Origin: a virus | Reading direction: 5' to 3' (one strand) | IMG/VR virus record: IMGVR_UViG_3300046167_000065 | Span: 1 to 52,925 of that record | Length of the DNA: 52,925 nucleotides | Part shown: positions 1-52,925 of the stretch, piece after piece | Layout of the letters: each line of letters begins with the position of its first letter | Numbering within the stretch: the first letter of the stretch is position 1 | The notes under the pieces: generated by a model | What the model was told of the DNA's origin: nothing | The model's input: the letters and a program-made list of their open reading frames with translations, nothing else | Database searches by the model: none | Position numbers and translations under genes: made by a program

Positions 1-281
1 ACGTACCCCCCAACCCCCCCATGTCCCACGCCTACCCCTCTAAAAATAATAATAATAGATATTTCTAGGGTCAAAACACCTCTAAGTTACTGTAATCATT
101 ACATAAAAGCACTGATACAGCTTCAATAAATGGTGTTTTAAGGCGTATTTTTGCGACATATTTGCAACACTGTGTCGTTTTAGTAACATTGATGCATAAA
201 TAACACTACCGCCTGGAATGTGTTGCATTTTTACCATACCCCATCAAAAGTAATACACTATTAAACTATCTAGCTAAATAT

Positions 282-301
282 ATAGTTCAACGTTAAACCA
301 T
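282..301. promoter_or_regulatory. Operator-like dyad 1
   Basis: The core GTTCAACGTTAAAC (285-298) equals its reverse complement at 12 of 14 positions. The flanks extend the dyad to about 16 of 20. The same core with two changes recurs 34 bp downstream, which suggests paired binding sites for a dimeric regulator. The regulator is not identified. Confidence 0.4.
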
Positions 302-315
302 TATCATCAAGTAAT

Positions 316-335
316 ATAGTTCAATATTAAACTAT
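316..335. promoter_or_regulatory. Operator-like dyad 2
   Basis: ATAGTTCAATATTAAACTAT matches its reverse complement at 18 of 20 positions. It shares the GTTCAA..TTAAAC core with dyad 1. A half-site-like copy (TATTAAACTATCTAG) also occurs at 259-273. This looks like a cluster of protein-binding sites ahead of the early genes. Binding is inferred only. Confidence 0.45.
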
Positions 336-517
336 CTAGTTGGAACAAAAGTGAACACGCCACTGACAGCCTCTAGGCTATTTCCATAGGCTAAACCACA
401 CAAACAAACCTAGAGCTTCTCACGGGTTAATTTTTACACAAATGCTAATACTTTTTTATTGCTATTATATAGTATAAATAAATATTAATATATTTTAATG
501 ATATCAAAATAAATGTA

Positions 518-546
518 TTGCTATTTGTGTAATATGAATTTATAGA
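518..546 (+). promoter_or_regulatory. Possible early promoter
   Basis: TTGCTA (518-523) and TATAGA (541-546) are separated by 17 bp, 34 bp before the first early gene. Both hexamers match the sigma-70 consensus at only 4 of 6 positions, and the region is AT-rich, so chance similarity is possible. Confidence 0.3.
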
Positions 547-579
547 ATAATGTATTATTAATTATTTAGGGCTTTAGCT

Positions 580-798
580 ATGACAACAACAACAAAACCT
601 TATTATATTCTTTTCGTTTATGACACTGATAGCCAAAAATGGTTTGATGAATTTGGCGACTATACTAAAGCGTCTTTAAAAACAGAAATAGAATTCTCAC
701 ATTATAATACTAAAAAGAAACATATCAAAATCATCAAAACAACTGATGATAAAAACGCAATTACAAACGCATATAAAACTTTAGAAATGGAAATATAA
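580..798 (+). CDS. Hypothetical protein, 72 aa
   Basis: This is the first gene of the early arm. The ATG follows an AGGG ribosome-binding site at a usual distance. The protein is small, Lys/Thr-rich and soluble, with no motif I recognise. The coding sequence is markedly more AT-rich than genes beyond about 2.4 kb, as are its neighbours up to 1901, which suggests a recently acquired accessory block. The next gene starts 2 nt after its stop, so the two are probably co-transcribed. Confidence 0.65.
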   Translation: MTTTTKPYYILFVYDTDSQKWFDEFGDYTKASLKTEIEFSHYNTKKKHIKIIKTTDDKNAITNAYKTLEMEI

Positions 799-800
799 AA

Positions 801-1010
801 ATGTTTGATACAGAAATAAAATTTGATAATGATAGCGGTTATTCTTATAAATGGCATGGTGGTACGCTTATATCAGTTTATAATTTTGAAGCTGTTGAAT
901 TTGATTGTTTCACAGTTATTGCATTAGCTGATAATAAAGATTGGAATATAGTAATACAAGAAATGAAACAAGATTTTGAGAATAGAATGAATAGCTATTT
1001 GAATAATTAA
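801..1010 (+). CDS. Hypothetical protein, 69 aa
   Basis: This small acidic, aromatic-rich protein starts 2 nt after the preceding stop. No signal peptide, membrane segment or known motif is visible. Its codon use is AT-rich like its neighbours. A stable hairpin (1017-1043) follows the stop. Function is unknown. Confidence 0.6.
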   Translation: MFDTEIKFDNDSGYSYKWHGGTLISVYNFEAVEFDCFTVIALADNKDWNIVIQEMKQDFENRMNSYLNN

Positions 1011-1016
1011 CTTTAG

Positions 1017-1043
1017 TATTAGCATTCAATATGAGTGCTAGTA
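1017..1043 (+). other. Intercistronic hairpin
   Basis: A 12-base arm (1017-1028) pairs with 1032-1043 around a three-base loop, with two G-U wobbles. No T-run follows, so it is a poor intrinsic terminator. An RNA-processing or stability element between two early genes is more likely. Confidence 0.45.
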
Positions 1044-1074
1044 GTAGAATTAATTTAGTAGAAAGAGGAACAAA

Positions 1075-1659
1075 ATGAATAATAATATAGAAATGATTTG
1101 GAAGCTTGCAACACCAAAAGAAGTTTATAATGGTGTAAAATGGTATAGTGACGCGCAATATCAAGCAAAAGAAATCTCTTTAAAATATGATATAAAACTT
1201 TCAACAGTGGTTGGTGTCATATCCGCGCTTAGTCCCAATAATAAATGGGATAGGAATATAGCTAACGCGGATGCATTGATTAAAGCTTACCTTGATGGAG
1301 AACATATTGAGAGCGTCAAGGTTTCAACATATCACACTATGAAAGCAAAAGCGTGGTCGATACTTGATGATATGCTTTCAAGTAATGACGATATTTTGAC
1401 ACGATTAAATGGTCAAAAGATTAAAAGCTTTTATGAATGCATAATGGGTTTTGATGCGTGTTGTATTGATGGTCATGCTCTAAACATATGGCGCGGAGAA
1501 AGATTTGGATTAACATCCGATAAAACTAACATCGGTAAAAAACTATATTCAGAAATACAAAACGATTACGTGAATACAGCAAACGCATTAGGTTTAAAAG
1601 CATATGAATTGCAAGCTATTACGTGGGTAGTATGGCGACGCATTCATGAAATAGCCTAA
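1075..1659 (+). CDS. Phage protein of unknown function, possible HhH-GPD-like fold, 194 aa
   Basis: The start is supported by AGAGGAAC just upstream. The middle has a VVGVISALSPNNKWDRN stretch, then GQKIKSFYECI followed by CCIDGHALNIW. As I recall, this arrangement occurs in a family of phage proteins, common in marine phages, that resemble helix-hairpin-helix DNA glycosylases. The Lys in GQKIKSF and the Asp in CIDGH sit roughly where HhH-GPD catalytic residues would be. That assignment is inferred and no activity is claimed. The gene lies in the AT-rich block and is bracketed by two intercistronic hairpins. Confidence 0.65.
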   Translation: MNNNIEMIWKLATPKEVYNGVKWYSDAQYQAKEISLKYDIKLSTVVGVISALSPNNKWDRNIANADALIKAYLDGEHIESVKVSTYHTMKAKAWSILDDMLSSNDDILTRLNGQKIKSFYECIMGFDACCIDGHALNIWRGERFGLTSDKTNIGKKLYSEIQNDYVNTANALGLKAYELQAITWVVWRRIHEIA

Positions 1660-1664
1660 TGAAT

Positions 1665-1709
1665 TAATATTATTGGTGGTATTCTTTTGAGTATCACTAA
1701 ATAATATTA
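1665..1709 (+). other. Long intercistronic hairpin
   Basis: A 20-base arm (1665-1684) pairs with 1689-1709 around a TTTT loop, with one bulged A and a few G-U pairs. It begins right after the 1075-1659 gene and ends before the next RBS. A stem this long is an obvious RNase III-type substrate. There is no trailing T-run, so termination is less likely. Confidence 0.5.
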
Positions 1710-1733
1710 AACCAAAAGAGAAAGAGAAACAAA

Positions 1734-1901
1734 ATGGAACACTCTTTAAAGCTAAAAGATATTTATCTAGATTGGGTAAACAATTATATATCTGTTACTA
1801 AATTTGCCTATGATAATAATTTAACATTGGTGCAAGCTAAAAAGCTTATTGAATTATCGCGTGAAATTTATGAGATGAATTTAGTATTTGACATTGCTTA
1901 A
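1734..1901 (+). CDS. Small hypothetical protein, 55 aa
   Basis: The ATG at 1734 follows the purine-rich AGAGAAAGAGAAAC. The predicted protein is helical: a WVNNYISVTKFAYDNNLT segment followed by QAKKLIELSREIYE. That layout resembles a short HTH-like module common in marine phages, but I cannot name a family. It belongs to the AT-rich accessory block. Confidence 0.6.
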   Translation: MEHSLKLKDIYLDWVNNYISVTKFAYDNNLTLVQAKKLIELSREIYEMNLVFDIA

Positions 1902-1945
1902 AAAATAAATTAGTTATTGTATTAATAAATATGTTAGGAAAAAAT

Positions 1946-2392
1946 ATGCGAGTAGAATGGAAAGAATATATTACTGATCTGGATATTCCTAAAGATTGGG
2001 AGCATAGAAGCTACCACCATGATGAATTGCCCTCTTGGCAGGTCAATGGTTTGCATATCTGGATTGATAGTTGGAATGTTGATGAGCGTACCGAGAATGC
2101 ATCTAGAATACATGGTGCTATGGAAGTATTGCCATCTAGATTTACTGTGCAAACAGCTAATAGTTATAATGGATATGATGATGATCATACATGGATTTTT
2201 GAAACTAATAGCTTTAAAGATTTACTTGATTTTGTAGCAAGTAAAAAACAATGGGCAATACTTAAAGATGATATTTGGATTACCGACCCATACTATGATG
2301 AGACAGGCAGATTTTTTGTTGATCCTATTGAGTATTATGGATTGACTAAACAAGATTTAAAAGATTATGGTTCAATAGATAGAGGAGAATAA
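1946..2392 (+). CDS. Hypothetical protein, 148 aa
   Basis: I chose the ATG at 1946 because AGGAA (1936-1940) is well placed for it. The in-frame ATG at 1931 has no RBS. The protein is acidic and rich in Trp and Tyr (for example HIWIDSWNVDE), soluble, and has no motif I recognise. The following methyltransferase starts 4 nt after its stop, so the two are probably translated together. A role linked to the methyltransferase is possible but unsupported. Confidence 0.65.
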   Translation: MRVEWKEYITDLDIPKDWEHRSYHHDELPSWQVNGLHIWIDSWNVDERTENASRIHGAMEVLPSRFTVQTANSYNGYDDDHTWIFETNSFKDLLDFVASKKQWAILKDDIWITDPYYDETGRFFVDPIEYYGLTKQDLKDYGSIDRGE

Positions 2393-2396
2393 AATA

Positions 2397-3491
2397 ATGT
2401 ATGTAGTAAATTTATTTGGTGGCATGGAAGTTGGCAGACTTTCCCTTGATAGACTAGGTATAATACCCACTAGATATTATTCTAGTGAGAAAGACCCACA
2501 CGCTATGAAGGTTGCTAGTAAAAACTTTCCAGATATTATACAATTAGGTGATATAAATAACTGGCGCGATTGGGATATTGAATGGCAATTTGTTGATCTA
2601 GTTATGGGGGGTTTCCCTTGCCAGAGTTGGTCAGTTGCAGGAAAACAAACAGGCGATAGGGATAGTAGAGGTCAGCTATTCTGGGTGATGCTAGATATTA
2701 TGCAACACGTTATGGAGTGTAATCCTAATGCTAAATACCTTATGGAAAATGTTAGAATGTCTAATGCTTTTGAAAAGTATATTACGCACCATACTGAGCA
2801 AGCTTTGCCCAACGTGAATAAATACTTGATCAATAGCTCACTAGTATCAGCACAAAATCGTAAGCGTTTTTACTGGACTAACATTGAGGGTATTGAACAA
2901 CCAAAAGATCGTGGCATTGTCTTAAAAGATATACTTGAGGATGGATTAACTGATAGAACTAAATCACATTGCCTAGATGCTAACTACTTTAAGGGTGGCA
3001 ATCTCAAGTCATACTTCGAGAAGCATCGCAGACAGTTGGTGTTTAGTCCTAATGGTATGTGTCATGTAGGTGATGCTGATTTGAATGGTAATCAGTCCAT
3101 TAAACGAGTGTATCATGAGGATGGTAAAGCACCTACACTAACGACTATGGGCGGTGGGCATAGAGAACCTAAAGTATTAGTGAAGGGCGCTCGTATGGTA
3201 GGGCGTAGGCTAGATGCTAGTGGAACTCGCAAGGATAATGATAAGAGTATCCCTATCAAACAGATGATAGAAGTTCGAGATGATGATAAAACTAATTGTC
3301 TCACAACAGTAACTAAGGATAGCATTCTTGTAGAGAATATGTCTTGGCGCAAGCTAACACCTCTGGAATGTGAACGCCTACAAACAGTGCCTGATGGGTA
3401 CACTGAGGGCGTATCGAATACCCAACGCTACAAAATGCTAGGCAATGGTTGGACTTGCGATGTCATAGCACACATACTGAAAGGATTATAA
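2397..3491 (+). CDS. DNA (cytosine-5-)-methyltransferase
   Basis: This is an AdoMet-dependent C5 methyltransferase of the Dcm/M.HhaI family, 364 aa. Motif I is degenerate but present (VNLFGGMEVG, residues 4-13). Motif IV contains the catalytic Cys75 in GGFPCQSWS. Motif VI is MENV (116-119) and motif VIII is QNRKR (153-157). The target-recognition region spans roughly 165-310. Motif IX (LTPLECERLQTVPDGYT) and motif X (MLGNGWTCDV) close the protein. No cognate restriction enzyme is nearby, so it is an orphan phage enzyme that probably masks DNA from host restriction. The RBS GAGGAG lies at 2385-2390. A 30-base direct repeat begins in its last codons. Confidence 0.93.
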   Translation: MYVVNLFGGMEVGRLSLDRLGIIPTRYYSSEKDPHAMKVASKNFPDIIQLGDINNWRDWDIEWQFVDLVMGGFPCQSWSVAGKQTGDRDSRGQLFWVMLDIMQHVMECNPNAKYLMENVRMSNAFEKYITHHTEQALPNVNKYLINSSLVSAQNRKRFYWTNIEGIEQPKDRGIVLKDILEDGLTDRTKSHCLDANYFKGGNLKSYFEKHRRQLVFSPNGMCHVGDADLNGNQSIKRVYHEDGKAPTLTTMGGGHREPKVLVKGARMVGRRLDASGTRKDNDKSIPIKQMIEVRDDDKTNCLTTVTKDSILVENMSWRKLTPLECERLQTVPDGYTEGVSNTQRYKMLGNGWTCDVIAHILKGL

Positions 3492-3506
3492 TATGAGCGC
3501 AACTAT
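3477..3506 (+). repeat. 30-bp direct repeat, copy 1
   Basis: A perfect 30-base copy of 3664-3693. It covers the last codons of the methyltransferase, the AAAGGA ribosome-binding site and the first codons (MSAT) of the next gene. Confidence 0.9.
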
Positions 3507-3678
3507 CTTATCATTACAAACACCTTTTATGGAAGGGTATAGAGAAGCTAAACAAGAGTACGCCTGTGGGAATATATATTGTTTAGATACAGCACTAGCA
3601 TTGTTTGCTGTAGACCCACCTGACAGTGAATTTCAAAGGGGTATGATGCAAGCCCTAATAAATCTGAAAGGATTATAA
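3493..3678 (+). CDS. Hypothetical protein, 61 aa
   Basis: This short soluble protein starts MSAT and ends NLKGL. Both ends match its flanks: the upstream methyltransferase also ends in LKGL and the downstream gene also starts MSAT, because a 30-base direct repeat brackets the gene. It could be a cassette added by tandem duplication or recombination at that repeat. The middle (EGYREAKQEYACGNIYCLD) has no motif I can name. Confidence 0.65.
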   Translation: MSATILSLQTPFMEGYREAKQEYACGNIYCLDTALALFAVDPPDSEFQRGMMQALINLKGL

Positions 3679-3693
3679 TATGAGCGCAACTAT
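3664..3693 (+). repeat. 30-bp direct repeat, copy 2
   Basis: A perfect copy of 3477-3506, 187 bp downstream. It again spans a gene end (LKGL and stop), the RBS and the next start (MSAT). Confidence 0.9.
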
Positions 3694-3829
3694 GAATGAT
3701 GAGGGTAAGTTTATTTATGATGAGCATTCACCTTTAACAGATGATGGTCAGAGATATGAACACTACTTAGATATTACGCAGGATGTATTTCCTAAAACGT
3801 TTGATGAATTTATTAGGGCAGGTATGTAA
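3680..3829 (+). CDS. Small hypothetical protein, 49 aa
   Basis: The ATG at 3680 uses the repeated AAAGGATTATAAT initiation region. Its stop (TAA) shares a base with the ATG of the next gene. The product is acidic, with YDEHSPLTDDGQRYEHYLD in the middle, and no known motif is seen. The tight coupling supports real translation. Confidence 0.6.
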   Translation: MSATMNDEGKFIYDEHSPLTDDGQRYEHYLDITQDVFPKTFDEFIRAGM

Positions 3830-4035
3830 TGTTAGATCAAGAAGATAGACTAAGATTAGCTCACGAAAAAGTTTGTGCCGCCGAGAATAAAAGGATGCGT
3901 GAGTTGTTTAATATGCGTAACTATAAAGAGGGTGATCAGTGGACGCAACAAAAGAATAGGCAGATCACTGGTGCTAAAGGTGGTAGGCAGAATAACTTGA
4001 AAAGACTATGGGTAAAAGAAAGGAATATAAAATGA
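3829..4035 (+). CDS. Hypothetical basic protein, 68 aa
   Basis: It is translationally coupled to the preceding gene by a one-base overlap. The N-terminal half is a predicted charged helix (LAHEKVCAAENKRMRELF). The C-terminal half is strongly basic (GAKGGRQNNLKRLWVKER). That could suit nucleic-acid binding, but no family is recognised. Confidence 0.6.
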   Translation: MLDQEDRLRLAHEKVCAAENKRMRELFNMRNYKEGDQWTQQKNRQITGAKGGRQNNLKRLWVKERNIK

Positions 4036-4133
4036 GAGCAATACTTAATAAGTTATGTTGGTGGTGTAGAGAATGGGACAGCTCTGAACCCTGCTGTTGG
4101 TGTAATGATGAAGGTGATGATCATGATAATTGA
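4032..4133 (+). CDS. Tiny Cys-rich protein, 33 aa
   Basis: The ATG at 4032 follows AAGGAATATAAA, an initiation sequence reused by several neighbours, and overlaps the previous stop. Two Cys pairs (CWWC and CCWC) suggest a metal-binding knuckle. It ends in an acidic DEGDDHDN tail that overlaps the next gene. Confidence 0.5.
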   Translation: MRAILNKLCWWCREWDSSEPCCWCNDEGDDHDN

Positions 4134-4299
4134 ACAGACCTGTAGCCATTGTAGTGGAACTAAAGTTTTCTTAGATGCTTTAGCTAAATGGAATACAGTA
4201 AAACAAGAATGGGTATTACACCAAGAGTATGATCATGCATACTGCCGTGACTGTGATACTGAATGTGATATAACAGAAAGGAATATATCAAATGAGTAA
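4123..4299 (+). CDS. Zinc-ribbon-like protein, 58 aa
   Basis: I prefer the ATG at 4123 because AAGGTG (4111-4116) is correctly spaced. In-frame ATGs also exist at 4105, 4108 and 4117. A CSHC pair near the N-terminus and a CRDCDTEC cluster near the C-terminus look like the two halves of a zinc ribbon. The structure is inferred and the role is unknown. Confidence 0.6.
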   Translation: MIIEQTCSHCSGTKVFLDALAKWNTVKQEWVLHQEYDHAYCRDCDTECDITERNISNE

Positions 4300-4453
4300 T
4301 AAATATTTTAACGTGACAGAACATGAGCGTAAAGAAAAGAGAAAAGAAATAATAGCCACCACCTTTGTGTGGTCTGTATTTGGGTTTGCAGCCATAGGTG
4401 TATTGGCTACGTTTAGTTTACTATTAACTAAGGTATGGGAGTGGTTAGTATGA
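4292..4453 (+). CDS. Single-pass membrane protein, 53 aa
   Basis: The ATG at 4292 follows AAAGGAATATATC and overlaps the previous stop by 8 nt. A charged N-terminus (HERKEKRKE) precedes one hydrophobic helix (about residues 20-45). The charge pattern predicts the N-terminus inside the cell. Its place among early genes argues against a holin. It could be a membrane-targeted host-takeover protein. Confidence 0.55.
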   Translation: MSNKYFNVTEHERKEKRKEIIATTFVWSVFGFAAIGVLATFSLLLTKVWEWLV

Positions 4454-4614
4454 AACTTTATGAATGTGTTATAGATGTACGTAAACTATTTCCTGTTAGA
4501 GAAGCTAATACTAAACAGGAATTTATTGATAATCTTATAGAAGAGTATAATGATAAATGCTTTGGACTTCTAACTATTAGAAGAGAAGACATAAAAGAAA
4601 TAAGAAGGGTATAG
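4450..4614 (+). CDS. Small hypothetical protein, 54 aa
   Basis: It is coupled to the membrane protein by an ATGA overlap. The protein is charged and soluble, with a predicted helix (TKQEFIDNLIEEYNDKC) and a basic C-terminus. No recognised motif. Confidence 0.55.
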   Translation: MKLYECVIDVRKLFPVREANTKQEFIDNLIEEYNDKCFGLLTIRREDIKEIRRV

Positions 4615-4616
4615 AT

Positions 4617-4823
4617 ATGGATATGAAAAAATACTATGGGCAATTAGTGGGTTGTAAAATCCAAGACTTTCACTTTGAAAAGGACGATTGGGGCGGTACT
4701 GACTTTCCAGTATTCACATTAACCAATGGCTCAGAGGAAGTACGATTTGTAATATCACAAGATGAGGAAGGCAATGGCGGTGGCTTTGCTTTTATAGAAG
4801 ATAACGTAGAGAGAGGAATATAA
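4617..4823 (+). CDS. Conserved phage hypothetical protein, 68 aa
   Basis: It starts MDMKKYYGQLVG and has a FPVFTL segment followed by SQDEEGNGGGFAF near the C-terminus. From memory, this pattern recurs in small phage proteins of unknown role. It is predicted to be mostly beta-strand. It ends 1 nt before the next gene's GTG start. Confidence 0.65.
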   Translation: MDMKKYYGQLVGCKIQDFHFEKDDWGGTDFPVFTLTNGSEEVRFVISQDEEGNGGGFAFIEDNVERGI

Positions 4824-4824
4824 A

Positions 4825-5058
4825 GTGAGTAAGCATACAGAATGGGAAAAAGCTAGAGTTAAAAAGCAGTTAAAAACTAAGAAGGTTTTGAAGCAAATGT
4901 CTGATGAACAGAGAGAAGCTATACGAGAAATACAAAAGAGTGTAGCTAGTTGTTTAGAGATGATAAAAGACTGTAATGATTTATACATGAGTGACGTAGC
5001 TAAATTAGAAAGCGCTTGGCATAGCCTACGATGGGCGTTTGAAGTGGATAAGGTATAG
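4825..5058 (+). CDS. Hypothetical coiled-coil protein, 77 aa
   Basis: The start codon is GTG, supported by AGAGGAATATAAA directly upstream. The protein is almost wholly helical and charged, with a basic N-terminal half (KARVKKQLKTKKVLKQM) and a heptad-like centre. Function is unknown. Confidence 0.6.
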   Translation: MSKHTEWEKARVKKQLKTKKVLKQMSDEQREAIREIQKSVASCLEMIKDCNDLYMSDVAKLESAWHSLRWAFEVDKV

Positions 5059-5061
5059 TTA

Positions 5062-5277
5062 ATGACAGACACTAAAGACTACTGGTGGAAGGATAAGGTA
5101 GTTACACATTGTCCTAACTGCGTTACTAAGATGCGTACTATAGACACTAGACCTTACCATAAGCTTGGCTACCCAAGTAATAGACGAAGAAAGTATTGCA
5201 GCCATTGCGACTTTGTGGCTGTGACTGTAGAGATACCGATAGAATTAAGTATGGAAATAGAAAAGGAAATAACATGA
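5062..5277 (+). CDS. Zinc-ribbon protein resembling the NrdR N-terminus, 71 aa
   Basis: A CPNC pair (residues 17-20), a TIDTR stretch, an RRRKYCSHC segment and a trailing TVEIP follow the plan of the NrdR zinc ribbon (CPxC...IDSR...RRRxCxxC...T.E). The ATP-cone domain of true NrdR is absent. NrdR represses ribonucleotide reductase genes, and this phage encodes its own reductase, so a regulatory or decoy role is conceivable. That link is inferred. The ATGA overlap with the next gene suggests coupling. Confidence 0.6.
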   Translation: MTDTKDYWWKDKVVTHCPNCVTKMRTIDTRPYHKLGYPSNRRRKYCSHCDFVAVTVEIPIELSMEIEKEIT

Positions 5278-5534
5278 AAAGAAATTATCGCACTGCGTAT
5301 GATCAACTAAAGAAAATAGGAGCACCTGTAATACTAGGTGGCTATAATGATGAGGATACATTTCGTATCTCAGGTGAGTCCAACTACCCTATCACTTGGG
5401 CTGACTGCTATGGTGGTGGTCAACCTGATCTGGACGACTTTGGTGTTAACAATAAGATTAATGCCATACTAGAGAAGCAAGGATTATATGCTGAATGGAT
5501 TAATGGTGGTGTCTTGGGTGTTGCAGAAATGTAA
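5274..5534 (+). CDS. Hypothetical protein, 86 aa
   Basis: The start at 5274 has AAAAGGAAAT upstream and an ATGA overlap with the preceding stop. The longer in-frame extension overlaps the zinc-ribbon gene and is disfavoured. The N-terminus is basic. The body is Gly/Asp-rich (LGGYNDEDTF, YGGGQPDLDDFG) with conserved-looking aromatic residues. No family is recognised. Confidence 0.6.
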   Translation: MKRNYRTAYDQLKKIGAPVILGGYNDEDTFRISGESNYPITWADCYGGGQPDLDDFGVNNKINAILEKQGLYAEWINGGVLGVAEM

Positions 5535-5552
5535 CGTGACATAATGGTAACA

Positions 5553-5581
5553 TTGACTAACACTAAAACTAATAATATATC
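5553..5581 (+). promoter_or_regulatory. Sigma-70-like promoter
   Basis: TTGACT (5553-5558), a 17-bp spacer and TATATC (5576-5581) lie in the only sizeable gap of this region, 33 bp before the HTH gene. It probably starts a second early transcript covering the HTH gene to the replication genes. Confidence 0.45.
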
Positions 5582-5613
5582 TTACACATAATATAACATA
5601 GAGGAATATAAAT

Positions 5614-5844
5614 ATGAGAAATACAAATAAGAAAATGTCTCAACACACAATGATACTCAAGCACCTTCGTGCATCTAAGGGTCTAACCTTACGAGAAGCT
5701 TTGATAGACTATAGCATACAGTCTTTCACCAAGCGTATCTCTGAGCTGCGTAAGTTAGGCTATCGTATTGATGGCATAGCAGGGAGACATCCAGTTACAA
5801 ATCAAAGATATACACGTTACACATTAGTAGAGGAGAATGCATAA
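5614..5844 (+). CDS. Helix-turn-helix DNA-binding protein, 76 aa
   Basis: The sequence reads as a winged-helix module: QHTMILKHLRASKGLTLREAL (helices 1-2), SIQSFTKRISELRKLGY (recognition helix) and a wing of YRIDG...YTRYTL. This matches the small HTH_39-type domain found in many phages. It follows its own promoter and RBS (AGAGGAATATAAAT), so it may be an early transcriptional regulator. Its targets are unknown; the dyads at 282-335 are candidates. Confidence 0.7.
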   Translation: MRNTNKKMSQHTMILKHLRASKGLTLREALIDYSIQSFTKRISELRKLGYRIDGIAGRHPVTNQRYTRYTLVEENA

Positions 5845-5996
5845 TGGAAGTACAACTAACACCTGAGTGGACTGCTACTATCTTAGAAGATGGTGGTATG
5901 TTAGTTAAGAGTGAGGCAGAGGAAGTAACTCTACCTAAAGAAAGTGTTGCTAGGTTAGCTAGTATATTTAAACAAATAGAAGAGGAGAGTGCATAG
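5844..5996 (+). CDS. Small acidic hypothetical protein, 50 aa
   Basis: It is coupled to the HTH gene (TAATG overlap) with AGAGGAG just upstream. The protein is acidic, with predicted beta strands then a C-terminal helix (SVARLASIFKQIEEE). It could be a partner or antirepressor of the HTH protein, but only the proximity supports that. Confidence 0.6.
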   Translation: MEVQLTPEWTATILEDGGMLVKSEAEEVTLPKESVARLASIFKQIEEESA

Positions 5997-6130
5997 TGCA
6001 TAAGCTTAACATCTACAGTGTATCAACAGGTGAGCACATATGCTACCACACAGCGCGTAGCAGGGAAGCTTTGCTACGTCTATATAAAATGTATGAGAAA
6101 ATTAAAGGCATAAGGATGGAAGTAAAATGA
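5996..6130 (+). CDS. Small basic hypothetical protein, 44 aa
   Basis: A GTG start at 5996 overlaps the preceding TAG by one base and follows AGAGGAGAG. The reading frame runs to an ATGA overlap with the next gene. The product has a short strand region (LNIYSVSTGEHICYHTA) and a basic helix (REALLRLYKMYEKIK). No known motif. Confidence 0.5.
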   Translation: MHKLNIYSVSTGEHICYHTARSREALLRLYKMYEKIKGIRMEVK

Positions 6131-6366
6131 CATTTATGATTGAGAAGAACGTACCCTTACCATCAACTAAGGATGGACGCGGTGCACCTAACAAAGGTTA
6201 TGAAGCACTACTAAACCATATGAAGGTAGGCGATAGTGTTGTAGTCAAACGTGCTGCACTAGCTAGTATATATACCCACGCTAAGAAGATAGGGTGTAAG
6301 GTTGTTACTCGTAAGGTAGATCAAATTAACAGACGTGTGTGGATGTTAAACAAAGGAGATACATAA
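6127..6366 (+). CDS. Conserved phage hypothetical protein, 79 aa
   Basis: It starts MTFMIEKNVPLPS and carries a MKVGDSVVVKRAALASIYTHAKK region plus a basic C-terminus (KVVTRKVDQINRRVW). This looks like a small domain seen in many environmental phages, of unknown function. It overlaps both neighbours by 1-4 bases, so it is part of a coupled operon. Confidence 0.65.
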   Translation: MTFMIEKNVPLPSTKDGRGAPNKGYEALLNHMKVGDSVVVKRAALASIYTHAKKIGCKVVTRKVDQINRRVWMLNKGDT

Positions 6367-6851
6367 TGCCCAATTGGTGTGAGAATAGAGTAGTAATTAC
6401 AGGTGATGTTAAAACATTACGTGCTATCAAAGAGGCGGCAGATAGGGGTGGGTTACTGGAACACCTAGCACCTATTGGTGAATACGATTATGGTGTTGCC
6501 TGTACTGAGTGGAATACTAAGTGGGAAGTACATGATGTAGAGGCTAACCTGTTTGAGGATGGTAATACATCCAACTTACACCTAGGGTTTCAGAGTGCAT
6601 GGAGTCCACCTACAGGTGCATACGATACAGGTGCTGATAGATTAAAGATCAACGTAGAGGCATCCTTCTATGAGCCAGGAATGTGTTACATAGGTGAATA
6701 CGATAGTGCCTTAGATATAAACAATACCTACAGTGTTGAGTTTAGTAATGAGGATTGGAAAGATAGTATACCTACTGAACTAATAGAAGAGTTTGATTTA
6801 GATGGTGAGTATACGTACTACCAAGAATGGCAGGAAGAAAACGATGAGTAG
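6366..6851 (+). CDS. YubB/DUF1281-like protein, 161 aa
   Basis: The N-terminus MPNWCENRVVITGD is the hallmark of the DUF1281/YubB family, which has a ferredoxin-like fold and occurs on plasmids and phages. I chose the ATG at 6366 because the hallmark begins there and AAAGGAG precedes it. The protein is acidic, with SAWSPPTGAYD in the middle and an acidic tail. The molecular role of the family is not established. Confidence 0.75.
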   Translation: MPNWCENRVVITGDVKTLRAIKEAADRGGLLEHLAPIGEYDYGVACTEWNTKWEVHDVEANLFEDGNTSNLHLGFQSAWSPPTGAYDTGADRLKINVEASFYEPGMCYIGEYDSALDINNTYSVEFSNEDWKDSIPTELIEEFDLDGEYTYYQEWQEENDE

Positions 6852-6945
6852 TAATATAACAATGCATCTACTACCATTAACTGTTATTGCTGCTTACATT
6901 GGTGGTGCTTTATATCTCTGGTACAGAAACGCGAAAGGAAGGTAA
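6844..6945 (+). CDS. Tiny membrane protein, 33 aa
   Basis: The ATG overlaps the end of the previous gene by 8 nt. The product is one hydrophobic helix (LLPLTVIAAYIGGALYLWY) with a basic C-terminus (RNAKGR). The AAAGGAAGG inside its last codons is the RBS of the integrase. It could also be a leader peptide coupling integrase translation. Confidence 0.4.
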   Translation: MSSNITMHLLPLTVIAAYIGGALYLWYRNAKGR

Positions 6946-6946
6946 C

Positions 6947-7858
6947 ATGAAAATACCCAAGGGTAATGCTAAGCTAAGTGATATTGTAGAGTTTTATCTG
7001 GTATCTCCTGCCTTTGCTAGGCTATCTGGTGCATCTCAAAAGGATTATGAAATACATCTAGCGTCTGTGATTAATACACTTGTTGAAGGCAAGACCCTTG
7101 GCAACTATCGTTGTACTAATATTAAAGTACGACACCTTACACAAGCGTATGATCAATGGCTTAACACAGGTGTACGCACTGCAAACTATCGTAAGGCTGT
7201 ACTGTCTGCTGCTTGGAAGTATTCCATGAGACAGGATGTAATGATACACAACCCAGTAGCACTGGTACAAACTAAGGCTAGTAAGCAGAGGCGTGTATAC
7301 TGGAGTAGAGATCAGATCAAAACGTTTCTTGAGGTAGGCTATAGTGACTTCAGATGGCGTAGCATTAGTCTTATTGTACACATGGCATATGATTGGGGTC
7401 AGCGTATAGGTGACATGAGAGTTATGACTTGGGATACATTAGACTTAGATCAGTGTCGCTTAGATCTAACACAAAGTAAACGTAATGCTGAAGTACACCT
7501 ACCTATATCTAATGGGTTGTGTGAGATGCTGCGACAACAGAAGGAAGACTTTGGATTCCAGGATTATGTAGCACCTAGAGTTAAGCCAAGAGCAGCGGCA
7601 TATACACCATATGATAAGGGTGAAATATCTTTACTTATCAATGAGGTACTAGATGAAGCTAATCTACCTGCTGAGCTTACAGCTATGGACTTGCGCCGTA
7701 CTGCTGTGACTGAGATGATGGAAGGTGGGGTTGACTTAGCTAATATTATGCAGGTAACAGGGCATAAGAATATACAATCAGTAAAACCTTATATAGTAAA
7801 TACATTGAGTGGTGCATCTAAAGCACTATCAGCGAGAGGGAATGAAGAGGATGAGTAA
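6947..7858 (+). CDS. int: Tyrosine recombinase (integrase)
   Basis: A 303-aa phage-type integrase. The N-terminal SAM-like DNA-binding region covers about residues 10-105 and the catalytic domain about 115-290. Visible catalytic residues are Arg153 (GQRIGD), a candidate Lys178, Arg250 (MDLRRT), His273 (TGHKN) and the nucleophile Tyr282 (KPYI). The His expected at the HxxR position is Met247. I chose the start at 6947 because GGAAGG precedes it. It implies site-specific integration or a relic of it. No attP site was identifiable by eye, and no separate excisionase was recognised. Confidence 0.88.
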   Translation: MKIPKGNAKLSDIVEFYLVSPAFARLSGASQKDYEIHLASVINTLVEGKTLGNYRCTNIKVRHLTQAYDQWLNTGVRTANYRKAVLSAAWKYSMRQDVMIHNPVALVQTKASKQRRVYWSRDQIKTFLEVGYSDFRWRSISLIVHMAYDWGQRIGDMRVMTWDTLDLDQCRLDLTQSKRNAEVHLPISNGLCEMLRQQKEDFGFQDYVAPRVKPRAAAYTPYDKGEISLLINEVLDEANLPAELTAMDLRRTAVTEMMEGGVDLANIMQVTGHKNIQSVKPYIVNTLSGASKALSARGNEEDE

Positions 7859-8651
7859 ACATAACTGGAAACAGCACAGAGAATATGCTGCATCTGTAAC
7901 AGCACATGGACCACACCGAGGTGACTGCCCTTTCTGTAGAGGTAAGAATACTTTCTCAGCCTCTTGTGAAGTAGGTGTATTGATGTATAACTGTTACAAG
8001 CTAGGGTGTAATGTAGGTGGTAGGTTTGATACAGACATGACTGCATCTGAGATACGCAGACAGCTACGCCCAGCGCAGGATCAAACTAAGATAGAGGTAG
8101 AAACTATGGAGATACCAGCACAGCTAGTAGAACCAACACGACAACACACTAAGCACAATAGATTTATGAGGCGATGGGGTATAGTAGGTAACACCTTCTA
8201 TGATGTGCAGCAGGAGCGCGTAGTCTTTCCTATATATAATAATCATCAAATGATTGATGCTATAGGCAGGGCAGTGGGTGCTACTCAAACACCTAAGTGG
8301 TATCGCTACACAGGTGCAGCAGACTACTACACAGTAGGTGTAGGCTCTACTATAGTTATTGTAGAGGATGTAATCTCTGCTTTAGTAGCCTATCAAGAGT
8401 TACCTGACGTTAGTTGTATGGCTATTCTAGGTACTAACATGAACCATAAACACTTTGAAAAGATAGGTGAGTATGATAAGGCTGTGATTGCACTAGACCC
8501 TGATGCAGTATCAAAGACTATTGAGTATCGCAGAGAGATAGAGTTGTGGACAGGTAACAAAACAATAGCACTAAGTTTATCTGACGATATTAAGTATCGT
8601 ATGCCAGAAGACCTAGAAAAACTACAGGAGATATGCAGTCTCCTTGATTGA
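7851..8651 (+). CDS. DNA primase, TOPRIM type
   Basis: A 266-aa stand-alone primase resembling the N-terminal half of T7 gp4. A zinc-binding module has Cys26 and Cys29 (CPFC) with Cys48 and Cys53. The TOPRIM motifs are VIVEDVISAL with Glu172, and ALDPDA with Asp216 and Asp218. It makes RNA primers for the replisome and works with the helicase encoded at 9328. The ATG at 7851 overlaps the integrase end by 8 nt. An in-frame ATG at 7842 is an alternative. Confidence 0.82.
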   Translation: MSKHNWKQHREYAASVTAHGPHRGDCPFCRGKNTFSASCEVGVLMYNCYKLGCNVGGRFDTDMTASEIRRQLRPAQDQTKIEVETMEIPAQLVEPTRQHTKHNRFMRRWGIVGNTFYDVQQERVVFPIYNNHQMIDAIGRAVGATQTPKWYRYTGAADYYTVGVGSTIVIVEDVISALVAYQELPDVSCMAILGTNMNHKHFEKIGEYDKAVIALDPDAVSKTIEYRREIELWTGNKTIALSLSDDIKYRMPEDLEKLQEICSLLD

Positions 8652-8662
8652 TTATAAAACAT

Positions 8663-8929
8663 ATGATAGACCCTAACTCTATAACAGAACTATTAGCAGA
8701 GAACAGAATGGATAATGTAAACAACCCAGCGCATTATGGTAAAGGTAGTATTGAATGTATTGATTACATAGAAGACTTCCTAACCGAAGAAGAATATATA
8801 GGATACCTAAGAGGTAACATAGCTAAGTATTTACATCGCTGGAGATATAAGAATAAACAAGAAGACCTACTGAAATCACAGTGGTACTTAGCTAGGTTGA
8901 TAAAACTAACAGGAAAGGCAGATGTATGA
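8663..8929 (+). CDS. DUF3310 family protein
   Basis: The core starts VNNPAHYGKGSIECIDYI and continues YLRGNIAKYLHRWRYKN and EDLLKSQWYLARLI. This is the typical DUF3310 sequence, often annotated as a putative nucleotide kinase, though its activity is unproven. The domain begins at the Met at 8708, which may be the true start; 8663 and a TTG at 8648 are longer options, and none has a strong RBS. It sits between primase and helicase, consistent with DNA metabolism. Confidence 0.8.
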   Translation: MIDPNSITELLAENRMDNVNNPAHYGKGSIECIDYIEDFLTEEEYIGYLRGNIAKYLHRWRYKNKQEDLLKSQWYLARLIKLTGKADV

Positions 8930-9054
8930 TACCAGTATCTATGTTAAGAAGATTACTTACCAAAGAAGGATTAGAGTTTAAGATTGTTAAAGTTGTGGGT
9001 AATGTAGCACAAGTAAATATAATTGTAGCGGAGGGTTCAGATGTTCACAGTTGA
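8926..9054 (+). CDS. Small hypothetical protein, 42 aa
   Basis: The ATGA overlap with DUF3310 and an AGGAAAGG RBS support translation. The product is short, with a basic helix (MLRRLLTKEGLEF) and two hydrophobic strands (KIVKVVGNVAQVNIIVA). Function is unknown. Confidence 0.5.
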   Translation: MIPVSMLRRLLTKEGLEFKIVKVVGNVAQVNIIVAEGSDVHS

Positions 9055-9277
9055 GTTTGAATCTGATGCATCAATCATCACTACATTAGATCACTCTGGT
9101 AAGCATGAAGACATAGAGATTATCTTTGGAGATGAGGGTACTGTGTACATGAGACAGTTTGAACCTGAGATGGATGCTTATCAAATGTTAATCATGAGTA
9201 GCCAACAATGGTTAGACATCATGGCTGCGTATAAGAGTAGTGCAGGTTCGTACTACGTGGAGTTCAAACAAGAGTGA
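9041..9277 (+). CDS. Hypothetical acidic protein, 78 aa
   Basis: The ATG at 9041 overlaps the end of the preceding gene and follows GGAGGG. The protein is acidic and mostly beta (TVEFESDASIITTLD, EIIFGDEGTVYMRQFE) with one helix. No family is recognised. It lies directly upstream of the helicase. Confidence 0.6.
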   Translation: MFTVEFESDASIITTLDHSGKHEDIEIIFGDEGTVYMRQFEPEMDAYQMLIMSSQQWLDIMAAYKSSAGSYYVEFKQE

Positions 9278-9327
9278 TGAGTAGCACTTAGAAAATATAT
9301 AATATATTGTTGTAGGAGACAAAAAGA

Positions 9328-10548
9328 ATGATGGAATTAGCACTGATTAAAACGTTACTAGATCGTAACTTTTATGATCAACACAAGGGCATACGTTGCC
9401 CAGATAAAATCTTTAGCAAAGATGTACGCAAGATTAAACAGGCACTTGATGGTGCTATGGAATCCTATGAGGGTGACCTAACTGTTGCGGATCTAGAGGC
9501 TGTGTTCAATAGAATGAACGCTAGTCTTACCACTGCTACTCGCGGAGCATATGAGGATTTGTTTAAGCGCATAGCAATTACTGAGCCTATCAAAGAAGAG
9601 ATAGCACAAGACACATTATCACAGTTGTTTCAGCAGCACGTTGGTGATCGTGTAGCAAACCTAGGGTTTGATTTTGTTAATGGAACAGAGGATAGTTTAG
9701 AACCTCTGCGACGACTACTAGAGGAATACAAAAATGATTTTACTCCTAATCTACGTGTTGACTGGGACGACAATAGCCTTGACACAATACTTGATGCAAC
9801 GCTTCTGGAATCCAAGTGGAGCTTTAACATATCTTCCTTGGCTCGTAGGGTGGAAGGCGTTAGTGGTGGCCACCTTGTGTTGGTTGGCGCTCGCCCCAAT
9901 ACTGGTAAAACTTCTTTCCATGCCAGCCTTATAGCAGGTGCACAAGGCTTTGCACATCAGGGTGCTAAGTGTATTGTACTGTGTAATGAGGAAGCATACA
10001 CACGTGTTGCTGCAAGGTATATCAGTGCATCATCTAATATGACAATGAAAGAAGTTAGAGAGAACAAAGCCCTGGCACAGAAACGTTATGAGCCTATCCG
10101 TACTAATGTAATGTTTAAAGATAGTACAGGTAAGGGTATGGCATGGGTTGAGTCTGTTGTTAAACAAGAGAAGCCTGACATTGTAGTTCTTGACATGGGT
10201 GATAAGTTTGCTGATATAAGTAGTGAGAGAAGTGACATCACACTTAAGACTGCTGCTATCCATGCACGTAACATTGCTAAGCAGTATGACTGCTGTGTGA
10301 TCTGGATGTCACAACTATCTGCAGAAGCAGAAGGTAAGGCTGACCTTAACCAAGCGATGATGGAAGGATCTAAGACAGGTAAGGCAGCTGAGGCTGACCT
10401 AATGGTCTTGATAGGTAAGACACAACAAGCTGAGGGTGAAGACGAAGATCCAGTTCGTTACTTAAACTTAGCCAAGAATAAGTTGAATGGGTATCAGGGT
10501 AAGATCACCTGTGTATTAGATGGATCACGCTCTATCTATTCAGCTTGA
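9328..10548 (+). CDS. Replicative DNA helicase, DnaB/T7 gp4 type
   Basis: A 406-aa RecA-fold hexameric helicase. The N-terminal helical domain covers about residues 1-140. Walker A is GARPNTGKTS (187-196, Lys194), the catalytic acidic pair NEE is at 220-222, Walker B is IVVLDM (285-290), and the Gln motif MSQLS is at 327-331. It unwinds DNA ahead of the polymerase and pairs with the separate primase at 7851. A clear GGAG RBS lies upstream. The polymerase follows 8 nt after its stop. Confidence 0.88.
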   Translation: MMELALIKTLLDRNFYDQHKGIRCPDKIFSKDVRKIKQALDGAMESYEGDLTVADLEAVFNRMNASLTTATRGAYEDLFKRIAITEPIKEEIAQDTLSQLFQQHVGDRVANLGFDFVNGTEDSLEPLRRLLEEYKNDFTPNLRVDWDDNSLDTILDATLLESKWSFNISSLARRVEGVSGGHLVLVGARPNTGKTSFHASLIAGAQGFAHQGAKCIVLCNEEAYTRVAARYISASSNMTMKEVRENKALAQKRYEPIRTNVMFKDSTGKGMAWVESVVKQEKPDIVVLDMGDKFADISSERSDITLKTAAIHARNIAKQYDCCVIWMSQLSAEAEGKADLNQAMMEGSKTGKAAEADLMVLIGKTQQAEGEDEDPVRYLNLAKNKLNGYQGKITCVLDGSRSIYSA

Positions 10549-10556
10549 GGTAAGAC

Positions 10557-12605
10557 ATGAGAATAGTATTAGATGTTGAGAATAGCACAACAGAACGCAA
10601 TGGTAAGAAACACATGGACCCGTTTGAGATTAACAACCACCTAGTCCAAGTTGGTATGGTTAATGCAGACAACCATGATGAATTACACATTGTAAATATA
10701 GACCATGATGAGGCGAAGGATACGTCAGGCGCTGGGCATAAGCTAGTGCAGGATGTATTAGACTTAACAACCCTACTCATAATGCATAACGCACAGCACG
10801 ATATGATGTGGCTATGGGAGTCTGGCTTCAAGTATGATGGCTTGATCTATGATACCATGTTAGCAGAGTACATACTTGATAGAGGGCAGCGCAACGTTTT
10901 AAACTTAGGTGCTTGTGCTGAACGTAGAAACTTAGAGGTACAGAAAGATGATACACTCAAAAGATATTTTAAAGAAGGGTACAATACAAATGAGATACCG
11001 TTGGATGAGCTTAGCTTTTATCTTAGGTGTGACCTGCTCTCAACTAGCTGGTTGTTCCACAGTATCGAAGCTGACTATGCCAAGCCCGAATCCACAGGTC
11101 TCAAAGTCATTAGAGATACAACCTTTACCACCTGTAAAACCCTCACCCGAATGTATATGTCAGGGATCAGGGTGGATAGATCAGCCCTTGACGAAGTAAG
11201 AGTAGAGTTTGAACAAGAGAAGGCAGATATTGAAGACAGGATGCAGAAGAAGATACGTAAGCTTATGGGTGATACACCTATAAACCTTAACAGTCCTGAG
11301 CAAATGTCACAGGTTGTATTCTCGCTGCGCATGAATAACAAAAAGGAATGGGCAGATTTGTTTGAGTTCACGTCTACAGTGGATGAATATAAAGATGCTG
11401 TTAGGGCAAACTCTACGCCTGTATACAGAACAAAAGCATTTACATGCCCAACCTGTGAGGGTGTAGGCAAAACATATAAACTAAAGAAGGATGGCACAAA
11501 GTATGCTAGACCTAACAAGTGTAAAGACTGTGACACGCGAGGCTTTCAACTACAAGAAACAAAACAGATTGCAGGTCTAAGGTTTACTGCGCCTAATAAG
11601 AAATGGATTAGTGCCAATGGTTTTAGTACAGGTAAGGATAACCTAGATGTACTTGCGGCTACTGCCAGAAGTAATAACATGGAAGAGGCAGAGGCATTTC
11701 TTACAGATCAGAAACGTTTGTCTGCTGTTAGCAGCTACTTAAGTTCTTTTGTTGAGGGTATATCAAATTACACTAAACATGATGGGTTCTTACATGTAGG
11801 TTTAACACAACACATAACAGCTACTGGACGTTTCAGTGGACGTAATCCTAACATGCAGAACATGCCACGTGGGGGTACGTTTCCTGTTAAGAAAGTCTTT
11901 GTTTCACGGTGGGAAAATGGCAAGATAATGGAAGCTGACTTTGCTCAACTTGAGTTTAGAGTTGCTGCGTTTCTTGCTCAAGACGAAAAGGCTATGAAAG
12001 AGATTAGCACAGGCTTTGATGTACACAGTTACACAGCAAAAGTTATAACAGATGCAGGTCAGAAAACCTCAAGGACCTCAGCGAAGGCACATACGTTTGC
12101 TCCCCTTTTCGGGGCTACAGGATATGGTAGATCTAAGGCTGAAGCCGCTTACTACAAACATTTTATTGAGAAGTATGAGGGTATTGCTGCATGGCATAAG
12201 GAATTAGGTGACGAGGCATTACGCTTTATGAAGATCACTAATAAGTCAGGGCGACAGTATGCTTTCCCTAATGTAAGACGCAGAGACAACGGTATGCCAA
12301 GTCACTTTACAATGATTAAGAACTACCCAGTACAAGGGTTTGCTACAGGTGATATAGTACCTATTGTGTTGAACGAGCTTCACGAATTGTTACAACCATA
12401 CAATTCTGTCGTGGTTAATTCAGTACACGATAGTATGGTAGTTGACATACACCCTGACGAAGAACAACAAGTTATTGATATTATTGAATCACTTAACGAC
12501 AACATCAATGATCTTGTAGAGAAAACATATAATGTAGAAATGAATGTACCATTACTACTTGAAGCAAAAATCGGATCAAACTGGCTTGACACAGTTGACG
12601 TATGA
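10557..12605 (+). CDS. polA: DNA polymerase I family (A) with inserted DnaJ-type zinc finger
   Basis: A 682-aa replicative polymerase. The 3'-5' exonuclease is shown by DVE (Asp6, Glu8), HNAQHD and YLRCD. Polymerase motif A is EADFAQLEFR (Asp461). Motif B is RTSAKAHTFAPLFG (Arg506, Lys510, Phe514). Motif C is VHDS (His624, Asp625). Phe514 aligns with E. coli Phe762, a state proposed in the literature to go with lytic viruses. Between the two domains lies a zinc finger (Cys297, Cys300, Cys322, Cys325; CPTCEGVG then CKDC) like the DnaJ central domain, the reported signature of HMO-2011-type phages. A 69-codon out-of-frame ORF (10990-11199) lies inside the gene. Confidence 0.93.
   Translation: MRIVLDVENSTTERNGKKHMDPFEINNHLVQVGMVNADNHDELHIVNIDHDEAKDTSGAGHKLVQDVLDLTTLLIMHNAQHDMMWLWESGFKYDGLIYDTMLAEYILDRGQRNVLNLGACAERRNLEVQKDDTLKRYFKEGYNTNEIPLDELSFYLRCDLLSTSWLFHSIEADYAKPESTGLKVIRDTTFTTCKTLTRMYMSGIRVDRSALDEVRVEFEQEKADIEDRMQKKIRKLMGDTPINLNSPEQMSQVVFSLRMNNKKEWADLFEFTSTVDEYKDAVRANSTPVYRTKAFTCPTCEGVGKTYKLKKDGTKYARPNKCKDCDTRGFQLQETKQIAGLRFTAPNKKWISANGFSTGKDNLDVLAATARSNNMEEAEAFLTDQKRLSAVSSYLSSFVEGISNYTKHDGFLHVGLTQHITATGRFSGRNPNMQNMPRGGTFPVKKVFVSRWENGKIMEADFAQLEFRVAAFLAQDEKAMKEISTGFDVHSYTAKVITDAGQKTSRTSAKAHTFAPLFGATGYGRSKAEAAYYKHFIEKYEGIAAWHKELGDEALRFMKITNKSGRQYAFPNVRRRDNGMPSHFTMIKNYPVQGFATGDIVPIVLNELHELLQPYNSVVVNSVHDSMVVDIHPDEEQQVIDIIESLNDNINDLVEKTYNVEMNVPLLLEAKIGSNWLDTVDV
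10990..11199 (+). CDS. Candidate overprinted o-spanin (Rz1-like lipoprotein), 69 aa
   Basis: This ORF lies wholly inside the polymerase gene in the +1 frame. It has a basic n-region (MRYRW), a hydrophobic core (MSLAFILGV), a lipobox LAGC with Cys22 and Ser at +2, which favours the outer membrane, and a short mature chain of 48 residues with 9 prolines (QPLPPVKPSP). That is the usual plan of Rz1. AAGAAGGG lies 10 nt before the ATG at 10990; an in-frame ATG at 10948 would add 14 residues. It could be coincidence, because the polymerase frame here is constrained by the exonuclease motif. Early-gene location is odd for a lysis gene. Confidence 0.35.
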   Translation: MRYRWMSLAFILGVTCSQLAGCSTVSKLTMPSPNPQVSKSLEIQPLPPVKPSPECICQGSGWIDQPLTK

Positions 12606-12613
12606 TGTATAAC
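12586..12613 (+). promoter_or_regulatory. Strong sigma-70-like promoter
   Basis: A perfect TTGACA (12586-12591), a 16-bp spacer and TATAAC (12608-12613) straddle the polymerase stop codon, 34 bp before the next gene. It would give the downstream protein, a candidate ssDNA-binding protein needed in large amounts, its own transcript. Confidence 0.6.
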
Positions 12614-12647
12614 TAGGAACTCTTTGAATCTATAGAAAGGTATAGAA

Positions 12648-13526
12648 ATGAGCAATGAACTATCAATCGCGAATGAACGCGGACAATCAATGGCAGAACT
12701 TATGGGTGTGTCTACATCAGGTGGTGAATCAACACCATCTATTTCACGTATGGGTATGCTGCACCAAGCAATAATGGGGGTTGAAACCTTAGAAGGTAAG
12801 ACACGTAAGACTGAGGTAATACCAGTAGGTGCTTTCATCCTCAATCGTGGTGACGAAAAGATCTACAGCAATGGGGTCACTATGCGTATCTTCGCCCAGC
12901 GCCAACAGTGGCAACGTTGGAATAGTGAAACAGAAGAGATGGAGAAGTCTGTCTTAGCTAACTCACTCAATGGTGACATGAAGGACAGTATAGGTGGCTT
13001 CAACTTGGGTAGACCCTCAGGTTGGATAGAGGACTTTGCTGCTTTAGATGATATTACTAAGCAGATTATTCGTAGTGTTAAGCGTGTCAACGTTTACTAT
13101 GGTACAGTAACACTTGATGATCCTATCAATGAGAAGGGTGAATCACTCGATAAGTCTGCGTATAAAGACGTACCCTTTGTTATGGACGTTAAGAACCGTG
13201 ACTCACTAAAGAGTATCAATGGTGTTCTAGGTGTTCTGAAGCGCAAGAACTTACTACCTATAATGTCTACTATTAAGTTTATGGGTGTAGAAGATAGCAT
13301 CCCAGCAGGTGCTACGTTTGGTAAGATTAAAGCGGCATCAGGTGACAGGGTTGATCTTGGTGAGGGTGACAATGAGATGTTAAAAGATTTCATTGAGCTT
13401 ATTGAGTACAGCAATGGTAAGATCTTAGACTTATACCATGAGAGGTTTGATAAAGCTATGTCTGAGGATGATGAGTCTGTAGTAACAGACATTATCAACA
13501 ATGACTTCATTGAGGTAAGCCCATGA
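12648..13526 (+). CDS. Unknown protein, candidate ssDNA-binding protein, 292 aa
   Basis: I do not recognise the family by motif. A Ser/Gly-rich N-terminus precedes a mixed alpha/beta body with basic aromatic stretches (MRIFAQRQQWQRW). The C-terminus is acidic, with SEDDESVV and a Phe near the end, as in many ssDNA-binding proteins. It sits between polymerase and recombination nucleases and has its own strong promoter, which fits an abundant ssDNA-binding protein. That role is an inference. Its stop overlaps the next gene's ATG. Confidence 0.6.
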   Translation: MSNELSIANERGQSMAELMGVSTSGGESTPSISRMGMLHQAIMGVETLEGKTRKTEVIPVGAFILNRGDEKIYSNGVTMRIFAQRQQWQRWNSETEEMEKSVLANSLNGDMKDSIGGFNLGRPSGWIEDFAALDDITKQIIRSVKRVNVYYGTVTLDDPINEKGESLDKSAYKDVPFVMDVKNRDSLKSINGVLGVLKRKNLLPIMSTIKFMGVEDSIPAGATFGKIKAASGDRVDLGEGDNEMLKDFIELIEYSNGKILDLYHERFDKAMSEDDESVVTDIINNDFIEVSP

Positions 13527-14388
13527 ATCACCCAGCAGAATTAGCAATCTACAGTTTTCTGCAGAAGGCTTTGGCTGGTGAAGCAAACATGACAGAGGCG
13601 GTGACCAAGCAGGTTGCCGCTGATGTTGAGGCGGCGTTAAACAAACAGTTTAACTCACCTCCACGTGGTGACTTCCGCTTACGTATGTCTAACATTGGTA
13701 AAGCACCCTGTCAGTTGTGGTTTGAAAAGAATGATCCAGAAGATCGTAGACCTTTCCCACCACACTTCTTAATGAACATGATCCTTGGTGATATAGTTGA
13801 GGCTGTGTTCAAGGGGTTACTACGTGCAGTAGACCAAGACTTTAAAGACAATGAGATTGTCACACTCAAGCTACCCAATGGTCAAGAGATCAAGGGTGAG
13901 TACGATATGGAGATGGATGGAAAGATTGACGATGTTAAGTCTGCCTCTCCTTGGTCATACAAGAATAAGTTTGAGAGCTTTGAGGCACTCAACAAGAAGA
14001 TAGCTTCGGCTATGTATCACAGCTTGTAGGCTACGCAGAAGCCGCAGGAAAGGATGTAGGTGGCTGGTGGGTAGTCAACAAAGGGAACGGTGAGTTCAAG
14101 TATGTAGACGCATCTGAGGTGGACAAGGAAGCTGTCATAGATAGTATTCAATCTACTGTGGATTACATTGAGAGTGATGCACCATTCAAGCGTTGCTACG
14201 AAGCAGTACCTGAGACATACTTCAAGAAGCCTAGTGGTAACTTAGTACTGGATAAGAATACCTGTGGCTGGTGTGACTTCAAACATAAGTGTTGGGACTT
14301 AAACGAACAACCCTCACGTGTATACAAGGGTAAGAAAGAACCACCTATGGTAGAATATGTACACATAGGAGATGGGCGTGGTTCGTAA
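13523..14388 (+). CDS. PD-(D/E)XK nuclease, frameshifted
   Basis: One gene in two frames. The first part runs from the ATG at 13523 to a stop at 14029. The second continues from about 14003 to 14388. Adding one base in the AAGAAG run near 14003 restores a smooth join (NKKDSFGYVSQLVGYAEA) and a 288-aa protein. The GEYDMEMDGKIDDVKSAS segment supplies the nuclease D...DxK motif. A C-terminal CGWCDFKHKC looks like part of a metal or Fe-S ligand set, as in Cas4/AddB-like exonucleases. It probably acts in recombination or DNA processing. The indel is most likely a sequence error. Confidence 0.75.
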
Positions 14389-14806
14389 ACACAATAGAAG
14401 AAACTACCGTAGTGGCCTTGAACTAGAGGCTGCTACATTCTTAGAGACACGGCAGAAGATTGTATCATATGAAAAGCTAAAGATTGAGTGGGAAGATTTA
14501 AAGTATCGCACCTATACACCAGACTTCGAATTAGACAACGGTATTATAATCGAGACCAAAGGGTTATTCAGTTCTGGAGATCGGCGCAAGCACGTAGAAA
14601 TACAGAAGCAACATCCTAAACTAGATATACGTTTTGTATTTAGTAACGCAAACTCTAAGCTATATAAGGGAGCTAAGAGTAGATACTGTGATTGGTGTGA
14701 GAAGAATGGCTTCAAGTGGGCGCATCGTGTTATACCAGAAGGTTGGCTACTAGAAAAAGGTAAGCGTATGAAAGAGCAACGTGTGAAAGTAAAGAGGAGG
14801 TTATGA
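14372..14806 (+). CDS. Endonuclease I, Holliday junction resolvase (T7 gp3-like)
   Basis: A 144-aa protein with the T7 endonuclease I layout: SGLELE (Glu17), YTPDFELDNG (Asp51), IIETKG (Glu61, Lys63), then DRRKHVEIQKQHPKLDIRFVF and KLYKGAKSRYCDWCEKNG. All four catalytic positions are present. In T7 this enzyme resolves branched DNA and degrades host DNA. It overlaps the nuclease gene by 17 nt, so the two are co-expressed. Confidence 0.9.
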   Translation: MGVVRKHNRRNYRSGLELEAATFLETRQKIVSYEKLKIEWEDLKYRTYTPDFELDNGIIIETKGLFSSGDRRKHVEIQKQHPKLDIRFVFSNANSKLYKGAKSRYCDWCEKNGFKWAHRVIPEGWLLEKGKRMKEQRVKVKRRL

Positions 14807-15153
14807 TGGGTTATGAAGTAAAGCCTGGCGACATCGCTATTATATTACATCCTGTTACTAGAGAGGGTGAGTGGACAGGTCAGATCAAAACAGGTTTAGT
14901 ATTTGGTGAGGCTGAGTCGCATGATGGTATGAAGGCAGCACTAGAGGAAGCTCTTACTATGGCTTCAGCACAAGCGTTCTTAGATACGTATCCTGATGCA
15001 TGGGAGGATTTCATAGAGCTACGAGGTAACCTACTACAAGAAATGTTCCCAGATCAATATGCTGAAGCACTGATTGAAACTGATGAGGGGTATGAGGTAA
15101 AAGATAACGTTATATTACTTAACCGCTGGACTAAGACTAAGGGTAACGCATGA
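14806..15153 (+). CDS. Hypothetical protein, 115 aa
   Basis: I prefer the ATG at 14806 because AGGAGG (14795-14800) is 5 nt away. The adjacent ATG at 14803 is too close. The protein is acidic, with a strand-rich N-terminus (VKPGDIAIILHPV) and helices containing FLDTYPDAWEDFIELRG. No family is recognised. It sits in the DNA-metabolism operon. Confidence 0.65.
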   Translation: MGYEVKPGDIAIILHPVTREGEWTGQIKTGLVFGEAESHDGMKAALEEALTMASAQAFLDTYPDAWEDFIELRGNLLQEMFPDQYAEALIETDEGYEVKDNVILLNRWTKTKGNA

Positions 15154-15317
15154 AAAAGTTTAATGTTACATTTGTAGCTAAGGTAGAAGATACTAATAAT
15201 ATATTATCAGCCTATGATGATAGCCACGAAAAAGATATCCACGATCTAATAACAGATGTTATATATGATGTGGACGATATGAATATAGAAAATTTAAATG
15301 TTAAGGAAAGAAAATGA
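15150..15317 (+). CDS. Small acidic hypothetical protein, 55 aa
   Basis: It is coupled by an ATGA overlap at both ends (15150 and 15314). It begins with a strand (KKFNVTFVAKVED) followed by an acidic helix (HDLITDVIYDVDDM). Function is unknown. Confidence 0.6.
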   Translation: MKKFNVTFVAKVEDTNNILSAYDDSHEKDIHDLITDVIYDVDDMNIENLNVKERK

Positions 15318-15671
15318 TTGCTAGAGAAGATATAGAAGCAATAAACAATCTAATAGACTCAACACCAACAGAGTATTCCGACTTTTGTTGAGAGTATGAT
15401 TGTAACAAAACCTGAGGATAGGCTAATGGAAAACCTATTAGGGTTGTGTGAGGAGGTAGGAGAATTACATGGTAAGATAAAGCGTATGTTAAGAGATGGT
15501 ACGTTTGATGAAGAGGCTATACTCAATGAGAGTGGTGACGTATTGTTCTACAATATTGCTATAGCTAATTACTTTGGTAGCAACCTACAAGATTTAATAC
15601 AGAGGAATATGTATAAACTAAATAGCCGCGCTGCACGTGGTGTAATAAAAGGATCAGGAGACAATAGATGA
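15314..15671 (+). CDS. mazG: MazG-like nucleotide pyrophosphohydrolase, frameshifted
   Basis: The N-terminal 22 codons (15314 to about 15379) and the rest (to 15671) are in different frames. Removing one G near 15380 joins TPTEYS to TFVESMIVTKPE and gives 118 aa. The MazG motifs are EEVGELHGKIKR and ESGDVLFYNIA, with the EExxE and ExxD metal ligands. MazG hydrolyses NTPs or (p)ppGpp and is common in marine phages, where it may modulate host stringent or nucleotide metabolism. The break is probably a sequence error. It overlaps the reductase start by an ATGA. Confidence 0.78.
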
Positions 15672-17589
15672 GTAACCAATTACCAACAGACTATCAAGCA
15701 TTCATACACAAGTCACGCTACGCCAAGTACTTTGATGGCAAAGGGCGTGAGTCTTGGGGAGAAACAGTAGGGCGTTACATGGATAACGTAGTTCGCAAGG
15801 CGCTGGGCGATGAGGTAGATAGAATAGTAGACAACACAGACGTAAGAGATATTGAACAGGCTATACTTGGTCAAGAGAATAATGCCTAGTATGAGAGCTA
15901 TGATGACAGCTGGTCCTGCCTTGGATCGCGACAATACAGCTGGATATAACTGTAGTTACCTTACCAGTAGATGATCCTAAATCTTTTGATGAGGCTATGT
16001 ACATACTTCTCTGTGGTACTGGTGTTGGCTTCTCTGTTGAGAGACAGTTCATAAAGAAGCTACCAGAGATACCTGAGTTGTTTGATAGTGAGTCTACTGT
16101 GGTTGTTAAGGATAGCAAAGAGGGCTGGGCTAAAGGATTCCGTCAAGTTCTAGCACTCTTATGGGCTGGTGAAATACCTAAGTGGGATGTATCTCAAGTT
16201 AGACCTGCAGGTGCAAGACTTAAAACGTTTGGTGGTAGAGCATCAGGACCAGCGCCATTAGTAGAACTGTTTAACTTCGCTGTAGCTACCTTCAAGGGAG
16301 CACAAGGACGTAAGCTTAGCTCTATGGAATGTCACGACCTTATGTGTTTTATAGGTCAGATAGTTGTTGTTGGTGGTGTACGCCGTAGTGCTATGATTTC
16401 ATTGAGTAACTTATCTGATGATAGAATGCGTCATGCTAAGTCAGGACAGTGGTGGGAAACTGCAGGACATAGAGCATTAGCTAACAACTCAGTAGCTTAC
16501 AGTGAGAAGCCAGACATGGAAACATTTATGCGTGAATGGTTGTCTCTGGTTGAGTCTAAGTCTGGTGAGCGTGGTATCTTTAACAGACAGGCATCTAAGG
16601 TACAAGCGGCTAAGAATGGTAGACGTGATCCTAACTACGAGTTCGGCTGCAACCCTTGCAGTGAGATAATTTTACGCCCATACCAGTTCTGTAACCTAAC
16701 GGAGTGTGTAGTACGTGCTACTGATACACTAGAAGATCTTGAGCGTAAGGTTAGACTTGCTACTATCTTAGGTACAATACAGTCTACTATGATTAAGTTC
16801 CCATACCTACGTAAAGTATGGCAGAACAATACAGCAGAAGAGAGATTGCTTGGTGTATCTATGACAGGTATCATGGACAACCCATTAATGACACAGAAGA
16901 ACAAAGGTCTGAAGAAGACACTAGAACACTTACGTTCTGTTGCTGTAGCTACTAATGAAGAGTGGGCTAATCTACTAGGTATACCTGCTAGTACTGCTAT
17001 CAGCTGCGTAAAACCAAGTGGCACGGTTTCACAACTTGTAGATAGCGCCAGTGGAATCCATGCGAGACATAGCCCATACTATATTCGTACTGTACGTGGT
17101 GACAATAAAGACCCTCTAACTCAGTTTATGATTGATAGAGGTATACCTAATGAACCATGTGTTATGAAGCCTGACTCTACAGTTGTGTTTAGCTTCCCAG
17201 TTAAGTCGCCTGAGAAGTCAGTGACACGTAATGTTATGTCGGCTGTGGAGCAATTAGAGTTGTGGCTTGCATATCAACGGCATTGGTGTGAGCATAAGCC
17301 ATCTGTTACTATAACAGTACGTGATGAGGAGTGGATGGATGTAGGTGCATTTGTGTACAAACACTTTGATGAAATGTCAGGTGTGTCATTTTTGCCACAC
17401 TCAGATCACTCATACCAGCAAGCTCCTTACCAAGAGATAGATAAGAAAGAGTATAAAGAATTACTTTCAAAGATGCCTACTCGTATTGATTGGTCAGAGC
17501 TATCAGATTATGAGAGTGAAGATAACACAGTGTCTATGCAAACAATGGCTTGCTCTGGAGACTCTTGTGAAATTGTAGATCTAGTATAA
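15668..17589 (+). CDS. nrdJ: B12-dependent (class II) ribonucleotide reductase, frameshifted
   Basis: The whole enzyme is present but split by two single-base insertions, near 15878 and 15962. Removing them gives 639 aa. The N-terminus is YQAFIHKSRYAKYFDGKGR. The middle reads MPSMRAMMTAGPALDRDN, then CGTGVGFSVER and NPCSEIILRPYQFCNLTEC. The phosphate-binding stretch is CVKPSGTVSQ. The C-terminus has the redox pair in CSGDSCEI. It reduces ribonucleotides using adenosylcobalamin, supplying dNTPs for phage replication. The glutaredoxin follows 3 nt after it. The breaks are likely sequence errors. Confidence 0.88.
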
Positions 17590-17592
17590 GCT

Positions 17593-17820
17593 ATGTATGT
17601 AGTACTAGGAACAACGAAGTGTGGGTTCTGTAATAAGGCAAAGCACTTACTAGAGGAGAAAGGCATAGCGTTTATGCCTTACTCTGTTGATACAGTTAGT
17701 AGTCGGTGGTTGTTGACATTAATGCAACAGGCAGGTATGAATACTGTACCCCAAATCTGGGACAATGAAGGTCACCATGTCGGTGGCTATAGTGAACTAA
17801 AGGAACAATTAGATGGTTGA
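17593..17820 (+). CDS. Glutaredoxin (NrdH/Grx-like)
   Basis: A 75-aa thioredoxin-fold protein with the redox site TKCGFC (Cys10, Cys13), a TVPQIW cis-proline loop and a HVGGYSEL glutathione-binding end. It starts 3 nt after the ribonucleotide reductase and most likely reduces that enzyme's C-terminal cysteines. Confidence 0.9.
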   Translation: MYVVLGTTKCGFCNKAKHLLEEKGIAFMPYSVDTVSSRWLLTLMQQAGMNTVPQIWDNEGHHVGGYSELKEQLDG

Positions 17821-17965
17821 AGTTTTAGTAATGTTTTTTGTAGGCATTGCAGCTATTGAAGTAGCTAGTGATGTAGGTAGTTCTACGTATGACTATGTAG
17901 AACCTAAGGTAACACAAGGAGTAGATTACGTCAAAGATAAATTTGATTCTGAAGAGCAAGAATAG
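17813..17965 (+). CDS. Small N-anchored membrane protein, 50 aa
   Basis: The ATG at 17813 overlaps the glutaredoxin end by 8 nt. A short hydrophobic N-terminus (VEVLVMFFVGIAAIEVA) is followed by a charged tail ending SEEQE. The next gene's GTG shares a base with its stop. Function is unknown. Confidence 0.5.
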   Translation: MVEVLVMFFVGIAAIEVASDVGSSTYDYVEPKVTQGVDYVKDKFDSEEQE

Positions 17966-18166
17966 TGTATGTTCTTGTACTTATAGCATTCATGGTGGGT
18001 GAAGGAGCCAACAATAAAAGCCTCACCTATCCTGTATGATACATATGATAGCTGTATTGATGGTGCAGCACGTGCAATGACAAGTGTATATACATACCTA
18101 CCAGAAGAACTTACTGAAAAAGTTTTTATATTACCTATGTGTAACGCTATACCAGAGGATACATGA
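17965..18166 (+). CDS. Small secreted/anchored hypothetical protein, frameshifted
   Basis: A GTG start at 17965 gives a hydrophobic start (MYVLVLIAFMVGEGAN). Removing one A near 18012-18016 joins it to IKASPILYDTYDSCIDGAAR and on to the stop at 18166, giving 66 aa. The N-terminus looks like a signal sequence or anchor. Two Cys residues remain in the C-terminal part. Without the correction the first frame stops after 24 codons. No family is recognised. Confidence 0.45.
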
Positions 18167-18612
18167 TGCAACTAAAGTTTAACTTGTTTGAGGATACGGA
18201 AAGAGAAGCACTCTCTACTGATGTTAGAGATAAACAATGCACTACTTGTAAAGAAACTTTTCCAGAAACAGAAGAGCATTTTTATATAGCTAGTACTTAC
18301 TTTTCAAAAGATGGAACAGCTAACAATCATCTTCATAATAAGTGTAAGGCTTGTGCTATTAAGGCTGACAGTATACAAAAGAGTCTTAAGAAAATACACG
18401 GACGCAAAGCTTATGGTAAGTGTGACTGCTGTGGTGTAGATTCAAAAGATATCAAAGGAGAAAAGCTACACTTAGATCACTGTCATACTACAAGTGAGTA
18501 CCGAGGCCATCTATGTAGTAGTTGTAATCGTGGTATAGGTATGTTGGGTGACAATAGTGAGGGTGTACAACAAGCATTAAACTACCTAAAGAAAGTAGAA
18601 AATAAAGAATGA
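18163..18612 (+). CDS. Recombination endonuclease VII (HNH family)
   Basis: A 149-aa protein. The T4 gp49-type core is LHLDHCHTTSEYRGHLC followed by SSCNRGIGMLGDN, with catalytic Asp105-His106 and zinc Cys residues in CDCC and CSSC. An N-terminal zinc ribbon (CTTC...CKAC) precedes it. It cleaves branched DNA. As this phage also has endonuclease I, it carries two junction-resolving enzymes. It could instead be a free-standing HNH nuclease of the same superfamily. Confidence 0.85.
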   Translation: MMQLKFNLFEDTEREALSTDVRDKQCTTCKETFPETEEHFYIASTYFSKDGTANNHLHNKCKACAIKADSIQKSLKKIHGRKAYGKCDCCGVDSKDIKGEKLHLDHCHTTSEYRGHLCSSCNRGIGMLGDNSEGVQQALNYLKKVENKE

Positions 18613-18815
18613 AGAAGATAGAGCTAGAGGCAAATAACTTTGTTAAGACTAAGAGTAACAAGTTTAATACTGGGCTTAACAAAGAAGTGCGTAATCTAGA
18701 CAGCTACATCTTAAACAACTTACATGATTGTAGGGAAAAGGAGAGGGCCAGGGAGAAACTTATGGAAGCAAAGATGTGGGCTAGATTATCAGCTGACATA
18801 CATGGAATAAAATAA
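18609..18815 (+). CDS. Small helical protein, possible Acb2/Tad1-like hairpin, 68 aa
   Basis: It is coupled to endonuclease VII by an ATGA overlap and is the last gene of the left arm. The C-terminal half (CREKERAREKLMEAKMWARL) resembles, from memory, the REKxxAxxKLEEAxMWAxxxIA pattern of the Acb2/Tad1 hairpin domain. Those proteins sequester cyclic nucleotides or gcADPR to block CBASS or Thoeris defence. Here the closing IAR is replaced by SADIHG, so the match is partial. The role is an inference from pattern and should be checked by structure. Confidence 0.5.
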   Translation: MKKIELEANNFVKTKSNKFNTGLNKEVRNLDSYILNNLHDCREKERAREKLMEAKMWARLSADIHGIK

Positions 18816-18834
18816 GGGGGCTTAATTGCCCCCT
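18815..18834. terminator. Bidirectional terminator between convergent arms
   Basis: A GGGGGC/GCCCCC stem (18816-18821 and 18828-18833) surrounds a TTAATT loop. It lies between the stop of the + strand operon and the stop of the - strand operon. The + strand side is followed by TCTCTCTTTG and the - strand side by a T-rich TTATTTTATT, so it can act in both directions. Confidence 0.8.
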
Positions 18835-18844
18835 CTCTCTTTGT

Positions 18845-21800
18845 TTATAACTGACCAGCTTCGTCATAGGCATCTTTGAGATGTTCACTATAACTTATAA
18901 ATAAATCTAGCTCAGCGAAAGAATAGTCTTCTATATCACCACTCACACCAAACTTTTCTTTCAGTACTTTCTTAGCTTCTGTAGTTATCTCTTTAGAGAA
19001 TTTTGACTTTGCTTTATACGCAGCTCTTAGCTTAACATTATCACCTGTAGTATAACCCTCATCTAACCTCTCACGTATCTGCTTCTTAGCACTACGTAGT
19101 ACAGCCTTTAACATACCACGTCTTTCGGGTAGGTCAGCTTTCATAAACTGCTCTGTCCTTAAAAGTCTCTGCGTCTGTCTCTCTAAGATAGGGGCTAACA
19201 TACCGTTGAATGCTCTATCATATGCAGGTAGTTTAGATCTCTCATTAGCAGTCCAAGCTTGCATCTCAGACATAGAGTATGCTTTCTCAGTAGCTGTACG
19301 ACCCTGCTTTATAGTCAGACCAAAGATTCTAGCAAAAGGGTTAGCATCATATATCTCACCCTCTCTTGTTGCTACTTTCAAATCTTCACCAGTAATAGTA
19401 TCTGTCTTGCCTATGAATGCTTCAAGGATATTATCAAAGTATTTTGTAGAAGTCTGCGTAAACAAACCTAAACCGTCAGCTTGTCTTACGTCTTTAGCTG
19501 CGTCTGTACCCATAGCAAAACCTACAACTTTATTGACAGCATCTAATGGTCTAGTAACACCTGCTAGAAAGTTACCAAAAGTCTTATTGAATGCATCAAA
19601 CTGTGCACCACGTGCACCTTCATCTTGGTTTATCAATACATCTAGTAGGTTGTTTAGATCATTACCAAACTGAGCGTCTTTTGCTAACTGTCCTACAGCA
19701 ACTTGAGTACCCATCTCTTGTATAAGTTCTGGTGGTACAGTCTCACCATTCAGTTTCATATTGAAGATACGTCCAGCAGCAAGGAATGCAGAAAATGGAT
19801 ATGTGTTTTTAGCGTCTATAATTTTACCGCCACCTACATTAATTTCGTATACACCTAAACCTTCATCCCTACGTTCTTTATCATACTGAGAGGCTAGTAT
19901 TAAACCAGCTATACCCACGGTTGTACGAGCTGCTGCATCCATTTCTGAAACACCCATACCTTCTTTTTTAACTATGCGTTTATACATAGGTTTTAATAGT
20001 GTCTCAGGTGCAGAGAAAGGACCCCATTGATAAGCTGTAGCAACAACGTTGTTAAAGAAACGACCAAAGGGTAGTATAGTACCCAAGAAAGGTGTATTGG
20101 ATACAGTCTCTACAAACTTAGCTGCTGTTCTAATAATTTCTGGTTGTTCTTTTGTAGTATAGTCTTTAGCAAACACAGACTTAAGAGTAGTATCTAGTGC
20201 ACCTGATATAACCTCGTCATCAATTATTATATCGTCAGATAGTAATGCTTCCTTAAGAGTAACGCCTCTCTTTAACCTTAGGTACTTATCCATATCAGTC
20301 ATAAACATTTGAGATTTAGTAAACGTATCTTGTATACGCACACCTGTTATCTGATTCATAGCTCTAGTAAAAGCTTCTACATTACGAAAGGCTTTACTGT
20401 CAGGATTCATACCATAACGTTTAGCTGATGCATCTACACCACCTGCCATAGTTTCAAACAGTACCTTCTGTGCATCTAAGTTCTCAGGATCTTCAAGAAA
20501 TTTCATGTATGCATCACGTGTAGTGTACGGGTCCATTAAGTTACGTAGCTTTTGTACCTGTAGTGAGCTAAGCGCACGTGCCTGTCTAAAAGATTCTTGT
20601 GCAGCTTTAGTATTATATGTACTTTGAGCTACACCCTTAGTCATTAGAGCTGTTGAACTAAACAGATCAGCAATAGTTTGACCTACATAGTACTGGCTAA
20701 AACCAGCAACGTTTAATGCTGTGGTAGCCGGGGATGAAACAAGTAATCGTTTCCATACAGACTGACCATAACGTAATGGCTCAGGTGGCTTAGGTTTTTT
20801 AATCTTTGTGCCATCAGATAGTGTAATTTCTTTACCTTCTTCAGCCTCTTTAATAGCACCTGACTGTAACTTTATCTTAGTCTCAGCTGCTAATAGTCCA
20901 GAGTTTAAAGTCTTACTAACCTGTGATGCTACCTGCAAAGTCTTACCAGCCTCACTAAAACGGTCAGCCATAAGATCTCCTAGCTTAACACGTGCACCTG
21001 TGAGATCACCAAATTTAAAACCTGTATGCTTAGCAAAAGCAATATTAATATCTTCAAGTTCTTTCTGTGTAAGTGAGTTAGCTACGTTAGTCATAACATC
21101 AGATATGTGAACTTCTTTACCAACCTTGTATCCCTTGGATCTGAATACACCAACAAGGCCACCTATTTCACCCTCTACATCTCCAAACATTATTTCTCTT
21201 ATAAGTTGAGAGTCATCTAATACTTCGCCTCTACCCTTCTTACCTCTAGCTACTTTAGCATTCCACTTATCTGTAGCTTTACGTATAGCCTTAGCCGCCT
21301 CAGGTGCATCTGCTTTCTTTAGAATAGGAGCATACAAATCTATTGTATTCTGAGCTAGTTTTTCTGTCTCTGTACGAGTATCTTCAAAGCCTGATTTACC
21401 AGCGCCTAGCTTACGTGCTACAAGCTGTGCTCCACCTGCAACACCACCAAGGAGACCAGAGAAAGCACTCTGTGTTTTACTGAACGTTTCTTGTGCTCCT
21501 ACGTCTAGCATAATCTCTTGGTTTGCAATATCTTGATACACAGCAGCCGTAGCGTCCAGCGCTGTAGTAGCATACAAGGATTTAGTAGCCGCTGTTCTAA
21601 ATAAATTTTTCTGTGCTTCTTTCATGGCATCTCTAGGTATAGCTTTCTTAGCTTCTGTTTCAACAAGCTTAGATACTTTATCATATATACCCTTAGTTCT
21701 TTTATCTGTCATACCCCTAGCTGCCGCACGTTCAGCCGCTTCTTTACCAGCTTTACGCCCTGCTTCTCTAGCTGCTTTTTTTGTAGCACCAGATCTTAGA

Positions 21801-22345
21801 GCATCTCTACCAGCCTTACGTACTGCAGCTTTTATAACTTGCTTACCACTTACTTGAACACCACCAGCTGCAGCTCTACCTATACCACCAGTAAGTATAC
21901 CTAAGTAGTTAGTAGGATCAGATGCCGCAGCAAATACGTAGTCTCCTACACCCTTTACAGCACCCATCAATCCATCATTAACAAAGACATTACCTAGCTG
22001 ATCGTATATCTGATAAGCTTTACGTGCTGTTTCTTTTTGTCTCTTATTTGCTTTAGTAACAAATCTAACTTCACCTGCAGTCATTACAGTATTAGCGTTG
22101 AAGTAACGCATGTGCTTTACAAAATCATCTACTACATCTTCGTCTGATTTAGTTTGATAATCTACACCCATACGTTCAATCATATAGTCACGAATAGGTT
22201 GATTATACTTATAGTCTTTTCGTATGTCGTCTACAGATAATGTTTCTTCTGGATCAAACGATAGAGTTTCATACTTTTTTTCAGAAGAAGAATCTGCACC
22301 ACTATAAAGATTTTTCATATATTCTTTTTGTTCAAAGTAATTCAT
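18845..22345 (-). CDS. Large internal virion (ejection) protein, 1166 aa
   Basis: This is the longest gene and the last of the late operon, the position of T7 gp16-like ejection proteins. It is largely helical. It has a Gly/Ala-rich hydrophobic segment near residues 110-180 (YVFAAASDPTNYLG), a Lys/Arg/Ala-rich coiled region (about 190-235) and later apolar stretches (LLVSSPATTALNV, ATAYQWGPFSAP). I see no clear transglycosylase motif. It probably enters the host envelope with the DNA. This is inferred from size, position and composition. Confidence 0.7.
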   Translation of the reverse strand: MNYFEQKEYMKNLYSGADSSSEKKYETLSFDPEETLSVDDIRKDYKYNQPIRDYMIERMGVDYQTKSDEDVVDDFVKHMRYFNANTVMTAGEVRFVTKANKRQKETARKAYQIYDQLGNVFVNDGLMGAVKGVGDYVFAAASDPTNYLGILTGGIGRAAAGGVQVSGKQVIKAAVRKAGRDALRSGATKKAAREAGRKAGKEAAERAAARGMTDKRTKGIYDKVSKLVETEAKKAIPRDAMKEAQKNLFRTAATKSLYATTALDATAAVYQDIANQEIMLDVGAQETFSKTQSAFSGLLGGVAGGAQLVARKLGAGKSGFEDTRTETEKLAQNTIDLYAPILKKADAPEAAKAIRKATDKWNAKVARGKKGRGEVLDDSQLIREIMFGDVEGEIGGLVGVFRSKGYKVGKEVHISDVMTNVANSLTQKELEDINIAFAKHTGFKFGDLTGARVKLGDLMADRFSEAGKTLQVASQVSKTLNSGLLAAETKIKLQSGAIKEAEEGKEITLSDGTKIKKPKPPEPLRYGQSVWKRLLVSSPATTALNVAGFSQYYVGQTIADLFSSTALMTKGVAQSTYNTKAAQESFRQARALSSLQVQKLRNLMDPYTTRDAYMKFLEDPENLDAQKVLFETMAGGVDASAKRYGMNPDSKAFRNVEAFTRAMNQITGVRIQDTFTKSQMFMTDMDKYLRLKRGVTLKEALLSDDIIIDDEVISGALDTTLKSVFAKDYTTKEQPEIIRTAAKFVETVSNTPFLGTILPFGRFFNNVVATAYQWGPFSAPETLLKPMYKRIVKKEGMGVSEMDAAARTTVGIAGLILASQYDKERRDEGLGVYEINVGGGKIIDAKNTYPFSAFLAAGRIFNMKLNGETVPPELIQEMGTQVAVGQLAKDAQFGNDLNNLLDVLINQDEGARGAQFDAFNKTFGNFLAGVTRPLDAVNKVVGFAMGTDAAKDVRQADGLGLFTQTSTKYFDNILEAFIGKTDTITGEDLKVATREGEIYDANPFARIFGLTIKQGRTATEKAYSMSEMQAWTANERSKLPAYDRAFNGMLAPILERQTQRLLRTEQFMKADLPERRGMLKAVLRSAKKQIRERLDEGYTTGDNVKLRAAYKAKSKFSKEITTEAKKVLKEKFGVSGDIEDYSFAELDLFISYSEHLKDAYDEAGQL

Positions 22346-22347
22346 AC

Positions 22348-23753
22348 TTAGTCGCCCTTAAACTGTTTAGGTGTACCGTCTGGGTTATGTGTGTCGCCGT
22401 ACTGATCATCCCAATTGCTCCATAGCATTGACTTGCGACATTCTTCCTGTTACACCTTTATAGATAGTATACTTAGCCTTAGGGTCTGTAGGTCTAGGTT
22501 CAACTAGGATAGGTTGACCGTCAAATGTGTACCTACCTCCATACTGCCTATCCCATTGTCTAATATCTGCATCTCCAAATCCAGCTTTTCTATCACCACC
22601 TGGTCTATGCTTCTCTGGTGGTAGAGGTTCTGCAACAGACTGTGATACAGTAGGTTCTGCGTATGGCAATTCTGCCATCTTAGATTCTTCAGTAGTTGAT
22701 ACTACCTCAGGTTTTGTTGTTTCAGTTTTATCTTTTTCTTCAGTGTCAGCCTTAGGGGTATACTCATACTCCTTCATAAGCTGAGATAGATAATCCTTAC
22801 CCATAAGTTTTGCAATCTGATCTGTGGCAACCTGCTGATCAAAGAAACCACCAGCTGCACCATACATACCTGCATACATGTCGATTTCTTCTTTTACCTT
22901 TCCCCTAGCATAAAATTGTCTAGCAATTCTTTTTGCCTCAAGAATCTCTGCAGGACCTACGTCACTCTCTTTACGCCCAGCATCTACAGCTTTTTGTACA
23001 AGAAGGCTGTAAGCTTTTTCTGCCTCATCCTCTGCTTCTCTAGATTCTAGTGCGTCATCATAAGTTTCTGCTATATCTTTAGCAAAGTTAAAACCTTCTA
23101 GCTTACTAAAACGTTTCATCTCAGAGAAAGACATTACAGCGTTGGGTATAAGAGCATTAAACTCAGCTAAACGAGAAGCGGCGTTTATATCTGCAACAGA
23201 CATACCGTCCATAGCATCTATTTTACCTAGTTCTTCTCTGGCTCTATCCATAGCACCAAAGCCAAACAATCTACCAACTATATTGGTATCATCTTTAAAC
23301 TTAGTAGCTTCTGCTGTAGCTCCATAAGTCTCTTTAGCAAACTGCTCTAGTGGACATATCAATATACTTTGTATCAATATCAGGTATGTTAGGCATATTA
23401 ACAACAGCTTCAACGTCATTTATAGATAGTGTTTGACCTGGAGCTAAACCTGCATCAGCATGAGCCTTTGCAAGTTTATCTCTAAGTTGACTTACACCTG
23501 TCATACCAGAAGCCATAGCAGTACGTATTATAGCTTTAGACCTAGCTCCTTCTGGTATATACTGAAGAGCCTCTCTACCTAAACTTACAGCTGCATTTGC
23601 TCTAGCAGTACGTGTACTTATAAGTGCCTTGTTACGATCACTAGCCTGTATCTGTCTTTCCTTAAAGGCTTTAGCCTCATCAGTCATCTCACCCATACGA
23701 TCTGTAACTTGGTTAAGGAATTGAGCCATAAATTCGTTTTTATTAAATGCCAT
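22348..23753 (-). CDS. Virion/internal protein, frameshifted twice
   Basis: The gene starts at 23753 (MAFNKNEFMAQFLNQ). It breaks near 23350, where DIDTKYIDM should join PLEQFAKETYGAT, and again near 22418, where the frame moves into WSNWDDQYGDTHNPDG before the stop at 22348. Two single-base insertions explain both breaks and give 467 aa. The body is helical and Ala-rich. The C-terminal part is proline- and acid-rich and repeats a W-D-x-Q-Y-G motif (QWDRQYGGRYTF and NWDDQYGDTH). It sits before the 1166-aa protein and is likely an internal or tail-associated protein. Confidence 0.65.
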
Positions 23754-23759
23754 TGTATA

Positions 23760-24314
23760 TTAACCCTTTGCCATCAAGCCCATAGGCTTTTGTTCTTGTG
23801 TTACTTCTTCTTGTGGCATCTCTTCTTCCACAGGTTCTCCCTCCTGCGTTTCAACCATAGACTCAATCATCTGTTGACCTTCATCAGATTCATCTGTACC
23901 CTCTTTATCTAACATACTATTAGCAATCATGAGGAAGCGTTGCATCTCTGCAGCTTCTGCTTTCTTCTGTGGGTTATCGTTTGTATCTTTAACCATAACA
24001 CCTAGATCTTCAAGAGAAGCTTTTAAATATGCATGTATAACAGGTGCTACAACAACTCCTGCATCTAGTGAGTGTAAGCCTCTCATAACACCTTGAAGGT
24101 ATACAGTCTCAACAATAGGAGCTAAAGATACACCAGCTTCCATCATAGAACCAAAGTCTTGTAGTATCTCTTCATTGTCTAGTCTCTCAATGTAGTATGC
24201 AGCCACCTCATTAATGTTTGACATCTGGGCTGGTTGTTCCCAAGGGTTATTACGTGGTTCACCTGTGAGTGACTCACCAGGAATGGGTCTATCAAATGGT
24301 CCTGCTATTGGCAT
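23760..24314 (-). CDS. Hypothetical virion-operon protein, 184 aa
   Basis: The N-terminus is Pro-rich (PIAGPFDRPIPGE), the middle helical with YLQGVMRGLHSLDAGVVVAPV, and the C-terminus strongly acidic and Gln-rich (EGEPVEEEMPQEE). It lies between the holin and the internal protein. A minor virion protein is the best guess. Confidence 0.6.
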   Translation of the reverse strand: MPIAGPFDRPIPGESLTGEPRNNPWEQPAQMSNINEVAAYYIERLDNEEILQDFGSMMEAGVSLAPIVETVYLQGVMRGLHSLDAGVVVAPVIHAYLKASLEDLGVMVKDTNDNPQKKAEAAEMQRFLMIANSMLDKEGTDESDEGQQMIESMVETQEGEPVEEEMPQEEVTQEQKPMGLMAKG

Positions 24315-24323
24315 GTGTATATC

Positions 24324-24747
24324 CTATTTAGTGAAGCCAGCGCCAAAGTATAGGCCGACTATTGCTGAAACTATGTGTGTGTCTAGAGGTGTTATAACGA
24401 AAGCCACGTGCTGCTTTCCAATGTACTGCATCTGGTGCACCTAAGAGCCAGTTGATGAAGCCACCCTGTACTTCTGTATAACCAACGATTACACTTACGT
24501 CAGGATACCATACTGCTACTAACTTTGGCAACACAATAATAGATCCTACTGCAGATAAAGCTATGATCCTACGTGTCCAAGCAAAGTGTTTATCTTTACT
24601 ACCATGCTCTCTAGCTTCACTGACTGCGCCTACTAGAGCTTTCTGTTGCTCTGCTTTAGCTTTATTACTTTGTCCCCATATGGACATAACTCCACCTAAG
24701 ACAGTGGAGAAAAGCATTGTTATTAATTCTAAGGGAAGTCCAAACAT
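24324..24747 (-). CDS. Three-TM holin, frameshifted near C-terminus
   Basis: The N-terminus has a TM helix (LELITMLFSTVLGGVMSIW), a charged helix (NKAKAEQQKALVGAV), and a second TM after WTRR (IIALSAVGSIIVLPKLVAV). As sequenced, the frame ends in an unlikely RYNTSRHTHSFSNSR tail. Dropping one base near 24400 instead gives VITPLDTHIVSAIVGLYFGA, a third TM, ending at 24324 with 140 aa. This fits the holin-of-3TMs family. It is adjacent to the LysM/lysozyme-like protein, forming a lysis pair. Confidence 0.7.
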
Positions 24748-26000
24748 TATGGGAACTCAAACGCTGTTATATTATCGGATGGTGATTTGTTTAGCTTAGC
24801 TTGACTTACACGAAATGCCCTTATTCTTTTTTTCTTTTCTTTCTTAGGTCCTGCCCACCAATGCTCAGCCCAAAAATCTTCTATACTTTGTTTACCTGAT
24901 ATTACTTTACCTATATCGGCTTTCGGGTGCTCTAACATATCATACACAGCTATAGCCATTTGTTGATCAGCCGATAAAGAAACTATCTCATCTTGTATAT
25001 CTCCAGATAAATCTATACTAGAAATCCACTGAGGTACGTCTTGTTTAAGCTTATCTTTATAATGATTCTTAGCTCTTGTTACAGCTGTTACAAAGCTATC
25101 AGGTTCATATTGCATAACACCTCTAGCAGGACCTCCACCATACTGAGCTAGTTTAGGGTCCATTGTGCCATCAGATTCATGGAAGGCGATAGGCATAAGA
25201 ACTTTCTTTAGTACATCAGTAGGATCTACGTCCTTCCTTTCAGCGGCTATATCTAGAGCCTCTACTATACTCTCTCCATCTCCCATAGACCCTCTAGGTC
25301 TAGACATAAGACCTACTTGGCTACCTTTTAATGTAGATGTATCTTGTTGTCTAATCTGATCTTGTTCAATAGCTGTAGCTATATCCACAACAGGTGTTTC
25401 TTCTGTACTTGGTATGTTTATTTTCTGCCCAGGAAAAATCAGATCAGGGTCGTCTATCTGCGGATTAGCTTCTATCAACTCCTGTAAAGATACACCCTGA
25501 TCTTTAGCTATAGCTGTCAGTGTGTCTCCAGACTTAACCTCAACATCATTCACTTCACCTGTATAAACTTCTGGTACAGCCATGTCAGCTGTAATAGCAT
25601 CTTCAACAGCAACACCACGTAGATAATCTTCTAGTTCAGTCTTCATCTCCTGCATGTTCTTTTGTTCATACAAAGTCATAGGTAACACTCTTTTTGAACT
25701 AGGTGATGAAAGACTACTACCACCACCAGCACTCATTAAAGACTCAGCAGTAATACTATATAGATTATCCGCTGGGCTTGCTGGTACTTCAGCTTTAGAT
25801 TTATTATTATCCCTAGAACTTGATGGAGGTGTATACACTGGCTTAGGTGCAGAGAAAACTGCAGACTCACCTTTTCTATCAGCCCTAGATGAACCACTAG
25901 AACGTGAACCTAAACCTGCAGGACGTAGCTTAGGACGTGTAGATCTACTAGGATTGTAGTAACTGGATACAGCGTTTGGATTATAACCTGGTTCTGGCAT
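24747..26000 (-). CDS. LysM and lysozyme-like peptidoglycan hydrolase, 417 aa
   Basis: I chose the start MPEPGYNPNAVSSYY because an AAGAAGG RBS precedes it. The longer frame overlaps the upstream gene. The first 150 residues are Ser/Pro-rich and probably disordered. A LysM domain follows (VKSGDTLTAIAKDQGVSL...GQKINIP). The C-terminal domain has AFHESDGTMDP and GPARGVMQYEPDSF, the glutamate-plus-GxMQ arrangement of lysozyme-like transglycosylases. It binds and probably cleaves peptidoglycan. It may be the endolysin next to the holin, or a virion hydrolase. No signal peptide is seen. Confidence 0.75.
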   Translation of the reverse strand: MPEPGYNPNAVSSYYNPSRSTRPKLRPAGLGSRSSGSSRADRKGESAVFSAPKPVYTPPSSSRDNNKSKAEVPASPADNLYSITAESLMSAGGGSSLSSPSSKRVLPMTLYEQKNMQEMKTELEDYLRGVAVEDAITADMAVPEVYTGEVNDVEVKSGDTLTAIAKDQGVSLQELIEANPQIDDPDLIFPGQKINIPSTEETPVVDIATAIEQDQIRQQDTSTLKGSQVGLMSRPRGSMGDGESIVEALDIAAERKDVDPTDVLKKVLMPIAFHESDGTMDPKLAQYGGGPARGVMQYEPDSFVTAVTRAKNHYKDKLKQDVPQWISSIDLSGDIQDEIVSLSADQQMAIAVYDMLEHPKADIGKVISGKQSIEDFWAEHWWAGPKKEKKKRIRAFRVSQAKLNKSPSDNITAFEFP

Positions 26001-26016
26001 AGTTGATATTACCTTC

Positions 26017-27849
26017 TTATAACTTTCCGAATAGTAGGGCGGCTGCGTTAACAGCAATCTCTCCAAGGAACTTCCCTGATGCGGCTGACAAGCCACTAGA
26101 GTCAGTGTCACCACCAGCAGAAGCCTTAGCTTCAGCAGCAATCTTAGACATAGCAATACTAGCATCCCTTTGAGCTGCATTCTCACCTGACTGCCAAGCC
26201 CAAGCAAGAATATCTCGTTCACGTTGAACCATGTTATTATAGGCAGTCATGGTTAAGTTGTTAGCCGCTAGAGCCGCATCACGGTTAGCTTGGTTGTCTG
26301 CCGCATTCTCAGCTGTTGTTATAGACTGCGCCCACTGAGCATTAGCCTGAGCTACAATCAAATGATTAGTAGCATTAAACTGATCACGTGCATTGTCTTG
26401 ATCTGAGTTAAACCTAGACAGAGCATTAGCTTCACCAGCGTTAAAACGAGACATAGCATTAGTTTGCTCAGAGTTAAACTGTGATACCTGTGTAGCAAGT
26501 GTAGCAAAGAATTGGTTAGTCTGATTCTCTGATGTAGCATTAAACTGTTTAGCTGCATTCTCTTGTGCTGTATCAGATAAGATAGTATTAACACGCTGTT
26601 GTGCTACAAACATACTTGTCTGTTGCTCATTGGTAAGGTTAGCCATATCCATCTGTAAGAAAGCCTGAGCATTTTGTACCAGTGACTGCTGTCTATTATT
26701 TAGATTAGTTAAGTCCATCTGAGACATAGTTGCAGCATCAGCCATAACCTTAGCCTGACGATTACTCAGGTTTTCTAAGTTCATAGTCTGAGCCATCTTA
26801 GCATTCTCAAGAGCTACCTGCTGTTGTGCAGTGAAGTTCATGTTAGCTATCTCAGATATCCTAGATGCATTCTGAACCTTAGCTTGAAACTCTTGTGTAA
26901 ATTCCATATTGAGGAAACCAGCACGTTGACGTGCAGACTCCATAGCAACCTCTTGCTTATTAGATGCATCCATCTGTGCAATAGGTAGTGCAGACTCCAT
27001 AGCCGCTTGTACAATAGCCATACCAGCAATGGATGATGCTCCTAGACCACGTGCAGCCATAGTAGCTGTAGCACCTCTCATAGCACCTGCAGCCCATGTT
27101 GGTGTAGCGCCACCTTCAAAGTCTGCCATAAGAGAAGACAACTCATCCTTAACACTAGCCGCTTCTAGCTTCTGTGTTCCATAAATGTCTTGTACTTTTG
27201 TTTGATCTACAGCAGAACCATCAATCATCTCACCTGCTTCAACTACACGTGTAGGAGCATCTTCTACTTTAGCCGCTTCACCCTGAGCCGCTTGTAGATC
27301 TAGCTGAGCTAACTGTGTAGGATCACCCTGAGCCGCTGTCATAGTAGCTTCATCACTTACTACACCTGTAGCTGGAGTAACTCCTGAGAGGGCTGTATCT
27401 ACAGCAGGTGTAGCTGTAACAGAGTCTATAGTAGCTGGTTGTACAACAGGTGCAGCTATAGCATCGGGAGAGGGTACTGCTGATGTAGTACCTGCTGTAG
27501 TTATACCACCTGCTTGACCTGTGCCAGGAATAATACCTGTACCCACACCTTGATCTGCTTCTGTTTCAGCTTTAATAGTTAGCTTACGAGGGTCAGAGGT
27601 AATAGCCTTAGTCATGACGCTTGCACCACTATTAATATTTACCCCACCCTCAGCCATCATCTTAACAGGGTTACCCTCTATGGTACGCCTAGCCGCTAGT
27701 GTGAACTTACCCATCCTAGCCGCCGCACTGGGGTTAGCTGCTAGAAAGAGATTAATAGATTTATTGTCCATAGGGCCATTGTAACCCAGCGCTGGTAAAA
27801 CCTTCTTCTGTAATGTCTCAGGTTTAAACCCTACAAACTTTTTTGCCAT
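26017..27849 (-). CDS. Repeat-rich virion protein, 610 aa
   Basis: The N-terminal domain is GFKPETLQKKVLPALGYNG, then NLFLAANPSAAARMGKFT. A Thr/Val/Ala/Pro-rich linker covers about residues 75-215. The C-terminal half is a long Ala/Asn/Gln helix ending with 11-residue repeats on the pattern RFNxxxxNAxx (about residues 455-500). It ends with a Gly/Ser hinge and a short hydrophobic tail. The composition suits a fibrous structural or internal protein near the tail. No enzyme motif is seen. Confidence 0.7.
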   Translation of the reverse strand: MAKKFVGFKPETLQKKVLPALGYNGPMDNKSINLFLAANPSAAARMGKFTLAARRTIEGNPVKMMAEGGVNINSGASVMTKAITSDPRKLTIKAETEADQGVGTGIIPGTGQAGGITTAGTTSAVPSPDAIAAPVVQPATIDSVTATPAVDTALSGVTPATGVVSDEATMTAAQGDPTQLAQLDLQAAQGEAAKVEDAPTRVVEAGEMIDGSAVDQTKVQDIYGTQKLEAASVKDELSSLMADFEGGATPTWAAGAMRGATATMAARGLGASSIAGMAIVQAAMESALPIAQMDASNKQEVAMESARQRAGFLNMEFTQEFQAKVQNASRISEIANMNFTAQQQVALENAKMAQTMNLENLSNRQAKVMADAATMSQMDLTNLNNRQQSLVQNAQAFLQMDMANLTNEQQTSMFVAQQRVNTILSDTAQENAAKQFNATSENQTNQFFATLATQVSQFNSEQTNAMSRFNAGEANALSRFNSDQDNARDQFNATNHLIVAQANAQWAQSITTAENAADNQANRDAALAANNLTMTAYNNMVQRERDILAWAWQSGENAAQRDASIAMSKIAAEAKASAGGDTDSSGLSAASGKFLGEIAVNAAALLFGKL

Positions 27850-27851
27850 AA

Positions 27852-28109
27852 TTATTTATTCCCTAACTGCATCCACACTGCACCAGCAATGAATGTTAAA
27901 ATAGCGATTGTTGTTACCTTGACCACAGTAGACCAGATACCTCTGCGTGTATCGCGCCATACGTCAAGTAGGTCTCTCATTTCGTTTATATCTTTAGCTG
28001 CTGTTGCATCATGTAGTCCTATAGATGACAAAGCTTGTCTAGCTCCACGCTTAGCTGCACGATCTAGCATAGATTCTAACTCTTCTGGTGTCAAGTTAAT
28101 CTCAGACAT
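27852..28109 (-). CDS. DUF6127-like small membrane protein, 85 aa
   Basis: The helical N-terminal part (ELESMLDRAAKRGARQAL, SIGLHDATAAKDINEMRDLL) and WRDTRRGIWSTVV are followed by one C-terminal TM (TIAILTFIAGAVWMQLG). This matches my recollection of DUF6127 proteins from alphaproteobacterial phages and prophages. Its C-terminal anchor differs from an i-spanin. A holin-like or accessory lysis role is possible but unproven. Confidence 0.65.
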   Translation of the reverse strand: MSEINLTPEELESMLDRAAKRGARQALSSIGLHDATAAKDINEMRDLLDVWRDTRRGIWSTVVKVTTIAILTFIAGAVWMQLGNK

Positions 28110-28354
28110 TAGCTTGCTGTGTAACCATTACCAGCGGAAATAGCCGCATTAACCGCAGTCATACTTTCGTCTGTCCAGTAATCTTTAGCAACCATTAGTT
28201 CTAGGTGCTGAGTATTACGATCCACACAGTCTTGTCGATCTGCCGCATCATCATCTGCCATAGCATTACCTGCTATCACGTCATTGATAAGTGCAACTGA
28301 GTCACCCATTGCTGAGTAGTTCTTTGCGATTTGTTCTGTTGTTAATTCATCCAT
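28109..28354 (-). CDS. Hypothetical protein, 81 aa
   Basis: An acidic helical protein (MDELTTEQIAKNYSAMGDS, DDAADRQDCVDRNTQHLEL) with a C-terminal AAISAGNGYTAS. It starts 3 nt after the fibre gene's end and its stop overlaps the start of the DUF6127-like gene. It could be a small virion accessory factor. Confidence 0.6.
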   Translation of the reverse strand: MDELTTEQIAKNYSAMGDSVALINDVIAGNAMADDDAADRQDCVDRNTQHLELMVAKDYWTDESMTAVNAAISAGNGYTAS

Positions 28355-28357
28355 TGG

Positions 28358-29851
28358 TTATGCTCCTTCTAGGGCTGTTATGCGAGCCTCTAGCTCTTGT
28401 ATTGTTTTTACTAATAGTGGTACAAGTTTAGCCTGATCTATGCCTTGCATTACTGCGTTACCATCATCGTCAACTTCGTTGTGTGTACCTGTAACTGCTT
28501 CTGGTACAACTGCTTGTGCTTCGTGTGCTAAGAAACCATCGACAGTAGTGTCAGCATCAGCTATAAAGTTAAACCTTGCTGGCTTGAGTTGCTTTAATCT
28601 AGTTGTTGCATCCCATGTGTAGCTTACGTTTTCTTTTAAGCGGTGATCTGAGGATGTGTTGTAAGATGTGGATGATGTGTTTGTAACTATTGAACCAACT
28701 GACGAGCCACCACTCGTTCTTTGAAACTCTATAGCTTTATAACTTGTACCATACTCACCAACTAGGTTAATGTGTCCATTACCTGTAGTAGATAACCCAA
28801 AATACCATCTTCCATCTGAAAAACACTTTAATTGAGGCTTACCATCCCCATCAGACAGCACGATCATGTTACTTGAGGTGCGGATGTCTAGGCTGTATTG
28901 GTCGCCGTTGTATTTACCAAGGATGGTGTTATTACCACCTGACGTTATAAGAGTACCTGCATCTTGACCTATAAAAGTATTACTAGAAGAGGTTATTTGG
29001 TTACCTGCATAATGACCAACAAAAGTATTTCTTTGAGATGTAGTATTAGCATGTCCAGCACGACGACCTATAAAGGTGTTTAGAATACCTGTAGTGTTAC
29101 TATAACCAGCAAGGTTTCCAACAAACGTGTTTTCAAAACCTGTAGTATTACTATACCCTGCCTGATACCCAACTGCGGTGTTGTTAGATGCGGTGGTGTT
29201 ACTACTTAAAGCTAAAGAACCAACAGCCGTGTTGTTACTTGCGGTGGTGTTTGCAGATAAAGAAAAATATCCCAGTGCTGTATTACTGTTGCCAGTTGTA
29301 TTAGCGTCTAAAGTCAAACCACCGAAAGCAGAATTATCTCCACCTGTAGTATTGGCAAGCATTGAGTTTTTACCTACTGCGGTATTAATTCGTCCAGTAG
29401 TGTTGGCTGTCATCGCACTAAAACCAACTGCCGTGTTGTCGGATGCGGTGGTGTTTGCCCTAAGAGCAGACTCACCTAACGCCGTATTGTTACTTGCTGT
29501 AGTAGCGGAAAGCAAAGACTTAAAACCAAGCGACACATTACTCTCGCCTGTCGTATTATTATAAGCCGACTGATACCCAACAGCAGTGTTGTAACTTGCG
29601 GTGGTGTTAGAGAATAAACCTTGATATCCCAAAGCAGTATTATTAGCCCCAGAAGTGTTTGAATATAAGTTATAGTTACCAAGAGCCACATTAGATGCAC
29701 CACTCATAGAAGAGTTAAACATAGCTCTATATCCGACACCTGTATTATGTGTGCCAGTATTATCTTTTAAAGTCTCTTGACCGACAGCAGTGACATTGCC
29801 ATCTACTTTTACATCTTCTAAAATATCAGCAGTGTCTCTTGATTTAGTCAT
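28358..29851 (-). CDS. Tail fibre with 17-residue repeats and S74 chaperone
   Basis: A 497-aa protein. From about residue 35 to 320 it is built of about seventeen 17-residue repeats on the pattern xxNTAxGxxAxxxNTTG, like the head of trimeric autotransporter adhesins. A C-terminal S74 intramolecular chaperone starts with SSDHRLKENV, the Ser-Asp self-cleavage site, and ends in a coiled coil (VKTIQELEARITALEG). It probably forms a trimeric receptor-binding spike whose chaperone is released after folding. Confidence 0.85.
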   Translation of the reverse strand: MTKSRDTADILEDVKVDGNVTAVGQETLKDNTGTHNTGVGYRAMFNSSMSGASNVALGNYNLYSNTSGANNTALGYQGLFSNTTASYNTAVGYQSAYNNTTGESNVSLGFKSLLSATTASNNTALGESALRANTTASDNTAVGFSAMTANTTGRINTAVGKNSMLANTTGGDNSAFGGLTLDANTTGNSNTALGYFSLSANTTASNNTAVGSLALSSNTTASNNTAVGYQAGYSNTTGFENTFVGNLAGYSNTTGILNTFIGRRAGHANTTSQRNTFVGHYAGNQITSSSNTFIGQDAGTLITSGGNNTILGKYNGDQYSLDIRTSSNMIVLSDGDGKPQLKCFSDGRWYFGLSTTGNGHINLVGEYGTSYKAIEFQRTSGGSSVGSIVTNTSSTSYNTSSDHRLKENVSYTWDATTRLKQLKPARFNFIADADTTVDGFLAHEAQAVVPEAVTGTHNEVDDDGNAVMQGIDQAKLVPLLVKTIQELEARITALEGA

Positions 29852-29867
29852 TGGCTACTATCCTTAT

Positions 29868-30146
29868 TTATATTTCTGCTGCATCCATAGCTGTCTGGTA
29901 TGCAGTCTTCACTGCGTCTGTCCAAACCGCATTGCATATTGCTTGTACTTCTGTTGACTCACTTGAAATGTCAGTGTCACCCCATGTATCACCTGATTTA
30001 GTTGAGCAAGCTAATGAGTGACGATGAAATGATCTACTGATCTCTGTGCCATCTCTGGCTATCACTGTAGCTGTACGAACTTGCACATGCTTGTGATCTC
30101 CAACGACTTCAATCTTATCTTCTACTGTTGTTTCTGTTAGTGCCAT
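29868..30146 (-). CDS. Small tail-associated hypothetical protein, 92 aa
   Basis: It lies between two fibre genes with a strong AAAGGAGG RBS. The protein is mixed alpha/beta: VEDKIEVVGDHKHVQVRTATV then DISSESTEVQAICNAVW. Its location suggests a fibre-associated or tail protein. No family is recognised. Confidence 0.6.
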   Translation of the reverse strand: MALTETTVEDKIEVVGDHKHVQVRTATVIARDGTEISRSFHRHSLACSTKSGDTWGDTDISSESTEVQAICNAVWTDAVKTAYQTAMDAAEI

Positions 30147-30184
30147 GTTGGCCTCCTTTGTTTTATCGTGGCGTTATTGCCACC

Positions 30185-30212
30185 TGTCCAACCCAAAGCT
30201 ATGCAGTGGGTT
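30185..30212. repeat. Fibre-gene 3' repeat, copy 1 (hairpin)
   Basis: A 28-base sequence with 25 identities to 31426-31453. On the - strand it folds as AACCCA...TGGGTT just after the stop of the 30217-31398 fibre gene. A second hairpin, GTGGC/GCCAC, lies at 30168-30183. Confidence 0.7.
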
Positions 30213-30216
30213 AAAA

Positions 30217-31398
30217 TTAACCACCTATGTAATACGTAACAAACCCTCTAATGTCAGAGTTATTATTTACTTTATGACTAGGTTCAACAGGAGAGGGGTC
30301 GTTATTTGTCCCAGTCATTTTGTAAACCCTGACATATGATTGACCATCTGTAACTAAAGGCCAACATTGGTCTCCATCTATTCCAGTCCAACCATGGCAA
30401 GTTACATTACCCACACATTCCGAATTAAACCCTGCCATAAAGTTTGCCGCAAAAGGTAAACCATTTATTTGGGAAACACCTGACCCTGTTGAACTAGTAG
30501 TAATATTAGTAAGATTAAACCAACAAGTTACTTGATTGCCTATTCTCACATAATGACCTTGGTTCTCTACATAAGTATAACTACCTGCTGACGATGACCC
30601 TACATATACTGGAGTCCAGGTTCCCTCTTCATAATCTTCCAACTTATTAGCCGCCGCAGTACCGCCGAGGTATACACCGCCTGAGAGGTAGAGGTCTTTG
30701 AAGCGCCCTGCTGTATAACCAAGGTCAACAGCATTATCTCTTGCTAATGCAGATGCTGTCGAAGGAAAAACTATGTTGTCATTAGCAAAAAAACCTATAC
30801 CTGTGTCTCCTTGTCCAACACCAAAAGAACCAGCATAACACCCAATACTACCTACAATTGTGTCGTCTTTAGCAAAATGAGCAATGGCTCCGTCACTTGA
30901 GTTACGATTAAAGTGTGCAGAATAATTACCATCAGCACAATAAAAGTTACGACCATCTGGGCGAAGGCTTGTTCCTACTGTACCACTACTAGCTGTAGTT
31001 TGACCAATTAACACATTCTCACTACCATCAATCGTGAGTGCCACTGCGTCTGCGTTATCGTCAATGCCTACAGAGGTGAACGCACCTTGAACAGTTAAGT
31101 CGCCTGTCATTGTACCACCAGATGTAAGTAACGCATCAGCTACTTGAAACGCTGCCTGTGATATAACAACTACATTGTCACCACTCTGTGCGGCTACAGT
31201 AAGAGTAATTGTAGTACCATTCGTAGCTGTATAGTCTGTGCCGTCTACTAAGCGTACACCATTCTGGAATACGTGAACCTTACCTACTGTGTAGTTCAGA
31301 CCAGTGAGGTTTGTCGTTGCACCAGTGATAGTAAAAGTCTTCTTACGTTCAGCACCACTGCTTACGACAGATGCCTTTGACCCTATGTAACCTGCCAT
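30217..31398 (-). CDS. Tail fibre protein, 393 aa
   Basis: It starts MAGYIGSK, has a beta-rich N-terminal domain (KKTFTITGATTNLTG, VHVFQNGVRLVDGTDYTAT), and then a TMTGDLTVQGAF segment typical of phage fibres. A conserved linker follows (YLGGTAAANKLEDYEEGTW), shared with the next fibre gene. The C-terminal domain is a different beta module (NQGHYVRIGNQVTCWFN). It is probably an alternative or additional receptor-binding fibre. The gene is flanked by two copies of a 28-base repeat. Confidence 0.78.
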   Translation of the reverse strand: MAGYIGSKASVVSSGAERKKTFTITGATTNLTGLNYTVGKVHVFQNGVRLVDGTDYTATNGTTITLTVAAQSGDNVVVISQAAFQVADALLTSGGTMTGDLTVQGAFTSVGIDDNADAVALTIDGSENVLIGQTTASSGTVGTSLRPDGRNFYCADGNYSAHFNRNSSDGAIAHFAKDDTIVGSIGCYAGSFGVGQGDTGIGFFANDNIVFPSTASALARDNAVDLGYTAGRFKDLYLSGGVYLGGTAAANKLEDYEEGTWTPVYVGSSSAGSYTYVENQGHYVRIGNQVTCWFNLTNITTSSTGSGVSQINGLPFAANFMAGFNSECVGNVTCHGWTGIDGDQCWPLVTDGQSYVRVYKMTGTNNDPSPVEPSHKVNNNSDIRGFVTYYIGG

Positions 31399-31425
31399 TT
31401 GTTTATCCTTTATTATTCATTGTTG

Positions 31426-31453
31426 TGTCCGACCCAAATCTATGCGGTGGGTT
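31426..31453. repeat. Fibre-gene 3' repeat, copy 2 (hairpin)
   Basis: The partner of 30185-30212. It begins at the stop codon of the 31452-32546 fibre gene. Together the two copies bracket the 30217-31398 fibre gene, so recombination between them could delete or swap it. Confidence 0.7.
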
Positions 31454-32546
31454 ATGCGTCTGTAAAGTATGTAATGTTAATCCTAAAATTCTTCCCTGAA
31501 AGGTTTGCATTTGTTAAAGGCAACTCAGAGTCATAAAAGTAAAACGTATTAGTATTTCTATAAGCTAAAGGGGCTAAATGCCTATTGGTGCTTGATATAT
31601 AAGATGTCTGAATAGAGCCGGGGGCGTACATAGCATTCGAATAATTAGAAACAGTAAAAGGTAAGCCTGCAACAATAGCATAATTAGTCTGAGAGGTACT
31701 AGGGTAAGCAAAATACGCAATTACTGTAACCTGTCTTCCAACTTTAGTATAAACACCTATTGGGCTATCAGTAAGTGTAACTTGCCCACTGCCATCAACA
31801 GGCGTCCAAGTCCCTTCTTCATAATCTTCCAACTTATTGGCCGACCCTACACCGCCAAGGTATACAGCACCTGATATGTATAGGTCTTTCCAACGGTAAG
31901 AACTATCCCCTAAGTCATTGGTGTTGTCACTTCTAGCATTGTTAACAGAGGGCAGTATTTTATGAGAACTTGTACCAGTTATCCCTGTACCTGTTGAGCC
32001 TATCTGTAAAGTTGTGTAGTCATATCTAGCTTTAATACTACCTACAGTTGTGCCGTCTTTGAGGAACTTTGCAATATCACCATCTGAGTTTAAACGATTA
32101 AGCAAAAGCATATCGCCATCAGTTCTAGCAATACGAACACTATCAGGCTGTATGCTTACGCCATCATTTCCACTGCCAGAGTTATTAGCAACATTACTAT
32201 CAGTAGTACCAATCAACACATTCTCATTACTATCAATCGTGATTGCTGTGGCGTTACCATTGTCTGTAATGCTTGGAGTGCCAGCTGGTAAGTCTGCTGG
32301 TGTAAACGTAGTAAATGCAACAACCTCTAGGATGTCACCTGTAGCCGCACCTGATGCTAAGACAACATCTGAGCCATTGGTTGCTGTGTAGTCTGCGGAA
32401 GCTAACTTAACGCCATTCAGATATACGTCTAGGTAGTTAGGAGTGTACCCACCAGTAGCAAACGATGTCTGCCCAGATGTAGCTGTAAAGCTATCCCTTG
32501 TTTGGGTAGCCTGTGGTACTGGCTGTGTGCCTATGTAACCTGACAT
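31452..32546 (-). CDS. Tail fibre protein, 364 aa
   Basis: A paralogue of the neighbouring fibre: MSGYIGTQPVPQATQTRDSF, then a YLDVYLNGVKLASADYTATN strand module, an ENVLIGTTDSN segment, and the shared YLGGVGSANKLEDYEEGTW linker. Its C-terminal head (GRQVTVIAYFAYPSTSQT) differs from its paralogue, which suggests different receptors. No S74 domain is present. Confidence 0.78.
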   Translation of the reverse strand: MSGYIGTQPVPQATQTRDSFTATSGQTSFATGGYTPNYLDVYLNGVKLASADYTATNGSDVVLASGAATGDILEVVAFTTFTPADLPAGTPSITDNGNATAITIDSNENVLIGTTDSNVANNSGSGNDGVSIQPDSVRIARTDGDMLLLNRLNSDGDIAKFLKDGTTVGSIKARYDYTTLQIGSTGTGITGTSSHKILPSVNNARSDNTNDLGDSSYRWKDLYISGAVYLGGVGSANKLEDYEEGTWTPVDGSGQVTLTDSPIGVYTKVGRQVTVIAYFAYPSTSQTNYAIVAGLPFTVSNYSNAMYAPGSIQTSYISSTNRHLAPLAYRNTNTFYFYDSELPLTNANLSGKNFRINITYFTDA

Positions 32547-32549
32547 ATT

Positions 32550-33992
32550 CTAAGCCTCCAATGCTGTTAGTCTTGCCTCAATGGAAGCAAATCGTTGTTC
32601 GTTATATGCGGCTACAAAAGATAGTAACTCAGGGTAACGAATACCTAGTCTAGTTCTTTCTGTTGCGCCTTCTGGTGCTTCATCTTCTGTATCGTATGTG
32701 TCAGTACGAGTGTAAGCATCTTTAGCTTCAACAGCTTCTACTGCTTCTGTAATAACTGTAACAACCTCATTACCATCTTCATCGGTAGTTGTTTCTGTTA
32801 CAGCATCTACAGCCTCTACAGCTTCTACTGCTGGTACATCTACATCGTGTTCCCACCATGTGCTTGAGATAAACAATGCATAGTCACCAGCATCTAAACC
32901 TTCTGCTGTGAAAGCCGCCTGTACGTCTTGGGCTATGACACCTGTATGAGTTCTGGCATTGTCACCCTTCTCAGCTACACTGTCTTTCCATCTGAATGTC
33001 TTAAACAATGCTGAGATACGTTTACCTACTAGCATTTCTGTTGCTGTAAGTGATGCTATGTCTTGCTTCTCGTTAAAGTCAGATGTTTGGATAGTACCGT
33101 TGGTTGCGTATATGTCGTCGAAACGTCCACCGCTATCACCAAGGTCAACTATGTTATCTATAGTTGTACCACCTGCCGAAGGGTCTATTGGTACTATTCG
33201 TCTAGCACTATTTATAAAACGCCAACCTGTGTTATCCGTACCAAGGTACATATCATTACTGACTGTGCCAATAACACCTATGTTCGAGCCATTTTTGCGG
33301 AACTCAATTAGACCACCATCACTTGAACCTCTGTCAACAAACAGAGCCGTTCCTCCGTCACGATTTAGGTATAGGTATTTACTTCCTTCTCTAAATGTAG
33401 CTCCATATGCGTTTTGAGTAGAAGTCCCTATTAATACGTTACCTGTTGAGTCTATACGCATACGTTCTTGAATAGTACCACCACTAGATGTTTGAGAACC
33501 TAAAATTAACTCTCTATGAGTTGTAGCTCCTGACTCACTTAAAATGTAAGATGCAGTGCCATCTCGCCTAATAACAGTTGTCCCATTTGAGTTATGAACT
33601 ACTCTTTGTTCTAAAGCACTAGAAGAGTTTACGGATAATTTAGCACCCGGATTATCCGTCCCAATACCAACATTACCTGACGAGTCTATGCGCATACGTT
33701 CTGAGTCAACACCATGTATAGGGTTTATACCGCCTGACTTGTAAGTAAAAGCCAGTCCGTTACCAGTATCGTCTATACCAATACGATAACCGTAATTTTC
33801 TACACTGTCTGCAAAAGTAATACTTGGGTCTGCACCAGAGCTAACAGTGTTCTCAAGAAGAATATGTGGAGCATTTTCAGAACCAGATGCAATATGTAAG
33901 TCTGCACTAGGCGAATCTGTACCAATACCAACGTTATCACCATCAACTGTTATAGCATCGGGTATGTTAATTAAGTCTGTTTGCTTACTCAT
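32550..33992 (-). CDS. Tail fibre with S74 chaperone, 480 aa
   Basis: The shaft repeats GNVGIGTDNPGAKL-type motifs with MRIDSSGNV segments, typical of S74 fibres. The C-terminal chaperone begins at TSDFNEKQDIASL (Ser-Asp cleavage dyad) and includes RTHTGVIAQDVQAAF. An insertion rich in VEAVEAVDAV and acidic residues precedes a closing coiled coil (QRFASIEARLTALE). It is predicted to self-cleave after trimerisation. Confidence 0.82.
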   Translation of the reverse strand: MSKQTDLINIPDAITVDGDNVGIGTDSPSADLHIASGSENAPHILLENTVSSGADPSITFADSVENYGYRIGIDDTGNGLAFTYKSGGINPIHGVDSERMRIDSSGNVGIGTDNPGAKLSVNSSSALEQRVVHNSNGTTVIRRDGTASYILSESGATTHRELILGSQTSSGGTIQERMRIDSTGNVLIGTSTQNAYGATFREGSKYLYLNRDGGTALFVDRGSSDGGLIEFRKNGSNIGVIGTVSNDMYLGTDNTGWRFINSARRIVPIDPSAGGTTIDNIVDLGDSGGRFDDIYATNGTIQTSDFNEKQDIASLTATEMLVGKRISALFKTFRWKDSVAEKGDNARTHTGVIAQDVQAAFTAEGLDAGDYALFISSTWWEHDVDVPAVEAVEAVDAVTETTTDEDGNEVVTVITEAVEAVEAKDAYTRTDTYDTEDEAPEGATERTRLGIRYPELLSFVAAYNEQRFASIEARLTALEA

Positions 33993-34300
33993 TAGGTTTG
34001 CTCCAGTACGCTCACAATCACATCACAACTCGATGCTGTGTCACTTGTTACGATTACAGTGTCAGTAGTCTCTAAGATGATCTTACCGTCTAAGACTGAG
34101 AGAGCCGCACCTGCTGGTAGTGGTACACCTTTGACGATGTAAACACCTGCCGCCTGTACATCTACTTTGATCTGAGATGTTGTTCTGTTAGCTAAGTTAC
34201 AACCGATCATCACTGATGTAGTTGCACTTGGTACTGTATATGTAGTTGTTGCACCCGTACCAACCGATGCGCTTGTATAATTTTTGAATGTATTTGCCAT
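33992..34300 (-). CDS. Small beta-rich virion-associated protein, 102 aa
   Basis: A beta-sandwich-like sequence (TTTYTVPSATTSVMIGCNL, IVKGVPLPAGAALSVLDGKI, VIVTSDTASSCDVIV) resembles small structural proteins next to fibre genes in marine phages. A second protein of similar design lies at 48544-48900. A decoration or fibre-base role is inferred. Confidence 0.65.
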   Translation of the reverse strand: MANTFKNYTSASVGTGATTTYTVPSATTSVMIGCNLANRTTSQIKVDVQAAGVYIVKGVPLPAGAALSVLDGKIILETTDTVIVTSDTASSCDVIVSVLEQT

Positions 34301-34306
34301 TGTTTA

Positions 34307-35836
34307 TTATCCTAGAGCTATTGAAAGAGCAAGAGCATTAGATTCTGCTGTAGCTAAGAGAGTAGCTTTACTATCTCCACCTAGTGTTGCAGCGTCTACG
34401 TTTAAGTTATTTACAAAGGTTTGGGTTACTCTTGCATCGATTGCTGTATTAGCCCTTGCATCAGTATAATACAGATTAGTGTTTTCTGTCAAGTCAGAAG
34501 TTGTTTTATTTCCAAATGCAGTGTTAAACCTAGCATCAGTATAGTAAAGGTTAGTACCTTCAGATAAATTAGTAGTACTCTTACCACTAAATGCTGAGTC
34601 AAACCTAGCTTGTGTATAGTACAGATTTGTACCTTCAGCTAAGTCTGCAGTATCGTGGTTGCTTAGAGATGAGACAGTACCTGTAACATCACCAGTTATA
34701 TCACCTATAAAGTTAGTTGATGCTGTAACTGTAGTACCTGTAATAGCCGCAGGTGTTGACCCACCTATAACTGCATTGTTTATTGTACCACCTACTACTG
34801 TTGCAGTATTTACTGCTGGAGATGTAAGTGTTTTATTTGTTAGTGTCTGTGTACCTGTAAGTGTAGCTACAGTTGAGTCTATGTTTACTGTAACGTCACC
34901 TATTGTGCCACCACCAGTAAGACCTGTACCTGCAACTACCGATGTAATGTCACCGATGGGTACAGTAGCTATCTGTGTATCTACATAAGCTTTAACCGAC
35001 TGCTGTGTAGGTACAAGTGTATCTGAGTTAGATGTCATATCATCTTCATCAGCAAAAGCTGTTACACTTATAGTACCATCAGATAATGTACCAAAGTCTA
35101 AGGTATTTACAGTGACAGCATTGATTGTGCCACCTTCAACTTTATCACCTGATATTTGATTGTCTGCTAGTGTTAGTGTACCTGCAGATACGTTAAGTGT
35201 TTTACCTGAGCCTACTGTAATGTCTGATGTAGCGATAGTAGCACCGTCTATAGTACCACCATTTATGTCTGCTGTATCAGCTACTAAGCTATCTATATTA
35301 GCTGTACCATCAAGGTAAAGGTTACGCCACTCTTTAGTTGCTGAACCTAAGTCATATGTACCATCTATATTAGGTATAACATGAGAGTCTACTTCAGCAC
35401 CTAGTGTGATACTATCAGTATCTGCATCACCTAATGTAATGTCTCCACCTAGTGTGATGTTACCATCTACAGATAAGTTACCTGAGAAGTAACCATCTTT
35501 AAACTTAATAGAGTTAGTACCTAAGTCAATATCATTATTAGTTACAGGAACTATTACACCATCTTGAAAGCGTAACTGCTCAACTGAACTAGAGCCTACA
35601 TCAACAAAGACTCCTACTCTATTATCCGTATCGTTTACTACAACCTTGTTTAAGGGAGTAGTAACACCAGGGTCACCAATCAATCCAATGACAGGGCCTT
35701 CTGCCGCTGTACCGTCATGCTTGTGACCAGTAGTGTTTACAAACGCCGCTAGTAACTGGTTATATTCGTCATTAGAGTCTGACGCATTGATAATATCACC
35801 ATCGGTGTATGTAGACTGTCTTGTATAACCTGCCAT
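34307..35836 (-). CDS. Tail fibre / baseplate-proximal protein, 509 aa
   Basis: The N-terminus (MAGYTRQSTYTDGDIINASD, NTTGHKHDG) is that of a fibre anchor domain. The body has strand repeats with GDITLGDADTDSITLG and a TLTNKTLTSP segment. The C-terminal half contains three NLYYTDARF-type repeats (TNLYYTQARF, TNLYYTDARF, TNLYYTDARA). It probably forms the proximal fibre joined to the tail tube. Confidence 0.78.
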   Translation of the reverse strand: MAGYTRQSTYTDGDIINASDSNDEYNQLLAAFVNTTGHKHDGTAAEGPVIGLIGDPGVTTPLNKVVVNDTDNRVGVFVDVGSSSVEQLRFQDGVIVPVTNNDIDLGTNSIKFKDGYFSGNLSVDGNITLGGDITLGDADTDSITLGAEVDSHVIPNIDGTYDLGSATKEWRNLYLDGTANIDSLVADTADINGGTIDGATIATSDITVGSGKTLNVSAGTLTLADNQISGDKVEGGTINAVTVNTLDFGTLSDGTISVTAFADEDDMTSNSDTLVPTQQSVKAYVDTQIATVPIGDITSVVAGTGLTGGGTIGDVTVNIDSTVATLTGTQTLTNKTLTSPAVNTATVVGGTINNAVIGGSTPAAITGTTVTASTNFIGDITGDVTGTVSSLSNHDTADLAEGTNLYYTQARFDSAFSGKSTTNLSEGTNLYYTDARFNTAFGNKTTSDLTENTNLYYTDARANTAIDARVTQTFVNNLNVDAATLGGDSKATLLATAESNALALSIALG

Positions 35837-35848
35837 TTAATCTTTCTC

Positions 35849-37366
35849 CTATCGACGTGCCGAAGCGTCAAATTCTAGCTGAAACCCTTTTAGTGAGTAA
35901 GGTTCTGAAACTCCATTATCAACAACCCTTAATGCTACAGCAAACCCACTACCTTCTACTGCTTGCCTTACAAGTGGTTGTGATTGACCACCGTATGTAG
36001 CTGTACCATAAGCAGATGCACCGTATATAGCAACGACCTTAGTACTGTCAAAGGGGTACGCTGCAGGTCTTGGTATGTTAGGATCTTCATAGTCATAACG
36101 TAAAAACAAATCTGCGTTTATTGTACCTTTAGGTGCGTAGTTGATTATCACACGTTGGAAGTTTTTCCTTATACCAGCATCACCCATAGTTAAGTCTGGT
36201 GATCTGTAACGACCTATGATAGTCTCTCCATCAAAAGTACTACCTTGTTCTTGCCTGTATACATAACCGTCAAAGCCACCATGTAATACAAAGATAGAAC
36301 CCTGTTCGTTTAAAGAATCAGTACAGGAGGGTTGTATACCTAGTATCTCACTGTATGTGTAACCCTCTGCTCCTCTGTAGGCTATAACACCTTTAGTTGC
36401 GGCTCTTGATCTAGCACTATTGTTTACAAAGAATATTCTGTACTGTGTTTTATCTGGTACTACTACCGCTTCAAACTCATCTACATCTGTATAGACTGAG
36501 AATAACTCATGTACAGGAGCAGATATAGTACCTAGTTCAACGTCACCAATCTTCTCTGTACCAGCAACAGTACGTAATCCATCACGGCTTAAGAAAATTA
36601 TGTCACCAGCAAATTCTTTTATTGTTGATCCATTGATGCAACCAACGTTACGAGATACAGGCTGTAGCTGAAAGTCCGCTATAGTATTACCAACAAGTCT
36701 AAAGATACGTTCTTCACAGAAGATAATTAATGTATCACGGAAAGGAAAGATACCAGTTATAGTATCATCTACTCGTATAGAACCTGCACCATTAGCTACA
36801 CTAAAGTCACTATCTGTGTATGGAGCAGTAAATACCATTTCTTGTGGTGTAGCTGACATACCTGCAAAGAACATAGTATTCTTAAACGATGTAACATACT
36901 TAGGGTTAGCAGGTGCTCCTGTACCACTAATATCTGTTACTGTAGTACCGTCATACTTTGTTGCGTTGTTAGCACCATCTGCCCATATAATATGAGGAGT
37001 GTTATTAAAGTTATACCTAAAGAAAGTGTATTTGTTTGCGTTAGTTCTACCAGTATCTATTTGTGTCCAAGCACCACTACCACTTGCTGCTTCATATATT
37101 TTCTCACCTCTTGCAGCTATAACTTTATCATTACCTGCGAAGTAAGCTGACATGAGAACTGGCTCAGTAGAAGATGTTGTTTGAGGGACTACATTAGTAT
37201 TCCACTTGTCATAACCGTTAATACGCCTATAACCACCTGTAATATCAGCTTCAAAGTTTTGTAACTCTAAGGCCATTCCAGCTTCCATAGTAAAAGTAGA
37301 ACGGTCTAATACTAGACCACCTTTACACGGAAATACAAACGGATTAATTCCTGATTGATCTGCCAT
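35849..37366 (-). CDS. Tail tube/nozzle protein (gp12-like), 505 aa
   Basis: The protein is long and beta-rich: NPFVFPCKGGLVLDRSTFTM, GYRRINGYDKW, then repeated strand pairs such as HIIWADGANNATKYDG and LIIFCEERIFRLVG, suggesting a beta-propeller. It lies between the gp11-like adaptor and the proximal fibre, where T7-type phages keep tail tubular protein B. The function rests on position and fold pattern, since clear sequence motifs are lacking. Confidence 0.65.
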   Translation of the reverse strand: MADQSGINPFVFPCKGGLVLDRSTFTMEAGMALELQNFEADITGGYRRINGYDKWNTNVVPQTTSSTEPVLMSAYFAGNDKVIAARGEKIYEAASGSGAWTQIDTGRTNANKYTFFRYNFNNTPHIIWADGANNATKYDGTTVTDISGTGAPANPKYVTSFKNTMFFAGMSATPQEMVFTAPYTDSDFSVANGAGSIRVDDTITGIFPFRDTLIIFCEERIFRLVGNTIADFQLQPVSRNVGCINGSTIKEFAGDIIFLSRDGLRTVAGTEKIGDVELGTISAPVHELFSVYTDVDEFEAVVVPDKTQYRIFFVNNSARSRAATKGVIAYRGAEGYTYSEILGIQPSCTDSLNEQGSIFVLHGGFDGYVYRQEQGSTFDGETIIGRYRSPDLTMGDAGIRKNFQRVIINYAPKGTINADLFLRYDYEDPNIPRPAAYPFDSTKVVAIYGASAYGTATYGGQSQPLVRQAVEGSGFAVALRVVDNGVSEPYSLKGFQLEFDASARR

Positions 37367-37374
37367 TATTTAAC

Positions 37375-38055
37375 CTAGTATATTACTGTTGAATAGATAT
37401 AGTCTGTTCTATTACCAAGTAAGCTTCTCATGTTTTTAATACCATCTTCAAATCTTTGAAAGTTTAACTGGTGTTGTTGTGTTTCACCACGGTATTGATA
37501 GCCATATGCAGTTGCACCATCTACAATAACAGACCTGTACTGCTCAGGTATTAAAGGGACATCGCCACCTTCAGATAATGTAGTACCATAACCATAATAT
37601 TCATAACGTAGTGAATAAGCTTTATTAGGATATGGGTATAGACCGTAGTTATTATCAGGTGTTCTAAATACATAACGAGGTACTGAACCTGCATCGCTAG
37701 TATCTTCTTGGTCTATATATTTATTTAGGTAGTCTTTGTAATCTAATAGTATTAGTTTACCTCCAGCTGCACCTAAGTTATCATCTTTAACCAAACGAAA
37801 TGTATCGTAGTCAACATGCTTAGAAGTTGAAGGGGGTGTATATCTTGTAGTACCAGCAACTAATGTATCTGTTTGTGTAGCGTGGTTATAAGGCCAACTA
37901 AACTCACTGGTATTAATATAGTCTATTGCATCATTGACTGCATTCTTACATTGAATCTGAAAACCTCTAGCTGTAGCAAAACCACCAACAGACAAAGGCA
38001 CTTCGTTAAAACGTGCTATAACTTCATTTGTTATGTCTAAGTATGTGTATGGCAT
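37375..38055 (-). CDS. Tail adaptor (gp11-like tubular protein A), 226 aa
   Basis: It begins MPYTYLDITNEVIARFNEVPL with a helical region (IQCKNAVNDAIDYINTSEFSWPYN) and a beta region with SLRYEYYGYG. This is the usual pattern of podovirus gatekeeper/adaptor proteins that sit between portal and nozzle. The position just after the capsid gene agrees. Confidence 0.7.
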   Translation of the reverse strand: MPYTYLDITNEVIARFNEVPLSVGGFATARGFQIQCKNAVNDAIDYINTSEFSWPYNHATQTDTLVAGTTRYTPPSTSKHVDYDTFRLVKDDNLGAAGGKLILLDYKDYLNKYIDQEDTSDAGSVPRYVFRTPDNNYGLYPYPNKAYSLRYEYYGYGTTLSEGGDVPLIPEQYRSVIVDGATAYGYQYRGETQQHQLNFQRFEDGIKNMRSLLGNRTDYIYSTVIY

Positions 38056-38087
38056 TAGTAGCGACTTTCAGATTAAATGTACATAAA

Positions 38088-38110
38088 GGGGCTAGTATAA
38101 AACCAGCCCC
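38088..38110 (-). terminator. Terminator after the capsid gene
   Basis: On the - strand GGGGCT pairs with AGCCCC (38110-38105 and 38093-38088) and is followed by TTTATG. It lies between the capsid stop and the adaptor start. The T-run is short, so it may be a partial terminator that lowers tail-gene expression relative to capsid. Confidence 0.5.
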
Positions 38111-38124
38111 AATATTAAGTTTTA

Positions 38125-39192
38125 TTACGCAGCGTTGTAGTGCGCTGTGACTAATGCTTCTGGGCGAAGAATCTTGCGTCCGTAAAGATGCATACCGCGA
38201 ACGATGTCAGCGAATGAATCTGGGTCACGATAATTCTCGACCTTGTTGATCTGCTCAGCAGAAGCAACAGCATCGTCTTGACCAGCTACGATAACACCAA
38301 AGTTTACGTCTTGTGCTAATGCACCAGAAGTTCCAGCACCTGTACCCTTAGCAGGTAAAGAGTTGGATTGGTAAATACGGAAGCCGTGTAGGTTGTTTAA
38401 GACCAAGCCATTTTGTAGACCTGCTCCACCGAAGTCAGCATTCAACATACGTGAATCTTCGTCTTTGAGCATCTCAATAAATACCGGGTCTAATACCAGC
38501 CATCTACCTCTTGAGTCAACATTTGCTTGATCCATCTGACGTGCCATACGAGCAACCACTGTCAAAGGTGAAACAGTCGCTGTAGACAACGCTGTTGCGC
38601 CTGGAAGACGTGGAGCCAATGGGATTGAATCGCCACTAGCATATGCTGTTGAAGCAGAGTCAGCAGAACCCAATGAACCGAAGTCCGTTGCGTCCAAATG
38701 GTTAGCAGTTAAAAACTCACCTGTTAGGTTTCCAGCTGTGTCGTGCTGTGCATCACCTGATGTTGCGGTAATGTAAGCACCTGCAGTTGTGTGACCTGAC
38801 ATGTATGATAGAATGTCTGCGTCCATTGAGTCAGCCATTTTAAATGCTGCACGGTCAGCAGCTAAGCTAACGTAGTCAACATTTGAGAATTGGTCCTCGA
38901 TGTCATCCATCTTGAACGCAAAGTAGTTAGCTTTGTCAATAGTCAAAGAGAAGTCTTCATCATTCAACTTTTCAACAGAGATAGCTGTGTGACGCTCAAG
39001 AGCGTTTACAGTCACATCTGGTTCTTTTTGAATGCGAACAACGTCGCCTTGGTTTGCAATCTCACCAAAGTAAGAGTTATTAGTGATTGCGTTAGCTACA
39101 GCTGCACGACGAAGTGCGATCTGTGCTTGTTTTGAGTAGATAATCGGGGAAAAGTTTCCGTTAAATCCACCACTTGCGGAAGTAATAGCCAT
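38125..39192 (-). CDS. Major capsid protein
   Basis: A 355-aa protein of HK97-fold size, in the expected place right after the scaffold. The N-terminal part has YSKQAQIALRRAAVANAITN and GDVVRIQKEPDVTVNALERH (E-loop region). The helix YVSLAADRAAFKMADSMDAD and a C-terminal IVRGMHLYGRKILRPEALV look like the P- and A-domains. Codon use is noticeably more GC-rich than neighbouring genes, as expected for a very highly expressed gene. It has its own promoter, leader and terminator. Confidence 0.88.
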   Translation of the reverse strand: MAITSASGGFNGNFSPIIYSKQAQIALRRAAVANAITNNSYFGEIANQGDVVRIQKEPDVTVNALERHTAISVEKLNDEDFSLTIDKANYFAFKMDDIEDQFSNVDYVSLAADRAAFKMADSMDADILSYMSGHTTAGAYITATSGDAQHDTAGNLTGEFLTANHLDATDFGSLGSADSASTAYASGDSIPLAPRLPGATALSTATVSPLTVVARMARQMDQANVDSRGRWLVLDPVFIEMLKDEDSRMLNADFGGAGLQNGLVLNNLHGFRIYQSNSLPAKGTGAGTSGALAQDVNFGVIVAGQDDAVASAEQINKVENYRDPDSFADIVRGMHLYGRKILRPEALVTAHYNAA

Positions 39193-39420
39193 AGTTAATT
39201 CTCCTTATAGATATGGCGTGACATTTTACGCTTCATACCAACTAAAGAGGCTCTTCTTAATAGGGTAGTCAGCTTTGCTCTGGGGACTGCCATCCTTTGA
39301 GCGCTGGGCCTTTAGTCTTGAGGTAGTTCTTTTTTGTGGCTAGAGCTTAGTTATAAGCATGTACAGGTAGTTGATACCTAACACTGTACATGCCCCTAGT
39401 TGTATTCATCTTTAAGCAGA
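39193..39420 (-). other. Structured capsid-gene leader
   Basis: The widest gap in an otherwise packed late operon. It holds a perfect 10-base inverted repeat GCATGTACAG/CTGTACATGC (39357-39366 and 39384-39393, 17-nt loop), a short AAGAG/CTCTT hairpin and a clear RBS (AAGGAG) before the capsid gene. A 20-codon ATG frame crosses the hairpin but has no RBS. The gap is probably a long 5' UTR, possibly a processing or stability element. Confidence 0.5.
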
Positions 39421-39426
39421 TGTCAA
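39399..39426 (-). promoter_or_regulatory. Capsid-gene promoter
   Basis: On the - strand a perfect TTGACA (39426-39421) immediately follows the scaffold stop codon. It is 16 bp from TACAAC (39404-39399). It would boost capsid transcription above the rest of the late operon. Confidence 0.5.
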
Positions 39427-40374
39427 CTATTTCTTTGATAAATCGTAAATAAATTTACCTTTACGTTGAGCGTCCATTATTTCTTCTTGACGCTTCTCAT
39501 ATTCTTTGATGCTCATCTTAGCAATCTGTGACTCACGTAAGTAAGTTGAGCTATCGTCTGACTCTGGTGCAGCTGAGCGTTTACTCTTTACAGAACTTGC
39601 TGCGCCCTTATCAGATGTATTAGCTTTCTTTGTAACAATACCTTTATCAGATTTGTACAAGTCAATAACACGGGATACAGACTTAGCATCGTCTACATTC
39701 TCATAGAGAGCATCTTGTACCCACTTAGGTTGATTGTCTGCCCATGTATGGAAAGCATCATCTTCTCTGATAGATACAAAGTCAGGATGCATATGTATTA
39801 ACTCAGCTTCAGCTTTCTCTCGCTTAGCACTAGAGCGTAACTCTTCTATTTCAGCAAGACGTGCATCTAAAGTAGAAGACTTCTTATCTGCTTCTTTTGC
39901 TGCAATAGCTTCTACAATACCTGCAACATCTGGGAATTTCTTAGCCCATGCTTCAATCTCTTCTTCTGACTTAGGAAGTACAAGCTCATTCTTTGTTGCT
40001 GCATCTAATTGTTTCTCTAGCTTATCTAGCTTAGCAGTAAAGTCTTTCTCTTTATCCTGCATGTGTCGGCGTAGATCACCATACCGCTTCTTGAAGTTTT
40101 TCTCTTCACTACTTAACTCGGTATCATCTTCTTGTGCTTCACCTTGGGGTTCTTCTTCTTGTTCGGTACTACTCTCTGTCTGAACTTTGGGTTCGACAGG
40201 ATCTTCGCTACTGGGTTGCGCCTCAACAGCTTCTTCTGTTTCATCTGTCTCGCCACGTGCTTGCTTTAGCAGTGCCTCTAGTTCTTCTTGATCACGCTTA
40301 ACACGTGCGTCATTTCTTTGATGTGAAGCCGATGTAGTTTTAATCGGCGTAGTTTCTTGTGGCTCTTGTATCAT
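39427..40374 (-). CDS. Scaffolding protein
   Basis: A 315-aa protein with an acidic, Glu/Gln/Pro-rich disordered N-terminal third, a central coiled coil (DLRRHMQDKEKDFTAKLDKL, LDARLAEIEELRSSAKREKA) and a basic C-terminal helix (EYEKRQEEIMDAQRKGKF) of the kind that docks capsid protein. It lies directly upstream of the capsid gene. Composition and position both fit an internal scaffold. Confidence 0.82.
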   Translation of the reverse strand: MIQEPQETTPIKTTSASHQRNDARVKRDQEELEALLKQARGETDETEEAVEAQPSSEDPVEPKVQTESSTEQEEEPQGEAQEDDTELSSEEKNFKKRYGDLRRHMQDKEKDFTAKLDKLEKQLDAATKNELVLPKSEEEIEAWAKKFPDVAGIVEAIAAKEADKKSSTLDARLAEIEELRSSAKREKAEAELIHMHPDFVSIREDDAFHTWADNQPKWVQDALYENVDDAKSVSRVIDLYKSDKGIVTKKANTSDKGAASSVKSKRSAAPESDDSSTYLRESQIAKMSIKEYEKRQEEIMDAQRKGKFIYDLSKK

Positions 40375-40440
40375 GTTGTACTCCTTATGATGGGGCCAGC
40401 CTAAGCTGGGTAGCCTTATTGTTATATGAAGTTTTTGTAG

Positions 40441-43400
40441 TTACTTCTTCTTCTTTTTGGTTTTCTTCTTGGAGGCTAAACCGCCTTCTTTAAAACCTGT
40501 TACAGGTCTGCCTCTAGCAATATCTGACATTTTCTGGGATGCTTTTCTACCTTCTGATCTAATTTTACTTATCTCAGAAGCTGAAGCACCTCTTCTTTTT
40601 GCCTTAGCAGCAACAGTGTTAGTTGCAATCATAGATGACTTATACTGATCTCTGCCTCGTTGAGCAGCTGCCTCTGCCTCTTGTGCTCGTTTAGCCTCGG
40701 CGGCTTGAGCAGCACTAATTGCTGCAGCCTCTTCTTCTGCTTTACGTTTATCTCTAAGATCTCGGAATTGTTGAGATGTAATTGGGTCTCCGTATGGGTT
40801 ATCATACAGAAGAGATGTAGTTATATTATTAGGATCTGTTTCATCTACTATAGGTTTTGATACAAAAGCCTTCTTACTTTCTGGGACTATTGGCTCTGGT
40901 ACGTATACTTCTGGTTCTTTAACCTTCTCTAGAGCTTCTCCATATGTAAGCGTTGGAGTGAAGTCTTTACCTTCTTGATCTGCAAAAGACTCACTGGCTC
41001 CAAAGCTTCCTGTTTTTAAGAACTCTAAGAAATCTCCGTCATTAGCTGAGCCAGGTTTAGATGCAAACTCACTACCTTCTTCTAGAGATATGTCAGCTAT
41101 TTTTACAAATACATCTCTGTCTGCTGGATCTCCGTAACCAAGTTCAGTTGCTATAATAGTATCTTGACCTAAGTTATTATCTTCACCTTCCCCTGTATAT
41201 CTTCTACCTAAGACAGGAGCACCGTCACTGCCTTTTACATCCATCTCATACCACTCAAAGCCATCACCAGCATACACACCATCCCTAGTGACCTGACCAT
41301 AAGATTCAAACTTTGTTTTTTCTCTGGTTACAGGATCTGTATATGTAGAAACTTTACCTGTTGTAGGAGCTATTACTTCTGCCTCTGTTGGTAGCTTTGT
41401 TTCTGGTTGATCCATACCCATTATGGCAGGGTCACCAGAAGAAATAGCTCCTTCAGTAGGTGTTATATTTTTAGTAATATCACCTTCAAAGTCGTACACC
41501 TCACCAGCTTCAATATCCATCTTCATAGCTACTTCTTTTGCTTTTACTTCATCGTCAGTCTCTGGGAAGAACTCATTTTTTAGTGCTCCATATACACGTG
41601 TAATCAGACCAGGTTTACCTTTCTTGGATGCCTCTAATAAACCTTCAAGAACGGCTCTATCTGCTGTAGATGTTTCTTCTGCTGCAATCCTACGTTCTAT
41701 TTCTTTGTCTAATCTTCTAGCACTATCCATCATAGCACCCTTAACAAATAGACCTAGTAAAGGATTAATAGCACCTGCACCAAATGCTATTGCTGTAGAT
41801 TTGGCCGAGTTTTGATCTTCTAACATCTTAGCAATATCGTCTGTAGTAAGCTCTTTATAATTTATAGGATCTGGTGCTGGCATTGGTCTTGAGCTTCTGT
41901 CGCGTCCACTAGGAGTTACAACCTGTGGTTCTGGTTGTGCTGCAGTAGTAGCAGTAGTTGTAGTATCTGCAGTATCCTCAACTTGTAGTGTATAGCCTGG
42001 AGGTATAGACGTTTGAGGGTTACCATCAATAAATGTAATATATATTGTGTGTCCAGCCTCATTAACATATGTACGTACTTCTACACTAGGTGCACTACCT
42101 GCTACTTCATATCCTGCACTAATACCTTCACTACCTAAGCCCAGCGCACCCATACTAGCATAACCCTCATCACCAGGTGAAAGAGCATAACCACCCTCGT
42201 TCATTGTCATAGGTTGACCATCATCTTCTACTTCTAGTTCAGATATATCAAACATCATATCCATATCAGGTTCGTCTACAGGCTCACCACCAATACGTCC
42301 GTTCTCAGCCATATCTTGATACCCAAACTTAGCCTTAGCACGTAAGTTTTCAAAGAACCTAACACCGTAGAAGCGTACTACGTCAGCAGGTACGACATAT
42401 TCACCTTCACTTAGTTGTGCAGGTATATCGTCACGAACCTCTTTTGCAGTAGAACCTATGGGAACTTCGTTTCCTGACACAGGGTCAATACCTTGAGTGT
42501 TGTCTGGTACTGTATCTAAATCTACGCTACCACCCAGTGCAAAAGCCATTCTTGTTTGTTCATTCATTATCGTTCCACCTTCATTGAATCTTTTTACATT
42601 TTTAGTAGCTGTTATTATTTTACCTTTTCTGGTAACGTTAGCCTCACCAAATACTTTTTCTATCAAAGGAACATATGCTTCAGTCTTTTCGTTTCTTTGA
42701 TAGCCCTTGGTTGTAACTTTTCCTTCACCTTTACCTGTACCTTCATACACAGAAAAGTGTGCTTTACCATTTGGTTTTATTGCATTCTCTGCTTGTAAAG
42801 CAATGTCAATAATGTTTTTATCTTCTTGTATAACATTTAATACATTGTGAGACATAGCCATATCAGCTTGTCCATCTTTTACAGAGTCAACAACTACTGA
42901 ATTATGTTCTGGTGTTCTATTAAACGGATCATAAACTTTTACAGTTGCACCTTCTTCAGCAGCGTCTTCCACTAAGTTATCAAAGCGCCCACCACCAATG
43001 TCAACAATAACATCACCGTCTTTTATTTCACCACGTTTCTTTAACTCATTATAACCTGCAGGTTTCTTATTTTTATTTATAGATGTATCTGCTGAGTCAT
43101 AAAGTTGTTTTGGATATGACCATACACTTTGTTCTTTAGGACTATCTTTTTTAGTTTTGCTAGGTACTACTTTAAAGTCTTTACTTCTTACTCTATCTGA
43201 TAATTCTGAATAAACTTGCATAGGCATAAACGTAGTATCACCTGCTCCTATACTATTTTCTTGTGCAACTTTTTCTAGCCTACGTGTAAAACCCTCACCA
43301 AAAGCAGGTTCATCCATAAGGTCAACAGCAGACTGTGTTACGGTTTTATCATATACACCTGCTGGTGTGTCTGAAATCATATTTATCTGAGGTACACCTG

Positions 43401-43773
43401 TCTTAGATACACCATAATCTATTTTCTTTTTAGGTGTTGGTTTTACACGTTTAGCTACATCAAAAACTTCTTTAGCTCCAGTTTTAATAGCTTTAGCAGC
43501 GGCATCTCCTATTCCAGGAATAAGACCTACAATAGCAGCTCCACCTAAAGCACCAGCTAAATAATAGTTAGGCTTATCTTTTTTTAGTTCGTCATATACT
43601 TCCTTAGCAGCCATAGCATCACCAATAACAGGTGTCATACTAGCTACAAAGGTAGTTGCATCCTTTAAGGATACATCTGGAATACTAACCTGCAATGAAT
43701 CTGCATAATCACGCCATTGATCTGTAGTTCCACCTTGGAAAACATCTTCAGTTTGATTATCTAAGTCATCCAT
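40441..43773 (-). CDS. Large virion-operon protein with embedded methyltransferase-like domain, 1110 aa
   Basis: A multi-part protein. An apolar Gly-rich segment (YYLAGALGGAAIVGLIPGIG, 70-89) follows a helical N-terminus. Residues about 225-395 look like a class I AdoMet methyltransferase: VIVDIGGGRFDN (motif I, 255-266), VKVYDPFNRTPEHN, DMAMSHNVLNVI and HFSVYEGTGKG. The centre has LSEGEYVVPADVVRFYGVRFF, a segment I associate with marine-phage structural proteins. The C-terminal part is Glu/Ala coiled coil ending in a Lys tail (KKKTKKKKK). It lies between portal and scaffold, so it may be packaged and injected. Activity is unproven. Confidence 0.7.
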   Translation of the reverse strand: MDDLDNQTEDVFQGGTTDQWRDYADSLQVSIPDVSLKDATTFVASMTPVIGDAMAAKEVYDELKKDKPNYYLAGALGGAAIVGLIPGIGDAAAKAIKTGAKEVFDVAKRVKPTPKKKIDYGVSKTGVPQINMISDTPAGVYDKTVTQSAVDLMDEPAFGEGFTRRLEKVAQENSIGAGDTTFMPMQVYSELSDRVRSKDFKVVPSKTKKDSPKEQSVWSYPKQLYDSADTSINKNKKPAGYNELKKRGEIKDGDVIVDIGGGRFDNLVEDAAEEGATVKVYDPFNRTPEHNSVVVDSVKDGQADMAMSHNVLNVIQEDKNIIDIALQAENAIKPNGKAHFSVYEGTGKGEGKVTTKGYQRNEKTEAYVPLIEKVFGEANVTRKGKIITATKNVKRFNEGGTIMNEQTRMAFALGGSVDLDTVPDNTQGIDPVSGNEVPIGSTAKEVRDDIPAQLSEGEYVVPADVVRFYGVRFFENLRAKAKFGYQDMAENGRIGGEPVDEPDMDMMFDISELEVEDDGQPMTMNEGGYALSPGDEGYASMGALGLGSEGISAGYEVAGSAPSVEVRTYVNEAGHTIYITFIDGNPQTSIPPGYTLQVEDTADTTTTATTAAQPEPQVVTPSGRDRSSRPMPAPDPINYKELTTDDIAKMLEDQNSAKSTAIAFGAGAINPLLGLFVKGAMMDSARRLDKEIERRIAAEETSTADRAVLEGLLEASKKGKPGLITRVYGALKNEFFPETDDEVKAKEVAMKMDIEAGEVYDFEGDITKNITPTEGAISSGDPAIMGMDQPETKLPTEAEVIAPTTGKVSTYTDPVTREKTKFESYGQVTRDGVYAGDGFEWYEMDVKGSDGAPVLGRRYTGEGEDNNLGQDTIIATELGYGDPADRDVFVKIADISLEEGSEFASKPGSANDGDFLEFLKTGSFGASESFADQEGKDFTPTLTYGEALEKVKEPEVYVPEPIVPESKKAFVSKPIVDETDPNNITTSLLYDNPYGDPITSQQFRDLRDKRKAEEEAAAISAAQAAEAKRAQEAEAAAQRGRDQYKSSMIATNTVAAKAKRRGASASEISKIRSEGRKASQKMSDIARGRPVTGFKEGGLASKKKTKKKKK

Positions 43774-43954
43774 TTACTTTATCCCTCAAGTACTGTAGTT
43801 GTCGTAAAGCACGTATAGCACCCTGATGCCTGTATAGTTCAGCAGTATCTGTAACAGTTTCCATACTACGATGTTGTGTAGAGATACGCTCCTCTAACTC
43901 AGAGAGAAACGATTCCCACGATATCTGATTGTTTACAAAACTCTTAAGAGACAT
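43766..43954 (-). CDS. Small head-operon protein, 62 aa
   Basis: A helical protein: MSLKSFVNNQISWESFLSEL then YRHQGAIRALRQLQYLRDKV. From memory, similar short proteins lie beside portal genes in many podoviruses. The ATG at 43954 overlaps the portal end; an in-frame GTG at 43960 is an alternative start. It ends by overlapping the 1110-aa protein's start. The function is not known. Confidence 0.65.
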   Translation of the reverse strand: MSLKSFVNNQISWESFLSELEERISTQHRSMETVTDTAELYRHQGAIRALRQLQYLRDKVNG

Positions 43955-46073
43955 TGCCACTAAATCCTTGCTCGCCGGGAACTGGTGCTGTACCCATACC
44001 TATCTGTCCACCTCCACCGCCTGATGTGTCCTGTACGCCTCCCTGAGGTGTCTGTGGCGCTTGTTGGCCTCCCTCAGGTGCTGGTACACCCTCAGGTGCT
44101 TCTGGAGGCTGTGCTGGTTGCTGGAAGCCTTTGAGGATCTCAGCTTGGATAGCAGCATCAGCCATAGAGTTAGTAACCTTATCAGGATCAAGATCCATAG
44201 ACTTAGCAATCTCACGTATAATATAATCCATCTTAGCAAAAGGAGCTAGTACTGGATTCTGTGCAACTTGTAAGAACTGCATTAAGCGCTGGGATCTTAC
44301 TTCGTTAGCCATTAAGCTTTCTGTACCTGACGCTTGTACTTCTAAGTCACCACGTATTTGTTCATCAAAGTCAAACTGCATGTTGAAAGAGAAGAAAGCT
44401 TTACCTAAGGGGCGAAGTAAATAGTCATCCACGTTTTTAACTACTGTACGAATAGAACCATTAGCAGCGGACATAAGCATACTAATACCTGAGGCTGTAC
44501 GCCCAACGCCTGATACACCTGTTTGACCATGTGCAAAGCTAGGGAAGCCAGTACTCTCATCTGCTAGTACTCTTGCCTTATCAAAGAGTTGCATATTTTC
44601 TTGTGCAACATTTGGGAACTTAGTACCAAAGATGGCTTGTCCTGGTGCGCCCCCAGCCCTGCGGAAGACCTTGCCCGGGTATACAGATAAGTCTTGTCCC
44701 GGTGTTAGGTTGGTCTCATCTACTTCTATAATAAGATTACCAGATAATGCAGCATTGTCAATAGCCATACGCATAAAGCCATTCATCAGTGTCTGTGTAT
44801 CATCCATGTTCTCAGCAATACCTACACCAAAGAAGCTGTAAGGGTTATGCTCGTAAGGAACAGCATAGTAAGGGATACGTGTAGGTTTGAATGGGTTTAG
44901 TACAAATCGTAGTACTTCACCATTACATGTCCAAACATTACAGTTAACCTCATCTAAGTCTTTCAACTCGCTGGGTATCTTAACCCCATGCTCTTCAAGT
45001 AGTTGAATATCTACATAACCCCAGAACTCTAATACTTCCCAACGCTCAGAGGTTGGTTGTGTATCATCATCCTCCATAGTCATTTCCCAGTATTTCTGTA
45101 TATAGTCAGCACCTTTATCTACTGCCATCTGAACTGAGTCAGACATGAAGTAAGGACGACTTCTTAACGAGCGTAGCTGTGTACGTGACATCTTATGACG
45201 TTCAACAGTATACTCTGCATCATTCATAGACTTAGCTTCTGGGTCTGGGTAGAAATCCCAAGAAGATACATGGCTACACTCAGGTACTGTCTTGACTAAT
45301 GGATCATACTCACCTTCATCATTCCAGTTAGGGTATTCTTTATCTACTGCAAAAGGACCTTTCATAACACCTGTGCCAAGTAGTGCCATCTCAAACGCCA
45401 TAGAGCGTAGGTGTGTAGATGCACCTGATTCTTGCAGCTGGTCATGGATTTTCTTTTCCATCTTCTTAGCTGAGATCATGGCTGGATGAAATGATACGGT
45501 AGCTGGTGTAGTTCCGTCGCCCTCAATAATCTTATCTGATACAGCTTCTAACTTACTGTTTAAACCACCCATACGTGCCTGTAAGTCCATAAGAGTCTCA
45601 CCAGGTTTTAGAGAAGTATCACCATTAAGAAGGTAAGAACCAGAAGCTTTATCTTCAGTCACAGGCTTTAGTGCATCACCTGCAGCTTGAGCTTTAGGAT
45701 CTATATTAACGTGTACTGCTTCTGCTACACCATCAGGTAATACAGAAGGGTTAACAGATAGTGGGAACTTGTTGTTACCAAATAGTACATCTACAATCTG
45801 ACCATATGCAGCAAGTGTCTTAGTCTTAGTAACCTTAACAAATACACGTGACTTCTCAGTGTCGGTAAACTGTACATCCTTGCCGTATAAGCCCCTATAG
45901 TTTCGGTAAGCTTTTAACCAGCGTTGTTCATCAGCATAACGTGCATCCTCTGCTCGTTTGTATCGCTCTTGTACAAAAGCTACTACGCTATCTTTTTGTT
46001 CAAAGATACTATCCGTACTGTCTTCTGCAGCTACGACTTCATCTGTTTCAAACATTTCTTCTTGTTCTGCCAT
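43944..46073 (-). CDS. Portal protein (head-tail connector)
   Basis: A 709-aa protein after the large terminase. Typical portal features are the N-terminal RYKRAEDARYADEQRWLKAYRNYRGLYG, then KVTKTKTLAAYGQIVDVLFG, SSWDFYPDPEAKS, and the helical stem region with YEHNPYSFFGVGIAENMDDTQ. The last 60 residues are Pro/Gly/Gln-rich and likely disordered. Twelve copies would form the DNA entry ring. Confidence 0.85.
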   Translation of the reverse strand: MAEQEEMFETDEVVAAEDSTDSIFEQKDSVVAFVQERYKRAEDARYADEQRWLKAYRNYRGLYGKDVQFTDTEKSRVFVKVTKTKTLAAYGQIVDVLFGNNKFPLSVNPSVLPDGVAEAVHVNIDPKAQAAGDALKPVTEDKASGSYLLNGDTSLKPGETLMDLQARMGGLNSKLEAVSDKIIEGDGTTPATVSFHPAMISAKKMEKKIHDQLQESGASTHLRSMAFEMALLGTGVMKGPFAVDKEYPNWNDEGEYDPLVKTVPECSHVSSWDFYPDPEAKSMNDAEYTVERHKMSRTQLRSLRSRPYFMSDSVQMAVDKGADYIQKYWEMTMEDDDTQPTSERWEVLEFWGYVDIQLLEEHGVKIPSELKDLDEVNCNVWTCNGEVLRFVLNPFKPTRIPYYAVPYEHNPYSFFGVGIAENMDDTQTLMNGFMRMAIDNAALSGNLIIEVDETNLTPGQDLSVYPGKVFRRAGGAPGQAIFGTKFPNVAQENMQLFDKARVLADESTGFPSFAHGQTGVSGVGRTASGISMLMSAANGSIRTVVKNVDDYLLRPLGKAFFSFNMQFDFDEQIRGDLEVQASGTESLMANEVRSQRLMQFLQVAQNPVLAPFAKMDYIIREIAKSMDLDPDKVTNSMADAAIQAEILKGFQQPAQPPEAPEGVPAPEGGQQAPQTPQGGVQDTSGGGGGQIGMGTAPVPGEQGFSGNVS

Positions 46074-46076
46074 TTA

Positions 46077-47672
46077 TTAATACCCGAATGTTGTATCACT
46101 AGCTTGAAAGCCTGTGCGTTGTGTTGCTGGGTTGAAATCCCAAATGCTGCTGCGTGGACGTGTCATAACACCATAACGTAAAGCATCATACAAGTGATCC
46201 TCTGCGTGAGTGTCTACATCTTCTGGGTTTCTTTTATCCAGAGGAATGCTTGGTATCTGCGCTATAGTGTTAGTGCAGTTGTTCATAAATACTAACCTAG
46301 GCTTCTCAGTAAACTCATCGACTTGTAACCGCCTATGTATTTCGTTTTTACCTGCGACACGCGAACCCCTAGAGCGATCAGATGGTCGCCAACGACAACC
46401 CTTCATAATCATTTGCTCAGCTAGTGATGGTCCCGTGTCGCCACGGTTGTGCCACAAAGAAGAGTCTAGCACCCCGTATCTCATACCACCATCTTGTTTC
46501 TCTAAGTCTAAAATCATATCCGCTAAATCTGTAGCTGTAACCTTAGAACAATATAACTCTCTATAAACAATGAGTTGCTCGTCTGGTGCAACAGCAAACC
46601 AGATAACTCCTGTATAAGATCCGTAGCCGTAGTCACAAGCTCTAAACTTAGCCCAGCTTTCGGGAACTTCAAAAGCGTCAATGACATGTTTGGTTCTGTC
46701 AAACTCTGGGAAAGCGGCTCCATCATTAATATCCCAGTTGCCTTCTAAGAGTTGTTTTCTTTGGTGCTCTGGTAGTGACAGTAGCATTGCTTCATAGTCA
46801 CCTGCCTCAGCAAGATATGGGTTATCAAATAGTGATGCAGGTATAAACCTACGTTTGAACAATGGCTGTCCAGCTTTACTGTGTCCATCAGGATATGTAA
46901 TAGTATCTCCTGTTTCAACATTTGTAGCCCAGAAAGGCTCGTTAGATGGTCCAGGATCAATAAACATTTTCTTAACCCACTGATGACCGCTGCCACCTGG
47001 GTTGGTAGTAGCTCTCATGTACAAACCTAAGTGCTGGGCTGAACTACGTAAACGTGATCTCATGTAGTCCCAAGCGTAAGGACTAGACCATTGTGTAAGT
47101 TCGTCAAAGCCTATCCAGTTAAAAGCCTGTCCTTGGTATCTTGTAACGTCTGTATCTTTATCCAAGTACGACATCCAGAGTCTACCACCTCTAGGTGAAG
47201 TCCACTGTGATTTACGTTCAGACCATTTGATACCGGGTATAGCACGTGGATATAGTTCTTGGCTCTTCTGTATTAATTCTCTTAGTTCTTCTGTAGTGTG
47301 TCGTACAAGTAGTCCTGAGAAGTTAGGATCATTTAGTCCGTGTAGAGGGTCAGCCAACATGGCATATGATTTACCTCCACCAGCTGCGCCGCCATATAGT
47401 ACTTCTCTCTCTGATGAACTCAGGAAAGAAGTTTGGGGGCCGGGGTTAGGCTTGAACACTATCTCTTGTGCTAAGTCCTCATCATACTCAGGAGAAACTA
47501 CTTGAGCAGGAACAGTCTCCCTAGGGATATCTATTTGTTCAACTGCCTCTACTTGAATCTCTGTATGCCCCGACCCCTTGGGTTTCGAGCTTTTCGATTT
47601 CCGTAATGGTTTCTTCGAGCCACTTGGCAAGCTTGCGTTTAATAGCAGATGCTTTTCTACGTTTTTGCTCAA
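46077..47672 (-). CDS. terL: Terminase large subunit
   Basis: The DNA-packaging motor, up to 531 aa. Walker A is YGGAAGGGKS (Lys101) and Walker B is WIGFDELTQW (Asp190, Glu191). The RNase-H-like nuclease domain has ACDYGYGSYTGVIW, YGVLDSSLWHNRGD and a late HAEDHLYDALRYG. No ATG exists before Walker A. The start is a TTG, at 47672 or 47630, so the gene necessarily overlaps the upstream HTH gene by about 90-130 nt. Both frames code through that overlap. Confidence 0.92.
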   Translation of the reverse strand: MSKNVEKHLLLNASLPSGSKKPLRKSKSSKPKGSGHTEIQVEAVEQIDIPRETVPAQVVSPEYDEDLAQEIVFKPNPGPQTSFLSSSEREVLYGGAAGGGKSYAMLADPLHGLNDPNFSGLLVRHTTEELRELIQKSQELYPRAIPGIKWSERKSQWTSPRGGRLWMSYLDKDTDVTRYQGQAFNWIGFDELTQWSSPYAWDYMRSRLRSSAQHLGLYMRATTNPGGSGHQWVKKMFIDPGPSNEPFWATNVETGDTITYPDGHSKAGQPLFKRRFIPASLFDNPYLAEAGDYEAMLLSLPEHQRKQLLEGNWDINDGAAFPEFDRTKHVIDAFEVPESWAKFRACDYGYGSYTGVIWFAVAPDEQLIVYRELYCSKVTATDLADMILDLEKQDGGMRYGVLDSSLWHNRGDTGPSLAEQMIMKGCRWRPSDRSRGSRVAGKNEIHRRLQVDEFTEKPRLVFMNNCTNTIAQIPSIPLDKRNPEDVDTHAEDHLYDALRYGVMTRPRSSIWDFNPATQRTGFQASDTTFGY

Positions 47673-47958
47673 CTTCGATTCTCTTCTTTAGTCCCATATG
47701 TGATATATAACGACCAGTTTCTTTGCTCAGCCATTGTGCTACTGCACGATAACTATACTGTTTAAGATGCCTCTTTGCAAGCTCTAAAGCTTCAAGCTCC
47801 AGATGAACAGGCAATAAAAGCTTGTCATTATCTGGAGCTAGGACATACCCCCACGGTATCTTTGAGGTTACACGTACTATCGTGTGCCATTCTTTTTCGT
47901 TGCCCTTGGATGGTTTTGGTAATTGCCAGAATCCTAGGTCTCTTGTTGGAATACTTAT
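47539..47958 (-). CDS. HTH phage protein upstream of TerL, apparent ATA start, 139 aa
   Basis: The frame is open and protein-like from 47958: SIPTRDLGFWQLPKPSKG, VTSKIPWGYVLAPDNDKLL, LPVHLELEALELAKRHLKQY, then an HTH-like YRAVAQWLSKETGRYISHMG and a basic coiled tail. The only codon in the right place to start is ATA (47958-47956), in an ATAA overlap with the small terminase stop. A single A-to-G change would make a standard ATGA overlap. A TTG at 47814 would lose the N-terminal 48 residues. Similar proteins sit beside terminases in marine phages. A packaging or DNA-binding role is inferred. Confidence 0.65.
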   Translation of the reverse strand: MSIPTRDLGFWQLPKPSKGNEKEWHTIVRVTSKIPWGYVLAPDNDKLLLPVHLELEALELAKRHLKQYSYRAVAQWLSKETGRYISHMGLKKRIEVEQKRRKASAIKRKLAKWLEETITEIEKLETQGVGAYRDSSRGS

Positions 47959-48323
47959 TCGTTTGTGCCTTCTTTTGGTGGTAGATAAAAGATGCCACCG
48001 CTTGATGTGACATCCACTTTATCTACTTTACCAAGTCCAGCGCGGTCTAGCAAGTCTTTTGCTGCAACCATTTTTTCTTTTATGCCTAGCTCAGTAGGAT
48101 CAGAAAGAGCACCTACCATAGCAACTGCAGCTTTAGGGGCAGTACGAGCAAAATAGGTACGAGTCTTCTCGCCTATCTCCTCCTTTAGGGATTCAACAAT
48201 AGCTGTAGTGCTACTGTTGTCCCCGTAACCTGCCAACCTTTTAGCTGTAACAGCATCACCATTAGCTTCGTCGAATAATACTTCAAGAAACTTGTTTTGT
48301 TTTTCGGTTAGATTTCTCGCCAT
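47955..48323 (-). CDS. Terminase small subunit
   Basis: A 122-aa protein with LTEKQNKFLEVLFDEANGDA and AKRLAGYGDNSSTTAIVESL (HTH region for DNA recognition), a helical middle (PKAAVAMVGALSDP, KMVAAKDLLDRAGLGKVDKV) and a short tail. This is the usual small-terminase sequence pattern. It sits two genes upstream of TerL, the expected order. It recognises phage DNA for packaging. Confidence 0.8.
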   Translation of the reverse strand: MARNLTEKQNKFLEVLFDEANGDAVTAKRLAGYGDNSSTTAIVESLKEEIGEKTRTYFARTAPKAAVAMVGALSDPTELGIKEKMVAAKDLLDRAGLGKVDKVDVTSSGGIFYLPPKEGTNE

Positions 48324-48465
48324 ATATATGCTCTCTTATCTCGCCACGGCTAATGCCTATGTCGTGTAAATCTCTGTCACTCATATTGTTAAGTAACCAA
48401 AGATCTGCTCTTGCTTGTTGTGTTCTTTGTACAGCCCTAAAGCCGCGTTGTAAAAAGTTTAGCAT
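48283..48465 (-). CDS. DUF1127 protein, 60 aa
   Basis: The core ARADLWLLNNMSDRDLHDIG followed by ISRGEI is the DUF1127 (YjiS-like) motif. This domain is common in Alphaproteobacteria, where small Arg-rich DUF1127 proteins are tied to phosphate, RNA and stress control. In a phage it is probably host-derived. The ATG at 48465 has a GGAG RBS, but that RBS lies inside a 9-bp hairpin (48467-48497), so translation may be controlled. Its end overlaps the small terminase start by 41 nt. Confidence 0.8.
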   Translation of the reverse strand: MLNFLQRGFRAVQRTQQARADLWLLNNMSDRDLHDIGISRGEIREHIYGEKSNRKTKQVS

Positions 48466-48466
48466 C

Positions 48467-48497
48467 ACTATCTCCTTTGTTTGTGTGCGGAGATAGT
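48467..48497 (-). promoter_or_regulatory. RBS-sequestering hairpin of the DUF1127 gene
   Basis: In the - strand transcript ACTATCTCC (48497-48489) pairs perfectly with GGAGATAGT (48475-48467) across a 13-nt loop. The right arm contains the GGAG Shine-Dalgarno of the gene starting at 48465. A second inverted repeat AGTGGTA/TACCACT lies just upstream (48528-48509). Together they suggest translational control. Confidence 0.55.
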
Positions 48498-48543
48498 TAT
48501 ACTTATTTAGTGGTAACTTAGTACCACTGTTTACGCATACCCG

Positions 48544-48900
48544 TTAACCTACAGGTACAAAGGTTTCTGTAACAGTGATAATAGTATCAACATGTGCAGC
48601 TGTCGCTGGAGTTACTTGTATCTTATCACCAGCAGACAAAACAAGTTCTATATCTGAGAATGTTACAAACTGACCAGCGCCTAAGTTTTTACCCTCTAGG
48701 AAATGTGACGTATATGTATCAGCTGCTACATACCACTCAATCTCAATATCTGTATTACCAGTAGTATTATGTATATGAATATATGTAACCTCTGCTACAC
48801 AGTTAGAAGGGCATGTATATACGTCTTCTTTAGTAGTGCCAGTGTTATGACCATAAACAGAACGTCTACGTGCTGACTTACCCTTCTGGTTTAACGCCAT
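48544..48900 (-). CDS. Beta-rich virion-associated protein, 118 aa
   Basis: A basic N-terminus (NQKGKSARRRSVYG) is followed by a beta-sandwich-like body (VAEVTYIHIHNTTGNTDIEI, FVTFSDIELVLSAGDKIQVT). The design resembles the protein at 33992-34300 near the fibres. A small decoration or head-associated protein is plausible. Its start overlaps the preceding gene by 23 nt. Confidence 0.65.
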   Translation of the reverse strand: MALNQKGKSARRRSVYGHNTGTTKEDVYTCPSNCVAEVTYIHIHNTTGNTDIEIEWYVAADTYTSHFLEGKNLGAGQFVTFSDIELVLSAGDKIQVTPATAAHVDTIITVTETFVPVG

Positions 48901-49123
48901 CTTCTACTGCTTTCTTTTTAGGTTTGGGCTTGGGTTTAGGTTTGTCCATAACAGCCTGTTCTGCCCTACAAATATCTGTGACATTTGGATCGCTACAAAA
49001 AGCATTTCCAAACCTATCTTCTATAGCAGCTTGATTGCCTCGTTCATCCCAGACACAACCATCTACATCTACTGTGTAGCCATGCTTAGCTAGAGCAGAT
49101 TTATATTTTTCATAAACCTTCAT
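48878..49123 (-). CDS. Hypothetical protein, 81 aa
   Basis: An N-terminal domain (YKSALAKHGYTVDVDGCVWD, EDRFGNAFCSDPNVTDIC) with three cysteines is followed by a KPKPKPKPKKK tail. The Lys-Pro tail suggests electrostatic contact with DNA or another protein. No family is recognised. Confidence 0.6.
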   Translation of the reverse strand: MKVYEKYKSALAKHGYTVDVDGCVWDERGNQAAIEDRFGNAFCSDPNVTDICRAEQAVMDKPKPKPKPKKKAVEDGVKPEG

Positions 49124-49127
49124 CTAG

Positions 49128-49409
49128 TTAACCTCTTTTCATAGGCTTAGATGCTGGGTTAGATGCACCGCACATACCGCCTCTGTTCATCTTCATAGGT
49201 TTCTTAGTCATGCCACCATAACTCATACCCATCTTCTTAGCATCACCTCCATGCATGTAACCCATTTTCTTAGCTACAGCAGGTGCTTCTTTCTTAAGAG
49301 CTTTCATACCTTTGTTCATAATTCCACCTTTGTTCATATTTGTGTGATATCCTTTGCCTCCACAATGGGAGCAACCTTTACCTTTACATACAGGGCATTT
49401 CTTTTTCAT
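49128..49409 (-). CDS. Met/Lys/Gly-rich zinc-knuckle protein, 93 aa
   Basis: The ATG at 49409 is chosen because the sequence from there (KKKCPVCKGKGCSHCGGKGY) is a DnaJ-like CxxCxGxG knuckle with an AGGGAG RBS. The rest is unusually rich in Met, Lys and Gly (KKMGMSYGGMTKKPMKMNRG), with MNKGG and MHGGD repeats. It may be a disordered basic virion or DNA-associated protein. Confidence 0.65.
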   Translation of the reverse strand: MKKKCPVCKGKGCSHCGGKGYHTNMNKGGIMNKGMKALKKEAPAVAKKMGYMHGGDAKKMGMSYGGMTKKPMKMNRGGMCGASNPASKPMKRG

Positions 49410-49684
49410 GTTCTTTTTCTCCCTGAGGCTGTAGTAGACCACTTAACCTTAGCAGGTCCTGTCTTCTTAGCCGCTTCCTTCTTACTTATTTTGCTCGCCA
49501 CTTTTTTGGGACGACACGCAGGATAAGGTCTACCACTTTCTGAAGTACCCGACCTACCGCATTTTTTACCTGTTTTAACATCTGTCCATTCCTCTCCGAA
49601 CCATTTACCTAAACCACCTTTAGAAAAACCTCTACGCCCTACAAGAACGTGTTGACTACGTGACCTTGTTTTTTGTTGTGCCAC
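49406..49684 (-). CDS. DUF5872-like basic protein, 92 aa
   Basis: A GTG start at 49684 gives AQQKTRSRSQHVLVGRRGFS. The core GKWFGEEWTDVKTGKKCGRS followed by RPYPACRPKK is the DUF5872-type motif, seen in marine phages and giant viruses. It is very basic. The stop overlaps the next gene by 4 nt and its start overlaps the preceding gene. The role is unknown; a DNA- or capsid-binding function is a guess. Confidence 0.65.
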   Translation of the reverse strand: MAQQKTRSRSQHVLVGRRGFSKGGLGKWFGEEWTDVKTGKKCGRSGTSESGRPYPACRPKKVASKISKKEAAKKTGPAKVKWSTTASGRKRT

Positions 49685-49829
49685 TATATTTACCCCCAGC
49701 TTTTTTATACTCCTTAGTAAGCCAAGCAGACGCATATGCGCTGGGCCATACTTTAAACTTCTTCTTAGCCAGAGCTTTCTTCTGGTTATATAACTTCGTG
49801 TCTGTAGGTGTAGGTGTTTTCTTTGTCAT
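49656..49829 (-). CDS. Small basic protein, 57 aa
   Basis: The core is KKFKVWPSAYASAWLTKEYK followed by KAGGKYSG. That WPSAYAS motif recurs in small basic viral proteins, often adjacent to DUF5872. The start at 49829 is preferred over a GTG at 49838. It belongs to a run of four tiny basic proteins (49128-50116). Confidence 0.65.
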   Translation of the reverse strand: MTKKTPTPTDTKLYNQKKALAKKKFKVWPSAYASAWLTKEYKKAGGKYSGTTKNKVT

Positions 49830-49831
49830 TG

Positions 49832-50116
49832 TTACCACGCTTTACAAGACCAGTAACGTGCCGTAAACTTATCTGTAGCTGTATCACATTTATGACGTGC
49901 ACGAAAGCTCTTGCGTCTTTCTGGGTTATCTTTTTTTATAGACATGTTTTGATCACCAAAACGTACTATCTTTACCTCATCGCCCTTCTTAGCTAATACA
50001 GCAGACTTCTTAGATGCACTGGGTGTACGCTTAGGTTTGTTGTATCCAGGAAAAGTTTCACCTCTATACTTTAACTTACCACTAGGTAACCGTTCTACAT
50101 TTTTAGTTGTTGCCAT
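49832..50116 (-). CDS. DUF6321-like basic protein, 94 aa
   Basis: The pattern LKYRGETFPGYNKPKRTPSA, then AKKGDEVKIVRFGDQNMS, RRKSFRARHKC and a closing ARYWSCKAW matches, as I recall, a DUF6321-type family found in cyanophages and giant viruses. It is basic, with two C-terminal Cys. Function is unknown. It lies at the start of the run of small basic proteins. Confidence 0.65.
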   Translation of the reverse strand: MATTKNVERLPSGKLKYRGETFPGYNKPKRTPSASKKSAVLAKKGDEVKIVRFGDQNMSIKKDNPERRKSFRARHKCDTATDKFTARYWSCKAW

Positions 50117-50128
50117 TATTTAGTACCT

Positions 50129-50701
50129 TTATAAAGGGTTATCCGCTAATTCATCATAGGCTTTCCAAATATCATCTACTTCAGTTTGTAGTGTATCTAG
50201 AGTATCACCTAATCCATCTGTTATAGTTGTAGCCTTATCTACCTGACTACGTAAGTCTAGTAGTAGCTTCTGTTGTTCTAGTATCTGCTGCATGTTAGTC
50301 GTTAACTGGGCAAGCTTCTGGTTTAAACCTCTTACATCATTATCAGCTATAGCTTGTTCTAACGTTTGTATACGAACTATGAGTTTACCTTCTAGCTCCT
50401 GTACATTAGTTAGGATTAAAGAGTCTAACGTTATAATCTCACTGCTTAACTCATTATCTACTTCAGTAAGGTTGCGCTGGGCTACAGTCTCTACAGATGT
50501 TATGCGTTTATCCATAGCACCTGTCTTACCATCTAGTGTACCTATACGGTCTAATGATTCTCCTACACCAGCTTCTACACCATAGAAACGGTTAAGGGTG
50601 TCATAACCAAAGTATATACCACCAGAAATAGTTGAAAGGACAGGGACAGCTACTGCCATCATCCATCCTTTAATATTATAACCGCCTATACTAAAACTCA
50701 T
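50129..50701 (-). CDS. Membrane-anchored coiled-coil protein, 190 aa
   Basis: A short N-terminus leads into one TM (GWMMAVAVPVLSTISGGIYF). A long periplasmic-type coiled coil follows (about residues 45-185) with many Leu heptads. That is the topology of an i-spanin, but it is longer than most, and similar proteins occur in marine myoviruses without known function. If it is an i-spanin, its partner could be either lipoprotein candidate in this genome. The start overlaps the previous gene by 4 nt. Confidence 0.65.
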   Translation of the reverse strand: MSFSIGGYNIKGWMMAVAVPVLSTISGGIYFGYDTLNRFYGVEAGVGESLDRIGTLDGKTGAMDKRITSVETVAQRNLTEVDNELSSEIITLDSLILTNVQELEGKLIVRIQTLEQAIADNDVRGLNQKLAQLTTNMQQILEQQKLLLDLRSQVDKATTITDGLGDTLDTLQTEVDDIWKAYDELADNPL

Positions 50702-51540
50702 TGTGTTGGCATTGCTCCATATTCGTTTATGTATTCACCTGCAGCGTATATCTCAGAAGCATTCTTCATATCAGGTGTTAGGTATCCTTGGAAACCTGTA
50801 CCAAAACTTGAATCACCCCAAGTAATTACAAACTCATCTATGTTCTGAGTATATGTAATTGCTGTGTAGCTACCTACCATAAAGTTGTTAGCTGCTGCAT
50901 AGCTATCTACAGTAGCTGTTAAATCATCATTGTTTGCAGCTGCCATATAAGCACCAGCCTGTTGAGCGAAGGTTTCTACAGCGGCTACAGCTTCATTATA
51001 CTCGTTAACTTCTGCTGTGTCAAGGCTGTATGCATCTGTTTCTAACATACCCTGTAATTCAACTTGCTCAGGCTTAGTATCTGCTTCAGCTGCTATACTG
51101 GTTACTTCAACTGCTGTCATAACTATAGCTGTTGCTGCAGCTAGGTTGTCCACTGCTGTATCTAAGCTATTCATGTTAGCCGCATGTTCCTGCATAAACA
51201 TCTGCTCAGCTGTTTCAGCTATAGCGTAGTCATGGTTTAGTACAAGTTCTTTAGCGTCTAAGTAAGCATTCAACTCAGATGAAGTAATAAGCCCATCGTC
51301 AAAGGTATCATCATTAATAACACCACCGATAGCCGCATAACCTACAGCACCTACAGTCATAACAGCAGATTCAGTTATACGATCTTGTATGTCACTGATA
51401 GAAGCTATAAGTGCATCAATCTTTTCCTGTCCCGTCATTGAGTATTCGGGTGGTGTTGGTGACTCTGCGTTTGCTACTGCGGAAACGCTCACTAAGGCTG
51501 AGCTTAGGAGCATCATCTTCAACTGTTTCTTCATCTTCAT
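50698..51540 (-). CDS. Sec-exported protein of unknown function, 280 aa
   Basis: A textbook signal peptide (KMKKQLKMMLLSSALVSVSA then VANA, cleavage after ANA). The mature protein is Ala/Thr-rich, acidic and mostly helical, ending with an aromatic strand region (FVITWGDSSFGTGFQGYL). Exported soluble proteins are unusual for phages. It may act in the periplasm during lysis or superinfection control. The signal-peptide region overlaps the preceding gene's end by 125 nt. Confidence 0.7.
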   Translation of the reverse strand: MKMKKQLKMMLLSSALVSVSAVANAESPTPPEYSMTGQEKIDALIASISDIQDRITESAVMTVGAVGYAAIGGVINDDTFDDGLITSSELNAYLDAKELVLNHDYAIAETAEQMFMQEHAANMNSLDTAVDNLAAATAIVMTAVEVTSIAAEADTKPEQVELQGMLETDAYSLDTAEVNEYNEAVAAVETFAQQAGAYMAAANNDDLTATVDSYAAANNFMVGSYTAITYTQNIDEFVITWGDSSFGTGFQGYLTPDMKNASEIYAAGEYINEYGAMPTQ

Positions 51541-52114
51541 CTTCCTCTCCTACCCTCAACAGGGTGTTCCAAAATTCTTGGTCTGTCTCATACCCAACAA
51601 TATAAAGTGTTGGACTCTCTCTATACTTATTTATCGCTGCTTTTCCCATTAGCAACTTCCCTGTCTTACTATCGTTGATAGGGCATGGCGTATTCGCTAA
51701 CATCATACTTCTAAACACTACAGGGTCTTGGCACAAAATGGATATAGCACTCACCTGTAGCCCTAATCCACCTACTTGCTGTGGTGCTCCTAAGAGCCTG
51801 GCATTCTTTCTACGGTTACAAGACTTATCCTGAGTCATAGTACCAGTAGATAAACCTAGTATGCTTACCTGTATCCCTGTTGAACTTGGTAGTAAGCAAC
51901 TGTCGTTACCACCGCCACCCATCATAGTAGGGGCTATAGCTGACATTACAGGTGCAGCTGAACCAGCGCCAGTAGCATTATAGTTATTCGTTACAGTCTC
52001 ATCAGTGTTGTTACTATCTACGTTTGAATCCTGATAGTTGTTACTGAAGTCACCTGTAACATCATTCGCTCCTACACTCGTCCCTAAAACTGTCACGAAT
52101 ACTACTATCTTCAC
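51416..52114 (-). CDS. Exported Cys-rich protein, 232 aa
   Basis: A GTG start at 52114 gives a signal-like N-terminus (KIVVFVTVLGTSVGA). It is followed by an Asn/Thr-rich segment (NNYQDSNVDSNNTDETVTNN), then a domain with five Cys and Gly-rich loops (MMGGGGNDSC). The tail is acidic (EEDEDEETVEDD) then basic. That tail shares 125 nt with the next gene's signal peptide. The GTG overlaps the lipoprotein gene by 53 nt. Function is unknown. Confidence 0.6.
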   Translation of the reverse strand: MKIVVFVTVLGTSVGANDVTGDFSNNYQDSNVDSNNTDETVTNNYNATGAGSAAPVMSAIAPTMMGGGGNDSCLLPSSTGIQVSILGLSTGTMTQDKSCNRRKNARLLGAPQQVGGLGLQVSAISILCQDPVVFRSMMLANTPCPINDSKTGKLLMGKAAINKYRESPTLYIVGYETDQEFWNTLLRVGEEDEDEETVEDDAPKLSLSERFRSSKRRVTNTTRILNDGTGKD

Positions 52115-52271
52115 ATAGTAGCTGTAGAGCCGCGTCTTCCTGTCCGATAATAGCAAGTGTCTGAGCATTTTGGTTTCTCTGGCATACGTCATCATCGACA
52201 CGACAGGATGCTGTATAGGTTATAGTGGTACAACCTGCTAGTAGCACAAATAGGATTAGCTTAACCCACAT
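52062..52271 (-). CDS. Small lipoprotein, 69 aa
   Basis: A classical lipoprotein signal (MWVKLILFVLLAGC) with the LAGC lipobox and Thr at +2. The mature part is about 55 residues, acidic and has three further Cys, with no proline-rich region. It could be an o-spanin partner of the coiled-coil membrane protein, or a superinfection-exclusion lipoprotein. The ATG at 52271 overlaps the previous stop. Confidence 0.7.
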   Translation of the reverse strand: MWVKLILFVLLAGCTTITYTASCRVDDDVCQRNQNAQTLAIIGQEDAALQLLCEDSSIRDSFRDECRSE

Positions 52272-52521
52272 TGTCACGTTCTCTATCAGGATCTAATACT
52301 TCGTATCTAGTGAGGTGACCCTCAAGGTACATAGCTCTCTCTACATGGTCTAGAGTGTATCTCACTCCAGTGTCTGCTTCTATAGCTGTTCTTACATAGA
52401 ATACATCAGACTTAGGAATGTGTACACGCTGTAGTTTTCTTACGTCATTATCTGCTATAGCATCATAAAACTCTTCTATAACATTCTCTGATGCATATAG
52501 TTGTATTCTTTTGTTACGCAT
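52261..52521 (-). CDS. Conserved hypothetical protein, 86 aa
   Basis: The first gene of the late operon. It is a soluble helical protein (QLYASENVIEEFYDAIADND, PKSDVFYVRTAIEADTG) with an acidic C-terminus (LDPDRERDN). The start ATG at 52521 is preferred to the TTG two codons upstream. I recall similar sequences from cyanophages but cannot name a role. Confidence 0.6.
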   Translation of the reverse strand: MRNKRIQLYASENVIEEFYDAIADNDVRKLQRVHIPKSDVFYVRTAIEADTGVRYTLDHVERAMYLEGHLTRYEVLDPDRERDNVG

Positions 52522-52925
52522 TGTCAATACTTTTTTCTAAGGAAAGAGGTACGTGACGCAATTACATGCAGGAGGGAGGAGACATGAGGAGGAAATACAC
52601 ACAATATACGCCACGTACAGTAGTGTAACACTTATGTTTGTTACTTTTATGTGTGTTACATACGTATTAGTATACAGCAACACAGTAACACTTACAAGTA
52701 AAAACTTTATCCTACTTAAACTTTATTATATATATTACTTTATTAAGAGTTAAAACACTTAAGTGTAACTATACTGCTCCTGCTCCGCAGTTATACTCAT
52801 AAAAACACCCTAGTCAACCCCTAAAATGCATTATGTTGTAAGTTTTTTCTAGAATGTTGTACTTTTGTATGGCTGCGTATATGAGGGGACCTAACTCAAA
52901 ATTCACTTCTGTGTGTTTATACATA
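52522..52925. other. Right-end noncoding region
   Basis: No supported gene. It holds the candidate late promoter (52790-52817), a 12-bp perfect palindrome ACACTTAAGTGT (52755-52766), a hairpin TATACTGC/GCAGT(T)ATA near 52770-52794, and the motif GTAACAC at 52625-52631 and 52685-52691 with its reverse complement at 52653-52659. It is AT-rich and probably the regulatory right end. Confidence 0.6.
52790..52817 (-). promoter_or_regulatory. Candidate late-operon promoter
   Basis: On the - strand TTGACT (52817-52812), a 16-bp spacer and TATAAC (52795-52790) point toward the late genes. The first late gene starts at 52521, which implies a leader of about 260 nt containing the GTAACAC motifs. The match to the promoters at 12586 and 39426 supports it. 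Confidence 0.5.

Follow-up and report, generated by a model that had tools for sequence, protein, structure and literature searches.

A 1110-residue protein encoded among the head genes of a virus carries a domain resembling methyltransferases, and the question raised by this locus was what such an enzyme would do in a phage head protein. The window analysed was the whole stretch of 52,925 nucleotides of IMG/VR virus record IMGVR_UViG_3300046167_000065. In our reading, to which a probability of roughly 0.6 was given, the methyltransferase sits in an exchangeable slot of a polyvalent-type head protein, and would be packaged, ejected and used early after infection to modify a molecule of the host or of the phage. 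The genes of the head region were located as follows.

46077-47672, minus strand: terminase large subunit (phrog_979, E 1.5e-57)
43944-46073, minus strand: portal protein (phrog_332, E 1.9e-78; phrog_1216 portal, E 1.8e-37)
40441-43773, minus strand: P0001, 1110-residue head-operon protein, open reading frame bearing the methyltransferase domain
39427-40374, minus strand: protein in scaffold position, matching only phrog_13678 (unknown function, E 1.6e-58)
38125-39192, minus strand: major head protein (phrog_267, E 2.5e-51)

Based on PHROGs, the P0001 gene lies between the portal and major head protein genes, with an open reading frame of 64 residues between it and the portal gene; isolated phages of the group likewise have the gene in the head operon. 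A placement between portal and scaffold had been given in the preliminary description; the portal was confirmed, whereas the supposed scaffold gene found only an unnamed PHROG. A portal-adjacent protein matching residues about 396-755 of P0001 was present in 15 records of phages, most of them Roseobacter phages and one Puniceispirillum phage HMO-2011, and the window was therefore assigned by sequence to an HMO-2011-type marine podovirus, a member of an abundant marine group.

Elsewhere in the window, a C5-cytosine-specific DNA methylase gene (2397-3491, plus strand; PF00145, E 6e-36) stands separate from the head-operon domain, and a tyrosine integrase gene (6887-7858, plus strand; Phage_integrase, E 3.4e-20) suggests a temperate or integrating phage. 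An open reading frame of 530 residues (15997-17589, plus strand), whose residues 37-110 only partially match B12-dependent ribonucleotide reductase, is possibly a gene that has diverged or been split; another of 1166 residues (18845-22345, minus strand) had no PHROGs or Pfam match. Nothing was found by a PADLOC scan.

P0001 was divided into the following parts from comparison with related phage contigs.

43438-43773, minus strand: N-terminal segment, residues 1-112, with a hydrophobic stretch (AGALGGAAIVGLIPGIGDAA); 88-99% identity in L170, L171 and L176
43159-43437, minus strand: residues 113-205, variable linker or module of unassigned type; identity 100% in L170, 92% in L176 and 24% in L171
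42583-43145, minus strand: exchangeable cassette defined by blastn breakpoints, replaced by a second family (MTase2) in L170 and L176
42601-43110, minus strand: predicted class I AdoMet methyltransferase domain, residues 222-391 (alignments A1 and A2, AlphaFold2, Foldseek)
42277-42492, minus strand: conserved core that defines the family, DPVSGNEVP..EVRDDIPAQLSEGEYVVPADVVR..GRIGGEP (alignment A5)

A methyltransferase-like domain at residues about 225-395 had been proposed from short motifs, and these motifs were recovered: VDIGGGRFD (with D258), VYDPFNR (D282), NVLNVI (310-315) and VYEGTG. In the A2 alignment of 42 diverse relatives, the positions D47, G51, D71, N74, N80, N99, L101-I104, Q148 and Y156 were invariant (query numbering; about 211 is added for protein numbering). 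The AlphaFold2 model built on this alignment reached a mean pLDDT of 90.6 and a pTM of 0.88, and its order of elements was that of class I enzymes (beta1-alphaA-beta2-alphaB-beta4-alphaD-beta5-alphaE-beta6-beta7) with beta3 reduced. By Foldseek, 383 PDB matches with E <= 0.001 were obtained, the best of which was the SAM-bound 3e23 (E 2.2e-7); nearly all of the best 50 of the 383 were SAM-dependent methyltransferases or related AdoMet enzymes, and solved SAM- or SAH-bound methyltransferases superposed on the model with TM-scores of about 0.6. Among viral models, the same family was recovered in other phages at TM 0.85-0.87 and 29-41% identity. Pfam Methyltransf_23 stayed below its cut-off of 27 bits in P0001 (E 0.0021 for the whole protein, 9.5e-5 for the domain alone) and exceeded it in the relatives L021 (30.5 bits) and L107 (36.4 bits). 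A single-sequence search of the domain against PDB gave no significant match. The candidate 6mro, found with the A1 profile (E 1e-4), was discarded after the broader A2 profile failed to reproduce the match. The assignment therefore relies on comparison of structures. The domain has the features that define class I, namely a Rossmann-like fold in which motif I follows beta1 and an acidic residue follows beta2, and residues about 222-391 are thus predicted to form a class I methyltransferase fold, in agreement with the original proposal.

The domain is replaced in a near-identical phage. When contig L170 was compared with the window by blastn, identity was 99.5% across 47486-43146 and 95.7% across 42582-41190, and the 563 nt between them (43145-42583) were replaced by 569 nt of unrelated sequence. 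The difference amounts to two codons, so the reading frame was kept; accordingly, the L170 protein and P0001 were 99-100% identical before the slot, 26% (unrelated) inside it and 91-98% after it. L176 had the same breakpoints as L170. The left breakpoint of L171 differed, and residues 113-205, retained in L170 and L176, were different in L171. A stretch similar to the N-terminal hydrophobic one was present in CRP-207.

The replacing sequence, MTase2, was also found in the isolates CRP-3 and CRP-738. Its AlphaFold2 model (pLDDT 91.7, pTM 0.87) found METTL6 with SAH or SAM at ranks 1-5 in PDB, and MTase2 is predicted from sequence and model to be a second class I methyltransferase. It shares with the P0001 domain the slot and the class I fold and has a corresponding NVLNVV motif, and the two profiles matched with a probability of 94.9 (E 4.5e-8), but it belongs to a different sequence family, with EPFP in place of DPFNR and TYQKGFTQ..L in place of YQRN.KT..Y. 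Relatives of MTase2 were searched with the A4 profile; on one contig (L307/L350) the domain was split over two reading frames (model positions 4-76 and 76-195), so that either the copy is disrupted or the sequence contains an error.

The cassette DNA had no match among isolated phages. Some relatives carry no module in the slot at all: matches of L179 and L181 begin at window residue 403, and fewer than 150 residues precede the core in 27 of 83 non-identical core proteins. The absence of the N-terminal module from so many relatives indicates that it is dispensable.

Horizontal movement of the domain was also reflected in substitution rates. Compared to L005, L008, L010 and L014, the methyltransferase domain had dS values of 0.22-0.37 beside flanking gene regions of which most exceeded 1 (Nei-Gojobori; values above 1 are rough), which indicates that the domain moves horizontally. 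Together with the breakpoints, these data identify the domain, as judged by sequence comparison, as a horizontally exchanged cassette. Exchange seems to occur inside the domain too, since in L022 (6001-6519) the first 95 domain residues were 91% identical to the window and the remainder 60%, in contrast to near 77-84% identity with L027 and L030 in both parts. The domain dN/dS was 0.10-0.17 against the same four relatives, and ratios of about 0.1-0.2 suggest that function is maintained by purifying selection. The higher value of L174 (0.40) is probably due to intradomain exchange, since L174 belongs to the same contig as L022.

These results bear on the idea that the module is degenerate and non-catalytic, with a structural or binding role. 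Class I folds occur also as inactive binding domains, motif I reads GGGRF rather than GxGxG, beta3 is reduced and the sequence of the domain shows no recognisable catalytic residue. Against this, the D, N, Q and Y positions are invariant across phages, prophages and MAGs, purifying selection is evident, and the domain is swapped for another methyltransferase; degeneration was therefore considered very unlikely.

The region exchanged belongs to a protein family of at least 550 viral relatives defined by the core, to which no related solved structure was found. In P0001, a single enzyme domain was recognised. In other members, the modules ahead of the core include a cell-wall hydrolase (CRP-2 and CRP-3), a LysM domain, a metallopeptidase family and LPD23, the last in 6 of 56 N-terminal regions. 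The region ahead of the core therefore appears, from these sequences, to be a site that carries differing modules, and the set of methyltransferases, hydrolase, LPD23, LysM and metallopeptidase fits cargo delivered during infection better than a structural role. In the mechanism that we favour, the conserved core would most likely anchor P0001 at the head, either inside it or on its surface. The N-terminal module would ride in the virion, be ejected together with the DNA and, soon after infection begins, modify a molecule of the host or of the phage. We infer the packaging, ejection and catalytic activity of the module. DarA/Hdf of P1 illustrates how proteins inside a head can be missing once the DNA has left (PMC12810830). 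For the HMO-2011-type group, no virion proteomics was found in the literature.

A different account would confine the enzyme to the producing cell, where it would act on capsid proteins, packaged DNA or late host components, with the core fusion serving to localise it to the procapsid and no injection taking place. P0001 is after all a head-operon product whose ejection we infer, and the Roseobacter phages CRP-9 (L044 9200-9733), CRP-13 (L050 7255-7950) and CRP-345 (L051 8662-9366) have separate annotated methyltransferase genes near their head genes. The cell-wall hydrolases found on the same core are nevertheless suited to entry. This and the recurrence of the domain beside ART-PolyVal in other proteins make an action restricted to the producing cell unlikely.

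The domain was found well beyond this core. At least 81 viral contigs carried it, including 36 with the HMO-2011-type core in one open reading frame, 31 with complete frames lacking the core and 14 with truncated frames. Some of the proteins were very large (L027, 3740 residues; L146, 2689; L107, 2022), and in the 2022-residue viral protein of L107 (2058-8123) an FtsK gamma domain (E 9.9e-18) directly precedes the methyltransferase. In MAGs, it formed part of long prophage-like proteins at L055-L062 and L064, whereas the proteins with the domain at L063 and L066-L069 were small; the neighbours of the stand-alone homologues L067 and L069 offered no informative shared context. When 398 genomes of the phylum of one MAG, G003, were surveyed around it, G003 alone had the domain, which indicates that it is rare in cellular genomes of that phylum.

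The nearest named kin of the domain is suggested to be TIGR04096 (dnd_rel_methyl, DNA phosphorothioation-associated putative methyltransferase). By hhalign the two aligned over 146 columns with a probability of 96.4 (E 1.4e-9), MTase2 was nearer still (97.8, E 8.1e-13), and a generic phage methyltransferase used as control scored 65.0 (E 6e-5); since the comparisons were pairwise, without database calibration, and the control was a single sequence and not like-for-like, the ranking is suggestive rather than proof. The D-x-G, DP and LNVI motifs are common to both families, and the C-terminal partner domain of TIGR04096 was fused to the domain in relatives from a Vibrio megaplasmid (E 0.0011) and a Thermoplasmata MAG (1.3e-7). 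Full TIGR04096 members have the order partner-methyltransferase-partner and WDP....PD where P0001 has DPFNR...HN, whereas the P0001 domain lies within a phage head-operon protein; P0001 did not match the TIGR04096 model at its NCBIfam cut-off of 150 bits. In the Thiomargarita-labelled MAG G003, the partner domain was a stand-alone frame of 184 residues (L148, E 4.2e-24), and the stand-alone methyltransferase of that genome was located elsewhere. The literature found on TIGR04096 was limited to a genome description, and the available part of a 2024 reappraisal of Dnd in NAR (PMC10853773) does not describe the domain family.

From the kinship with a phosphorothioation-associated family, our guess is that the substrate may be nucleic-acid-related. 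A variant would make it a tRNA or rRNA, with the methyltransferase adjusting host translation at entry. Trm9-Trm112 ranked third for the domain in Foldseek and the METTL6 matches of MTase2 point the same way, but TM-scores were only about 0.6, small-molecule methyltransferases ranked alongside, and a substrate is not given by similarity of fold, so this variant was regarded as quite unlikely. A wider proposal is more tentative than our main reading, and should be taken as a possibility: the slot of HMO-2011-type phages may hold effectors delivered with the virion, and near-identical phages may exchange in it two or more methyltransferase families akin to TIGR04096, which would act at entry on a host molecule or defence, possibly one related to Dnd.

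The horizontal cassette and its TIGR04096 kinship are additions to the preliminary description. Two methyltransferases swapped between otherwise near-identical genomes constitute a natural experiment, and the swap suggests selection on which methyltransferase is carried. Matched swap constructs would help in the search for substrates, including that of the uncharacterised phosphorothioation-associated family. If P0001 is delivered, a methyltransferase family other than DarB joins the enzymes brought into cells by phages.

Among known systems, DarB of phage P1, a packaged DNA methylase-helicase (PMC5512222), resembles P0001 in placing a methyltransferase in a head-associated phage protein, and a DarB-like antirestriction role, in which the domain would methylate DNA bases of the incoming genome, could also draw on the kinship to a family associated with DNA phosphorothioation. 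P0001 differs from DarB in its surrounding protein and has no SF2 helicase. After beta4, the (D/N/S)PP(Y/F/W) motif was absent from the domain and NVLNVI was conserved across the family in its place, so that its motif sets it apart from DarB-type enzymes; no PF00145 match was found in P0001, and a C5-cytosine methylase is already encoded elsewhere by the phage. Judged by these motifs, the domain is predicted to fall outside the usual classes of DNA base methylase, both amino (NPPY-type) and C5, and antirestriction of this type was held to be highly unlikely.

The comparison with polyvalent proteins, drawn at the outset, gained support. These are large phage or plasmid proteins that combine several unrelated enzymatic domains or LPDs (Iyer et al. 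2017, PMC5512222), whereas one such domain was recognised in P0001. The methylase described for them is an EcoKI/TaqI-like adenine N6 enzyme, which has NPP(Y/F) and is joined to both LPD36 and an SF2 helicase; no description of the P0001 domain family was found in the available part of the main text of that paper. The same domain family adjoins an ART-PolyVal above cut-off in L146 and occurs with LPD22 and a weak ART-PolyVal match in L057, as in polyvalent-type proteins, and other members of the core family have LPD23, hydrolase, LysM or metallopeptidase modules ahead of the core.
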